NCBI GenBank assembly: GCA_016845205.1
Contig: JAERTA010000114.1
Span: 1-46,710, forward strand
DNA from: Gammaproteobacteria bacterium
GTDB lineage: Bacteria; Pseudomonadota; Gammaproteobacteria; PS1; Pseudothioglobaceae
Reading direction: 5' to 3'
DNA length: 46,710 bases
The translations under genes were made by a program, and so were the position numbers. The notes beneath the pieces are model-generated. The model was not told where the DNA came from, did no database searches, and saw only the letters and a list, made by a program, of their open reading frames with translations. Position 1 is the stretch's first letter; every line of letters begins with the position of its first letter. Shown here one piece after another: positions 1 to 46,710 of the stretch.

Positions 1-161
1 TTATGCCTTGTACAATCTCTGTTTATGAAAAAACAGATGGTAGTGTTTGGTTGGGTTATATGAACGCTAAGTTGTTAGGCGATATGTTTGGCGGCACTGT
101 TGCTGAAGTCATGAGCGAGGTTGATGCAGACCAGCAAAGCTTTATTGAGTTTGTTAAATAA
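1..161 (+). CDS. DUF302 domain protein, C-terminal part (5' end outside window)
   Basis: Open frame from position 3 (MPCTISVYEKTDGSVWLGYMNAKLLGDMFGGTVAEVMSEVDADQQSFIEFVK*). The MPC-x-ISVYEK and MFGG-x-VAEVM segments are typical of DUF302. Confidence 0.75.
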   Translation, partial: MPCTISVYEKTDGSVWLGYMNAKLLGDMFGGTVAEVMSEVDADQQSFIEFVK

Positions 162-185
162 ATAACAAAATACTTTAGATATTTT

Positions 186-209
186 AAAAAGCACCTTCGG
201 GCGCTTTTT
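186..209 (+). terminator. Rho-independent terminator
   Basis: AAAAAGCaCC-TTCG-GGcGCTTTTT hairpin with T tract just after the DUF302 stop. Confidence 0.7.
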
Positions 210-276
210 ATTTGTAGGTATTTTTAGCAAATAATCATTGAGCAATTTACCCCTTTGGGTATAATCTCAATTTGAT

Positions 277-352
277 GCCGAAGTAGCACAGTTGGTAGTG
301 CAACTGATTTGTAATCAGTAGGTCGCCAGTTCGAGTCCGGCCTTCGGCACCA
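277..352 (+). tRNA. tRNA-Thr (anticodon TGT), CCA encoded
   Basis: Acceptor gccgaag/cttcggc, anticodon stem-loop ctgatttgtaatcag (anticodon tgt), T-loop ttcgagtcc, terminal ACCA. Confidence 0.95.
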
Positions 353-357
353 TATTC

Positions 358-394
358 AAAAGGGTTTGTAGTTTATAGCTGCAGACCTTTTTTT
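358..394 (+). terminator. Rho-independent terminator after tRNA-Thr
   Basis: AAAAGGGTTTGTA / TGCAGACCTTTTT stem (with GU pairs) followed by T run. Confidence 0.6.
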
Positions 395-431
395 ATGCCT
401 GTCGTCATATTGTCGTTTTTAAGCCATAAAG

Positions 432-875
432 TTATAGCTTAGCAATGGGCAAATGCCGCTCACTTGAGTCTTTAATGATTTGTCGCTGCGCCTTAGAAAG
501 CAGATTTATATGAGGAAACAACTCTCTGTCCTCTATTCTGGTGTGTGCCTTTAATAAATCGCCAAATTCTGCTAATAGCTCGGGCTTGTCTTTAAGTGCT
601 TGTGCCAGTTTATAGAGTTGTTGGTGCTCTTTTGTTAGTTGCTCACACATGGCTTTTAGTGTGGCGGATTTATCTTTTAAAGGGGCGAATATTGTTATCT
701 CTTCTGTTTCAAAATGTGCCTGAAAAGAAGCACCAAAAGTTTGTGATATTTTTAAACACAATGCTTTAATGTCTTCCGCCTTGCCTGCTTTAGCAGTATT
801 GACGCACTTGTTGCCTAGTGACAGGGAGATATGATGTTCTCGCGCTAAAATTAAGAGTTCGTCTGCTATTTTCAT
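432..875 (-). CDS. Hemerythrin domain protein
   Basis: 147 aa; His/Glu pattern REHH...HFETEE...KEHQQL...HTRIEDRELFP of hemerythrin HHE proteins. Confidence 0.8.
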   Translation of the reverse strand: MKIADELLILAREHHISLSLGNKCVNTAKAGKAEDIKALCLKISQTFGASFQAHFETEEITIFAPLKDKSATLKAMCEQLTKEHQQLYKLAQALKDKPELLAEFGDLLKAHTRIEDRELFPHINLLSKAQRQIIKDSSERHLPIAKL

Positions 876-2056
876 TACCCAAACTGTCCGTCAATCCTTG
901 CTTTAAAAAACATTGGCGTATAAATAATTAAGAAAAATACAAAAGCAACGATCCATAAAACTTGTGAGATAAACACCCATTCAACATAATGCTCAATGTC
1001 AAACATGATCATTAATACGCGGAATACAAAAGACAATACTAACAAAGCAAACATACCGCCCAACTGCTTGGGTGGATCAAATACATTGCGCCCAGTATGC
1101 CCCAGACTAACGCGCGCCATCATGCTAAGCACCATCAGCGCAAGGCCAAAAGCAAAAGCGTGAATATCAAGGTTAGGGCCGATATTAGCAAAATACCCAA
1201 CAACATTAATAGCAAAACCTAAGGTTAAAAAACCATAGGCTAAGTAGATACTCCAGAGCAATGGCTTTTGCCAGATTCTTGGATGATACCAATTAAAGAG
1301 TCGTATAGAATGGATGACAAATAAAGCACCAGCAATAACTGTACTAAGTGGGCTAGCAAAGAACACCTCGATTATCACAAAAGCTAAAAATAAGAACAAA
1401 CTAGACAAATCCAAAAATTTAGAATTTTTTAGCTCGGTCTCCAATCCAATACCGCGTTCAATAAAAAACGGCAAAAGTCGTCTAGACATCATAAATAATA
1501 GGCTAATGATTAAATAGAAGCCAAGATAAGTGCCCATATAAATGCCTTGATCAAGCGTACCCAACAAGCCTAAATAAAATAAGATATGAGCAGTTGCTAA
1601 AAGCATCACTTTAGCCACAATGCCAAGGTTGTTCCAGCTCTTGGCTTTGATAATTGGATAAGCAATGGCCATACTGGAAAACACCAAAAAGCTACTATCG
1701 ACAATCGCCTGATAAACAAGGTATTCGTTAGCAACAAAAGGCAGAAATCGCCCTGCTATCCATAAGGCAAACAATGCCAACAACGACTTGTTGTAAAGGG
1801 TTTGTACGCCGGTCCAATTTTTGCTGGCAGTTAATAAAAAACCAACAGTTACTGCCGAAGAATAAGCAAAAATCATTTCATGCGCATGCCAATCAATCGG
1901 ATTGGCGTTATTAATCAAAATCAGCGAAGGGTAGAATACCATCCACATTAACATTGACAATACGGCAATCATTCCGGTTGCGAAGAAAAACGGCCTAAAC
2001 CCCAGGCGTAGAAACGGGATAACAGAGTATTGATTGTCTTGATTAAGGTTGATCAT
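875..2056 (-). CDS. nnrS: NnrS family polytopic membrane protein
   Basis: 393 aa, ~12 TM; FRPFF near the N-terminus, DWHAHEM and GHTGR motifs of NnrS. Confidence 0.85.
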   Translation of the reverse strand: MINLNQDNQYSVIPFLRLGFRPFFFATGMIAVLSMLMWMVFYPSLILINNANPIDWHAHEMIFAYSSAVTVGFLLTASKNWTGVQTLYNKSLLALFALWIAGRFLPFVANEYLVYQAIVDSSFLVFSSMAIAYPIIKAKSWNNLGIVAKVMLLATAHILFYLGLLGTLDQGIYMGTYLGFYLIISLLFMMSRRLLPFFIERGIGLETELKNSKFLDLSSLFLFLAFVIIEVFFASPLSTVIAGALFVIHSIRLFNWYHPRIWQKPLLWSIYLAYGFLTLGFAINVVGYFANIGPNLDIHAFAFGLALMVLSMMARVSLGHTGRNVFDPPKQLGGMFALLVLSFVFRVLMIMFDIEHYVEWVFISQVLWIVAFVFFLIIYTPMFFKARIDGQFG

Positions 2057-2114
2057 GACTCAAGCGCGTAATGATAAAGTTTTCTTTGTATTTTATGCCC
2101 AATATAAAACAGGG

Positions 2115-3119
2115 TTAATTGATGTCAAGTGCCGCCTCAATCATTTGCTTCATTTGTTTGTTTAGGTCGCTAGCTGCCTTATTCATCTTTTGATTTTCAA
2201 AATGTTTAAGGGTGTAGGCGTAGTTTTCAATCACAACAATGACTTTCTTGTCTTCCCTTTCCATGACAGTTGCTCTTAGCGGTAGAATTAAGCCTAAGCG
2301 CTGATCAATTTTCAAAAATTCTATGACATTGTCGGAATTAAAGAAACGAACAATAAGCTGTTTTCTGTCACTATGGTTTTGTGTTAAATGTCTTGATGAG
2401 TGTAGTTCAAAGCCATGCGCAGTGGCGCCTTTTTTTAGCTTGCTAATTGTGTCTTTCATGTTTTTACTACTCTCGTAGATAAATGACAGCGGTTCGTCAT
2501 CTGGCGTTTCTCCATCCACCATAGGTTTTTCATGTGATCTGATGTATGCCACCATATCGTTAGCCATTTCGTCATTAAGCTTATTGGCGTAGGAAGACAT
2601 CTCTGAGTTTTCAATACCATTTAGAATAATGTGTTTAATCATTTGATCGCTTGCTGAATGTAAGAATGCCTGATTGGCTAGTGCAGGAGGTGAAACCGCC
2701 TGATTATTCTGCCAATATAAATAGACACCTACGCCTTCACCGCCTTGTAGTGCGTCCCCATGGCATCTTGTGCAGTATCTTTCGTAATAGTATTTTCCTC
2801 TGTCAGTATTACCAGTTATCGGTGAATCTGAGTATTTGGGCTCTGGCAGTCCAGAACGAAGAAATTGGATCAATTCTGTGACTTGTGTGTCTGATAGGTC
2901 AAATTCAGGCATAACTCTGCCTGGTCTGCCATATTTTATGGTCTTTTTAAGATAGTCATCAGTGTGGTTGGCAATAGTGCTTCTGTACAAAGGCAAACCC
3001 AAAAAGCCTTGTTGTGAAAAACCGTGGCATTTTTCACAATTGTCTTGATAAACGGTTTTACCGCCAGCAAAGCTGAATAGTGGCAATAAAAGCAAAATAG
3101 TTAGTATTTTAAATTTCAT
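2115..3119 (-). CDS. Diheme cytochrome c fused to a C-terminal DUF302-like domain
   Basis: Two CXXCH motifs (CEKCH, CTRCH) after a signal peptide. The last ~120 aa (SKNMKDTISKLKKGATAHGFEL...RLGLILPLRATVMERED...) match the DUF302 pattern. Start set at MKFK (AAAGGAAAGCACATG); the tracked start at 3152 lies upstream of the predicted TSS. Confidence 0.75.
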   Translation of the reverse strand: MKFKILTILLLLPLFSFAGGKTVYQDNCEKCHGFSQQGFLGLPLYRSTIANHTDDYLKKTIKYGRPGRVMPEFDLSDTQVTELIQFLRSGLPEPKYSDSPITGNTDRGKYYYERYCTRCHGDALQGGEGVGVYLYWQNNQAVSPPALANQAFLHSASDQMIKHIILNGIENSEMSSYANKLNDEMANDMVAYIRSHEKPMVDGETPDDEPLSFIYESSKNMKDTISKLKKGATAHGFELHSSRHLTQNHSDRKQLIVRFFNSDNVIEFLKIDQRLGLILPLRATVMEREDKKVIVVIENYAYTLKHFENQKMNKAASDLNKQMKQMIEAALDIN

Positions 3120-3177
3120 GTGCTTTCCTTTTGTTTGTGTATATGGGTGCATTCTATATAGAAAATTTAATTTTTAA

Positions 3178-3191
3178 TTGACTTAAGTCAA
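3178..3191. promoter_or_regulatory. FNR-type box TTGACTTAAGTCAA
   Basis: Perfect 14-bp palindrome TTGAC-N4-GTCAA. On the minus strand a TAGAAT hexamer (3151-3156) starts 28.5 bp from its centre. Confidence 0.7.
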
Positions 3192-3370
3192 GTTATTGAC
3201 ATTAATCTGGTTTTTTGTAGCGTTGTTTTAAAGTGCAGTAAGAGAAGTATGGGGCAAAATTAGCTTTTACTAATAGAGTTGCATCCTGCTCTAAGTAGTG
3301 TAGGATGGCACATAAGTGAATATCAATTTTTTACTTAAACTATAAAAACAACTCTAATAAGGAGAACAAT

Positions 3371-3892
3371 ATGAAAAACGTAACAAAAGCAATCGCGATT
3401 GCAACAGTAATGGCTTCAGCAGTGGCAACAGCGGGTTGGGGTGGTAATAACTCTAACTGGGGCCCTTTCTCAGGTGGTAACAACTGGGGTCCTTTTGATG
3501 GTGGCTCTAACATGGGCCCTATGAATAGCGGCTCTAACTGGGGCCCTTTCTCAGGTGGCAACAACATGGGTCCATTTGGTGGTGGTTCTAATGCCGGTCC
3601 TTTTTCTGGTGCTCAAAACTGGGGCCCTTTCCAAGGCGGTAATAACTGGTTAAACAATACTGATTTCGGTACAAAGTTTAACACTAGCAATAAGACTGAC
3701 ACAAACGCTTCAGGCGCAGCTGACGGCTCTGCTTCTGGTTCAGGTGATGCCAATGCTAAAGGTGTTGCAGATGCTTATGCTAAAGGTGTAGCTGACGCAC
3801 AAGCACAAGCACAAGCAGACGCTTACGCTAAAGGCTATGCAGACGCAATGGCTTCAGGCACCGCTTCTTCAAACGATGCTGCTGCTAAGTAA
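3371..3892 (+). CDS. Secreted low-complexity Gly/Asn/Trp-rich repeat protein (sulfur-globule-protein-like candidate)
   Basis: 173 aa; SD AAGGAG, signal peptide MKNVTKAIAIATVMASAVATAG, seven ~9-aa repeats (S/D)GG(N/S)N(W/M)GPF, then an Ala/Asp-rich (ADAYAKG) tail. Confidence 0.6.
   Translation: MKNVTKAIAIATVMASAVATAGWGGNNSNWGPFSGGNNWGPFDGGSNMGPMNSGSNWGPFSGGNNMGPFGGGSNAGPFSGAQNWGPFQGGNNWLNNTDFGTKFNTSNKTDTNASGAADGSASGSGDANAKGVADAYAKGVADAQAQAQADAYAKGYADAMASGTASSNDAAAK
3445..3650 (+). repeat. Tandem ~27-bp coding repeat (xGGxNxGPF)
   Basis: Repeated ggc-cct-ttc-tca-ggt-ggt-aac-aac-tgg-type units. Confidence 0.75.
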
Positions 3893-3910
3893 TTTTTAAA
3901 TAAATTACGC

Positions 3911-3937
3911 AAAAACCACCCGAGAGGGTGGTTTTTT
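3911..3937 (+). terminator. Rho-independent terminator
   Basis: AAAAACCACCC-GAGA-GGGTGGTTTTTT. Confidence 0.85.
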
Positions 3938-4014
3938 ATTGGACGCTCAAAAAAAGTAATATTGATTATCGTCCAAAATAAACTAAAAAAACTTCCACCC
4001 CCCCATCTTTGTTT

Positions 4015-4166
4015 TATAATTAGATTATTAATGTTGTCGTTGGTTTATAAAACAGCAAAGTTTCTGATTTGACTTGCTACCTCTTGCCCAACGACAATAT
4101 TAACCCAAACATTCTAAGGAGATGAGAGTGTGAAAAATAAAGAGGCGCCTTGATTGGCGCTTTTTT
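4015..4166 (+). ncRNA. Candidate structured sRNA (promoter, 16-bp stem, terminator)
   Basis: TATAAT at 4015-4020; 16-bp stem TTAATGTTGTCGTTGG (4028-4043) / CCAACGACAATATTAA (4088-4103) with one GU; inner stem 4054-4061/4072-4078; intrinsic terminator GGCGCCTTGATTGGCGCTTTTTT ending ~4166. Confidence 0.55.
4139..4166 (+). terminator. Rho-independent terminator of candidate sRNA
   Basis: GCGCC-TTGATT-GGCGC followed by TTTTTT. Confidence 0.75.
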
Positions 4167-4326
4167 ATGTCCATTTGCAAAATTTCCGAATTTTTTAAAT
4201 TTGAAGCTTTTATCAGGCTGTTTTTTGGCAAAAAATCGCCTTTAACCCCTTAAAGTAGCTGTTTTTAAAGGGTTTTATTGCTATATTTTGAATGATTTTG
4301 ATTATTTGCTAAATTTTATTTATTAA

Positions 4327-4340
4327 TTAACCTATGTTAT
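4327..4340. promoter_or_regulatory. ATAAC-N4-GTTAT-type site upstream of tatA (TTAACCTATGTTAT)
   Basis: Motif shared with four other promoters; TATCAT -10 at 4363-4368 starts 29.5 bp from the motif centre. Confidence 0.65.
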
Positions 4341-4416
4341 GTTGATAAAGCAGACATAGACTTATCATAACCTTCTTAGTTTAGGAATAATGCGAGAGCA
4401 AGAATAGGAGAAAAAT

Positions 4417-4587
4417 ATGGGGTTTGGAGTGACTGAATTACTCATAATATTAGTAATTGTACTACTGATTTTTGGGGGTAAACGCTTAAAGAATATTGGC
4501 AGCGACCTTGGTGGCGCCATTAAAGGGTTTAAAAAATCCATAAAAGATGAGCAAAATATAGAAACCAAAGCGATTAAGCAAAAGTAA
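4417..4587 (+). CDS. tatA: Sec-independent translocase subunit TatA
   Basis: 56 aa [56 protein letters not shown] (not in ORF track); FGGKRLxxIGSDLGxAIKGFK TatA motif. Confidence 0.9.
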
Positions 4588-4590
4588 TGC

Positions 4591-4872
4591 ATGTTTGATA
4601 TCGGTTTTTGGGAGTTTGCGCTTATTGGTGTTATTGCGCTTATTGTTGTTGGGCCCGAAAGAATGCCAGCTATCGCAAGAAAAGCGGGCCACTATATTGG
4701 AAAAGCAAAAAAAATTACCAATAAAATCCAAGAAGATATTTCTACTGAGCTTGATACTGATACCCTTAAAGAACAACTTAACTTTGAAGATCAGAGTCTA
4801 GGGGTTGGTGATATATTGCAAGATACCAAAAACACCTTAAACGATATTAAAGATAGTGGCAATAAAGATTAG
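4591..4872 (+). CDS. tatB: Sec-independent translocase subunit TatB
   Basis: 93 aa MFDIGFWEFALIGVIALIVVGPERMPAIARKAG. Confidence 0.92.
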   Translation: MFDIGFWEFALIGVIALIVVGPERMPAIARKAGHYIGKAKKITNKIQEDISTELDTDTLKEQLNFEDQSLGVGDILQDTKNTLNDIKDSGNKD

Positions 4873-4892
4873 CCGATATTAAGATCCATATA

Positions 4893-5474
4893 ATGAGAAT
4901 ACTACTAAGTTTATTGCTGTTTTTGATTGTGGGCTGTACGGCTGATAATGGTTCAACATCGGCAGTGATTGATGCTGAACAAACCATGGATATTAATGGA
5001 ACACTGTATCAAAAGGGTCACAGCTCACCTTTTAATGGCAGTGTGCAAACCAAGTATAAGAATGGCAATAAAATGAAAAAAATCGCCTATAAAAACGGCA
5101 AAAGACATGGCTTGTTTGTGTTGTGGCATCTGAGCGGACAAAAAATAATGGAAGTAAATTACAAACAAGGCAAGGAAGAGGGACTCAGCACTTCTTGGTT
5201 TAAAAGCGGACAAAAAGAGTTTGATGTTTACTTTAAAAATGGCAAGGAAGATGGCGATGCTATTTGGTGGCACAAGAATGGACAAAAAGAACTGGAAACG
5301 AGCTATAAAGCTGGGAAAAGACACGGCCCAACTGTTTGGTATTATTCAAGTGGTGAGAAATTGAAAGCCATGGATTACAAAAACGGCAAGATCGAAGGAG
5401 CTGGCATTTGGTGGGGTAAAGACGGCAAAATAAATTTTAAGACAAACTACAAAAATGGTGTAGAAGTCAAATAA
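4893..5474 (+). CDS. YwqK/MORN-repeat lipoprotein
   Basis: Lipobox LIVGC; ~23-aa repeats YKNGKxxGxxxxWxxxGQK. Confidence 0.75.
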   Translation: MRILLSLLLFLIVGCTADNGSTSAVIDAEQTMDINGTLYQKGHSSPFNGSVQTKYKNGNKMKKIAYKNGKRHGLFVLWHLSGQKIMEVNYKQGKEEGLSTSWFKSGQKEFDVYFKNGKEDGDAIWWHKNGQKELETSYKAGKRHGPTVWYYSSGEKLKAMDYKNGKIEGAGIWWGKDGKINFKTNYKNGVEVK

Positions 5475-5483
5475 AACTAGCTA

Positions 5484-6230
5484 TTACTGGTTATTAATAA
5501 GGATAAATCCACCAATCTCAGAGAGGCGTTCTTCCTTTAATACTTTAAGTTTTTTCTGAGAGCATTGAATTAAGGCTTCTTTTTTAAATGATGAAATAAC
5601 CCGTGAAACATGCACCTTTGTAAGACCTAAAATATCAGCCATGTCTTCTTGGTTAAGTGGGAAAAAGCACAATTCAGATTCACTGGCATCACAGTTAGAA
5701 GGTTGTTGCTTAATACGAGTAGATATATCCATTATCAAATAAGCAAGTGCTTCTTTGGCGCTTTTTCTGCCAAGATTTAATAGATGTTGTTGGTTAACAT
5801 TGGCATTATGAGAAAGGATCTCAATTAATTTGGTAGCGATTGGTTTTTGTTCACCAATCAGTTTGTCAATTGTAACGTTGTTAATAACACAAACGTCAAC
5901 CTCGGTTATTGCTTGAACAAAATAATGATAAGCATCATTACTGTGTGAAAACCCAATCGAGTCGCCTGGCATTGCCACTTGGAATATTTGGCGAGAGCCG
6001 TCTTCTAAATAACTGCCTAAAATTAAATATCCGGCGTTAATACATAGACTATAGTTGATACTAGCGTTTTCTTGAATGATATATTCGCCAGATTGAAAAT
6101 GGCGTTTTTTCTCAATATAGCCTTCAACAGATTTCATTTCATCATCTGTTAAAGCGCCGAACACCGTACTTTTACGCACTAGGCAGCTTAGGCAATTTTC
6201 AGAAATTTTATTATTCCCGTTACAAGACAT
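5484..6230 (-). CDS. Crp/Fnr family transcriptional regulator (FNR-like N-terminal Cys, atypical recognition helix)
   Basis: 248 aa; cNMP-binding-like domain plus HTH (DMADILGLTKVHVSRVISSFKKE); Cys at 3, 13, 16 and in TEVDVCVI. Confidence 0.85.
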   Translation of the reverse strand: MSCNGNNKISENCLSCLVRKSTVFGALTDDEMKSVEGYIEKKRHFQSGEYIIQENASINYSLCINAGYLILGSYLEDGSRQIFQVAMPGDSIGFSHSNDAYHYFVQAITEVDVCVINNVTIDKLIGEQKPIATKLIEILSHNANVNQQHLLNLGRKSAKEALAYLIMDISTRIKQQPSNCDASESELCFFPLNQEDMADILGLTKVHVSRVISSFKKEALIQCSQKKLKVLKEERLSEIGGFILINNQ

Positions 6231-6289
6231 TGTCTTTCCTCAAGTTTTAATATTAGATTATCATTGTATTCTTATATTAAAAGCATACC

Positions 6290-6303
6290 TTGATATAGGG
6301 CAA
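6290..6303. promoter_or_regulatory. Degenerate FNR-type box TTGATATAGGGCAA upstream of the Crp/Fnr gene
   Basis: One mismatch to TTGAY-N4-RTCAA; minus-strand TACAAT at 6263-6268 is 28.5 bp from its centre. Confidence 0.5.
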
Positions 6304-6379
6304 GGTTTTTTATTTAGGTCAAAAAAGACTTAATGTTAACATGGGTATTGTCTTAAGGGGGGCTATTTGATAAATGGCA

Positions 6380-6411
6380 AAAAAAAGCCCCAAACTATGA
6401 AGCTGGGGCTT
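6380..6411 (-). terminator. Rho-independent terminator of fccAB
   Basis: AAGCCCC...GGGGCTT hairpin; T8 on the minus strand. Confidence 0.75.
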
Positions 6412-6441
6412 CTAAACCAAAAGGTTTATTGAGGAGCTATT

Positions 6442-7749
6442 TTAGCCAAAGGTATCATGAGTGATATTCTTAAACCAAGAATAACCATAATACTGCTCTC
6501 TTTCTCTTAGCTTGGCATCAAATTTGCCTGGTGTTAAGCCACCTGAGCCTTTAATCTTGATGATTTTGCCATCTTTAAAGCCGTAAACCATGGCAACAGA
6601 GATACCATCACCTGGTGCGATTACACTATAACAAGTATTGACATAAGTAGGATCTGGTGCACTTTCACCATTTAATAGCGCCACCACTGCTGCTGCACAA
6701 ACTTTACCTTCTGAGTTTGCTGCATAGCCCGACTTAGGTAATGGAGATTGAATTGCTGAGTCACCAATCACGTGAATATTTTTGTGAATGGTTGATTCAA
6801 ACGTATCGCCACGAACCGGACACCAGCCTGATTCGTTTGTTAAGCCAGCTGTAAATGCGATCTTACCTGCTTTTTGTGCTGGAATAACATTTAGAACATC
6901 TGCTTTTACTTCACTAAAGCCAGTTGTTGCTGTTTTAGTTTTGACATCGATTGAGGTTAAAACATTGTCATCAGAGCCTTTTGGTGTACCGTGCCACTCA
7001 ATCATTGAGTTGTCGGTTTTGTAGCCGTAGTGACGTTCCCAACCACCTGTGAATAAGCCCATTTTTGAGAATTTTGGCTTAGGATCAAGAATGATAATTT
7101 TAGATTTTGGCTTATGCGCTTTTAAATAATGAGCAATCTGTGAAGCGCGCTCATAAGGCCCTGGAGGACAACGGAAAGGATTTGGCGGAGGGCAAATAGC
7201 AACAGTACCACCATTTCTCATGTCTTTTAGTTGGTTACGAAGCATTTGTGTTTGCGGGCCAGCCTTCCAAGCATGTGGAATGCTGGTGTTTGCTACATTG
7301 GCATCATAGCCTTCAATTTGATCGTATTTAAAATCAATACCAGGGGAGACGATACAACGATCATAAGCAAAGCTGTGCCCACCAGCGGTTACAACTTTTC
7401 TAGCACGTGCATTAATATCAGTTACCTTATCATGCACAACATTAATGCCGTGACCCTTAAGCCCACCATAACCAAACTTGATTGAATCAAGACTACGTTC
7501 GCCACTTAAAACTTCGTTACTAGCAAAACAAGTGTAATAATCTTTGTTGGCTTCGATTAGGGTAACTTCAACTGATTTGTCCATCATTCTGATGTACTTA
7601 GCAGCAACAGAGCCACCCATACCACCACCAATAACAACAACTTTTTTAGTTGCACCACCAATAGCGAAAGGCGTGTAAGTCGCTGCAGTTGCTGCAGCGG
7701 CACCTAAGCCTACTGTTTTTATAAAACTTCTTCTATTTTGTTTACTCAT
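6442..7749 (-). CDS. fccB: Flavocytochrome c sulfide dehydrogenase, flavoprotein subunit
   Basis: 435 aa; Tat signal NRRSFIKTVG; GGGMGGSVAAKYIR FAD motif; FCSD C-terminal region. Confidence 0.88.
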   Translation of the reverse strand: MSKQNRRSFIKTVGLGAAAATAATYTPFAIGGATKKVVVIGGGMGGSVAAKYIRMMDKSVEVTLIEANKDYYTCFASNEVLSGERSLDSIKFGYGGLKGHGINVVHDKVTDINARARKVVTAGGHSFAYDRCIVSPGIDFKYDQIEGYDANVANTSIPHAWKAGPQTQMLRNQLKDMRNGGTVAICPPPNPFRCPPGPYERASQIAHYLKAHKPKSKIIILDPKPKFSKMGLFTGGWERHYGYKTDNSMIEWHGTPKGSDDNVLTSIDVKTKTATTGFSEVKADVLNVIPAQKAGKIAFTAGLTNESGWCPVRGDTFESTIHKNIHVIGDSAIQSPLPKSGYAANSEGKVCAAAVVALLNGESAPDPTYVNTCYSVIAPGDGISVAMVYGFKDGKIIKIKGSGGLTPGKFDAKLREREQYYGYSWFKNITHDTFG

Positions 7750-7761
7750 TAGTATTCTCCT

Positions 7762-8352
7762 TTATTTACCACTACCGTAGTAATTAACTAATTTGCCTAA
7801 TGCATCTGGATCTTTCTTTAGCATTTTTTTCATTTTCTTTTTCATTCTCTTAGGCATGTCGCGCGAACCATCATGGAAATCAGCTAGAGTGTATTTCATG
7901 AATAACTTAGAGTTACCTGATAATAAGCCTGCATCATCTTCTGGATCTGTGCCGCCTGCTGTATGACAAGAACTACAATATTTATCATGTAGTTTTGCAC
8001 CGGCTCTTGCTTTTGTGGCGTCGTACTTTTGGTTAATATTAGAATGAACTGGTTGAGCAGCAAAGAAACTGGCCATTGATTCAATTTGCTCTTCAGTATA
8101 GCCTTTAGCAATTCGACCCATAATGGTTGAAGATCTTTCATCATCACGATAAGCATTCATCGCACCGATTAAATAGCCTTCTGATAGGCCTGCTAAAGAA
8201 GGGATTGCATTACCTGTACTTGCACCGTTAGTGCCATGACAACCTGCACAGGTGTAGCCCAGTGCTTCAGCGCTTGGCTCCGCCAATGATTGCACTGATA
8301 ACATTAGTCCAGTAGCCAATAATGCAGATTTTGTGATTGTATTTCTTATCAT
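7762..8352 (-). CDS. fccA: Flavocytochrome c sulfide dehydrogenase, diheme cytochrome subunit
   Basis: Signal peptide; CAGCH and CSSCH; immediately upstream of fccB. Confidence 0.85.
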   Translation of the reverse strand: MIRNTITKSALLATGLMLSVQSLAEPSAEALGYTCAGCHGTNGASTGNAIPSLAGLSEGYLIGAMNAYRDDERSSTIMGRIAKGYTEEQIESMASFFAAQPVHSNINQKYDATKARAGAKLHDKYCSSCHTAGGTDPEDDAGLLSGNSKLFMKYTLADFHDGSRDMPKRMKKKMKKMLKKDPDALGKLVNYYGSGK

Positions 8353-8491
8353 AAAAAACTCCGTATTGTGTATTTAAAATTAATTCTGCATTAGCAGAAT
8401 CTCCTCACTTAATAATAAAAAACAAGTGCCTAATCCGCTTGAGTTTAATACTATTGAGCCACCAATATACTTATGCGAGCTAAAGTTGAAA

Positions 8492-8505
8492 ATAACCTAT
8501 GTTAT
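8492..8505. promoter_or_regulatory. ATAACCTATGTTAT site (fccAB promoter)
   Basis: Part of perfect palindrome AAATAAC-CTAT-GTTATTT (8490-8507); minus-strand TATATT at 8464-8469, 29.5 bp from centre. Confidence 0.7.
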
Positions 8506-8534
8506 TTAAGACATAAATTAATTTAATGGTGGAG

Positions 8535-8548
8535 TCAACCTATGTTAT
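8535..8548. promoter_or_regulatory. TCAACCTATGTTAT site (DUF302 gene promoter)
   Basis: Same motif; TATAAT at 8571-8576, 29.5 bp from centre. Confidence 0.7.
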
Positions 8549-8582
8549 TTAAGGCCAAATTGCTTGCTTATATAATTCAAGC

Positions 8583-8636
8583 TGCATCTTTATCTTTTCA
8601 GTGAATGCTCTCTCCGAATGCCCCGGTAAGGATGCA
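8583..8636 (+). promoter_or_regulatory. 5'-UTR stem-loop beginning at the predicted TSS
   Basis: 12-bp stem TGCATCTTTATC (8583-8594) / GGTAAGGATGCA (8625-8636), 30-nt loop. Confidence 0.45.
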
Positions 8637-8658
8637 ACTTTAAAAAGGAAGCTTACTT

Positions 8659-9126
8659 ATGAAGAGATATTCATCCCTAATAATTTTTGTTGTTTTATCT
8701 GTGTTTTTTGTAAGAGCAGCAGTTGCAAAGCATGTTACTACCACCATTGTTGAAGCTGAATACCAAGATATTCGTGATGATCTTCTTGATGCTGTTAAGG
8801 GAAAGGGGCTTAATATTGCTGGGGTATTCCACGCTAGTGAAATGCTTAACAATACCAAAAGTGTTTTTAACTTTAGAAGAAATATCTATAAAAATGCAGA
8901 AATTATTGAGTTTTGTAGTGCAGGCATCTCACACGATATATCTAGGGCCAACCCTCTAAATATTTTGCTTTGTCCGTTTAAGATTGCAGTTTTTAATCTT
9001 GAAAAAGACCCTAAAAAAGTCTACGTGGTTTGGGCAACGCCTGAGGCGATTGACGAAAAATCAAAAAAAGGCATTGCTAGAATACAGGGCTTGATCAGCT
9101 CTATCATTGAAGACGCTGATTTATAA
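8659..9126 (+). CDS. Secreted DUF302 domain protein
   Basis: 155 aa; signal peptide; IIEFCSAGISHDISRANPLNILLCPFKIAVFNLEKDPKKVYVVW DUF302 core. Confidence 0.8.
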   Translation: MKRYSSLIIFVVLSVFFVRAAVAKHVTTTIVEAEYQDIRDDLLDAVKGKGLNIAGVFHASEMLNNTKSVFNFRRNIYKNAEIIEFCSAGISHDISRANPLNILLCPFKIAVFNLEKDPKKVYVVWATPEAIDEKSKKGIARIQGLISSIIEDADL

Positions 9127-9142
9127 AAACTATCCGATGTAA

Positions 9143-9811
9143 TTAGTCAAATTCAGCAGGTCTAGCGCCTAGTTCAGAATAGTATTTAGCTAACGCTTCA
9201 ATTTCTACGTCCGATAGATTTTTAACAAGCCCTTGCATGGTGCCTCCTTGATCATTTGCTCTAGAGCCGTCAGCAAAATATTCCATGGTAGAAAGTAGAT
9301 AGCCCGCTTGTTGTCCAGCTAATATAGGCACATCACCAATACTGGTTTTTCCATCTTTACCATGGCAGAGCTCACAAGGTGGAATGTTGCGATTGGTGTC
9401 TCCTTGGGTGATTAACGCAGGTGCTTTGATTGTATTTTTTAATGATGTGTCTAGCTCGGGTAGCGTTTGTTGGCTGTACCATGTGCCAAGATCTGCCATG
9501 TCTTGTTTGCTTAGTCTTTTAACACGCTTGTACATGTTTTTATCATTGCGTAATTTGCTTTTATAGTCTTGCAATTGTTTAATAATATAGCTACTACTTT
9601 GTGCCGCTAGGTGCGGGGTATCAGTATCATCACTAATACCTAATTCGCCATGACAACGATCACAAGATTTGATCGCAATAGACTCACCTTTTGATGAGCT
9701 TCCTTTGGTTTTGTTTAATGCATGTGTTTGCACAGCTGCCAAGCTTAATAGTAAAAAAGGCAGTGAAATTTTTAAAACAAATGTATTTGGTTTGTTATTT
9801 GAGTTTTTCAT
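9143..9811 (-). CDS. Cytochrome c4-like diheme cytochrome c
   Basis: CDRCHG and CELCHG in two homologous halves; signal peptide. Confidence 0.82.
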   Translation of the reverse strand: MKNSNNKPNTFVLKISLPFLLLSLAAVQTHALNKTKGSSSKGESIAIKSCDRCHGELGISDDTDTPHLAAQSSSYIIKQLQDYKSKLRNDKNMYKRVKRLSKQDMADLGTWYSQQTLPELDTSLKNTIKAPALITQGDTNRNIPPCELCHGKDGKTSIGDVPILAGQQAGYLLSTMEYFADGSRANDQGGTMQGLVKNLSDVEIEALAKYYSELGARPAEFD

Positions 9812-9814
9812 TAT

Positions 9815-10303
9815 TTATTTTACTATTGAGATTTTGATAGCACTTTTTGGACAGATTGACACACAAGCGCCACAACCATTACATTGCGCACTATCTAAGC
9901 TAATATCTGGCACACCGCCCATTTGCAAGCTAAAGTGAATGGCATTGTTATCACAAACCTCGGAACAAGATTGACACACCACGCCTATTTTTGACAAACA
10001 ATGATCTTTAATTTCTGCCTTGATATCCCAAGGTTTTTCACTTAATGCTATAAAGGCATGATATTGACAAGCCTTTGCACACTCTTGGCAAAAACTACAT
10101 TCCCCTTTTTGAAAATCAACCATTGGGAATTTGCCAGAACCGCTGGCAATAATTTTTTCTGGACAGGCGTCTATACAGGCACCACAACGATTGCACAAAT
10201 CAGTAAATGATTCTTCCGAGACAGACCATGGCGGCCTGATGACAGCTTGTTTATTAGAGCCCCAACCACCACGAAGGAATTGGGCTCTGGTCATGTTTGA
10301 CAT
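9815..10303 (-). CDS. napF: Ferredoxin-type protein NapF
   Basis: 162 aa, four Cys clusters (CNRCGACIDACP, CSFCQECAKAC, CQSCSEVC, CNGCGACVSICP); N-terminal TRAQFLRGG. Confidence 0.88.
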   Translation of the reverse strand: MSNMTRAQFLRGGWGSNKQAVIRPPWSVSEESFTDLCNRCGACIDACPEKIIASGSGKFPMVDFQKGECSFCQECAKACQYHAFIALSEKPWDIKAEIKDHCLSKIGVVCQSCSEVCDNNAIHFSLQMGGVPDISLDSAQCNGCGACVSICPKSAIKISIVK

Positions 10304-10351
10304 TGAAATACAAGGCGTGTTATTTATTAAGCAATATACCTTGTTATGGGT

Positions 10352-10939
10352 TTAATCGTTGTCAGTATTTGTGTAATCACTACCGATTAAAGGTTTGTTG
10401 TCAATTTGTGGAACATGACATTGCGTACAAAAGTAACGTCTTGGAGACACTGTTTTTAGGCGCTTTCCAGAACGGTCCATGAAGTGAGAGGCTGTCATTT
10501 TCACAGCATCCTCTTCTCTCCAGTTTTCGTTGCTATGACAAGATAAACATTTGTTTTTCTTTAGTGTAATTTTCATGCCTTTTGATTTGTGTGGAATCAG
10601 TGGTGGTTGGTCGCTAAAGTTTCGATCAAAATCAATATTCTTAAGCCACTTTCCTTTAGGCGGTTCAAGAGACAAATCATCCAGTGCGTGAGTGCCTCGC
10701 AATGAGGCAACTTCTGCTGAATCTGCTACTGAGTTAACCACATCAGTAGCTTTATCAACGGTAGTTTGTACAGCATCTTGTACAACGTCAATTGTATCAG
10801 TAACCACATCTTTTGCTGCATCGATCATGGATGACATAGGGTTATTCCAGTTATGATCAGAACCAAAGAAATCAGCTTGAACACTTATACTTAAAGCAAA
10901 AACCGAGGTTGCTGTTATGGCTAATAATTTATTTTTCAT
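10352..10939 (-). CDS. napB: Periplasmic nitrate reductase cytochrome subunit NapB with unusual N-terminal insertion
   Basis: CLSCHS and CTQCHV hemes, HKSKGMKITLKKNKCLSCH, Nap context; ~50-residue helical Asp/Val/Thr-rich insertion after the signal peptide. Confidence 0.85.
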   Translation of the reverse strand: MKNKLLAITATSVFALSISVQADFFGSDHNWNNPMSSMIDAAKDVVTDTIDVVQDAVQTTVDKATDVVNSVADSAEVASLRGTHALDDLSLEPPKGKWLKNIDFDRNFSDQPPLIPHKSKGMKITLKKNKCLSCHSNENWREEDAVKMTASHFMDRSGKRLKTVSPRRYFCTQCHVPQIDNKPLIGSDYTNTDND

Positions 10940-10953
10940 ATTGCTCTCCTTTA

Positions 10954-13491
10954 TTATGCTTTAACAATTTTAACTGGCGTCTTTTTGAAGTCAGTTTCTT
11001 TTGATAATGGATCTGTAGCGTCTAGTATTAGTTTGTTAACTAAGCGAGAAGCATCAAACCAAGGTACATAGACCAAACCCTTAGGTGGCTTATTACGACC
11101 TTTGGTCTCAACCATAGCAACAATCTCACCACGTGAAGAGATAATTTTTGCATTATTGCCACGTCTTAAACCTCTAGACTTGGCGTCTGCTGGATGCATG
11201 TATAAAACCGCATCTGGCACTGCACGATAAAGCTCTGGCACACGTCTTGTCATGGTGCCTGAATGCCAGTGCTCTAACACGCGACCGGTTGACATCCATA
11301 AATCAAACTCTTCATTTGGCATCTCTGCAGGTGGCTCATACGGCGCAGTAATAATATTGGCCTTGCCATCTGGTTTACCATAAAAACTAACGCCTTCGCC
11401 TTTTTTAACATACGGGTCATAGCCTTCACGGTAGCGCCATAAGGTTTCTTTGCCGTTAACCACTGGCCAACGCAAACCTCTGGTTTTATGATAAGTTTCA
11501 AACTTAGCCAGTTCGTGACCTTTTTTAGGGCCCTCAAGCTGGAATCGACGGTATTCTTCAAACAAACCTTTTTGAATGTAATAACCAAAGTCATCCATCT
11601 CTGAGTTTTTATAAGTGTTACCTCTATCATCAGATATGGTTTGTTTATGAAACTTGTTAACTTGTCCATTGGCATACAATACGTCATACAAACTCTTACC
11701 TTTGTATTCTGGATTTTGTGCTAATAGCTCATCTGACCAAGCATCATCAGTTGTAAATCTCTTAGAGAATTCAGCCAATTGCCACAAGTCTGATTTAGCT
11801 TGTCCCGGTGCATCAACTTGCTGACGCCAGAATTGAGTACGTCTTTCAGCGTTACCATATGCACCTTCTTTTTCTGCCCACATTGCTGTTGGTAGGATAA
11901 GATCAGCTGCTTGCGCTGATACGGTTGGGTATGGGTCTGAGACAACAACAAAGTTGTCAGGGTTGCGCCAGCCCGGTAGCATTTCATCGTTAATATTAGG
12001 GCCTGCTTGCATATTGTTATTACACATTACCCAATAAGCGTTTAGCTTGCTATCTTTAAGCGCCCTAGATTGAGCAACCGCATGATAACCTTTTTTACCT
12101 GGGATTGTGCCTTCTGGAAGCTTCCAAATTTTCTCAGCAAAATCACGATGTGGTTTTTTCATGATCACATAATCTGCAGGTAAGCGGTGAGCGAATGTAC
12201 CCACTTCACGAGCAGTACCACAAGCCGAAGGCTGACCCGTTAATGAGAATGGACCGTTGCCTGGCTCAGAGATCTTACCTGTTAGTAAATGTACGTTGTA
12301 CATTAGGCCGTTTACCCAAACACCACGTGTATGTTGGTTAAAGCCCATTGTCCATAAAGAGACAATTTTTTTATCTGGATCAGCATAAAGTTTGGCTAAA
12401 CGTTCTAGTTTCTTGGCAGGAACGCCTGAAATCTCTGCTGCTTTCTCTAAAGTATAAGGTTTAACCGATGCTGCATATTCATCAAAACTAATTTTGCTAA
12501 GCTTGCCTTTATTAGCATTTTTAGCTTTTTTCTGTAATGGGTGATCTGCACGCAAGCCGTAACCAATATCTATTGGTGTTTTATTAAAGTTAACGTGTTT
12601 TTTCAGAAACTCTTTATTGTAAGCTTTGTTTTCAATAATGTAGTTAGCAATATAGTTAAGAATTGCTAAATCAGATTGTGGGTTAAACACCATGCCGTTA
12701 TCTGCTAAATCAAAAGAACGATGCTCAAAAGTTGATAGAACATGTACTTCTGTATTTGGCTTAGTTAGGCGAGTGTCTGAAATACGTGACCATAAAATTG
12801 GGTGCATCTCTGCCATATTTGAGCCCCATAATACGAAAGCATCACCATGCTCGAAGTCATCATAACAACCCATTGGCTCGTCTGAACCGAAGGCGCGAAT
12901 GAAAGCACCGACTGCTGATGCCATACAATGGCGAGCATTCGGGTCAATATTGTTCGATCTAAAGCCCGCTTTAAATAATTTAGAAGCAGCGTAACCTTCC
13001 CATACTGTCCATTGACCAGAGCCAAACATGCCCACACGAGAGGTTAGTTGATCAGCAGGTTTGCCTTTGTTTTCTTCTTTAGATACTTTAAGGGCAGCCT
13101 TAAACTTGTCTTCCATAACATCAAAGGCTTCGTCCCAAGATACTGGTGCAAACTCACCATTTTTGTCGTATTTTCCGTTTTTCTTACGTAGGAGAGGCTG
13201 AGTTAGACGATCCTTGCCATACATAATTTTAGATAGGAAATAACCTTTAACACAATTAAGGCCTTTGTTAACAGGTGCATCTGGGTCGCCTTGTGTGGCA
13301 ACAACTCTTCCGTCTTTAGTGCCGATTAATACCGAACAACCTGTACCACAAAAACGACAAGGGATTTTATCCCATCTGACTTCATCATCACCTTGATTGG
13401 CGAGCGCAATGCTTGGAAGTGTGACACCTGCTGTTGCTGCTGTTGCACTTATTGCACTATTCTTTATGAACTCTCTTCTTGTAATGGCCAT
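10954..13491 (-). CDS. napA: Periplasmic nitrate reductase catalytic subunit NapA
   Basis: 845 aa; Tat signal [18 protein letters not shown]-27aa-CVKG Fe-S motif; molybdopterin oxidoreductase. Confidence 0.96.
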
Positions 13492-13576
13492 TTATTTCTC
13501 CTCACGAACAATTAAAAAAATATCTACATCTGTCAATATGAACTTCACACTCTAATGGGTTATTAGATGTTTTTCA

Positions 13577-13590
13577 TTAACATAGGTTAT
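13577..13590. promoter_or_regulatory. TTAACATAGGTTAT site (napA promoter)
   Basis: Minus-strand ATAACCTATGTTAA; minus-strand TAGAGT at 13549-13554, 29.5 bp from centre. Confidence 0.6.
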
Positions 13591-14459
13591 TTAGTTGTAT
13601 TTTTTTTAAATCGAGTGGTGTAAGAAAACACATCTGGCTCACAAATATCAATACATCTTCCACAGTTAGTGCAATTGCCATCTAAGATGATATCGCTGCC
13701 TTGGCCTTTGAGTGCTGGCCTGATGATTTGAGACTCTGGACATACAGAAAAACATTCCAAACAATCGGTGCAGTCATCTCTATTTTTTGCACTAACTCTG
13801 AGTAACGAGCCTTTGCCTAATAATGAATAAAAAGCGCCGACTGGACATAGGCGCGAACACCAGCCTTTGTTAACCACCAGTAAATCAAATAAAAAAATAA
13901 GCGCAATTAAACCCCAACCAAAACTCATGCCAAAAATAATACCGCGATGCAAAATAGAAACCGGATTAACCAACTCCCAGACAACACTGCCTGTGACAAA
14001 GGCTAATATAAAACTCATGGCTAAAAGCCAGTAGCGAGTTTTGCTGGTTATACCCCCGCCTTTATTTTGAACGCCTAATTTACAACGGAGCCAGTTGGCC
14101 GCATCGGTAACAATATTGACTGGACAAACCCAAGAACAAAATACCCGACCACCAACAACAAGATAAAATACAATAACAATTAGCGCACCAATCAGTGCGT
14201 CTTTAATAATAGAGTGGCCCGCAAAAAAAGATTGCAATAATACATAAGGGTCAGTTAGTGGTAATGTGTCTAACGTTAGGCTTGAAGTTAGATTGCCTTT
14301 AACAATCCAAATACCAAACCAAGGGCCTAATAAAAATACAAACAAAATACTCAACTGAGAAATACGGCGCATTATTAAGTATTTGTTGGCGCCTAGCCAG
14401 CCTTTGGATTTTTGCGCATCTAGGCCTGTTTTTTGGCAAATGTTGATTTTTTTCTTCAT
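13587..14459 (-). CDS. napH: Quinol dehydrogenase membrane subunit NapH
   Basis: TM helices; GRVFCSWVCPVN, WCSRLCPVGAFYSLLG; two 4Fe-4S motifs. Confidence 0.92.
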   Translation of the reverse strand: MKKKINICQKTGLDAQKSKGWLGANKYLIMRRISQLSILFVFLLGPWFGIWIVKGNLTSSLTLDTLPLTDPYVLLQSFFAGHSIIKDALIGALIVIVFYLVVGGRVFCSWVCPVNIVTDAANWLRCKLGVQNKGGGITSKTRYWLLAMSFILAFVTGSVVWELVNPVSILHRGIIFGMSFGWGLIALIFLFDLLVVNKGWCSRLCPVGAFYSLLGKGSLLRVSAKNRDDCTDCLECFSVCPESQIIRPALKGQGSDIILDGNCTNCGRCIDICEPDVFSYTTRFKKNTTK

Positions 14460-15304
14460 TTGCTTTTAATATCAAACAGGGGATTAAATTTATTGAGTGT
14501 GTCTAATGCATTATCTAAACTAGATTCAACTTTAACATCGGTTAGCCCTTTGCCTTGTAGGTCATATTTTTTGCCTTCTGGTAGGTTGTACTTGTGCTCA
14601 ATATCTGGCGATACTAATGATTTTCCAGATTTTTGTTTTTCCTCCCAGCCGAGTTTGTAATGATCTTGTCTTTTGCCCATGGCAAGTTTGGTTGGGAGTA
14701 CTTTAATAACCGCCTCTTCCATAATGCAAGCTTGCTCGCACTTACCGCAGCCCGTGCAATGATCATAGTTGACAATGGGTATAAACATTGTGTGTTTGCC
14801 ACTGCGTTTGTTGTGTCGCATTTCAATCGTAATTGCTTTGCCACGGATTGGGCAAACATTAAAACACACTTCGCAACGCAAGCCTTGATAAGCAATACAA
14901 CCTTTTGTATCTACAATACGAGCCAAACCCATTTTGGCATCATTAATATCAGTTAGATTTTTATCGAGCGCTCCTGTTGGACAAGCCTTGACACATGGGA
15001 TATCGTCACACATTTCACAACCTGCTTCTCTGGCGGTAAAAAACGGAGTGCCCAGAGCAACATCGTCTTTTAGAGTTGCTAAACTTAGTGTTGGAAATGG
15101 ACAATCATTAACGCATAGGCCGCAACGAATACAGGCAGCATTAAATGCTTTTTCATTTAGAGCGCCGGGTGGACGTATGGCTTTTGCAGGTAAAGAGTAG
15201 GAATATTTTGAATAGCTTAATAGGCCCGTTGCAATAAGTGTAGTGGTGGTGGCTAATCTAGCCGAATTTATTAAAAATTCTCTGCGTGAAACAGACTTGT
15301 TCAC
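14456..15304 (-). CDS. napG: Ferredoxin-type quinol dehydrogenase subunit NapG
   Basis: Tat-like signal SRREFLINS; CIRCGLCVNDCP and three further Fe-S clusters. Confidence 0.92.
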   Translation of the reverse strand: MNKSVSRREFLINSARLATTTTLIATGLLSYSKYSYSLPAKAIRPPGALNEKAFNAACIRCGLCVNDCPFPTLSLATLKDDVALGTPFFTAREAGCEMCDDIPCVKACPTGALDKNLTDINDAKMGLARIVDTKGCIAYQGLRCEVCFNVCPIRGKAITIEMRHNKRSGKHTMFIPIVNYDHCTGCGKCEQACIMEEAVIKVLPTKLAMGKRQDHYKLGWEEKQKSGKSLVSPDIEHKYNLPEGKKYDLQGKGLTDVKVESSLDNALDTLNKFNPLFDIKSK

Positions 15305-15564
15305 TGCTCTAAAATTAGTTCGGAGTGTTGGTAGGTTAAAATGGTTGATATAACGCCATCAACATCATTGAAGCCGTCGATGATATCCATAATTTGGCCT
15401 TTTTCATCTTTTTCGATGGTGATAATTAGACGATTGGTTTTAGTAATGTAGTGAACGTTGACACCATTAATGGTGTTGAGGTTTTCTTTTATCTTTTTCT
15501 CCTTGCCTTGAGTTGCATGAACCAGAACACCGCAAATATCGATAGTTTTTTCTTCTTTAGTCAT
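15301..15564 (-). CDS. napD: NapD chaperone
   Basis: 87 aa IDICGVLVHATQGKEKKIKENLNTINGVNVHYITKTNRLIITIE. Confidence 0.85.
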   Translation of the reverse strand: MTKEEKTIDICGVLVHATQGKEKKIKENLNTINGVNVHYITKTNRLIITIEKDEKGQIMDIIDGFNDVDGVISTILTYQHSELILEQ

Positions 15565-15625
15565 TTGTCATTAATATAATGAGAATTAAGATATTGAATT
15601 ATATTAAGTACTTTGAATTTTAAAA

Positions 15626-15639
15626 ATAACATAGGTTGT
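15626..15639. promoter_or_regulatory. ATAACATAGGTTGT site (napDGH promoter)
   Basis: Minus-strand ACAACCTATGTTAT; minus-strand TATAAT at 15598-15603, 29.5 bp from centre. Confidence 0.7.
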
Positions 15640-15649
15640 TTTCAGGCGG

Positions 15650-16408
15650 TTAAAACAGTATTTTTTTGAGTAAAAAAACAATGGCCACTAGAATGATAAC
15701 ACCTAAAGATTTTTCCATGGTTTTAGGGCTATATTTGAAAGAACCAAAGTAAGAGCCAAGAAAGCCACCAACAACAACCGCCACAATTAACGAAAGGTAG
15801 TTGCTTAGGTCGATTGTGTTATATTGTAAGCGTGAAATAAGTCCAGAGAGCGATACTGTCCAAACAAAGATAGCGCCCGTAGCGGCCGCCTCTTTTTGAG
15901 AGCCAATGCGTAGCATGATAATAAGTGGCACTAAGTATACGCCACCACCAATACCCACAATGCCAGCAACAAGGCCAAGGATAGAGCCCGCAATTAAAGA
16001 GACCAGTGTTTTTTGTTTTTGGTTTAATGTTATTTCAAAACTTGTATCTTCCCAAAGGTAAATGCGCATGGCAACGACAACAAGCGATATAAGCAATATC
16101 CATAGAAAGACTGCTTTTGGTAAATGTAGTGAACCACCCAAATAAGCAAAAGGAATGGCCGAGATTAAAAACGGTAGAACAATGTGCAACTTACCATGCT
16201 TATTACGCAAGAAATTGATACTGCCTATGGTGGAAACAAGTAAATTAAGCGAGAGTGAAACCATGGGAATAGTGATAGCACTCATGCCCGCAATTGCCAT
16301 GAGTGCTGTATAAGATGAACCCCCACCCATGCCAACAGATGAGTAGACAAAAGCGACTACAAAAAACAATAGCGCTAATAGTGTTGCAAAATAAGGTGTG
16401 ATTTCCAT
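15650..16408 (-). CDS. TSUP (TauE/SafE) family transporter
   Basis: 252 aa; SSVGMGGGSSYTALM and GIVGIGGGVYLVPLI. Confidence 0.88.
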   Translation of the reverse strand: MEITPYFATLLALLFFVVAFVYSSVGMGGGSSYTALMAIAGMSAITIPMVSLSLNLLVSTIGSINFLRNKHGKLHIVLPFLISAIPFAYLGGSLHLPKAVFLWILLISLVVVAMRIYLWEDTSFEITLNQKQKTLVSLIAGSILGLVAGIVGIGGGVYLVPLIIMLRIGSQKEAAATGAIFVWTVSLSGLISRLQYNTIDLSNYLSLIVAVVVGGFLGSYFGSFKYSPKTMEKSLGVIILVAIVFLLKKILF

Positions 16409-16443
16409 GTTTGCTCATTATATGGGAATTAATATTAAGCTGA

Positions 16444-16457
16444 TTGATTTAAATCAA
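16444..16457. promoter_or_regulatory. FNR-type box TTGATTTAAATCAA, divergent tsup/moaE promoters
   Basis: Perfect palindrome; TAAAAT 16480-16485 (+) and TATAAT 16417-16422 (-) at 29.5 and 28.5 bp from centre. Confidence 0.75.
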
Positions 16458-16491
16458 CCCAACAAGGGTGATTTAAAACTAAAATTAGAGC

Positions 16492-16941
16492 ATGAATAAA
16501 ATTGTTGTACAAACACAAGACTTTGATCTCAATACAGAAGTATCTTTAGCCAGAGGCGATGATAGCAATATTGGCGCGGTTGTGAGTTTTGTTGGCACAG
16601 TGCGAGATTTAGAAGGTGAGCCTATCCAAAAGATGACACTAGAGCACTACCCTGGCATGACTGAAAAATCATTAGAGTCTATCGCTAATCAGGCACAAGA
16701 CAGATGGCCACTTGGCAAGGTTACGATTATTCATCGTGTGGGCGACTTACAAATTAATGATCAAATTGTATTGGTGGTTACAACCAGCCAGCACCGACAG
16801 GCTGCTTTTGAATCTTGTGAATTTATTATGGATTTTTTAAAAACTCAAGCGCCTTTTTGGAAAAAAGAACACACTGAAAACCAAAGTAAGTGGGTAGAAG
16901 CCAAGGCGAGTGACAACAAGCAAAAAGACCGTTGGCGTTAA
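16492..16941 (+). CDS. moaE: Molybdopterin synthase catalytic subunit MoaE
   Basis: 149 aa; GAVVSFVGTVRD...LEHYPGMTEK...HRVGDL...APFWKKE. Confidence 0.95.
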   Translation: MNKIVVQTQDFDLNTEVSLARGDDSNIGAVVSFVGTVRDLEGEPIQKMTLEHYPGMTEKSLESIANQAQDRWPLGKVTIIHRVGDLQINDQIVLVVTTSQHRQAAFESCEFIMDFLKTQAPFWKKEHTENQSKWVEAKASDNKQKDRWR

Positions 16942-17522
16942 TCCGCATCGGCAAAATCTTGCGGTGAATTAAGATTGATAAAGATATCTGGTTGATCTGA
17001 AAAATCAACTTTAAGTGCGTTGTTATTTTTAAGCCAAAGACCAAATTTACGCCCACCTGATTGTAAAAATTTATCTAAATTGTCTTTCAAAGCAATATTA
17101 ATGAGCGAGTAGGTTGGGTGAATTTTGTCGCCATTGCTAGCAACACAAATATTCACCTCATGTTGCTGCATGGATTGAACCAGTCGTTCAACTAAAAGGC
17201 TATTAACAAAGGGTCCATCACAAGGCAGCACCAATAAATAAGGAGTGTTGGCAACGTGCATTGCTTTAGAAACGCCGGCAAGTGGCCCCTGAAATCCAGA
17301 TAAATCATCCCTAATAACTGTGCCAAATTTTTGATAAAGGTCAAGGTTTTTATTAGCGCTCACCAATATACTGTTAACACTTTTGTTAATAATGTTAGCC
17401 ACATAACTGATTAAAGGTTTGTTTTTAAATAAAATTAAACCTTTGTCTTGCCCGCCCATGCGAGTGGCCTGTCCTCCTGAGAGGATGACAGCAGTTATGT
17501 CGCTTTTGCTTATGTTTTTCAT
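16938..17522 (-). CDS. mobA: Molybdenum cofactor guanylyltransferase MobA
   Basis: ITAVILSGGQATRMGGQDKGL; LPCDGPF. Confidence 0.93.
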   Translation of the reverse strand: MKNISKSDITAVILSGGQATRMGGQDKGLILFKNKPLISYVANIINKSVNSILVSANKNLDLYQKFGTVIRDDLSGFQGPLAGVSKAMHVANTPYLLVLPCDGPFVNSLLVERLVQSMQQHEVNICVASNGDKIHPTYSLINIALKDNLDKFLQSGGRKFGLWLKNNNALKVDFSDQPDIFINLNSPQDFADAD

Positions 17523-17607
17523 GTAGGTATGTTATAGACGAATATATAAGTCGTATGATACAATCAAACGGTTAATTTTAATTATAAAAACAGGTTACAC
17601 ACTGATT

Positions 17608-18873
17608 ATGGACCATCAACAAGCTGATTGTGCCTGCGATGAAATACCGCAGTCGCTGATTTCTACTAGTGAAGCTTTGACGCTATTAACTGACTCTGCA
17701 AGGGTTGTTAACAGTACTCAAATGGTTGTGCTTGATGATGCACTCGATAGGGTTTTAGCCACAGAAGTGCGAGCCACAATTAATGTGCCCGGTTTTGATA
17801 ATTCTGCAATGGACGGCTACGCAATTCATTTGCAAGAAGAGCAACTTGGTGTTGTTGGTGGGCTGGCATTTGAGATTACTGATCGTATTCCTGCAGGTAG
17901 TGTTGGTAGCGTATTAGGGCCTGGTTGTGCAGCGCGAATCTTTACCGGGGCGCCCATACCACAAGGCGCCAACACAGTGATTATGCAAGAAGAGTGTGAG
18001 TTAATTGAGAATGATTCAAAGATTGAGATTTACCGTCCAATAGCCTATTTTGAGAACATTAGGCCAATGGGTAATGACATCAAATCTGGCGAAGTTGTTT
18101 TACAAGCGGGCTTAAAGCTGCAACCACAAGCAATTGCGCTAGCCGCATCACTTGGTGTTAATACCCTAGAGGTGTTTAATAAAATTAAAGTGGGTGTATT
18201 TTTTACCGGAGATGAGTTGGTTGAGCCCGGTGAAACACTAGAAGCAGGGCAGATTTTTAACTCTAATCGTTATGCTTTGGTTGCTATGCTAAATAAGTTG
18301 GATTGTGACGTGTTTAACTTGGGCAATGTGAAAGACACTTTTGATGCAACATGTCATGCATTGAAGGAGCTCAGTACTGAATGTGATTTGGTTATAACCA
18401 CTGGTGGTGTATCTGTTGGTGAGGAAGACCACGTTAAGCCTGCCGTAGAACAATTGGGTGAATTAAATTTATGGCGCATTAAGATGAAGCCCGGCAAACC
18501 ACTTGCATTTGGCAATGTGGGCGAAAGCGCATTCATTGGCTTGCCGGGCAATCCTGTGTCATCAATGGTCACTTTTTTACTATTTGCCAGACCGTTTATT
18601 AAAAAGATGCAAGGGGTGAGCAATTATCTAAATACGACTATGAAGGTTGAAGCAAACTTTGATTGGCACCGTTCGAAACCTAGGCGTGAGTTTGTGCGGG
18701 TAAAGCTTGACAACTCAACAATACCACCAAAAGCCACACAATACCCCAAGCAAGGTTCTGGTGTTTTGTCCTCTATGGTTTGGGCGGATGGTTTGGCAGA
18801 AATACCCGAAAAAACTACCTTTAAAAAAGGTGAGATTATTAACTTTTATCCATTAAAGGAAATGATGCAATGA
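17608..18873 (+). CDS. moeA: Molybdopterin molybdotransferase MoeA
   Basis: 421 aa; [32 protein letters not shown]. Confidence 0.95.
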
Positions 18874-19349
18874 GTGATAAATTAAGTCATGTAAATAATA
18901 AAGGCGAAGCGCAAATGGTTGATGTGGCTGATAAAGACATAACAACCAGGGAAGCACGCGCTACGGCGAGTATTTTTATGCGTCCGGAAACTTTACAAAA
19001 AATCAAAGACAATGATTTTAAAAAAGGTGATGTATTAGCCGTAGCAAGAATTGCTGGCATTATGGCAGCAAAACAAACACACCACCTTATCCCAATGTGC
19101 CACAGCCTAAACTTATCAAAAATTAGTGTTGATTTTGAATACCTTGATAACGGGGTAAAGATTAATACTTTTGCTAAGCTAAACGCACAAACCGGTGTTG
19201 AAATGGAGGCATTAACCGCTGCAAGTGTGGCAGCACTCACCGTTTATGATATGTGCAAGGCGGTTGATCGTTTTATGAAAATTTCTGATGTGCAATTACT
19301 AGAAAAGAAAGGCGGCAAATCTGGTCATTGGACAAACAACTCACTGTAG
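18870..19349 (+). CDS. moaC: Cyclic pyranopterin monophosphate synthase MoaC
   Basis: [44 protein letters not shown]. Confidence 0.95.
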
Positions 19350-19361
19350 GGCCTTAAAAAA

Positions 19362-20357
19362 ATGCCTAAACTCATTGATAAATTTAATCGAGAGATAAAC
19401 TATATTCGTCTCTCTGTTACCGAGCATTGCAATTATCGGTGTTTTTATTGTCGAGATGCCGAACACATTCCAAACTGTAAACGCGAAGATATTTTGAGCT
19501 ATGAAGATATTGAAAGAATTGTTAGAATCTTTGCTCAGTTAGGCGTTAGTAAAATTCGCCTCACTGGTGGTGAGCCATTGTTACGACGAGGCATTGTAAA
19601 AATTGCCCAGTTAATTAGTAACATTGATGGCATTAAAGATGTGCCGCTTTCAACTAATGGGCATTTGTTAGAAAAGTTTGCGGGCAAACTTTTTGATAAT
19701 GGGGTTAACAGAGTTAATCTTTCTATCGACTCGTTAATACCTGAGAGGTTTAACGAGATCACTCGTGGCGGCGATGTTAATGAAGTAATCAAAGGCATTG
19801 ATGCAGCGATCACCTCAGGCATGCACCCTATTAAGATAAATATGGTGGTTATGCGTGGTGTGAATGATAATGAGATCGAATCGATGATTGATTTTGCTAT
19901 TGAAAAAGGTGTTGATATTCGTTTTATCGAAACCATGCCTATTGGCTCTGCTGGTATTGAGGCTACCTCTCAGCACTATAGTGAAAAAGATATTTTAAAT
20001 AGAGTTAACAAGCATTTAAAAAACAGAATAACACCCATGACTTCTAGCAAGACTGACGGCCCTGCTAAGAATTTTAAAATTGATCATAGTAACTCTACTG
20101 TTGGCGTGATTAGCGCAGTATCTAGCCATTTTTGTCAAACCTGTAATCGCGTTAGAATTACCGCTAAAGGTGATTTGATTTTGTGCCTTGGACAAGAAGA
20201 TTCAATCTCTCTAAAAGATGCAGTGCGTTCCGATAGGAGTGATGATGAGATTAAGAAAATGATTATTGAAGCAATCAATAAAAAACCTGAAAAACACGAA
20301 TTTAATTCATCGATTGACAACATTAGTAATCGACAAATGGCGGAGATAGGTGGATGA
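19362..20357 (+). CDS. moaA: GTP 3',8-cyclase MoaA
   Basis: CNYRCFYCR radical SAM; RLTGGEPLLRRGI; C-terminal CQTCNRVRITAKGDLILCL. Ends MAEIGG. Confidence 0.95.
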   Translation: MPKLIDKFNREINYIRLSVTEHCNYRCFYCRDAEHIPNCKREDILSYEDIERIVRIFAQLGVSKIRLTGGEPLLRRGIVKIAQLISNIDGIKDVPLSTNGHLLEKFAGKLFDNGVNRVNLSIDSLIPERFNEITRGGDVNEVIKGIDAAITSGMHPIKINMVVMRGVNDNEIESMIDFAIEKGVDIRFIETMPIGSAGIEATSQHYSEKDILNRVNKHLKNRITPMTSSKTDGPAKNFKIDHSNSTVGVISAVSSHFCQTCNRVRITAKGDLILCLGQEDSISLKDAVRSDRSDDEIKKMIIEAINKKPEKHEFNSSIDNISNRQMAEIGG

Positions 20358-20590
20358 AGATACTTTACTTTGCTTCGTTAAAAGAAACCACAAAAACCTC
20401 TGGTGAAGAGATAGCCATCAGTAGTGATATGACCGCCGGTGAGTTGCGGCAATTATTGGTAGAGAAATATGGCGACCACTATTTTCCGAGCAATATTTTG
20501 TGCGCAGTTAATCAGGTAATGGCTAACGATTCAACGCTACTTACAAATAGTGATGAGGTGGCTTTTTATCCGCCTGTTACTGGTGGTTAG
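20354..20590 (+). CDS. moaD: Molybdopterin synthase sulfur carrier subunit MoaD
   Basis: 78 aa ending PPVTGG. Confidence 0.92.
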   Translation: MKILYFASLKETTKTSGEEIAISSDMTAGELRQLLVEKYGDHYFPSNILCAVNQVMANDSTLLTNSDEVAFYPPVTGG

Positions 20591-21078
20591 AGTAAGTCTT
20601 CGAATGGATTTTTATCTCTAAAACTTGCCACTGAAATGGCCACAATTAACAAGATTAAAGAGTTAAAAAATATTGGAATAATAACAAATATGTAGCCAAG
20701 TTGGTGAATGGCCTCACCACCAATAATTGCCGTAACTGCGGTGGCACCACCAGGTGGGTGCATGCATCTTAATAGATGCATAGCTATCAATGCAACAGGG
20801 ATAGCAACTGAAGTGGAGAGTAGAGCATCTGCTATTAAGTAGTAACAAGTGACACCAACGATTGCAGAAACCATGTGACCGCCAATTAGATTCCATGGGC
20901 GAGAAACAGGCGCATGTGGCAAACCAAACATCAACATAGCGGAAGCGCCTGCAGAGGCAATAATAAGCGGCGAGTGCGTTGTTGCTAAAATAACATTGGA
21001 AAAAAACCCTGCCATAGCAACAGCGATAAAGGCGCCAATGGCCGATATAATCAGCTCTTTAGTTTCCATCTTCCCCAA
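20587..21078 (-). CDS. HPP family membrane protein
   Basis: 163 aa, TM helices, FGLPHAPVSRPWNLIGGH and CMHPPGGATA motifs. Confidence 0.85.
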   Translation of the reverse strand: MGKMETKELIISAIGAFIAVAMAGFFSNVILATTHSPLIIASAGASAMLMFGLPHAPVSRPWNLIGGHMVSAIVGVTCYYLIADALLSTSVAIPVALIAMHLLRCMHPPGGATAVTAIIGGEAIHQLGYIFVIIPIFFNSLILLIVAISVASFRDKNPFEDLL

Positions 21079-21098
21079 GACACCTGAATTGTTGAGCT

Positions 21099-21281
21099 TT
21101 AAGTGAGTGCGTGTGAGGCAATTTTTTTAATCACTTGTTTGAATCCATCTGCAATTAACAAACTTGCCATTGCAATCATGGTGATTTTAATTGGGTCGGT
21201 AATATTATTATTATGCGCAATGACTAAGCCTAAAAATAGCCAGAAAAAAGCCCATATAAATTTAATTAAAAATCGATTCAT
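21099..21281 (-). CDS. Small two-TM membrane protein
   Basis: 60 aa hydrophobic, same strand and immediately upstream of the HPP gene. Confidence 0.45.
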   Translation of the reverse strand: MNRFLIKFIWAFFWLFLGLVIAHNNNITDPIKITMIAMASLLIADGFKQVIKKIASHALT

Positions 21282-21307
21282 AATTTAAAAAAAATAAAAA
21301 TTTAGCA

Positions 21308-21352
21308 AGGCAATCAACAACACGAGGAGGGGTTGTGTTAAATAGATTGCCT
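21308..21352 (-). terminator. Terminator-like hairpin after the DsrC-like gene
   Basis: Outer stem GGCAATC/GATTGCC with inner AACAC/GTGTT, followed on the minus strand by an AT/T-rich tract. Confidence 0.45.
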
Positions 21353-21361
21353 ACTAAAAGT

Positions 21362-21697
21362 TTAACCGGTACTCCAACCTCTTGGTCGTTTCATGCCGGA
21401 TACCTTGCAAGCCTGTTTGACATAGCCATAAGGAAACATAGTAAACAATCTGGCTTTGGCTAATTTTTTGTCAATATTAAAGTCAATGGCCATTTGTTTG
21501 GTTGTATGGCGTACATCTGGTGCAACGCCGTTGTCATTGTAGTAATGACGCATAAAGTCAAAAACCAGCCAGTAGTCATCGTCCAGCTCTATGTTCTCAG
21601 ATTTGGCCAGTTCAAGCGCCACATCATGATCCCAATCTTCTGGATGAATTAAATAGCCTTCAGGGTCTATCTCTATTGTTTTATCATTAATATTCAT
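21362..21697 (-). CDS. DsrC/TusE-like protein lacking the C-terminal penultimate Cys
   Basis: 111 aa; GYLIHPEDWDHDVALELAKSE...HWxxxxFMRxYYND-like core; C-terminus FPYGYVKQACKVSGMKRPRGWSTG. Confidence 0.82.
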   Translation of the reverse strand: MNINDKTIEIDPEGYLIHPEDWDHDVALELAKSENIELDDDYWLVFDFMRHYYNDNGVAPDVRHTTKQMAIDFNIDKKLAKARLFTMFPYGYVKQACKVSGMKRPRGWSTG

Positions 21698-21718
21698 TGT
21701 TAATACTGCTTAAAATAA

Positions 21719-21904
21719 TTAGCAAAAATTTGAAAAATTGCCATCTAATTTTTCTTTCCCATCTTTATAGCCCGATTTATATTCAGCGGTTATTTTTTGT
21801 TCTTCAATCTCTGGGTTATTAAGATAGCCAGCAATCCAACCTTGGATATAGTTGTCATCAACACCCATTTCTTCCATCTTCTTTACGTTGTCGTAATAAT
21901 TCAT
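21719..21904 (-). CDS. Small hypothetical protein in nar operon
   Basis: 61 aa MNYYDNVKKMEEMGVDDNYIQGWIAGYLNNPEIEEQKITAEYKSGYKDGKEKLDGNFSNFC between narI and the dsrC-like gene. Confidence 0.6.
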   Translation of the reverse strand: MNYYDNVKKMEEMGVDDNYIQGWIAGYLNNPEIEEQKITAEYKSGYKDGKEKLDGNFSNFC

Positions 21905-21913
21905 CTAAGTCTC

Positions 21914-22630
21914 CTAGTTAGTTTTAATGCGTTTTTCTCTAACAATTTGATAAGGACGCATTAGGTAGGTTAATGGCACTGACCATACGTGAACCAAACG
22001 AGTGAACGGGAAGACTAAAAATATTGTCATACCAAACAACATATGCAGTTTATAAGTATGTGACACATCAACAAAGTTAGCGCCGCCAGCGGCTGTTAGC
22101 AGGGTTGGGTCAACACTTAATTTGGCAATACTTTTTACATATTCAGCCAATTGCAACATTGTTTGTACATCACCAGCTTGTGCATGGTGCATTGATTCAA
22201 AGATTGTATTAAGGCCTAATAGGGCAGTTAATAACAACCAAAAAATAATAAAGTTGTCTCTGAAACGACTAACTGCCTTTACTCTAGCATTGGTCATACG
22301 ACGATAGAACAACAATAGCGCGCCAATGGCTGCCATACCGCCAAATATAGCGCCTGCATAAATCGCGATGTATTGGTGTTGTACATCAGTTGCCACCATT
22401 TGCCACCAGCTATGGGGTAGTAGCATGCCTACTGCATGGCCAAAGAAAATACCAATAATACCCACGTGGAATATATTGCTAGCAAACACCATGCCTTTGT
22501 TGCCTAGTAACTGAGATGAGTCAGCTTTCCAGGTATATTGCTCACGATCAAAACGAATCCAACTGCCTAGAATAAACACCACACCTGCAATGTATGGGTA
22601 AACTCCAAATAAAAAATTATCTACTGTCAT
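21914..22630 (-). CDS. narI: Respiratory nitrate reductase gamma subunit NarI
   Basis: 238 aa, YPYIAGVVFILGSWIRF; GHAVGMLLPHS; FPFTRLVHVWSVP. Confidence 0.95.
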   Translation of the reverse strand: MTVDNFLFGVYPYIAGVVFILGSWIRFDREQYTWKADSSQLLGNKGMVFASNIFHVGIIGIFFGHAVGMLLPHSWWQMVATDVQHQYIAIYAGAIFGGMAAIGALLLFYRRMTNARVKAVSRFRDNFIIFWLLLTALLGLNTIFESMHHAQAGDVQTMLQLAEYVKSIAKLSVDPTLLTAAGGANFVDVSHTYKLHMLFGMTIFLVFPFTRLVHVWSVPLTYLMRPYQIVREKRIKTN

Positions 22631-22641
22631 TTTTATTCTCC

Positions 22642-23157
22642 TTATGCTGCTTCAGCTAAATAGCTGCGCTTTTCAACCATTCTGATTAATTTAGAATAAG
22701 GGCTCTCTGCCTCGTCTAAATTGTCTGCTATGATTTTGATAATTCTTTTCGCATCTCCTAGGAATACTCTTGAACCCATATCATCTAAGGTGGATGCGTA
22801 TTCTAAAAGTAGTGGCAAGAAATCAGGAATTTCACCGTCCTTAACTTCTAAACCTTCGTTTTTAAAATGCTCAGATAAATCAATCAAAGCAGGGCCACGA
22901 CCATTGTCATCACCAAAAATATGATGTGTTAAATGAAGATCATGTTCTGGCACCATGTCAAAAGTTTCGACATAAGTCTGTTGTATGCCAGTTGAGGTGT
23001 GAATCCTCATCCAAGAGATAAACTCCATTAGTGTTTCTTTTTCATCTGCTTCAATTTCTGATGAAGCTTTGACAAAGTCAATCACACTATCTAGATTCTC
23101 CATTAATTCGTTATCTGGATAGTCAATTAGTTTTGATAAAACATTAAGTACTTGCAT
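22642..23157 (-). CDS. narJ: Nitrate reductase chaperone NarJ
   Basis: 171 aa; QTYVETFDMVPEHDLHLTHHIFGDDNGRGPALIDL. Confidence 0.92.
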   Translation of the reverse strand: MQVLNVLSKLIDYPDNELMENLDSVIDFVKASSEIEADEKETLMEFISWMRIHTSTGIQQTYVETFDMVPEHDLHLTHHIFGDDNGRGPALIDLSEHFKNEGLEVKDGEIPDFLPLLLEYASTLDDMGSRVFLGDAKRIIKIIADNLDEAESPYSKLIRMVEKRSYLAEAA

Positions 23158-23168
23158 ATTATTTCTCC

Positions 23169-24719
23169 TTAGCCTTTTTTATGTGGCATGTTTTCAACAG
23201 GAATTACTGCTTTTTTGCGCGGAGCTGGGAACAGGCTAAATCCTGTGCCACCACTCTCACCATGGGCGCTGGTATTACCACCAGAGAATCCATTTTGACC
23301 TTGGAAGCCGTATGGGTCTTCATGACGCATTTCCTCATGTGAAGTTGGAATCACGAAACGATCTTCATAATTAGCAATGCCCAGCATTTGATACATGTCT
23401 TCTGCTTGTTCAACACTTAAGCCTGCGTCCGCTAATACATCAGCACCATCGGTGCCTTCAACCGCTTTAAAGCGTTGGTGTGCACGCATGGCCAATAGTT
23501 TTGAAATTGAGTTAATAATTGGCTTTTCATCACCTGCAGTAAACATATTAGCAAGATACTTGGCTGGGAATCGAACCGAGTCTGCTGTTGGAATTACCCC
23601 ATTAGATGTTTCAACAGTGCCTTTATCAATCTGGCTTTGAACTGGAGACAATGGCGGCACATACCACATCATTGGCAGTGTTCTGTACTCAGGGTGAATT
23701 GGGAAAGCAATCTTCCAATCTTTAACCATTTTGTAAACCGGCGAGTTTTGAGCCGAATCAATCCACGATTGCGGTACGCCATCTTTTAGAGCTTGTTTAA
23801 TCACTTCAGGATCATTCGGATCTAAAAATACATCTAAATGTTCTTGATATAGATCTTGCTCATTGTTTGTTGCAGCACTTTCGCTAATTTTGTCTGCATC
23901 GTAAAGCATGACACCAACATAGCGAATACGACCTACACAAGATTCAGCACAAGCCATTGGCAAGCCCGATTCAATTCGAGGGTAACAACCAATACATTTT
24001 TCAGATTTTCCTGACTCCCAATTGTAATAAACCTTTTTATATGGACAGCCAGTCACACACATTCTCCAACCACGACATTTGTCCTGGTCAACTAAAACAA
24101 TACCGTCTTCTTGACGCTTATAAATTGCACCTGATGGGCAAGATGCTGCACAAGCCGGGTTAAGACAATGATTACATAGGCGCGGAAGATACATATGGAA
24201 TGTATTTTCAAATTCTTTGTACATCTCTTTTTCAACATTTTTAAAGTTAGTGTCTTTAGAGCGTTTTTCAAATTCACCTGCAAGATCATCTTCCCAGTTT
24301 GGGCCCCACTCGATCTTATCCATATCCTTACCAGTAATCTGCGATACTGGACGTGCTGTTGGTGTTGCCTCAACTAGTGGCGAAGACTGTAATTTATGAT
24401 ATTTATAATCAAACGGTTCATAATAATCGTCAATTTCAGGCATATCCGGATTAGCAAAGATGTTCATCAGTTTGCTAGCACGGCCACCTGCTTTAAGTTC
24501 AAGTTTGTTATTAACAACTTTCCAACCACCCTTGTATTTTTCTTGATCTTCCCAGTTTTTCGGAAAACCAATACCAGGCTTTGATTCAACATTATTAAAC
24601 CAAGCGTATTCAACACCTTTTCGGTTGGTCCAAATATTTTTACAAGTGACTGAACAAGTATGACAACCAATACATTTGTCTAGGTTTAGAACCATAGATA
24701 TTTGTGCTCTTATTTTCAT
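23169..24719 (-). CDS. narH: Respiratory nitrate reductase beta subunit NarH
   Basis: 516 aa; CIGCHTCSVTCKNIWTNRKGVEYAWFNNVE; CRGWRMCVTGCPYKKVYYN. Confidence 0.97.
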   Translation of the reverse strand: MKIRAQISMVLNLDKCIGCHTCSVTCKNIWTNRKGVEYAWFNNVESKPGIGFPKNWEDQEKYKGGWKVVNNKLELKAGGRASKLMNIFANPDMPEIDDYYEPFDYKYHKLQSSPLVEATPTARPVSQITGKDMDKIEWGPNWEDDLAGEFEKRSKDTNFKNVEKEMYKEFENTFHMYLPRLCNHCLNPACAASCPSGAIYKRQEDGIVLVDQDKCRGWRMCVTGCPYKKVYYNWESGKSEKCIGCYPRIESGLPMACAESCVGRIRYVGVMLYDADKISESAATNNEQDLYQEHLDVFLDPNDPEVIKQALKDGVPQSWIDSAQNSPVYKMVKDWKIAFPIHPEYRTLPMMWYVPPLSPVQSQIDKGTVETSNGVIPTADSVRFPAKYLANMFTAGDEKPIINSISKLLAMRAHQRFKAVEGTDGADVLADAGLSVEQAEDMYQMLGIANYEDRFVIPTSHEEMRHEDPYGFQGQNGFSGGNTSAHGESGGTGFSLFPAPRKKAVIPVENMPHKKG

Positions 24720-24734
24720 TTTTGTTCTCCTAGA

Positions 24735-27700
24735 TTAATTATTGATGCCTGGAGGGTTCTTTTGAGCCTCTCTTTCAGGGGTTAATGGTCTTTCTAACCA
24801 GTCAACATCTTGGTCTTCAATTTTGTGCACGATGACATATTCGTCACGGTTTGAACCTACTGTGCCGTAATAGTTAAACGCATATGAGAGCTGGGCATAG
24901 CCACCAATCATGTGTGTTGGTTTTGGCACTGTTCTAGTAACCGTATTTAAAATACCGCCACGTTTACCTGTGGTTGGTGAGCCTGGTACATTGACATTTT
25001 TTTCTTGAGCGTGATACATCATTGCCATGCCATCCGGTACTCTTTGTGAAACCACAACTCTAGCCACAGTAGCGCCATTGTCATTAACCGCTTCTACCCA
25101 ATCATTGTCCTCAAGGCCAATCGCTTTAGCGTCTGCCTCAGATACCCAGAAATATGGACCACCACGGAAAAGCGTTAACATCCTTAAGTTGTCTTGGTAA
25201 GTTGAGTGGATACCCCATTTTGAGTGTGGCGTAATCCAATTAAGCACCAAGTGTGGTTTTTTCTTCACACTATCTGGTATGTTTTCATGCGCCCTTAGAT
25301 TAACTGCTGGCTTATAGGCACAAAAGCCTTCACCAAAGTCTAACATCCATTCGTGATCCTGATAGAACTGTGCACGACCTGTTAATGTTCTTAAAGGAAT
25401 ATGCTCATGTAAGTTGGTATAACAAGCGTTATAACTTACCTCTTCAGATTCAATACCTGACCAAGTTGGTGCGGTAATAATCTTACGTGGTTGCGATACG
25501 ATATCATGATAAGTAATTTTTTCATCTTGACGACCTTTGTACAGATGGGAGTGATCAATACCAGTTTTCTTCGACTGACCTGACCATGATTTATGTGCCA
25601 CTTCACCATTGGTTTCAGGTGCCATTCGCATTACAGCATCACATACATGGACATCTTGTGCGAGTGATGGCATGCCTTTGGAAATACCTTCTTCTTTGAT
25701 GGTACCATTCAGTGTTGCCAGCTCATCAATTTCATGATCGGTATTCCAATCAATACCTTTGATGTTGTTGCCGAGTTTTTTCATGAGTGGGCCTAAGGCA
25801 ATATACTTGGCATAGGTATTTGGATAGTCTCTTTCAACCACTTTAAAGATTGGTGCTGTCTTACCAGGGATTAAGTCACATTCGCCTTTCTTCCAGTCTT
25901 TTACTTCACCAAACGGTTGCGCCAACGCCATTGGCGTGTCGTGCTGCATTGGTAAGGCAACCACGTCTTTTTGTACACCTAGATGTTTCTCGGATAATTC
26001 AGAGAATTTTTTAGCAATCGTTTTAAAGATCTGCCAATCAGATTTTGATTCCCAAGCGGGATCAACCGCTTTACCCAACGGATGGATAAACGGGTGCATA
26101 TCGGTGGTGTTAAGGTCGGCTTTTTCGTACCAAGTTGCTGTTGGCAATACAATGTCTGAATAAGCACCTGTTGAATTAAGACGGAAGTTAATATCTACCA
26201 TGAGGTCTAATTTACCCACTGGCGATTTTTCATGCCATTTGATTTCACTACAAGCTTCACCTTCTTTGCCTTCACTAAGTACACCATTTTGTGCGCCTAA
26301 TAAATGCTTAAGGAAATATTCATGGCCTTTAGATGAGCTACCAATTAAGTTAGCACGCCATACAAACAAGTTGCGCGGAAAGTTTTCTTCTGCGTCGATA
26401 TCTTCATAAGCAAAGTTAATATCACCACTCTTAAGTTTGTCGGCCAGGTAATCAGATACACCTGCTTCATCAGTTGCACCTGCGTCTTCTGCTTCTTTAA
26501 CAATATCCAGTGGATTTTTATCAAAATGAGGCATCGATGGTGTCCAGCCCATGCGCTGCGCTGCGACGTTATAGTCGGCTAATTGTGAGCCTTTGTATTT
26601 ACCTTTTGCAGTAGAAGCTAATAATTCATCTGCCTCAACACGTTCATAACGCCATTGATCTGTATGGAAATACCAATAAGTTGTTGATGCTGTATGACGT
26701 GGTGGACGTTGCCAATCAAGTCCAAAGGCAATTGGCGCCCAACCTGCTTGAGGTCGAAGTTTTTCTTGGCCTACGTAGTGTGCCCAACCACCACCAGATT
26801 GACCCACACAACCACACATGTGTAATAGGTTCATGATGCCACGATAGTTCATATCATTGTGGTACCAGTGGTTAATCGCCGCACCTAAAATCACCATTGA
26901 CTTGCCTCGAGTTTTCGAAGCATTGTCAGCAAATTCACGGCCTGTTGTTTCTAAATCAGCAGCTGGGATGCCAGTAATTTTGGCTGCCCATGCTGGTGTG
27001 TAAGGCACACTTTCATCGTCATAAGAGGTGGCTAAATTATCACCCAAGCCACGATCAATGCCGTATTGTGCAATTTGAAGATCACAAACCGAAGTCACCA
27101 TTACCTCATCACCATTAGCAAGTTTTAGTTTACGTGCCGGAATCTTACGTACTAATGAATCGCCTTCATCAGGGTTAAAGTGTGGGAAAGTCACATCTAC
27201 AACTTCGTCTTTTGTATTAATACAACTAAGCTCTGCTTCAATATCTTTGCCAGCTGCCTGTTCTAAGATATTCCATTTACCTTCTTCTCCCCAGCGGAAA
27301 CCAACTGAGCCGTTTGGCGCGACAAAGGAATTACTTTTTGAATCAAAAACAATGGTCTTCCATTCAGGGTTGTTGTCTTCCCCTAAGTTTTTATCAAAGT
27401 CTGATGCGCGAAGGAATCGACCAGTCACTGTTTTGCCATCAACCTCCTCTAAGATAACTTGCATTGGGAAATCGGTAAAACTGCGTGCATATTCAGTAAA
27501 GTAAGGGTCTTGCTTTTCAACGTGGAACTCTTTAAGTGCCACATGACCCATGGCCATAAAGGCTGCTGCATCTGTACCTTGTTTAACCGGCATCCACAGA
27601 TCAGCAAATTTAACGTATTCTGCATAATCTGGCGCCATTGAGACAATCTTGGTACCGTTGTAACGTGATTCAGTCATAAAGTGCGCATCTGGTGTACGCG

Positions 27701-28478
27701 TCATTGGTAGGTTGGCACCACAAATAATAATATATTTAGAGTTGTACCAATCAGCAGATTCAGGTACGTCTGTTTGTTCACCCCATACTTGTGGAGAGGC
27801 AGGCGGTAAATCACAGTACCAGTCATAGAACGAGCCAACACCTGCGCCAATCATTGATAAGTATCTTGAACCAGCAGCATATGAAATCATACTCATGGCT
27901 GGAATAGGGCTGAAGCCATAAATACGATCAGGGCCCCATTTTTTAATGGTGTAAACATTAGCCGCCGCAGTCATTTCAACTACTTCTTCCCAAGTTGCGC
28001 GTACAAATCCACCCAATCCACGAACACTAACGTAGGAATCGCGTTTTTCTTGGTCAGCTTGAATTGCTTCCCAAGCTTCTACCGTGTCTTTGCCATTTTT
28101 GCGCTCAGCGCGGTATAAGTCTAATAAGCGGCCACGAATTAAAGGGTATTTAATACGGTGTGGAGAATATAAGTACCAAGAGAATGAAGCACCACGTTGA
28201 CAACCGCGAGGCTCATGATTTGGAAGGTCTTCACGAGTACGAGGATAATCGGTTTGTTGCATCTCGTATGATACTAGGCCATTTTTTACAAAAATTTGCC
28301 AAGAGCAACCACCGGTACAGTTTACACCGTGAGTAGAGCGTACTACTTTGTCATGACGCCAGCGATTACGATAGGTATCTTCCCATGCGCGATCTTCTTC
28401 AGTAACAATGCCGTGACCTTTTGAATAAGTTGACTTAATGCGATTAAAATATTTAAGTCTGTCTAAAAAATGACTCAT
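24735..28478 (-). CDS. narG: Respiratory nitrate reductase alpha subunit NarG
   Basis: 1247 aa; STHGVNCTGGCSWQIFVKNGLVSYEMQQTDYP. Confidence 0.97.
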   Translation of the reverse strand: MSHFLDRLKYFNRIKSTYSKGHGIVTEEDRAWEDTYRNRWRHDKVVRSTHGVNCTGGCSWQIFVKNGLVSYEMQQTDYPRTREDLPNHEPRGCQRGASFSWYLYSPHRIKYPLIRGRLLDLYRAERKNGKDTVEAWEAIQADQEKRDSYVSVRGLGGFVRATWEEVVEMTAAANVYTIKKWGPDRIYGFSPIPAMSMISYAAGSRYLSMIGAGVGSFYDWYCDLPPASPQVWGEQTDVPESADWYNSKYIIICGANLPMTRTPDAHFMTESRYNGTKIVSMAPDYAEYVKFADLWMPVKQGTDAAAFMAMGHVALKEFHVEKQDPYFTEYARSFTDFPMQVILEEVDGKTVTGRFLRASDFDKNLGEDNNPEWKTIVFDSKSNSFVAPNGSVGFRWGEEGKWNILEQAAGKDIEAELSCINTKDEVVDVTFPHFNPDEGDSLVRKIPARKLKLANGDEVMVTSVCDLQIAQYGIDRGLGDNLATSYDDESVPYTPAWAAKITGIPAADLETTGREFADNASKTRGKSMVILGAAINHWYHNDMNYRGIMNLLHMCGCVGQSGGGWAHYVGQEKLRPQAGWAPIAFGLDWQRPPRHTASTTYWYFHTDQWRYERVEADELLASTAKGKYKGSQLADYNVAAQRMGWTPSMPHFDKNPLDIVKEAEDAGATDEAGVSDYLADKLKSGDINFAYEDIDAEENFPRNLFVWRANLIGSSSKGHEYFLKHLLGAQNGVLSEGKEGEACSEIKWHEKSPVGKLDLMVDINFRLNSTGAYSDIVLPTATWYEKADLNTTDMHPFIHPLGKAVDPAWESKSDWQIFKTIAKKFSELSEKHLGVQKDVVALPMQHDTPMALAQPFGEVKDWKKGECDLIPGKTAPIFKVVERDYPNTYAKYIALGPLMKKLGNNIKGIDWNTDHEIDELATLNGTIKEEGISKGMPSLAQDVHVCDAVMRMAPETNGEVAHKSWSGQSKKTGIDHSHLYKGRQDEKITYHDIVSQPRKIITAPTWSGIESEEVSYNACYTNLHEHIPLRTLTGRAQFYQDHEWMLDFGEGFCAYKPAVNLRAHENIPDSVKKKPHLVLNWITPHSKWGIHSTYQDNLRMLTLFRGGPYFWVSEADAKAIGLEDNDWVEAVNDNGATVARVVVSQRVPDGMAMMYHAQEKNVNVPGSPTTGKRGGILNTVTRTVPKPTHMIGGYAQLSYAFNYYGTVGSNRDEYVIVHKIEDQDVDWLERPLTPEREAQKNPPGINN

Positions 28479-28564
28479 AGTCCTTTCTCCTGTTTGTTGT
28501 TTCTCTTCTTGTTAATTGCAAATCTTGTTTAAAGTTTATTTTTCCACCTGCTGTGGATAAAACC

Positions 28565-28578
28565 TTGACGAGGATCAA
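28565..28578. promoter_or_regulatory. FNR-type box TTGACGAGGATCAA upstream of narG
   Basis: TTGAC-N4-ATCAA ~87 bp upstream of narG start. Confidence 0.6.
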
Positions 28579-28632
28579 TAAAACTTTAACTTTTTATTAA
28601 AAATAACTAGTGATTAATTATTTTTAATAAAA

Positions 28633-28657
28633 TGGGGCGAGTGTTTAGCTCGCCCCA
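28633..28657. terminator. Intrinsic terminator (narK2 end)
   Basis: GGGGCGAG-TGTTTAG-CTCGCCCC with T-rich flanks on both sides. Confidence 0.7.
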
Positions 28658-28669
28658 ATATTTTTTTAT

Positions 28670-30283
28670 TTATGGATTATGGAATTCTGCATCCTTACGA
28701 AGGTAGAACCACCAGTTAATTACCATACAAACTGCGTAGAACACCGCAAAACCATAGAGTGCGTTTTCTGGTGTTGTTAGCTTAATCTGCTCACCAAACA
28801 CTTTTGGAATGATGAAGGCGCCATAAGCCGCTACCGCAGATGTCCAACCTAGAACTGGGCCAGCCTGCTCTTTGTTAAATACTTGTGAAATTGTTCTAAA
28901 AGTAGAACCATTACCAATACCTGTCATTGCAAATAGAATTACAAATAAGATTAGGAATGGGTAGAAGAACTCTTCCGGTGTCGCACTTGCGTAAGCTTGC
29001 TTCATGAAGTAAGCCACACCTAATGCAGAGGCCACCATAACAGCAGAGATGATTTGTGTCACTTTAGCACCACCCATCTTGTCGGCAATCATGCCACCAA
29101 TTGGTCGAATCAGTGCACCAACAAACGCACCCATCCAAGCATAAGTTAACGCTGAAGGGCCATTTGGATTAACGGTATTATGCGTCATAACACCGTCCAC
29201 CATAAGATGCTGGAAACCAAAGATCACTTTAATGGATAGTGCCAGTGTGGCCGCATAACCAATAAATGAGCCGAATGTCATGGTGTAAATCACCGTCATT
29301 GCCCACGTGTGTTTGTTACCAAAAATTTTGTATTGACGATTAATGCCTTCTTTATAGTCACTACCCAGTGGTAATAATTTAAGTAGCAATACTGTTAAAG
29401 TAATAATAATTGGTAGTGCTATCCACTTACTAAGCATCAGCCCTGATCCAGAAGCCACTTCAGGCAGCATTAGCCACAAACCAAAGGCTGCTGTTGCAAG
29501 ACCTAAAATCAACATCACAATGATCTTAATAAAAGCGCCTAGAGTTGAGCCAATATTTGGAGATACATGTTCCTCTGTAATATTGTTCATGCCCATCCAT
29601 GAGGCTAACGATAATGGAATAAGAATGACCAGCCACACATAGCCTGCATTTTGTAAGTAAGTGTCAGTACCTGCTGGAATCTTACCGATTAACGTACCGG
29701 AAGCAATTTGCAATTCTGTCGGATTACCCATCACTGCTAATGTCATTACCAAAGGAATAACGATTTGCATTGTGGTTACGCCAAAGTTACCTAAACCTGC
29801 ATTCATACCCAATGAATAACCTTGAATCTTCTTCGGAAAGAAGAAAGAAATGTTTGACATTGAAGAGGCAAAGTTACCACCACCAAAACCAGACATTAAG
29901 GCCAATACTTGGAAGTGCCAAAATGGTGTATCAGGCGTTGACAAGGCAATACCCAAGCCTAAGGCTGGGAGTATTAACAAGGTCGTGGTCAGCCAAATGG
30001 TGTTTCTACCACCTGCTAGGCGGATAAAAAAGGTTGACGGAATACGTAGTGTCGCACCTGATAAACCTGCAATCGCGGCCAAAGTGAACAGTTGTGACTT
30101 ATCAAAACCGCCATAACCTGTATTTAGCATCTGCACGGTAATAATACCCCACATCAACCATACGGCAAATCCCGACAATAAACTTGGGATAGAAATCCAC
30201 AAGTTACGGTTGGCAATTGCCTTGCCAGTGCTTTCCCACTCGGACTCATCATCCGGGTTCCAGCTTTTTATATCTTTAGCCAT
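28670..30283 (-). CDS. narK2: NarK-type nitrate/nitrite transporter (NarK2-like)
   Basis: 537 aa MFS, 12+ TM; GFGGGNFASSMSNISFFFPK. Confidence 0.88.
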   Translation of the reverse strand: MAKDIKSWNPDDESEWESTGKAIANRNLWISIPSLLSGFAVWLMWGIITVQMLNTGYGGFDKSQLFTLAAIAGLSGATLRIPSTFFIRLAGGRNTIWLTTTLLILPALGLGIALSTPDTPFWHFQVLALMSGFGGGNFASSMSNISFFFPKKIQGYSLGMNAGLGNFGVTTMQIVIPLVMTLAVMGNPTELQIASGTLIGKIPAGTDTYLQNAGYVWLVILIPLSLASWMGMNNITEEHVSPNIGSTLGAFIKIIVMLILGLATAAFGLWLMLPEVASGSGLMLSKWIALPIIITLTVLLLKLLPLGSDYKEGINRQYKIFGNKHTWAMTVIYTMTFGSFIGYAATLALSIKVIFGFQHLMVDGVMTHNTVNPNGPSALTYAWMGAFVGALIRPIGGMIADKMGGAKVTQIISAVMVASALGVAYFMKQAYASATPEEFFYPFLILFVILFAMTGIGNGSTFRTISQVFNKEQAGPVLGWTSAVAAYGAFIIPKVFGEQIKLTTPENALYGFAVFYAVCMVINWWFYLRKDAEFHNP

Positions 30284-30317
30284 TACGACCTCCTTTTATT
30301 AAAAACTCTTTCAATTA

Positions 30318-31724
30318 CTAATGACTACCTTTTTGCGCGTTGGCTTTAAAGGTGTTATATCTTTCGTTAAATTCTTCAAGCAGATCCATTTGTTCTAATA
30401 TTGCACGAGCAGAGATAACCTCTTCTGGGTTGTCATGTGTTTGTGCGTATTCATCAAACGCATCGTCTCTAGCTTGTTGAATATTTTTCGCTTCTTGATC
30501 TTTACCAAAGGTAAAGTACATCCATATTAAAGACACCGCAGTTGCGCCGAATAGCAACATAAAGATCACCGAATTGATGTGAGTGAAATCAATTAAAGCG
30601 CCAAACATAATTGGCAACAAGAAACCACCCATACCACCAGCAAGGCCAACCACACCTGAAGCCACACCAATGTTGTCCGAATATTCATCTGATAAAAACT
30701 TAAATACGGAAGCCTTTCCAAAACCCCAAGCAATACCGAGCACAAACAGGAATGCAGTAAAGATCCAAACATTTAGACTAAGATCAAAATGCTCCGAACC
30801 GTGGGTTGTTTGGATAACCAACCCAGTTTGTGGGTATGACATAAAGAATAAGCAGATAAGTGAAATCCACATCACCCACCAAGTTACTTTGTAGGCGCCA
30901 TATTTGTCTGAAAACCAACCGCCGAGTGCACGAATTACACCTGAAGGCAGTACAAAGATTGCAGCGAGTAATGCCGCTGTTGTTAGGTCAAAACCATATT
31001 CATTGATATAGTATTTTGTCATCCATAAAGACAAACCAACAAAACCACCAAAAACCAATGAGTAATATTGCATGTATTTCCATATCTTTGGATCTTTTAA
31101 TATCTCTAATTGTTCTTTTGTGCTTACACGTGTTTTGTGTTGGTGAGCAGGATCTGTGTAAGTAAACATCCAGTATAGGATGACTACCACAATCATAGCA
31201 ACAGCATAAATTTTAGGTACTGATTGCCAGCCGTAGGCTACTACTAATGATGGTGCAACAAATTTAGTTAGCGCGGCACCCGCATTACCGGCACCAAAAA
31301 TACCCATGGCAAAACCTTGGTGTTTTTGATCAAACCATTTGGCAGTATAGGCAATACCAACCGAGAAAGAGGCGCCAGCAATACCCACAAATAAACCTAA
31401 GATTAAGAATTGCCAATACTCAGTCGCACTACCGATAAACCACAGAGGGGCGATCATGGTTAGCATTAAAACAAAGTAAACAATTCGACCACCTACAATG
31501 TCAGTTAGCATACCCACTGGCAATCTAAAGATAGATCCCGTTAAAATTGGTGTTGCTACCAGTAGGCCAAATTGAGTTTCAGATAATTCTAATAGTTCTT
31601 TAATCGGAATACCAATAATTGAAAATATAACCCAAACAGCAAAACAAGCTGTAAAGGCAATCGTATTTGCAGCTAATACTGAATTAGCTTGTGCTTTTGG
31701 ATTACTGATTATTGATAAACCCAT
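30318..31724 (-). CDS. narK1: NarK-type nitrate transporter (NarK1-like)
   Basis: 468 aa MFS; VGIAGASFSVGIAYTAKWF; FGAGNAGAALTKFVAP. Confidence 0.88.
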   Translation of the reverse strand: MGLSIISNPKAQANSVLAANTIAFTACFAVWVIFSIIGIPIKELLELSETQFGLLVATPILTGSIFRLPVGMLTDIVGGRIVYFVLMLTMIAPLWFIGSATEYWQFLILGLFVGIAGASFSVGIAYTAKWFDQKHQGFAMGIFGAGNAGAALTKFVAPSLVVAYGWQSVPKIYAVAMIVVVILYWMFTYTDPAHQHKTRVSTKEQLEILKDPKIWKYMQYYSLVFGGFVGLSLWMTKYYINEYGFDLTTAALLAAIFVLPSGVIRALGGWFSDKYGAYKVTWWVMWISLICLFFMSYPQTGLVIQTTHGSEHFDLSLNVWIFTAFLFVLGIAWGFGKASVFKFLSDEYSDNIGVASGVVGLAGGMGGFLLPIMFGALIDFTHINSVIFMLLFGATAVSLIWMYFTFGKDQEAKNIQQARDDAFDEYAQTHDNPEEVISARAILEQMDLLEEFNERYNTFKANAQKGSH

Positions 31725-31789
31725 AACGTCTCCCTGGTTAAATTAAAACTTTGTTATTTTTTATTATTCTGTTTGTTTTTGATAAAACC

Positions 31790-31803
31790 TTGACGCATAT
31801 CAA
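31790..31803. promoter_or_regulatory. FNR-type box TTGACGCATATCAA upstream of narK1
   Basis: TTGAC-N4-ATCAA; minus-strand AATAAT at 31763-31768, 28.5 bp from centre. Confidence 0.65.
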
Positions 31804-31908
31804 GAGAAATCAAGTTTTTTCGCATAAATGATTTGAGGGTAGGTGTCCATCAGCTTTTTGCAGTGTAAAATTAATTCAAGTTAATCGTTAATTTGGTGAA
31901 TAAGTAAT

Positions 31909-32460
31909 ATGGTCGATACACAACAGTCTTTTGAGAAGACAAAGATCAAGGTTGGTTTTATCACAATTTCAGATCGAGCAGCTCGTGGTGAATATGAGGA
32001 CATTGGCGGGCCTGCTATGCAAGCATGGATTAGCCATGCAATCCTTTCACCGTATGAGGTTCAGAGTATTATTATTGAAGACGAGCAAGATTTAATCGAG
32101 CAAACTATGATTGACTTTGCTGATCAAAAAAAATGTAATTTAATCCTCACTACTGGTGGCACTGGGCCAACCACACGCGACGTCACACCTGAGGCTACGC
32201 ACAATGTTTGTGAGCGAATCTTTGATGGGTTTGCAGAGCAAATGCGCAATGTTTCGCTACGAACTGTACCAACGGCAATTTTATCGCGTCAAACTGCAGG
32301 TACACGAGGCAACAGCTTAATTATCAACTTACCGGGAAAGCCTGCTGCAATTGCCGTTTGCTTGGGTGCGGTGTTTTTAGCAGTGCCAAAATGTTTAGAG
32401 TTGTTAGATAACTCTAATATTCAAATTGATTTGGATTTTGTAGAACAAGAATTTGAATAA
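31909..32460 (+). CDS. mogA: Molybdopterin adenylyltransferase MogA/MoaB
   Basis: 183 aa; TISDRAARGEYEDIGGPAM; TTGGTGPTTRDVTPEA. Confidence 0.88.
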   Translation: MVDTQQSFEKTKIKVGFITISDRAARGEYEDIGGPAMQAWISHAILSPYEVQSIIIEDEQDLIEQTMIDFADQKKCNLILTTGGTGPTTRDVTPEATHNVCERIFDGFAEQMRNVSLRTVPTAILSRQTAGTRGNSLIINLPGKPAAIAVCLGAVFLAVPKCLELLDNSNIQIDLDFVEQEFE

Positions 32461-32650
32461 TGAGTGATTTTTTATTGGATTTTAAAAAAATCCAAAATTT
32501 TTCAAATTCTAATCAAAAATCTTCAGTTTAATTAAAAAATCACTGTTTTTGCCTTAAAAACTGCCTATTATTCAGTGTTTTTAGGGTGATTTTGATAGGA
32601 CTGTGGTCGTTAGATTGCTTCGCGGTGTTTTTTCCGAATTTTTTTAAGCG

Positions 32651-33385
32651 TTAGTGATGAGCACACTGTTGTGTTTGGAATAAATCACAATCTACGCCGG
32701 TGGTTTTGTCGCAATATTGGCATAATTTATCATCACTTTCTAACTGTATTTCTTTGTTGTTAATAAAAATTCCATCATTTTTAAGATCAGTCAGTGCTCT
32801 AGAGAAAGATTCTGGTGTCATGCCTAAATAAGCAGCAATTAAACGTTTGGGATGTGCAAACTCCAGGTTGTTGTTGATTTTGGTGCGTAGTAAATACCAG
32901 CCTACTTTCTCTCGTGTGGTTTTGAGTTGCAACATTTCAGAAAATTGCATAAATTCTTGTGTACTTTTGGCCAATAACTGAATAACATTCATTGAAAATT
33001 GATGATTTTTCGCAATTAAGTCATTGACTTTGTTTTTACTAAAACAAATTAGCGTTGTGTCTCTAACAAATTTTGCTGCAATGTTGTAATGTGGCAAAAA
33101 ATGCATGGGCGAAATAACATCATTTTGATCAATAATGCGCAAGACTAATTCATCACCTCTTTGGTCGAATTGAGTGAGTTTGAACAGCCCCTCGTAGGCA
33201 AAGTAGAGGTTTGCATATTCTTCGGCATTGAGAATAACCGTCTCATCTTTTTGATATTGAACCACCTGCATTGATCCAAAGAATTTGTCTAAATCCGATG
33301 TTGAGATATTTGCAAAAATTGATTGATTTGATAAAAAATCAAAATAATTGTTTGCTGAGTCTTTATTTGCAGGCATGCGCCTCAT
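32651..33385 (-). CDS. Crp/Fnr family regulator with C-terminal Cys cluster
   Basis: 244 aa; HTH LIAAYLGMTPESFSRALTDLK; C-terminus CQYCDKTTGVDCDLFQTQQCAHH. Confidence 0.88.
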   Translation of the reverse strand: MRRMPANKDSANNYFDFLSNQSIFANISTSDLDKFFGSMQVVQYQKDETVILNAEEYANLYFAYEGLFKLTQFDQRGDELVLRIIDQNDVISPMHFLPHYNIAAKFVRDTTLICFSKNKVNDLIAKNHQFSMNVIQLLAKSTQEFMQFSEMLQLKTTREKVGWYLLRTKINNNLEFAHPKRLIAAYLGMTPESFSRALTDLKNDGIFINNKEIQLESDDKLCQYCDKTTGVDCDLFQTQQCAHH

Positions 33386-33393
33386 TTTATCTA

Positions 33394-33417
33394 ATTAATT
33401 GATTTGTATCAATTAAT
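33394..33417. promoter_or_regulatory. 24-bp palindrome with FNR box ATTAATTGAT-TTGT-ATCAATTAAT
   Basis: 10-bp perfect arms; core 33399-33412; TACAAT (+) at 33434-33439. Confidence 0.75.
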
Positions 33418-33477
33418 GATTTTATTTTTTTATTACAATGGCTCACTAATTTATAAAAACCATTTATGACGTAATAG

Positions 33478-33681
33478 ATGCAGTGCAACCTGAGTAAGTT
33501 AGACAAAAGAATGCGTTTTGGTGTCGGCTCAACTGTCATTGCTGTTGGGCTCTGGTTTGGGTCAATATGGGGGATGTTAGGCTTTGTTTTAATATTAAGT
33601 GCAATATGGGGATATTGCCCTATTTACACATTATTTGACACATCTAGCTGTAATGAGGACTGTAGTCGTTGTGGTAAATAA
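33478..33681 (+). CDS. DUF2892 (YgaP-type TM) small membrane protein
   Basis: 67 aa; NLSKLDKRMRFGVGSTVIAVGLW...GYCPIYTLF...CSRCGK. Confidence 0.75.
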   Translation: MQCNLSKLDKRMRFGVGSTVIAVGLWFGSIWGMLGFVLILSAIWGYCPIYTLFDTSSCNEDCSRCGK

Positions 33682-33691
33682 AGTGTTTTAT

Positions 33692-34315
33692 TTAGACGAT
33701 ACACAGCTTTTCATCTAAACAATTATTCGTGGTGCAAGTTTGTACGGTTAGATCGCTGTTGTATTTGTTTTTCATTAATCTTCTTAATCTGTTTAATTGA
33801 TCATCACTCATCAATTCAGGGTGCTTGGTAATGCGTAATTGGTAATCAACTTTTGAGGCTAATAAAATATCAAGCGATTGCCAAGCTTTATCAGCTGATT
33901 TTGGAGTTTGGGTTACTAACTCGTAATTAAGCGGTAAATGCTTAATATCAAAACCCACCCAATCTAGGTGATCTAAGCATTGTTTCAGTATTTTTGGATA
34001 GGCACCACCGGTATGCAAACCAACCTTAAACCCCAGTGCTTTGGTCTGTTTGATTGCATCTAATAGATTTTTTTGTAAGCAGGGCTCGCCACCACTAAAT
34101 ACCACAGCATCCAATAAACCTACTCTGGTTTTGATAAATTCAAAAATCTGTTGCCAACTAAATTTAGTTTGTTTATTCGCTGGGATTAGATCATGATTAT
34201 GGCAGTATCGACATCGCCAAGGGCAGCCTTGTGTGAAGACCACACAAGACAAATTATTAGGATAATCGATGGTGGTTAATGGTTCAAAACCACCAATATT
34301 AAGTAGCTCTGTCAA
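33692..34315 (-). CDS. nrdG: Anaerobic ribonucleoside-triphosphate reductase activating protein NrdG
   Basis: Radical SAM CPWRCRYCHN; FSGGEPCLQ; TTG start at 34315. Confidence 0.92.
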   Translation of the reverse strand: MTELLNIGGFEPLTTIDYPNNLSCVVFTQGCPWRCRYCHNHDLIPANKQTKFSWQQIFEFIKTRVGLLDAVVFSGGEPCLQKNLLDAIKQTKALGFKVGLHTGGAYPKILKQCLDHLDWVGFDIKHLPLNYELVTQTPKSADKAWQSLDILLASKVDYQLRITKHPELMSDDQLNRLRRLMKNKYNSDLTVQTCTTNNCLDEKLCIV

Positions 34316-34470
34316 TGCAGTTTTTGTTCTTTAAAACAAACACGCTCAGCCTGTTCAGACTGCTTTCCAGGGTTAAAGCTACTCACAGGGCGATGGTATC
34401 CCATGACTCTGGTCCATACTTCACACACTTGGCGCTCATCATTGGTTAGCGATATTTTTTGCTTTTTCAT
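34312..34470 (-). CDS. 52-aa ORF with NrdD C-terminal glycyl-radical-like segment
   Basis: MKKQKISLTNDERQVCEVWTRVMGYHRPVSSFNPGKQSEQAERVCFKEQKLH; SD AAAGGAG; overlaps nrdD 3' end by 32 nt in another frame. Not in the ORF track. Confidence 0.75.
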   Translation of the reverse strand: MKKQKISLTNDERQVCEVWTRVMGYHRPVSSFNPGKQSEQAERVCFKEQKLH

Positions 34471-36493
34471 TATTTTCTCCTTTGGTTGTTGTTAATTGTT
34501 TCTTTGCTAATAGTGCTTCATCACATTTTGGACAATACTCATGCTCACCTTCAAGGTAGCCATGTGTTGGGCAAATTGAGAAGGTTGGGGTGATGGTGAT
34601 ATAAGGCAAGCGGAAGTTTTCTAGCGAGCGTTTAACCATCTTCATACAAGCCTCGCCACTACTAATGCGTTCACCCATGTATAAATGCAGTACGGTGCCG
34701 CCGGTATATTTGGTTTGTAATTCATCTTGACGTTCTAGGGCTTCAAATGGATCAGAAGTGTAGCCCACAGGCAATTGTGAGGAATTGGTGTAGTAAGGTT
34801 TCTTTTCATCGCCAGCGTGTAAGATCTCAGGATAGCGCTTCCTGTCTTCTTTGGCAAAGCGATAGGTCGTACCTTCAGCTGGTGTTGCTTCAAGGTTAAA
34901 CATGTGGCCTGTTTGTTCTTGGAACTCAACCATGCGCATACGAATATGGTCTAAGAATTCCACAGCCATTTCATAGCCATGGTTTGAAGTAATGTCTTGT
35001 TTGTCGGCAGAAAAGTTGCGAATCATCTCATTAATGCCATTCACACCAATGGTGGAAAAATGATTTCTCAGTGTACCTAAGTAGCGTTTGGTATAAGGGA
35101 ATAGGCCGTTGTCCATTAATTTTTGTACGACTTTGCGTTTTACCTCTAGTGAATCTTTGGCCATTAACAGTAGTTTATCAAGTTGCTCATATAGGCCTTC
35201 TTTGTCACCCCGATGTGTGTACCCTAGTCGAGCACAGTTAACGGTAACCACGCCTAATGAACCCGTCTGCTCTGCAGAACCAAACAGTCCATTGCCACGT
35301 TTTAATAACTCATTTAGATCGAGCTGTAAGCGACAGCACATAGATCTGACCATGTTTGGTTTTAAGTCAGAATTTAAGAAATTTTGAAAATAAGGCAAAC
35401 CATATTTGGCAGTCATATCAAATAAACGCTTGGCATTTTCACTTTCCCATGGGAAGTCAGGCGTCATGTTGTAGGTCGGGATTGGGAAAGTAAAGACTCT
35501 GCCTTTAGCGTCTCCTTCAGTCATTACCTCAATATATGCTTGATTAATCATATCCATTTCTTTTTGTAGATCACCATATTTGAAAGGCATTTCTTCGTCA
35601 CCCATCATTGGCACTTGATCGCGCAAATCTTCAGGGCACACCCAATCAAAGGTTAGGTTGGTAAAAGGTGTTTGCGTGCCCCAGCGAGAGGGTACGTTTA
35701 GGTTGTAAATAAGCTCTTGAATTTGTTGTTTAACGATTCCATAGCTCAAATTATCTAAGCGAATATAAGGCGCGAGATAAGTATCAAATGATGAAAATGC
35801 TTGTGCACCAGCCCACTCGTTTTGCAAAGTTCCTAAGAAATTGACTATCTGACCAACCGCACTAGACAAATGCTTCGGTGGAGCGGCCTCAATGCGTCCA
35901 TCAACACCATTTAACCCTTCTCTTAACAGAGTTCTGAGTGACCAGCCTGCACAATATCCAGCCAACATATCCAAATCATGAATATGTAAATCGCCTTGAC
36001 GATGTGCATTGCCAACTTCTGGTGAATAAACATGGGAGAGCCAATAATTAGCAATCACTTTGCCGGATACATTTAAGATTAATCCACCCAATGAATAGCC
36101 TTGGTTTGCATTTGCATTGACACGCCAATCGGCTCTATCAACATATTCATTAATTGATGCAGCAACATCCACCAGTGTTTTTTTGTCTTCACGTAGTGTT
36201 TTATGTTTGGCGCGATAAGCAATATAGGTTCTGGCCGTCTTAACAAAATTTGACGAAATTAATACTTGCTCGACAATGTCCTGAATACGTTCAATACTAG
36301 GCTCACTCTCTGATGAGTAGCCTAAAACTTTGAGAACTTGACTGGTTAATAAGTCAGCCTCATTTTTATCAAATTCTTCACTAACTTGGCCTGCTCTGAG
36401 TATGGCTTGGTGAATTTTTTTTTTGTCAAAAAAAGCAGTGGTACCATCTCTTTTAATAACACTAAGTGGCGTGTTTGCGCTTGCTATATTCAT
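34439..36493 (-). CDS. nrdD: Anaerobic ribonucleoside-triphosphate reductase, large polypeptide NrdD
   Basis: 684 aa; ATP-cone N-terminus VIKRDGTTAFFDKKKIHQAI; GEACMKMVKRSLEN; zinc-site-like CPTHGYLEGEHEYCPKC near the C-terminus. Confidence 0.93.
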   Translation of the reverse strand: MNIASANTPLSVIKRDGTTAFFDKKKIHQAILRAGQVSEEFDKNEADLLTSQVLKVLGYSSESEPSIERIQDIVEQVLISSNFVKTARTYIAYRAKHKTLREDKKTLVDVAASINEYVDRADWRVNANANQGYSLGGLILNVSGKVIANYWLSHVYSPEVGNAHRQGDLHIHDLDMLAGYCAGWSLRTLLREGLNGVDGRIEAAPPKHLSSAVGQIVNFLGTLQNEWAGAQAFSSFDTYLAPYIRLDNLSYGIVKQQIQELIYNLNVPSRWGTQTPFTNLTFDWVCPEDLRDQVPMMGDEEMPFKYGDLQKEMDMINQAYIEVMTEGDAKGRVFTFPIPTYNMTPDFPWESENAKRLFDMTAKYGLPYFQNFLNSDLKPNMVRSMCCRLQLDLNELLKRGNGLFGSAEQTGSLGVVTVNCARLGYTHRGDKEGLYEQLDKLLLMAKDSLEVKRKVVQKLMDNGLFPYTKRYLGTLRNHFSTIGVNGINEMIRNFSADKQDITSNHGYEMAVEFLDHIRMRMVEFQEQTGHMFNLEATPAEGTTYRFAKEDRKRYPEILHAGDEKKPYYTNSSQLPVGYTSDPFEALERQDELQTKYTGGTVLHLYMGERISSGEACMKMVKRSLENFRLPYITITPTFSICPTHGYLEGEHEYCPKCDEALLAKKQLTTTKGENNEKAKNIANQ

Positions 36494-36545
36494 ATTATTC
36501 CCCTATATAATTAGATTAATCAAAAAATACCTATTTTCTAGGTAA

Positions 36546-36592
36546 GCACTATATCTAGTGTTTTTAAATTATAGAACAACTATATGTAGTGG
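36546..36592. promoter_or_regulatory. Tandem NrdR-box-like sites upstream of nrdD
   Basis: GCACTATATCTAGTGT (36546-36561) and CAACTATATGTAGTGG (36577-36592), centres 31 bp apart. Confidence 0.65.
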
Positions 36593-36595
36593 TAT

Positions 36596-36659
36596 ATTGA
36601 CCCATATCAAGTTTTTAAAATTATTTTTATATTTTTATTATTACTTGATATGGGTCAAT
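36596..36659. promoter_or_regulatory. Pair of inverted FNR-type boxes between nrdD and ubiT
   Basis: ATTGACCCATATCAAGT (36596-36612) and its exact reverse complement ACTTGATATGGGTCAAT (36643-36659), 30-bp spacer. Confidence 0.8.
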
Positions 36660-36714
36660 CAAAATGATGCTCAGCCACCATAAAATCAACCATCTGTTAT
36701 CTTGAATAATTATC

Positions 36715-37209
36715 ATGACTATTGCTAATACACTACAACATGGATTGTCATCACTGCCATCACCATTTGCTTTGATACCCAGCGCACTTAGTAATAGAGC
36801 AATTGTTGCTATGTTTAATCAAATCTTTAAAGGGGCAATTAGTGTTGGCGATCTTGATTTTTTAGAAAATAATTGGGTATTAATTAAAGTAACAGATATT
36901 AATTTATCTTTTGCTTTAAGCCTAAAAAACAACACACTAATTGGGGGCGACGATCAACAAGAATATGATTTGTGCATATCGGCAAAAGCGTGCCATTTTT
37001 TATCGATGGTGGCCAAGCAAAAAGACCCAGATACATTGTTTTTTCAACGAAAAATTAAAATGCAGGGCTCAACTGAATTAGGGCTTTATGTCAAAAATTT
37101 TCTTGATGCTTTTGAGGTTGAGTCTCATTGGTTTAGCTATAGAACGGAGCAAGTCTTGCAAAGAAGCTACCCACTACTTGAAAAATTATTTTGTAAAAAG
37201 ACAAAGTAA
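36715..37209 (+). CDS. ubiT: UbiT-like SCP2 sterol-binding domain protein
   Basis: 164 aa SCP2-type fold pattern (GAISVGDLDFLENNWVLIKVTD...LCISAKACHFLSMVAKQKDPDTLFFQRKIKMQGSTELGLYVKNFLDA); ubiUV nearby. Confidence 0.82.
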   Translation: MTIANTLQHGLSSLPSPFALIPSALSNRAIVAMFNQIFKGAISVGDLDFLENNWVLIKVTDINLSFALSLKNNTLIGGDDQQEYDLCISAKACHFLSMVAKQKDPDTLFFQRKIKMQGSTELGLYVKNFLDAFEVESHWFSYRTEQVLQRSYPLLEKLFCKKTK

Positions 37210-37223
37210 GGCGCTTTATTATT

Positions 37224-37487
37224 GTGAAGCCTAACACTACCACTGCAATGCATGAACTTATTGCACAAATAAAAGACACGTTGCCTTTTGATGCTGTTGA
37301 GGCCAATTTTTGTTCTGATAGGTGTTCTGGTTGCTCTTTAAAGTTGATTGATTTTTTAGCATTAGAGATTGATGAATGGGAATATCAGCTTGAGCAAGAT
37401 AAGGTGCCAAATTTTAATGATATTAACAAGTTGGCCAATATGGCCAAGAAAATTCGTGCAGTGTTGATAAAAAATAATTTAATTTGA
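37224..37487 (+). CDS. Small Cys-rich hypothetical protein
   Basis: 87 aa, GTG start; FCSDRCSGCSLK (CX3CX2C) between ubiT and the dioxygenase gene. Confidence 0.65.
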   Translation: MKPNTTTAMHELIAQIKDTLPFDAVEANFCSDRCSGCSLKLIDFLALEIDEWEYQLEQDKVPNFNDINKLANMAKKIRAVLIKNNLI

Positions 37488-37497
37488 TTTTGGTCAA
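37484..37497. promoter_or_regulatory. FNR-type box TTGATTTTGGTCAA upstream of dioxygenase gene
   Basis: TTGAT-N4-GTCAA; TAAACT at 37521-37526, 30.5 bp from centre. Confidence 0.6.
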
Positions 37498-37551
37498 TGA
37501 AACCATTGGATAAGCAAATTAAACTTGAGATTTTTATTTTGGAAATGACTA

Positions 37552-38472
37552 ATGCAAAATACACAATACAAATCAAACAATACAAATTCTCCTTTTTTAC
37601 TTAATAATGAAGAGACCTACAAATATTGGAGAGATGAGAAATTAGCCTCTCACCCACAAAGCATTGAAGATTTATTAGTTGAGATTAAAGATCCAAGAAG
37701 TCTTGGTAAAAATGAATACAAAGCTCTATTAGACTTGACCCAAAGAGCTAACATGGCGATTTATATTGGCAATACAGGTACTGACCCCTCACCCGAAATA
37801 CCCATGGCGATAGCCAATAGATTTGGATTGGGACAAATCAATAAGAATTGGCTGGCTGATGATAATGGCTTAACCTCATTAACGGTGGTTAATAATGGCG
37901 TAAGAAAAAACTATATTCCTTATACTAATCGTCAGATTCATTGGCATACAGATGGTTATTACAACGCATCAGATAAGCAAATTCATGCGCTTAATTTACA
38001 CGTTGTGCAGAAGGCAGCGAGCGGTGGCGAAAATCAGCTGATGGACCATGAAATTGCCTATATTATGCTTCGTGAAAAAAATCCTGACTATATCAAGGCA
38101 CTCATGGGCGATGATGTTATGTTGATTCCTGCAGGTACAAAGGCTGGCGGTGGCGTTAGACCAGATCGCTCAGGCCCGGTGTTTAGTGTGACTGATCAAG
38201 GTAACTTACATATGCGCTACACTGCTAGAAAGCGCAACATTGAATGGTCTCAAGATCCTCTTGTCCAAGAGGCGATAACTTTTTTAGAAAAAGCTTTAAA
38301 TAATAAAAATAATCCTTACATCTTTAAGGGGCTACTAGAGCCGGGCATGGGGCTAATTAGCAATAACGTGCTTCATGATAGAGCGGCATTTACAGATAGC
38401 AGTGAAAACAAACGCCATTATTACAGAGCGCGTTATTTTGACCGAATTGCCAATACTGATACACAAGTTTAA
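37552..38472 (+). CDS. TauD/TfdA-type Fe(II)/2-oxoglutarate dioxygenase family protein
   Basis: 306 aa; HWHTDGYYN (HxD) and NNVLHDRAAF distal His/Arg motif. Confidence 0.75.
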   Translation: MQNTQYKSNNTNSPFLLNNEETYKYWRDEKLASHPQSIEDLLVEIKDPRSLGKNEYKALLDLTQRANMAIYIGNTGTDPSPEIPMAIANRFGLGQINKNWLADDNGLTSLTVVNNGVRKNYIPYTNRQIHWHTDGYYNASDKQIHALNLHVVQKAASGGENQLMDHEIAYIMLREKNPDYIKALMGDDVMLIPAGTKAGGGVRPDRSGPVFSVTDQGNLHMRYTARKRNIEWSQDPLVQEAITFLEKALNNKNNPYIFKGLLEPGMGLISNNVLHDRAAFTDSSENKRHYYRARYFDRIANTDTQV

Positions 38473-38478
38473 ACCCAG

Positions 38479-38505
38479 AACGACATAGGCAAGGCCTATG
38501 TCGTT
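38479..38505. terminator. Hairpin between convergent genes
   Basis: Perfect 12-bp stem AACGACATAGGC-AAG-GCCTATGTCGTT; no strong T tract. Confidence 0.5.
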
Positions 38506-38507
38506 AA

Positions 38508-39404
38508 TCAGATAAGTTCAATTTTATGCATGCCTGCTTGTTCAAACCAATAGCCATCGCATTGTTTTTCTAAAGTAAGCGTGTCTATTTTGGATTGGGC
38601 TTGTGTTAAAGGCAATGTGTTATCAATCACACCTTTAAAAATATTAATAATCTCTTCGGTGTGTTGTGTTTGAGGGCTAATGCGTACGATATCCACACCA
38701 ATAGTTTTCATTTGTTTTATATTGTTGATTAAGTTAAAAGTACTGCTAGAAAGTGTTTGAATGCCATTCATGATTAAAAATGATGAATTTTCTTTGGTAG
38801 ATAATAACAAGCCTTCATCGTGCTTTATGCACTTGTATTGGCAATCATCTTTGTCTAAATCATAAGCACGTGCAGTAAAACATCGCGCTGAAAAAGCCAA
38901 CGGCAGTTTTCCAAAAGCAAAGATCTCAGTTTCTAAATGTTCGTGCGTATCTTTAATGATGCTTGTTAGTGTTTCGTGTGACAGTTCAACTGGAAAACAC
39001 CAGCGTTTTAATCCTTTATCAATCAATATATTTAAGCTTTGTGCGTTATACATATTAACACTTGGGCCAATAGCAAAAGGTTTTTGCTGTTTTGATAATA
39101 GCCCAATAGCAGCAAAATCATTCGCCTCTATTAAGTATTCATCTGTTTGCGTGATTCTATCAAGGCGTTTGAGTTCTGAATCAGCTTCTAATAATGTTAA
39201 AGTTGATAAAACAACTTCTTTGCCTGCCCGTGTTAACTGATCTGCAATTGTGAACCAATCTTCAAGTTTTAGTTCGTGGCGTTTAGAGCAAATCACTTCG
39301 CCTAAATAAACAATATCCACATTGGATTTTGCAATTTTTTCATAAAATTTATAAACCTTATATTTAGGCCAATAATAATAAATAGGCCCGAGTGAAATCT
39401 TCAT
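38508..39404 (-). CDS. ubiV: O2-independent ubiquinone biosynthesis protein UbiV (U32 family)
   Basis: 298 aa, ISLGPIYYYWPK..., GLKRWCFPVELS, FGKLPLAFSARCFTARAY. Confidence 0.9.
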   Translation of the reverse strand: MKISLGPIYYYWPKYKVYKFYEKIAKSNVDIVYLGEVICSKRHELKLEDWFTIADQLTRAGKEVVLSTLTLLEADSELKRLDRITQTDEYLIEANDFAAIGLLSKQQKPFAIGPSVNMYNAQSLNILIDKGLKRWCFPVELSHETLTSIIKDTHEHLETEIFAFGKLPLAFSARCFTARAYDLDKDDCQYKCIKHDEGLLLSTKENSSFLIMNGIQTLSSSTFNLINNIKQMKTIGVDIVRISPQTQHTEEIINIFKGVIDNTLPLTQAQSKIDTLTLEKQCDGYWFEQAGMHKIELI

Positions 39405-40390
39405 TGCCAGCTCCTATGGTAGGCGCCTAATGTGGTTTGAAAGCCTTCGGATACTTCAGATAATGCTCGATTCCACTCGTCTTTAGTTTGGTAGTTGCCT
39501 TTGTCTAGTTGTATTAATGCTGTTGCCCAAGTTTTGGCAACTGTTTGAATATAGGCCGGCGATCTTTGTCTCCCTTCTATCTTAATAGCCTTAACACCAA
39601 TTTTTTGTAGTTCTGGCAGTATGTCTAATGTATTTAAACTGGTAGGCTCTTCTAAAGCATAATAAGTATTGCCCATTGTTTCAAATCGGCCTTTACATAG
39701 GGTTGGGTAGCCAGCCACTTCGTCTTTAGTGTAAGAATCAATTAATACACCGCCTAGGCGGGTCTCTAATTGAATGTCATTTTCTATATATTCAACGTGA
39801 GAGGCAGGGGAACATGCGCCATAAGTGTTGGGCGATCGCCCTGTTGCATAGGATGACAAAATACATCGACCTTCAACCATTACACACAAAGACCCAAACC
39901 CAAACACCTCTATCTCGACAGGTGAGTGTTCAATCACTTTTTTTACTTGTGCAATCGACAACACTCTTGGCAGGACTGCCCGTTTGATATTAAAATTTTG
40001 ATAATAAAAATCGAGTGCTTCATAGCTCGTGGCCGAGCCTTGTACAGATAAGTGCAGATTTAAATTGGGGTGCTTATTGTGTGCGTACTCCATCAGACCA
40101 ATATCTGCCAAAATAACGGCATCCGCACCAATATCTGCTGAACGATCAATGGCGTTAGTCCACCTTATCCATCCTGAGGGCTGTGGGTAGGTATTAATGG
40201 CAACATAAACTTTTCTACCTCTGTCATGTGCGTATTTCACCCCTTGTCTAGCACGATCCTCATTAAAGTTAAGCCCTGCAAAATGACGTGCATTGGTGTC
40301 GTCACCAAAACCAATATAAACCGTATCAGCGCCATTATCAATCGCGATTTTAAGTGCTGGCAAGTTACCTGCTGGACAGACTAGTTCCAC
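39401..40390 (-). CDS. ubiU: O2-independent ubiquinone biosynthesis protein UbiU (U32 family)
   Basis: 329 aa; MELVCPAGNLPALKIAIDNGADTVYIGFGDDTNARHFAGLNF; FGSLCVMVEGRC; C-terminal TLGAYHRSWQ. Confidence 0.94.
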   Translation of the reverse strand: MELVCPAGNLPALKIAIDNGADTVYIGFGDDTNARHFAGLNFNEDRARQGVKYAHDRGRKVYVAINTYPQPSGWIRWTNAIDRSADIGADAVILADIGLMEYAHNKHPNLNLHLSVQGSATSYEALDFYYQNFNIKRAVLPRVLSIAQVKKVIEHSPVEIEVFGFGSLCVMVEGRCILSSYATGRSPNTYGACSPASHVEYIENDIQLETRLGGVLIDSYTKDEVAGYPTLCKGRFETMGNTYYALEEPTSLNTLDILPELQKIGVKAIKIEGRQRSPAYIQTVAKTWATALIQLDKGNYQTKDEWNRALSEVSEGFQTTLGAYHRSWQ

Positions 40391-41291
40391 AAGTTTCCTC
40401 CTTATTTTGGTGTTTTAATTTCTGCTCTATGGCATTCAGTACGGCCCATTTTTTACTGCACCACTCAGGTGCCAATAACTGTTGTTTGTTAGCTGTGCCA
40501 GTTAATCGGTGGTAGATCATCTCTTTTGGTGTATTGTTGATTAAATCTGCTACAACATCAACATACTCGTTCATTGATATCGGCTGGTATTCGCCTCGAC
40601 GATATTCATTGGCAAGTTGCGTGCCTTTGACCACATGTAGTGGGTGATATTTCAGGCCATCTACACCCAGTTTTAATACACGTTTTAATGTTGTTTTATA
40701 ATGCCAAATATTTTCCCCAGGCAGCCCAATAATTAGGTGCGTGCAGACTCGTAAACCCTTAGATCTGGCTCTTAATAAAGTTTCTTTATATTCAGAAAAA
40801 CCATGCCCTCTATTGATTTTATTAAGTGTTGTATCAAAAGATGATTGCAGACCTAACTCCAACCAAACATCGAGACCTTGATTTTGATATTTAAGCAGCA
40901 AATCGATTACTTGATCGGGTACGCAGTCTGGACGTGTACCAATAGAAAGTCCAACGACGTCTTTCTGGGAAAGCGCAGTTTCATACATTTTAGTTAATGT
41001 TTTGATATCACTATAGGTGTTAGTGTAGGCTTGAAAATAGGCAATATATTTTTTTGCACCAGTACGCTTAATCAGTACTTCTCTACCATTTTGTATTTGC
41101 TCTAATATCGTATTGGGTTGTCTGCCGTTTGGACTAAAAGTTGCATTGTTACAAAACGTACAGCCACCAATGCCTTTTGAACCATCACGATTCGGGCAGC
41201 TTAAGCCTGCATCAATTGCAACCTTGTGCACACGTTCCCCGTATTCTTTTAATAAGGATTGACCTAAAGTGTTTACGTAATCAGAAAGCAA
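40365..41291 (-). CDS. YhcC/TIGR01212-type radical SAM protein
   Basis: 308 aa; VHKVAIDAGLSCPNRDGSKGIGGCTFCNN; LGLQSSFDTTLNKINRGH. Confidence 0.88.
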   Translation of the reverse strand: MLSDYVNTLGQSLLKEYGERVHKVAIDAGLSCPNRDGSKGIGGCTFCNNATFSPNGRQPNTILEQIQNGREVLIKRTGAKKYIAYFQAYTNTYSDIKTLTKMYETALSQKDVVGLSIGTRPDCVPDQVIDLLLKYQNQGLDVWLELGLQSSFDTTLNKINRGHGFSEYKETLLRARSKGLRVCTHLIIGLPGENIWHYKTTLKRVLKLGVDGLKYHPLHVVKGTQLANEYRRGEYQPISMNEYVDVVADLINNTPKEMIYHRLTGTANKQQLLAPEWCSKKWAVLNAIEQKLKHQNKEETCGTSLSSR

Positions 41292-41349
41292 ATGGCTGGC
41301 ATTAAATTTTATAATGACAGCATTGTATTGTTAGTTAATAAACAATGAT

Positions 41350-41363
41350 TTGATATGAATCAA
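41350..41363. promoter_or_regulatory. FNR-type box TTGATATGAATCAA upstream of yhcC-ubiUV
   Basis: Perfect TTGAT-N4-ATCAA; minus-strand TACAAT at 41322-41327, 29.5 bp from centre. Confidence 0.8.
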
Positions 41364-41445
41364 TTAAAAATAAACTAATTCATAATGGGTTGATATCAAG
41401 ATGTTTGTTTAGATTTTTTAGTAAAAAAAGCACAGCTGAATCAGT

Positions 41446-42171
41446 TTAGTTGTGTATACATTTCTCGGTTTGAAAGAGCGAACAACTAGAACCAGCAACA
41501 CGATCGCAATACTTACATAGTTCATTGCCATTTTCTAGCTTTATTTTCTTGTTTTCAAGTACAACACCTTCTTTTTTAAGTTCGGCCAAGGCCCTGGAAA
41601 AAGATTCGGGCTTCATGCCTAAATAAGCAGCAACTAGAGTTTTTGAATAAGGTAGCTCAAAGGTGTTGTTGATTTTGGCGTGCACCAAATACCAGCCCAC
41701 TTTTTCTTTGGCAGTTTTGAGTTGCAGTACTTCGGCGCTAATCATGAGTGCTTGCACACTGTCAGCTAAAAACTGAATAATATTGTTTGAAAATACGTGG
41801 TATTTATCAATAAAGCGCCTAACGTCAGACCCGGAAAAATGAAATACTGTGGTGTTTTTAACAAATTCAGCACAAACATCATAATGTGGTGAAAAATACA
41901 TAGGCGTTACCGCGCTGTTTTTATCAAGAATGCTTAAAACAATTTCATCGCCTTTTTCATCAAGTTTGGTTAGCTTAAACAAACCCTCATAAACAATGTA
42001 GAGATTTGCGTGGCTATGATCATCAAAAGTAACCATTTCGCCTTTATGATATTGTTTAATCTTCATAGATTGAACAAATACAGATAGTTCGTCTTCTGAA
42101 ATGCCCTTAAATAAAGACTGTCCTGCTAAAAAAGCATGGTATTTTTTAAAGTGATTTTTAGTAGGAATCAT
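41446..42171 (-). CDS. Crp/Fnr family regulator with C-terminal Cys cluster (paralogue of 32651-33385)
   Basis: 241 aa; HTH LVAAYLGMKPESFSRALAELK; C-terminus CKYCDRVAGSSCSLFQTEKCIHN. Confidence 0.88.
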   Translation of the reverse strand: MIPTKNHFKKYHAFLAGQSLFKGISEDELSVFVQSMKIKQYHKGEMVTFDDHSHANLYIVYEGLFKLTKLDEKGDEIVLSILDKNSAVTPMYFSPHYDVCAEFVKNTTVFHFSGSDVRRFIDKYHVFSNNIIQFLADSVQALMISAEVLQLKTAKEKVGWYLVHAKINNTFELPYSKTLVAAYLGMKPESFSRALAELKKEGVVLENKKIKLENGNELCKYCDRVAGSSCSLFQTEKCIHN

Positions 42172-42218
42172 AGGCGTTATTCTAACATTGTCATGAATGA
42201 TAGGCTATTTATTTTTCA

Positions 42219-42242
42219 ATTACTTGATATAGGTCAAGTAAT
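42219..42242. promoter_or_regulatory. 24-bp palindrome with FNR box upstream of hemN
   Basis: ATTACTTGA-TATAGG-TCAAGTAAT; TATAAT at 42260-42265, 29.5 bp from centre (42230.5). Confidence 0.8.
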
Positions 42243-42281
42243 CATTTTCTTGCAATGTTTATAATTTAAATCTCTCCCCCC

Positions 42282-42316
42282 GAGGTTGGTGAAAACCAAC
42301 CTCACCCTATTTTTTG
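42282..42316 (+). promoter_or_regulatory. Terminator-like hairpin in hemN 5' leader
   Basis: GAGGTTGGT-GAAA-ACCAACCTC (9-bp stem, GNRA loop), then ACCCTATTTTTT immediately before the ATG. Confidence 0.55.
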
Positions 42317-42318
42317 AT

Positions 42319-43680
42319 ATGAGTTTATTTGACACAGCGTTGATTAAGAAATACGATCACTCAGGGCCGAGATATACTTCGTATCCGACCGCAAATAATT
42401 TTTCTGAATTTTCAATTAATGAGTATCAGGCTCAGGTTGAGATTAGCAACCAAAATAAGCGTGCTATTTCTTTGTATTGCCACATTCCTTTTTGCGATAC
42501 GGTGTGTTATTACTGTGGTTGCAATAAAGTCGTTACTAAAGACAAGACCAAGGCCGAGCCTTATTTGCAAAGATTGTTTCAAGAGATTGAGCTGCAAGCT
42601 GAGTTATTTGATCAAAATCACCAAGTGGCGCAAATGCATTTTGGCGGTGGTACGCCAACTTTTTTATCTAATGAGCAGATTATTCGCTTGAGTGAAAAAC
42701 TGCAAGAGGCTTTTAACTTTTCTGACAAGGGTGAATATTCAATAGAGATTGATCCAAGAGGCGTGGACGAAGACACCATTAAAGCCCTGGCAAAGGCACG
42801 GTTTAATCGCGTTAGTCTGGGTGTGCAAGATTTTGATATGGATGTGCAAAAGGCGGTGAATCGTGTGCAAAGCTTTGCACAAACTAAAGCAGTAGTTGAT
42901 CTATCCAGAGCACATGGCTTTAAATCAATCAGTATTGATTTGATTTACGGCTTGCCAAAACAGTCGGTACAAAGCTTCGAGGCCACATTAGAAAAAGTAG
43001 CCGAATTACGACCTGATCGAATTTCATTATTTAACTATGCACATTTGCCAGAGTTGTTTAAGCCGCAACGACGCATTAATATTTTAGAGTTACCTTCAGC
43101 AGATGAAAAATTGGCAATTTTTAAATTTTCAATGGATTTTTTGTTGGATCAAGGTTATGTCTATATTGGCATGGATCATTTTGCTTTACCACAGGATCCG
43201 CTGGCCATTGCCCAACAACAAGGCGAGCTGTATCGAAATTTCCAAGGATATTCTACCCACGCACAGTGTGATATTGTTGGGCTTGGATTGAGTGCGATTG
43301 GACAAGTGGGCGATAGTTTTAGCCAAAATGAAAAAGACATAGTGCGTTATTACGCTGCGCTTGATGCAGGTAAATTACCAATTATTAAAGGCCAAGTGAT
43401 TAACGAGGACGACAAAATCCGCCGAGCGGTGATTATGGATTTGATTTGCCATTTTCAACTAGACTTTGCCAGTATTGAGTGGGGTTTTGGCATTCAATTT
43501 AAATCTTATTTTGCCGACGAGCTATTGCGCTTAGGCGAGATGGATGCTGATGGGCTGTTGGCTTTAAACGAGAATTCAATCCAAGTGTTGGATAAAGGCA
43601 AGTTGTTGATTCGTAATATTTGTATGGTATTTGATGCTTATTTGGCCACTAGTAAAACTCAGTTTTCTAAGACTATTTAA
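42319..43680 (+). CDS. hemN: Oxygen-independent coproporphyrinogen III oxidase HemN
   Basis: CHIPFCDTVCYYCGCNKVVT radical SAM; GPRYTSYPTA. Start chosen at MSLFDT; the tracked start at 42286 lies inside the leader hairpin. Confidence 0.94.
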   Translation: MSLFDTALIKKYDHSGPRYTSYPTANNFSEFSINEYQAQVEISNQNKRAISLYCHIPFCDTVCYYCGCNKVVTKDKTKAEPYLQRLFQEIELQAELFDQNHQVAQMHFGGGTPTFLSNEQIIRLSEKLQEAFNFSDKGEYSIEIDPRGVDEDTIKALAKARFNRVSLGVQDFDMDVQKAVNRVQSFAQTKAVVDLSRAHGFKSISIDLIYGLPKQSVQSFEATLEKVAELRPDRISLFNYAHLPELFKPQRRINILELPSADEKLAIFKFSMDFLLDQGYVYIGMDHFALPQDPLAIAQQQGELYRNFQGYSTHAQCDIVGLGLSAIGQVGDSFSQNEKDIVRYYAALDAGKLPIIKGQVINEDDKIRRAVIMDLICHFQLDFASIEWGFGIQFKSYFADELLRLGEMDADGLLALNENSIQVLDKGKLLIRNICMVFDAYLATSKTQFSKTI

Positions 43681-43714
43681 TAACTAGGATTGGCTTAATA
43701 AGTGTTTCGGGAGT

Positions 43715-44032
43715 CTATAAATTGGTACTAGTAGATAAGGCAGCTGGAAGATCTCTGGTGCTATGCAAAATACGAACAATGTCAATTGTCGGATGATTGT
43801 AAAAATAAAAGATTAACCAAGGAAATTTTCCAGTTTTGAAGAATCTTAAACCCTTAACTGGGAATAGGCCTTCATATTTGCATGAACCGATTTTTGGATT
43901 TTGTTTGATTAAACTAAAGTTGTGCTCTACTGCATTTAAAAAATCAATAGCAATCTTAGGGTTATCTTGTTTGAGATAATCAAAAGCTGTGTCAATATCG
44001 CTATCGGCTTGAGGCCGAATGACTAAATTCAT
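43715..44032 (-). CDS. parE: RelE/ParE family toxin
   Basis: 105 aa; LVIRPQADSDIDTAFDYL...IKQNPKIGSCKYE...IVRILHSTRD. Confidence 0.85.
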   Translation of the reverse strand: MNLVIRPQADSDIDTAFDYLKQDNPKIAIDFLNAVEHNFSLIKQNPKIGSCKYEGLFPVKGLRFFKTGKFPWLIFYFYNHPTIDIVRILHSTRDLPAALSTSTNL

Positions 44033-44268
44033 TATTTAATTAGAGACGCTTTTTTATTTTCCCAGTAGCTATCATCTGCTATGACAGGCTCTCCAGATTC
44101 AAGTCCAACTTTGATAAGTTTGACAAGATTTCTCTCGGCTTCTTGTATTTGATCTTTGCGAACTAAATCGCGAATAAATTCTGAGTATGAGCCGTACCCA
44201 TCTTGGTTCACACGTTGGTCAATGTGTGATTTTAATTGGTCTGGTAAAGATATGTTCATTGTTGTCAT
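44032..44268 (-). CDS. parD: ParD-type ribbon-helix-helix antitoxin
   Basis: 78 aa; NISLPDQLKSHIDQRVNQDGYGSYSEFIRDLVR; overlaps the toxin start. Confidence 0.87.
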   Translation of the reverse strand: MTTMNISLPDQLKSHIDQRVNQDGYGSYSEFIRDLVRKDQIQEAERNLVKLIKVGLESGEPVIADDSYWENKKASLIK

Positions 44269-44309
44269 GTTGAGAATAATAACATAATGGCAAAAATTGT
44301 CAATATTTT

Positions 44310-44879
44310 CTAACGAATGATATCAAAGCCAGGATTAAGACGTAATTCAAAAATATTTGGATTTATGTTGGGCTGAGTATCAATCTGGTTAAAGGTAATT
44401 AAAATGGTTTGCCCAAGCTCATTTTTGAGTGAGATGGCGTGTAATAAATCCCCCTGAAATCCAAACCTTAGTGCTGGGTTTGTATACCAATCAATACCTT
44501 TTTCGTTATAAGCAAAAGTAGGTGGGTTTTTCATGGCACTGGGTTTGTTGATTAGCCAGTAAAGCGGTGTTTGTGAGAGGTCTTGTATTTGTTGCAAACT
44601 GGCCTGTTCAAGCTCGGTGTCGATAAGCCACAGCTCATTGTTATTTAATAATAAAATTTGCTCGTTAGGTTGTGTGGTGTGCCAGCGTAGTTGCGCTGGG
44701 CGTTGAAAATCTAGCGTGCCTGATGTGGTTTGAATGGGTGTGCCAGTTTCACTATGAGTGGTTTGGGTGAAGTTGGCTTTGAGTGATTCAAGCGAGTTAA
44801 AAAAATCAGAAAATTGGTGCTTGGCACCAATTGCTGTACTGGCCCAAAACATAGCCAATACAACGAATGCTCTAATCAT
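44310..44879 (-). CDS. lolA: Outer-membrane lipoprotein carrier protein LolA
   Basis: 189 aa; [39 protein letters not shown]. Confidence 0.9.
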
Positions 44880-46710
44880 CAGTGTTGATTGGCTCTGGCG
44901 CTAGTACTTGGCGGTTGCCCGCACTGTTCATCGTGCTCACGACACCACTGGCTTCCATGTCTTCAATGATACGTGCAGCGCGATTGTAGCCAATGCGCAT
45001 ACGTCTTTGCAGGCTAGAGATTGAAGCACGTCTAGAAGATGTCACAATTTGCACTGCCTCATCATAGAGTGGATCAAGTTCGCCACTGGTGTTGCCGCTA
45101 CTACTCGTTCCTTCGTGTGAATCGGCTGATTCGCTATGGGCATTAAGAATACCGTCAAGATAGTTGGTGTCAGAATTTTCACGTAAGAAGCCTACCACAC
45201 GGGCGATTTCGTCGTCGTCGACAAAGGCGCCGTGTACACGTGTTAGGTGTGAGATGCCTGGGGTCATGTAAAGCATGTCGCCCATGCCGAGTAGTTGTTC
45301 TGCGCCACCTTGATCAAGAATGGTGCGCGAGTCAACTTTTGAAGAAACTTTAAAGGCAACACGAGTCGGCACGTTGGATTTTATTAAACCCGTAATCACA
45401 TCCACACTTGGGCGTTGTGTGGCGATGATTAAGTGAATACCAGCCGCACGTGCTTTTTGTGCCAGGCGTACAATGAGCGCCTCTACGCGCTTGGCTTTGG
45501 CGCGGTCTTCTTGAGCGAGTGCACCGAGCATATCGGCATATTCATCAATCACCAGCATGATCAATGGCAATGAGTCTAGTTCGGGTGCGCTTTCACCTTC
45601 TTCTGCTGTTTTTTCGTTAAAAGAAGGGTCTAATAATGGCTTACCCTTGTCTTTGGATTTTTTGAGTTTGTCGTTAAAGCCTTCGATATTACGCACACCA
45701 AATTTTGCAAGTAAGGAATAACGACGTTCCATTTCATTGACACACCACCATAGGGCAGAAGCCGCTTGGTTCATGTCAGTCACTACTGGGGTGAGCAGGT
45801 GTGGAATATCAGCGTAGCAGGCCAGCTCAACAATTTTAGGGTCAATCATGATCATGCGTACTTGATCTGGCTTAGCCTTGTAAAGTACACTCAAAATCAT
45901 GGCATTAAGACCAACAGATTTACCCATACCAGTAGCGCCGGCGACCAATAAATGTGGCATTTTTGCCAAATTGGCAATCACTGGATGGCCATTAATATCT
46001 TTACCAAGACCCATTGTTAGTACTGATGTTGATTTAGCAAAAACCTCGGAGGCAAGAATTTCTTTTAGGCCAATCATCTCACGTTCAGCATTTGGAATTT
46101 CTAAACCAATGACCGGCTTACCAGGAATCACATCAACAATACGCACGCTTTCTACTAACAAAGCTCTGGCTAAGTCTTTGTTTAGATTCATGATTTGCGA
46201 AACCTTAACACCAGGTGCCAGTGAGAGTTCAAACTGGGTGACTACTGGGCCAGGGGTGACCGTAGTAATGGCGACGTCAAAGCCAAAATCTTTGAGTTTG
46301 AGCTCCACTTGGCGCGACATCTCTTCAAGTGCTTGCTCGGAATAGCCTGCAGTATTGACACTGATTTCATCAAGTAGAGACAAGTCAGGCAAGCCACTAA
46401 GTGCCTTGGTGTTAAATAAGTTAGAAGAGACAGGTGCAACTTTTTTGATTTTTTTGTTAGGCTTGATCTTGGCAGATTTAACCTTGGCCATCACACTGGG
46501 TTTTGGCGCAGATGTTTGTTTGGGTGTAATGACAACTTTAGCAGCTTTCTTTGCTTTTGACTTTTCTCTAAAGGCTTTAAATTTGGTCAATAATGCGCCA
46601 AGCATGCCACCAGTTGAAGTAAAGATGTTTGCCCAAGAAGCGCTACTAGCAATACTAAAACTAATCATCATGATACTTAAGTAAACAATGAATGAGGCGG
46701 ACCCAAAGAG
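44872..46710 (-). CDS. ftsK: DNA translocase FtsK (N-terminus outside window)
   Basis: Walker [13 protein letters not shown], gamma-domain C-terminus ([18 protein letters not shown]). The frame stays open beyond 46671 to the window end. Confidence 0.95.

Follow-up and report, generated by a model that had tools for sequence, protein, structure and literature searches.

The window, which is the whole stretch of 46,710 nucleotides analysed here, carries on its forward strand at positions 4028 to 4166 a putative small RNA (sRNA) gene, delimited from the base of a long stem to the end of the U tract of an intrinsic terminator on the basis of its fold, its homologs and the lack of an Rfam match. 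The gene is located after a gene for a glycine-rich protein and before tatA/tatB, a position that we call locus A. The glycine-rich protein (3371-3892) looks exported and has no Pfam match, and seven matches to it were found in its own genome, several of them in tandem (C67). The tatA/tatB pair occupies 4417-4872, with a second tatB-like gene elsewhere in this genome, on contig C107. The region between 432 and 8352 encodes hemerythrin, NnrS, cytochromes, a Crp/Fnr-type regulator and a flavocytochrome c sulfide dehydrogenase and represents a sulfur/nitrogen redox cluster.

The predicted RNA folds with a minimum free energy of -47.2 kcal/mol, compared to a mean of -25.3 kcal/mol (sd 3.0) for dinucleotide-shuffled sequences (z -7.2), and none of the 200 shuffles matched this stability. 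The coordinates of the features between 4015 and 4166 were counted by hand. The most prominent part is stem 1, in which the 5′ arm (4028-4043) pairs with the 3′ arm (4088-4103) over 16 bp with one G-U, as already seen in the preliminary description of the locus, which was made from the letters alone. The first 10 bases of the 5′ arm (TTAATGTTGT) are invariant among four close copies (see below), and the changes in the 3′ arm are compensatory or wobble. The smaller hairpin proposed to be enclosed in the long stem is present in the window but it is not conserved in relatives. The fold recovered both the long stem and the intrinsic terminator (4139-4166, AAAGAGGCGCC-TTGATT-GGCGCTTTTTT), whose arms at 4139-4149 and 4156-4166 are kept in the copies. 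It also revealed a weak 7-bp hairpin at 4109-4131, stem 2, which had been missed and in which 4109-4115 pairs with 4125-4131. The loop of this hairpin, loop 2 (4116-4124, AAGGAGATG), is Shine-Dalgarno-like (SD-like) and contains AAGGAG at 4116-4121; AAGGAGA is fixed in the four close copies and GGAG in 5/5. The purine-rich segment with an SD described earlier is therefore there, but it is not plainly single-stranded.

The TATAAT reported at 4015-4020 is present in the sequence and would be the -10 box of the sRNA promoter, from which we infer a start site at about 4027. The 21 nt at 4000-4020 recur without change at the orthologous position in another metagenome-assembled genome (MAG; copy L008). 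A two-hexamer promoter scan listed no site ending at 4020 and no canonical -35 box; as the -10 box is perfect, its omission by the scan indicates that there is no good -35 box. Judged by its sequence, the promoter fit of the sRNA is weak.

Searching the own genome at the DNA level, we recovered a second copy (L002) on another contig (C15), and the relatives G005, G006 and G007 carry orthologs of this second copy (E 1e-8 to 1e-10). These copies occupy locus B, which is bordered on one side by a soxA-like cytochrome gene (Pfam SoxA-TsdA_cyt-c) with its 107-aa neighbour and on the other by a 65-aa small gene, the latter followed by a PsiE-family gene. The locus B copies are convergent with the soxA-like operon; no same-strand gene follows them directly, and tat genes are absent there. 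In a search with a covariance model the window copy and the four locus B copies scored 123-152 bits. The model was built from four copies and these match by construction, so the independent support comes from the DNA search. The rest of the 83 genomes of the bacterial family gave at most 41.6 bits, in a search run with stricter filters that distant members could have escaped. The weak matches that we opened (L014, L033-L035) were terminators, such as the one that follows a cytochrome oxidase subunit III-like gene. Homologs in other genera were rejected as candidates, with scores of 42 bits or less outside the five main loci in the 83 family genomes and with terminators in the cases that were opened.

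The genome G007, a Candidatus Ruthturnera sp. MAG, belongs to the genus carrying the sRNA family and also has a copy at locus A (L008). This copy has the same -10 region, a similar terminator and the GGAG-loop hairpin, but a wholly different 5′ hairpin. Its covariance model score is 38.3 bits and we accepted it as a family member on synteny and architecture, not on the score. Compared with the window copy, the G007 sequence (L008/L067) looks as if the 5′ half of the RNA had been swapped. At locus A of G003, just the 5′ part of a copy is left (L006/L068), joined to the end of a lolA-like gene. The sRNA is absent at locus B both in this genome (L054) and in G001. As read from these sequences, the family is variably present within one genus.

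A GTDB pattern scan returned G007 (two loci) and G006 plus eight matches in unrelated lineages, which fit the handful estimated by chance. The sRNA was not found in phage and plasmid records, and no viral contig matched its pattern. No family of Rfam 15 reached its gathering threshold over the sRNA, the sole match being one tRNA at 277-349; below threshold, the sRNA was overlapped on its strand at best by sraA, with 20.8 bits against a threshold of 56. The novelty suggested by the preliminary description thus stood up to the Rfam check. A literature search on sRNAs of SUP05-type bacteria yielded nothing specific. The sRNA family is new and lineage-restricted, and belongs to the known kind of intergenic bacterial sRNAs, with an unusual invariant SD-like loop.

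In stem 1, 98.2 % of the cells are paired among the four distinct copies, counted on arms aligned by hand because the automatic alignment had misplaced a gap. Pair 11 was seen as C-G, G-C, G-U and A-U, and sliding the stem 1 partner lowers the pairing to 33-68 %. The observed covariation was reached by 39/500 shuffles, a weak control, which is not surprising for four sequences. Across five copies, pairing is kept in 88.6 % of the stem 2 cells, and this hairpin displays no excess covariation. Its GGAG is mostly unpaired in 5/5 copies, with the lowest single-base probability about 0.67. In four copies AAGGAGA is invariant at 7/7 positions, whereas the ten bases after it average 48 % identity. 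Mean identity is 85 % in the linker, 85 % in the terminator part and 51 % in the stem 1 interior. Invariance is just as strict in the 5′ arm of stem 1 as in the SD-like loop, so the active part could lie in this arm. At locus B, the pairwise identity is 72-75 % in the sRNA, compared with 57-66 % immediately downstream and 51-84 % immediately upstream. The structured sRNA with its own terminator proposed in the preliminary description is accordingly conserved in relatives, with some covariation in stem 1, across only four or five distinct sequences. It has the own terminator, the conserved structure and the lack of a conserved ORF that characterise an independent intergenic sRNA gene. We are highly confident that it exists as a conserved structured element, and it is probably transcribed as a free sRNA.

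Regarding coding potential, the window contains two overlapping GTG codons after the SD. The second one (4130-4132), 8 nt past AAGGAG, does encode MKNKEAP as previously read, but the first one (4128-4130) lies only 6 nt past AAGGAG and is stopped at once by TGA. The corresponding codons are ATG-TAA in L002 and GTG-TAA in L003 and L004, while L005, the locus B copy of G007, reads GTAGAA without a start. As the copies differ in the start and stop after the SD, the peptide is not conserved; the micropeptide MKNKEAP was rejected on these grounds, and the idea of a dual sRNA/micropeptide did not hold. The GTG-TGA itself (4128-4133) lies partly within the 3′ arm of stem 2. Most copies, but not all, keep a start-stop element of this kind, whose bases take part in stem 2 as well. 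One might imagine that the strong SD recruits ribosomes which initiate at GUG or AUG and stop one codon later (GUGUGA, AUGUAA, GUGUAA), so that the RNA occupies or idles ribosomes or the ribosomes shield it from nucleases. E. coli can initiate and terminate at GUGUGA/AUGUGA sites (PMC9841429), and the window copy has the same GUGUGA after its SD. The start-stop lies 6-8 nt past AAGGAG in the window, L002 and L003/L004, and L008 has an AUGUGA further down. However, the E. coli sites precede a real gene, whereas the sRNA family encodes nothing and L005 has no start codon there; the ten bases past the SD are poorly conserved, and RRUGU is explicable by pairing with ACAUU in stem 2. We consider this minigene improbable.

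Two other explanations were assessed from the gene neighbourhood and from the set of RNA-binding proteins. The RNA had been described as lying upstream of tatAB, and tatA does begin approximately 250 nt downstream on the same strand, which would suit a tatAB leader or attenuator instead of a free RNA. The proximity is incidental, as the second locus, between the soxA-like operon and the small gene, is without tat genes, and the copies there face the convergent operon with no same-strand gene directly downstream. We have rejected the leader on this basis and give it very little credence. The GGA in a hairpin loop of 5/5 copies resembles the CsrA sites of CsrB/RsmY-type sponge RNAs, but these have many such hairpins and the RNA here just one, with one GGA within 4028-4166. 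Moreover, no CsrA was found above the cut-off in the 25 family genomes searched, including the own genome (97.3 % complete), with positive controls, and a CsrA/RsmA-type sponge was rejected as the least credible of all the readings considered; it would require that the GGA be bound by some unrecognised protein. Hfq was likewise found in 0/9 genomes of the genus, the own included (controls positive), and ProQ/FinO in 0/9 (E. coli control positive). Chance loss of each of the three proteins from an incomplete MAG is possible, but for all nine genomes together it is unlikely. The lack of CsrA and Hfq matches in the genus argues against a CsrA sponge and also against an Hfq-dependent RNA. The sRNA shares the independent gene, intrinsic terminator and U tail with Hfq-dependent enterobacterial intergenic sRNAs, but differs from them by the genus having no Hfq match.

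The remaining alternative was a conventional antisense sRNA that, like cyanobacterial Yfr1/Yfr10, masks the SDs of its target mRNAs, here with the pyrimidine-rich CCUC/ACCU loop in the 5′ stem. A largely unpaired CCUC or CACCUU stretch is present within the 5′ stem of 5/5 copies. The Yfr motif is located between stems in Yfr1 and in a loop in Yfr10, and exchanging its UCCU abolished the interaction with the ppa target (PMC6778093). Against it, few parts are less conserved than the interior of the 5′ stem (51 % identity), and there was no excess of pairing with the 43 start regions of the window, although a regulator with few targets would show none either. When loops 1 and 2 were compared with the start regions of these 43 ORFs, the pairing was no better or marginally better than with shuffled loops and no targets were found. 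Self-pairing between loop 1 and loop 2 was weak and variable (-4 to -10 kcal/mol, computed without control). On both strands of the window we counted 20 sites similar to ACAACATTAA, the complement of the invariant 5′ arm, with at most one mismatch vs 9.6 expected, and no shuffle reached 20. We regard the antisense role of the 5′ stem as unlikely. The network of Yfr1/Yfr10 and Yfr2 (PMC6778093) is the nearest functional analogue, by its occurrence in a streamlined marine bacterium and by its short conserved unpaired motif. We claim no relation, and the sRNA family has no Rfam match. What is invariant in it is the purine, SD-like side of the pairing, and it combines SD-like and CCUC-like stretches in one molecule.

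The reading that we prefer, at about even confidence, is that the sRNA gene is independent and belongs to a genus-restricted family with two copies near sulfur-oxidation genes, and that the SD-like loop is the working part. The loop mechanism taken separately is slightly less secure. The exposed SD mimic put forward in the preliminary description draws its backing from two levels, the structure (GGAG loop) and the conservation (AAGGAGA). AAGGAG occurs in 7/43 and AGGAG in 12/43 start regions of the window; SDs of the AAGGAG type are therefore in normal use in this genome and loop 2 imitates a good local ribosome site. Transcription would give a stable RNA of about 140 nt, which would work without Hfq, CsrA or ProQ. 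Its SD-like loop could pair with pyrimidine-rich RNA, be it a UCUCCUU-type site in an mRNA, a CCUC-bearing RNA or the 16S anti-SD (the 3′ end of the 16S was not found in the MAG), and the RNA would thereby act as a decoy or an antisense regulator. The upstream regions differ between the two copies, which could allow the loop to be produced under more than one set of conditions. A more far-reaching version, which we consider rather doubtful, is a chaperone-free SD decoy made from the two loci near sulfur-oxidation genes. Its hairpin would present a strong SD that no usable gene follows, and would tune translation by capturing 30S subunits or anti-SD-like RNAs.

The RNA would represent an sRNA family of uncultured sulfur oxidizers that have no Hfq, CsrA or ProQ match, encoded beside soxA-like, tat and flavocytochrome c genes. 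Should its function reside in the invariant SD-like loop, the family would raise the question whether an RNA can regulate by imitating a ribosome-binding site.
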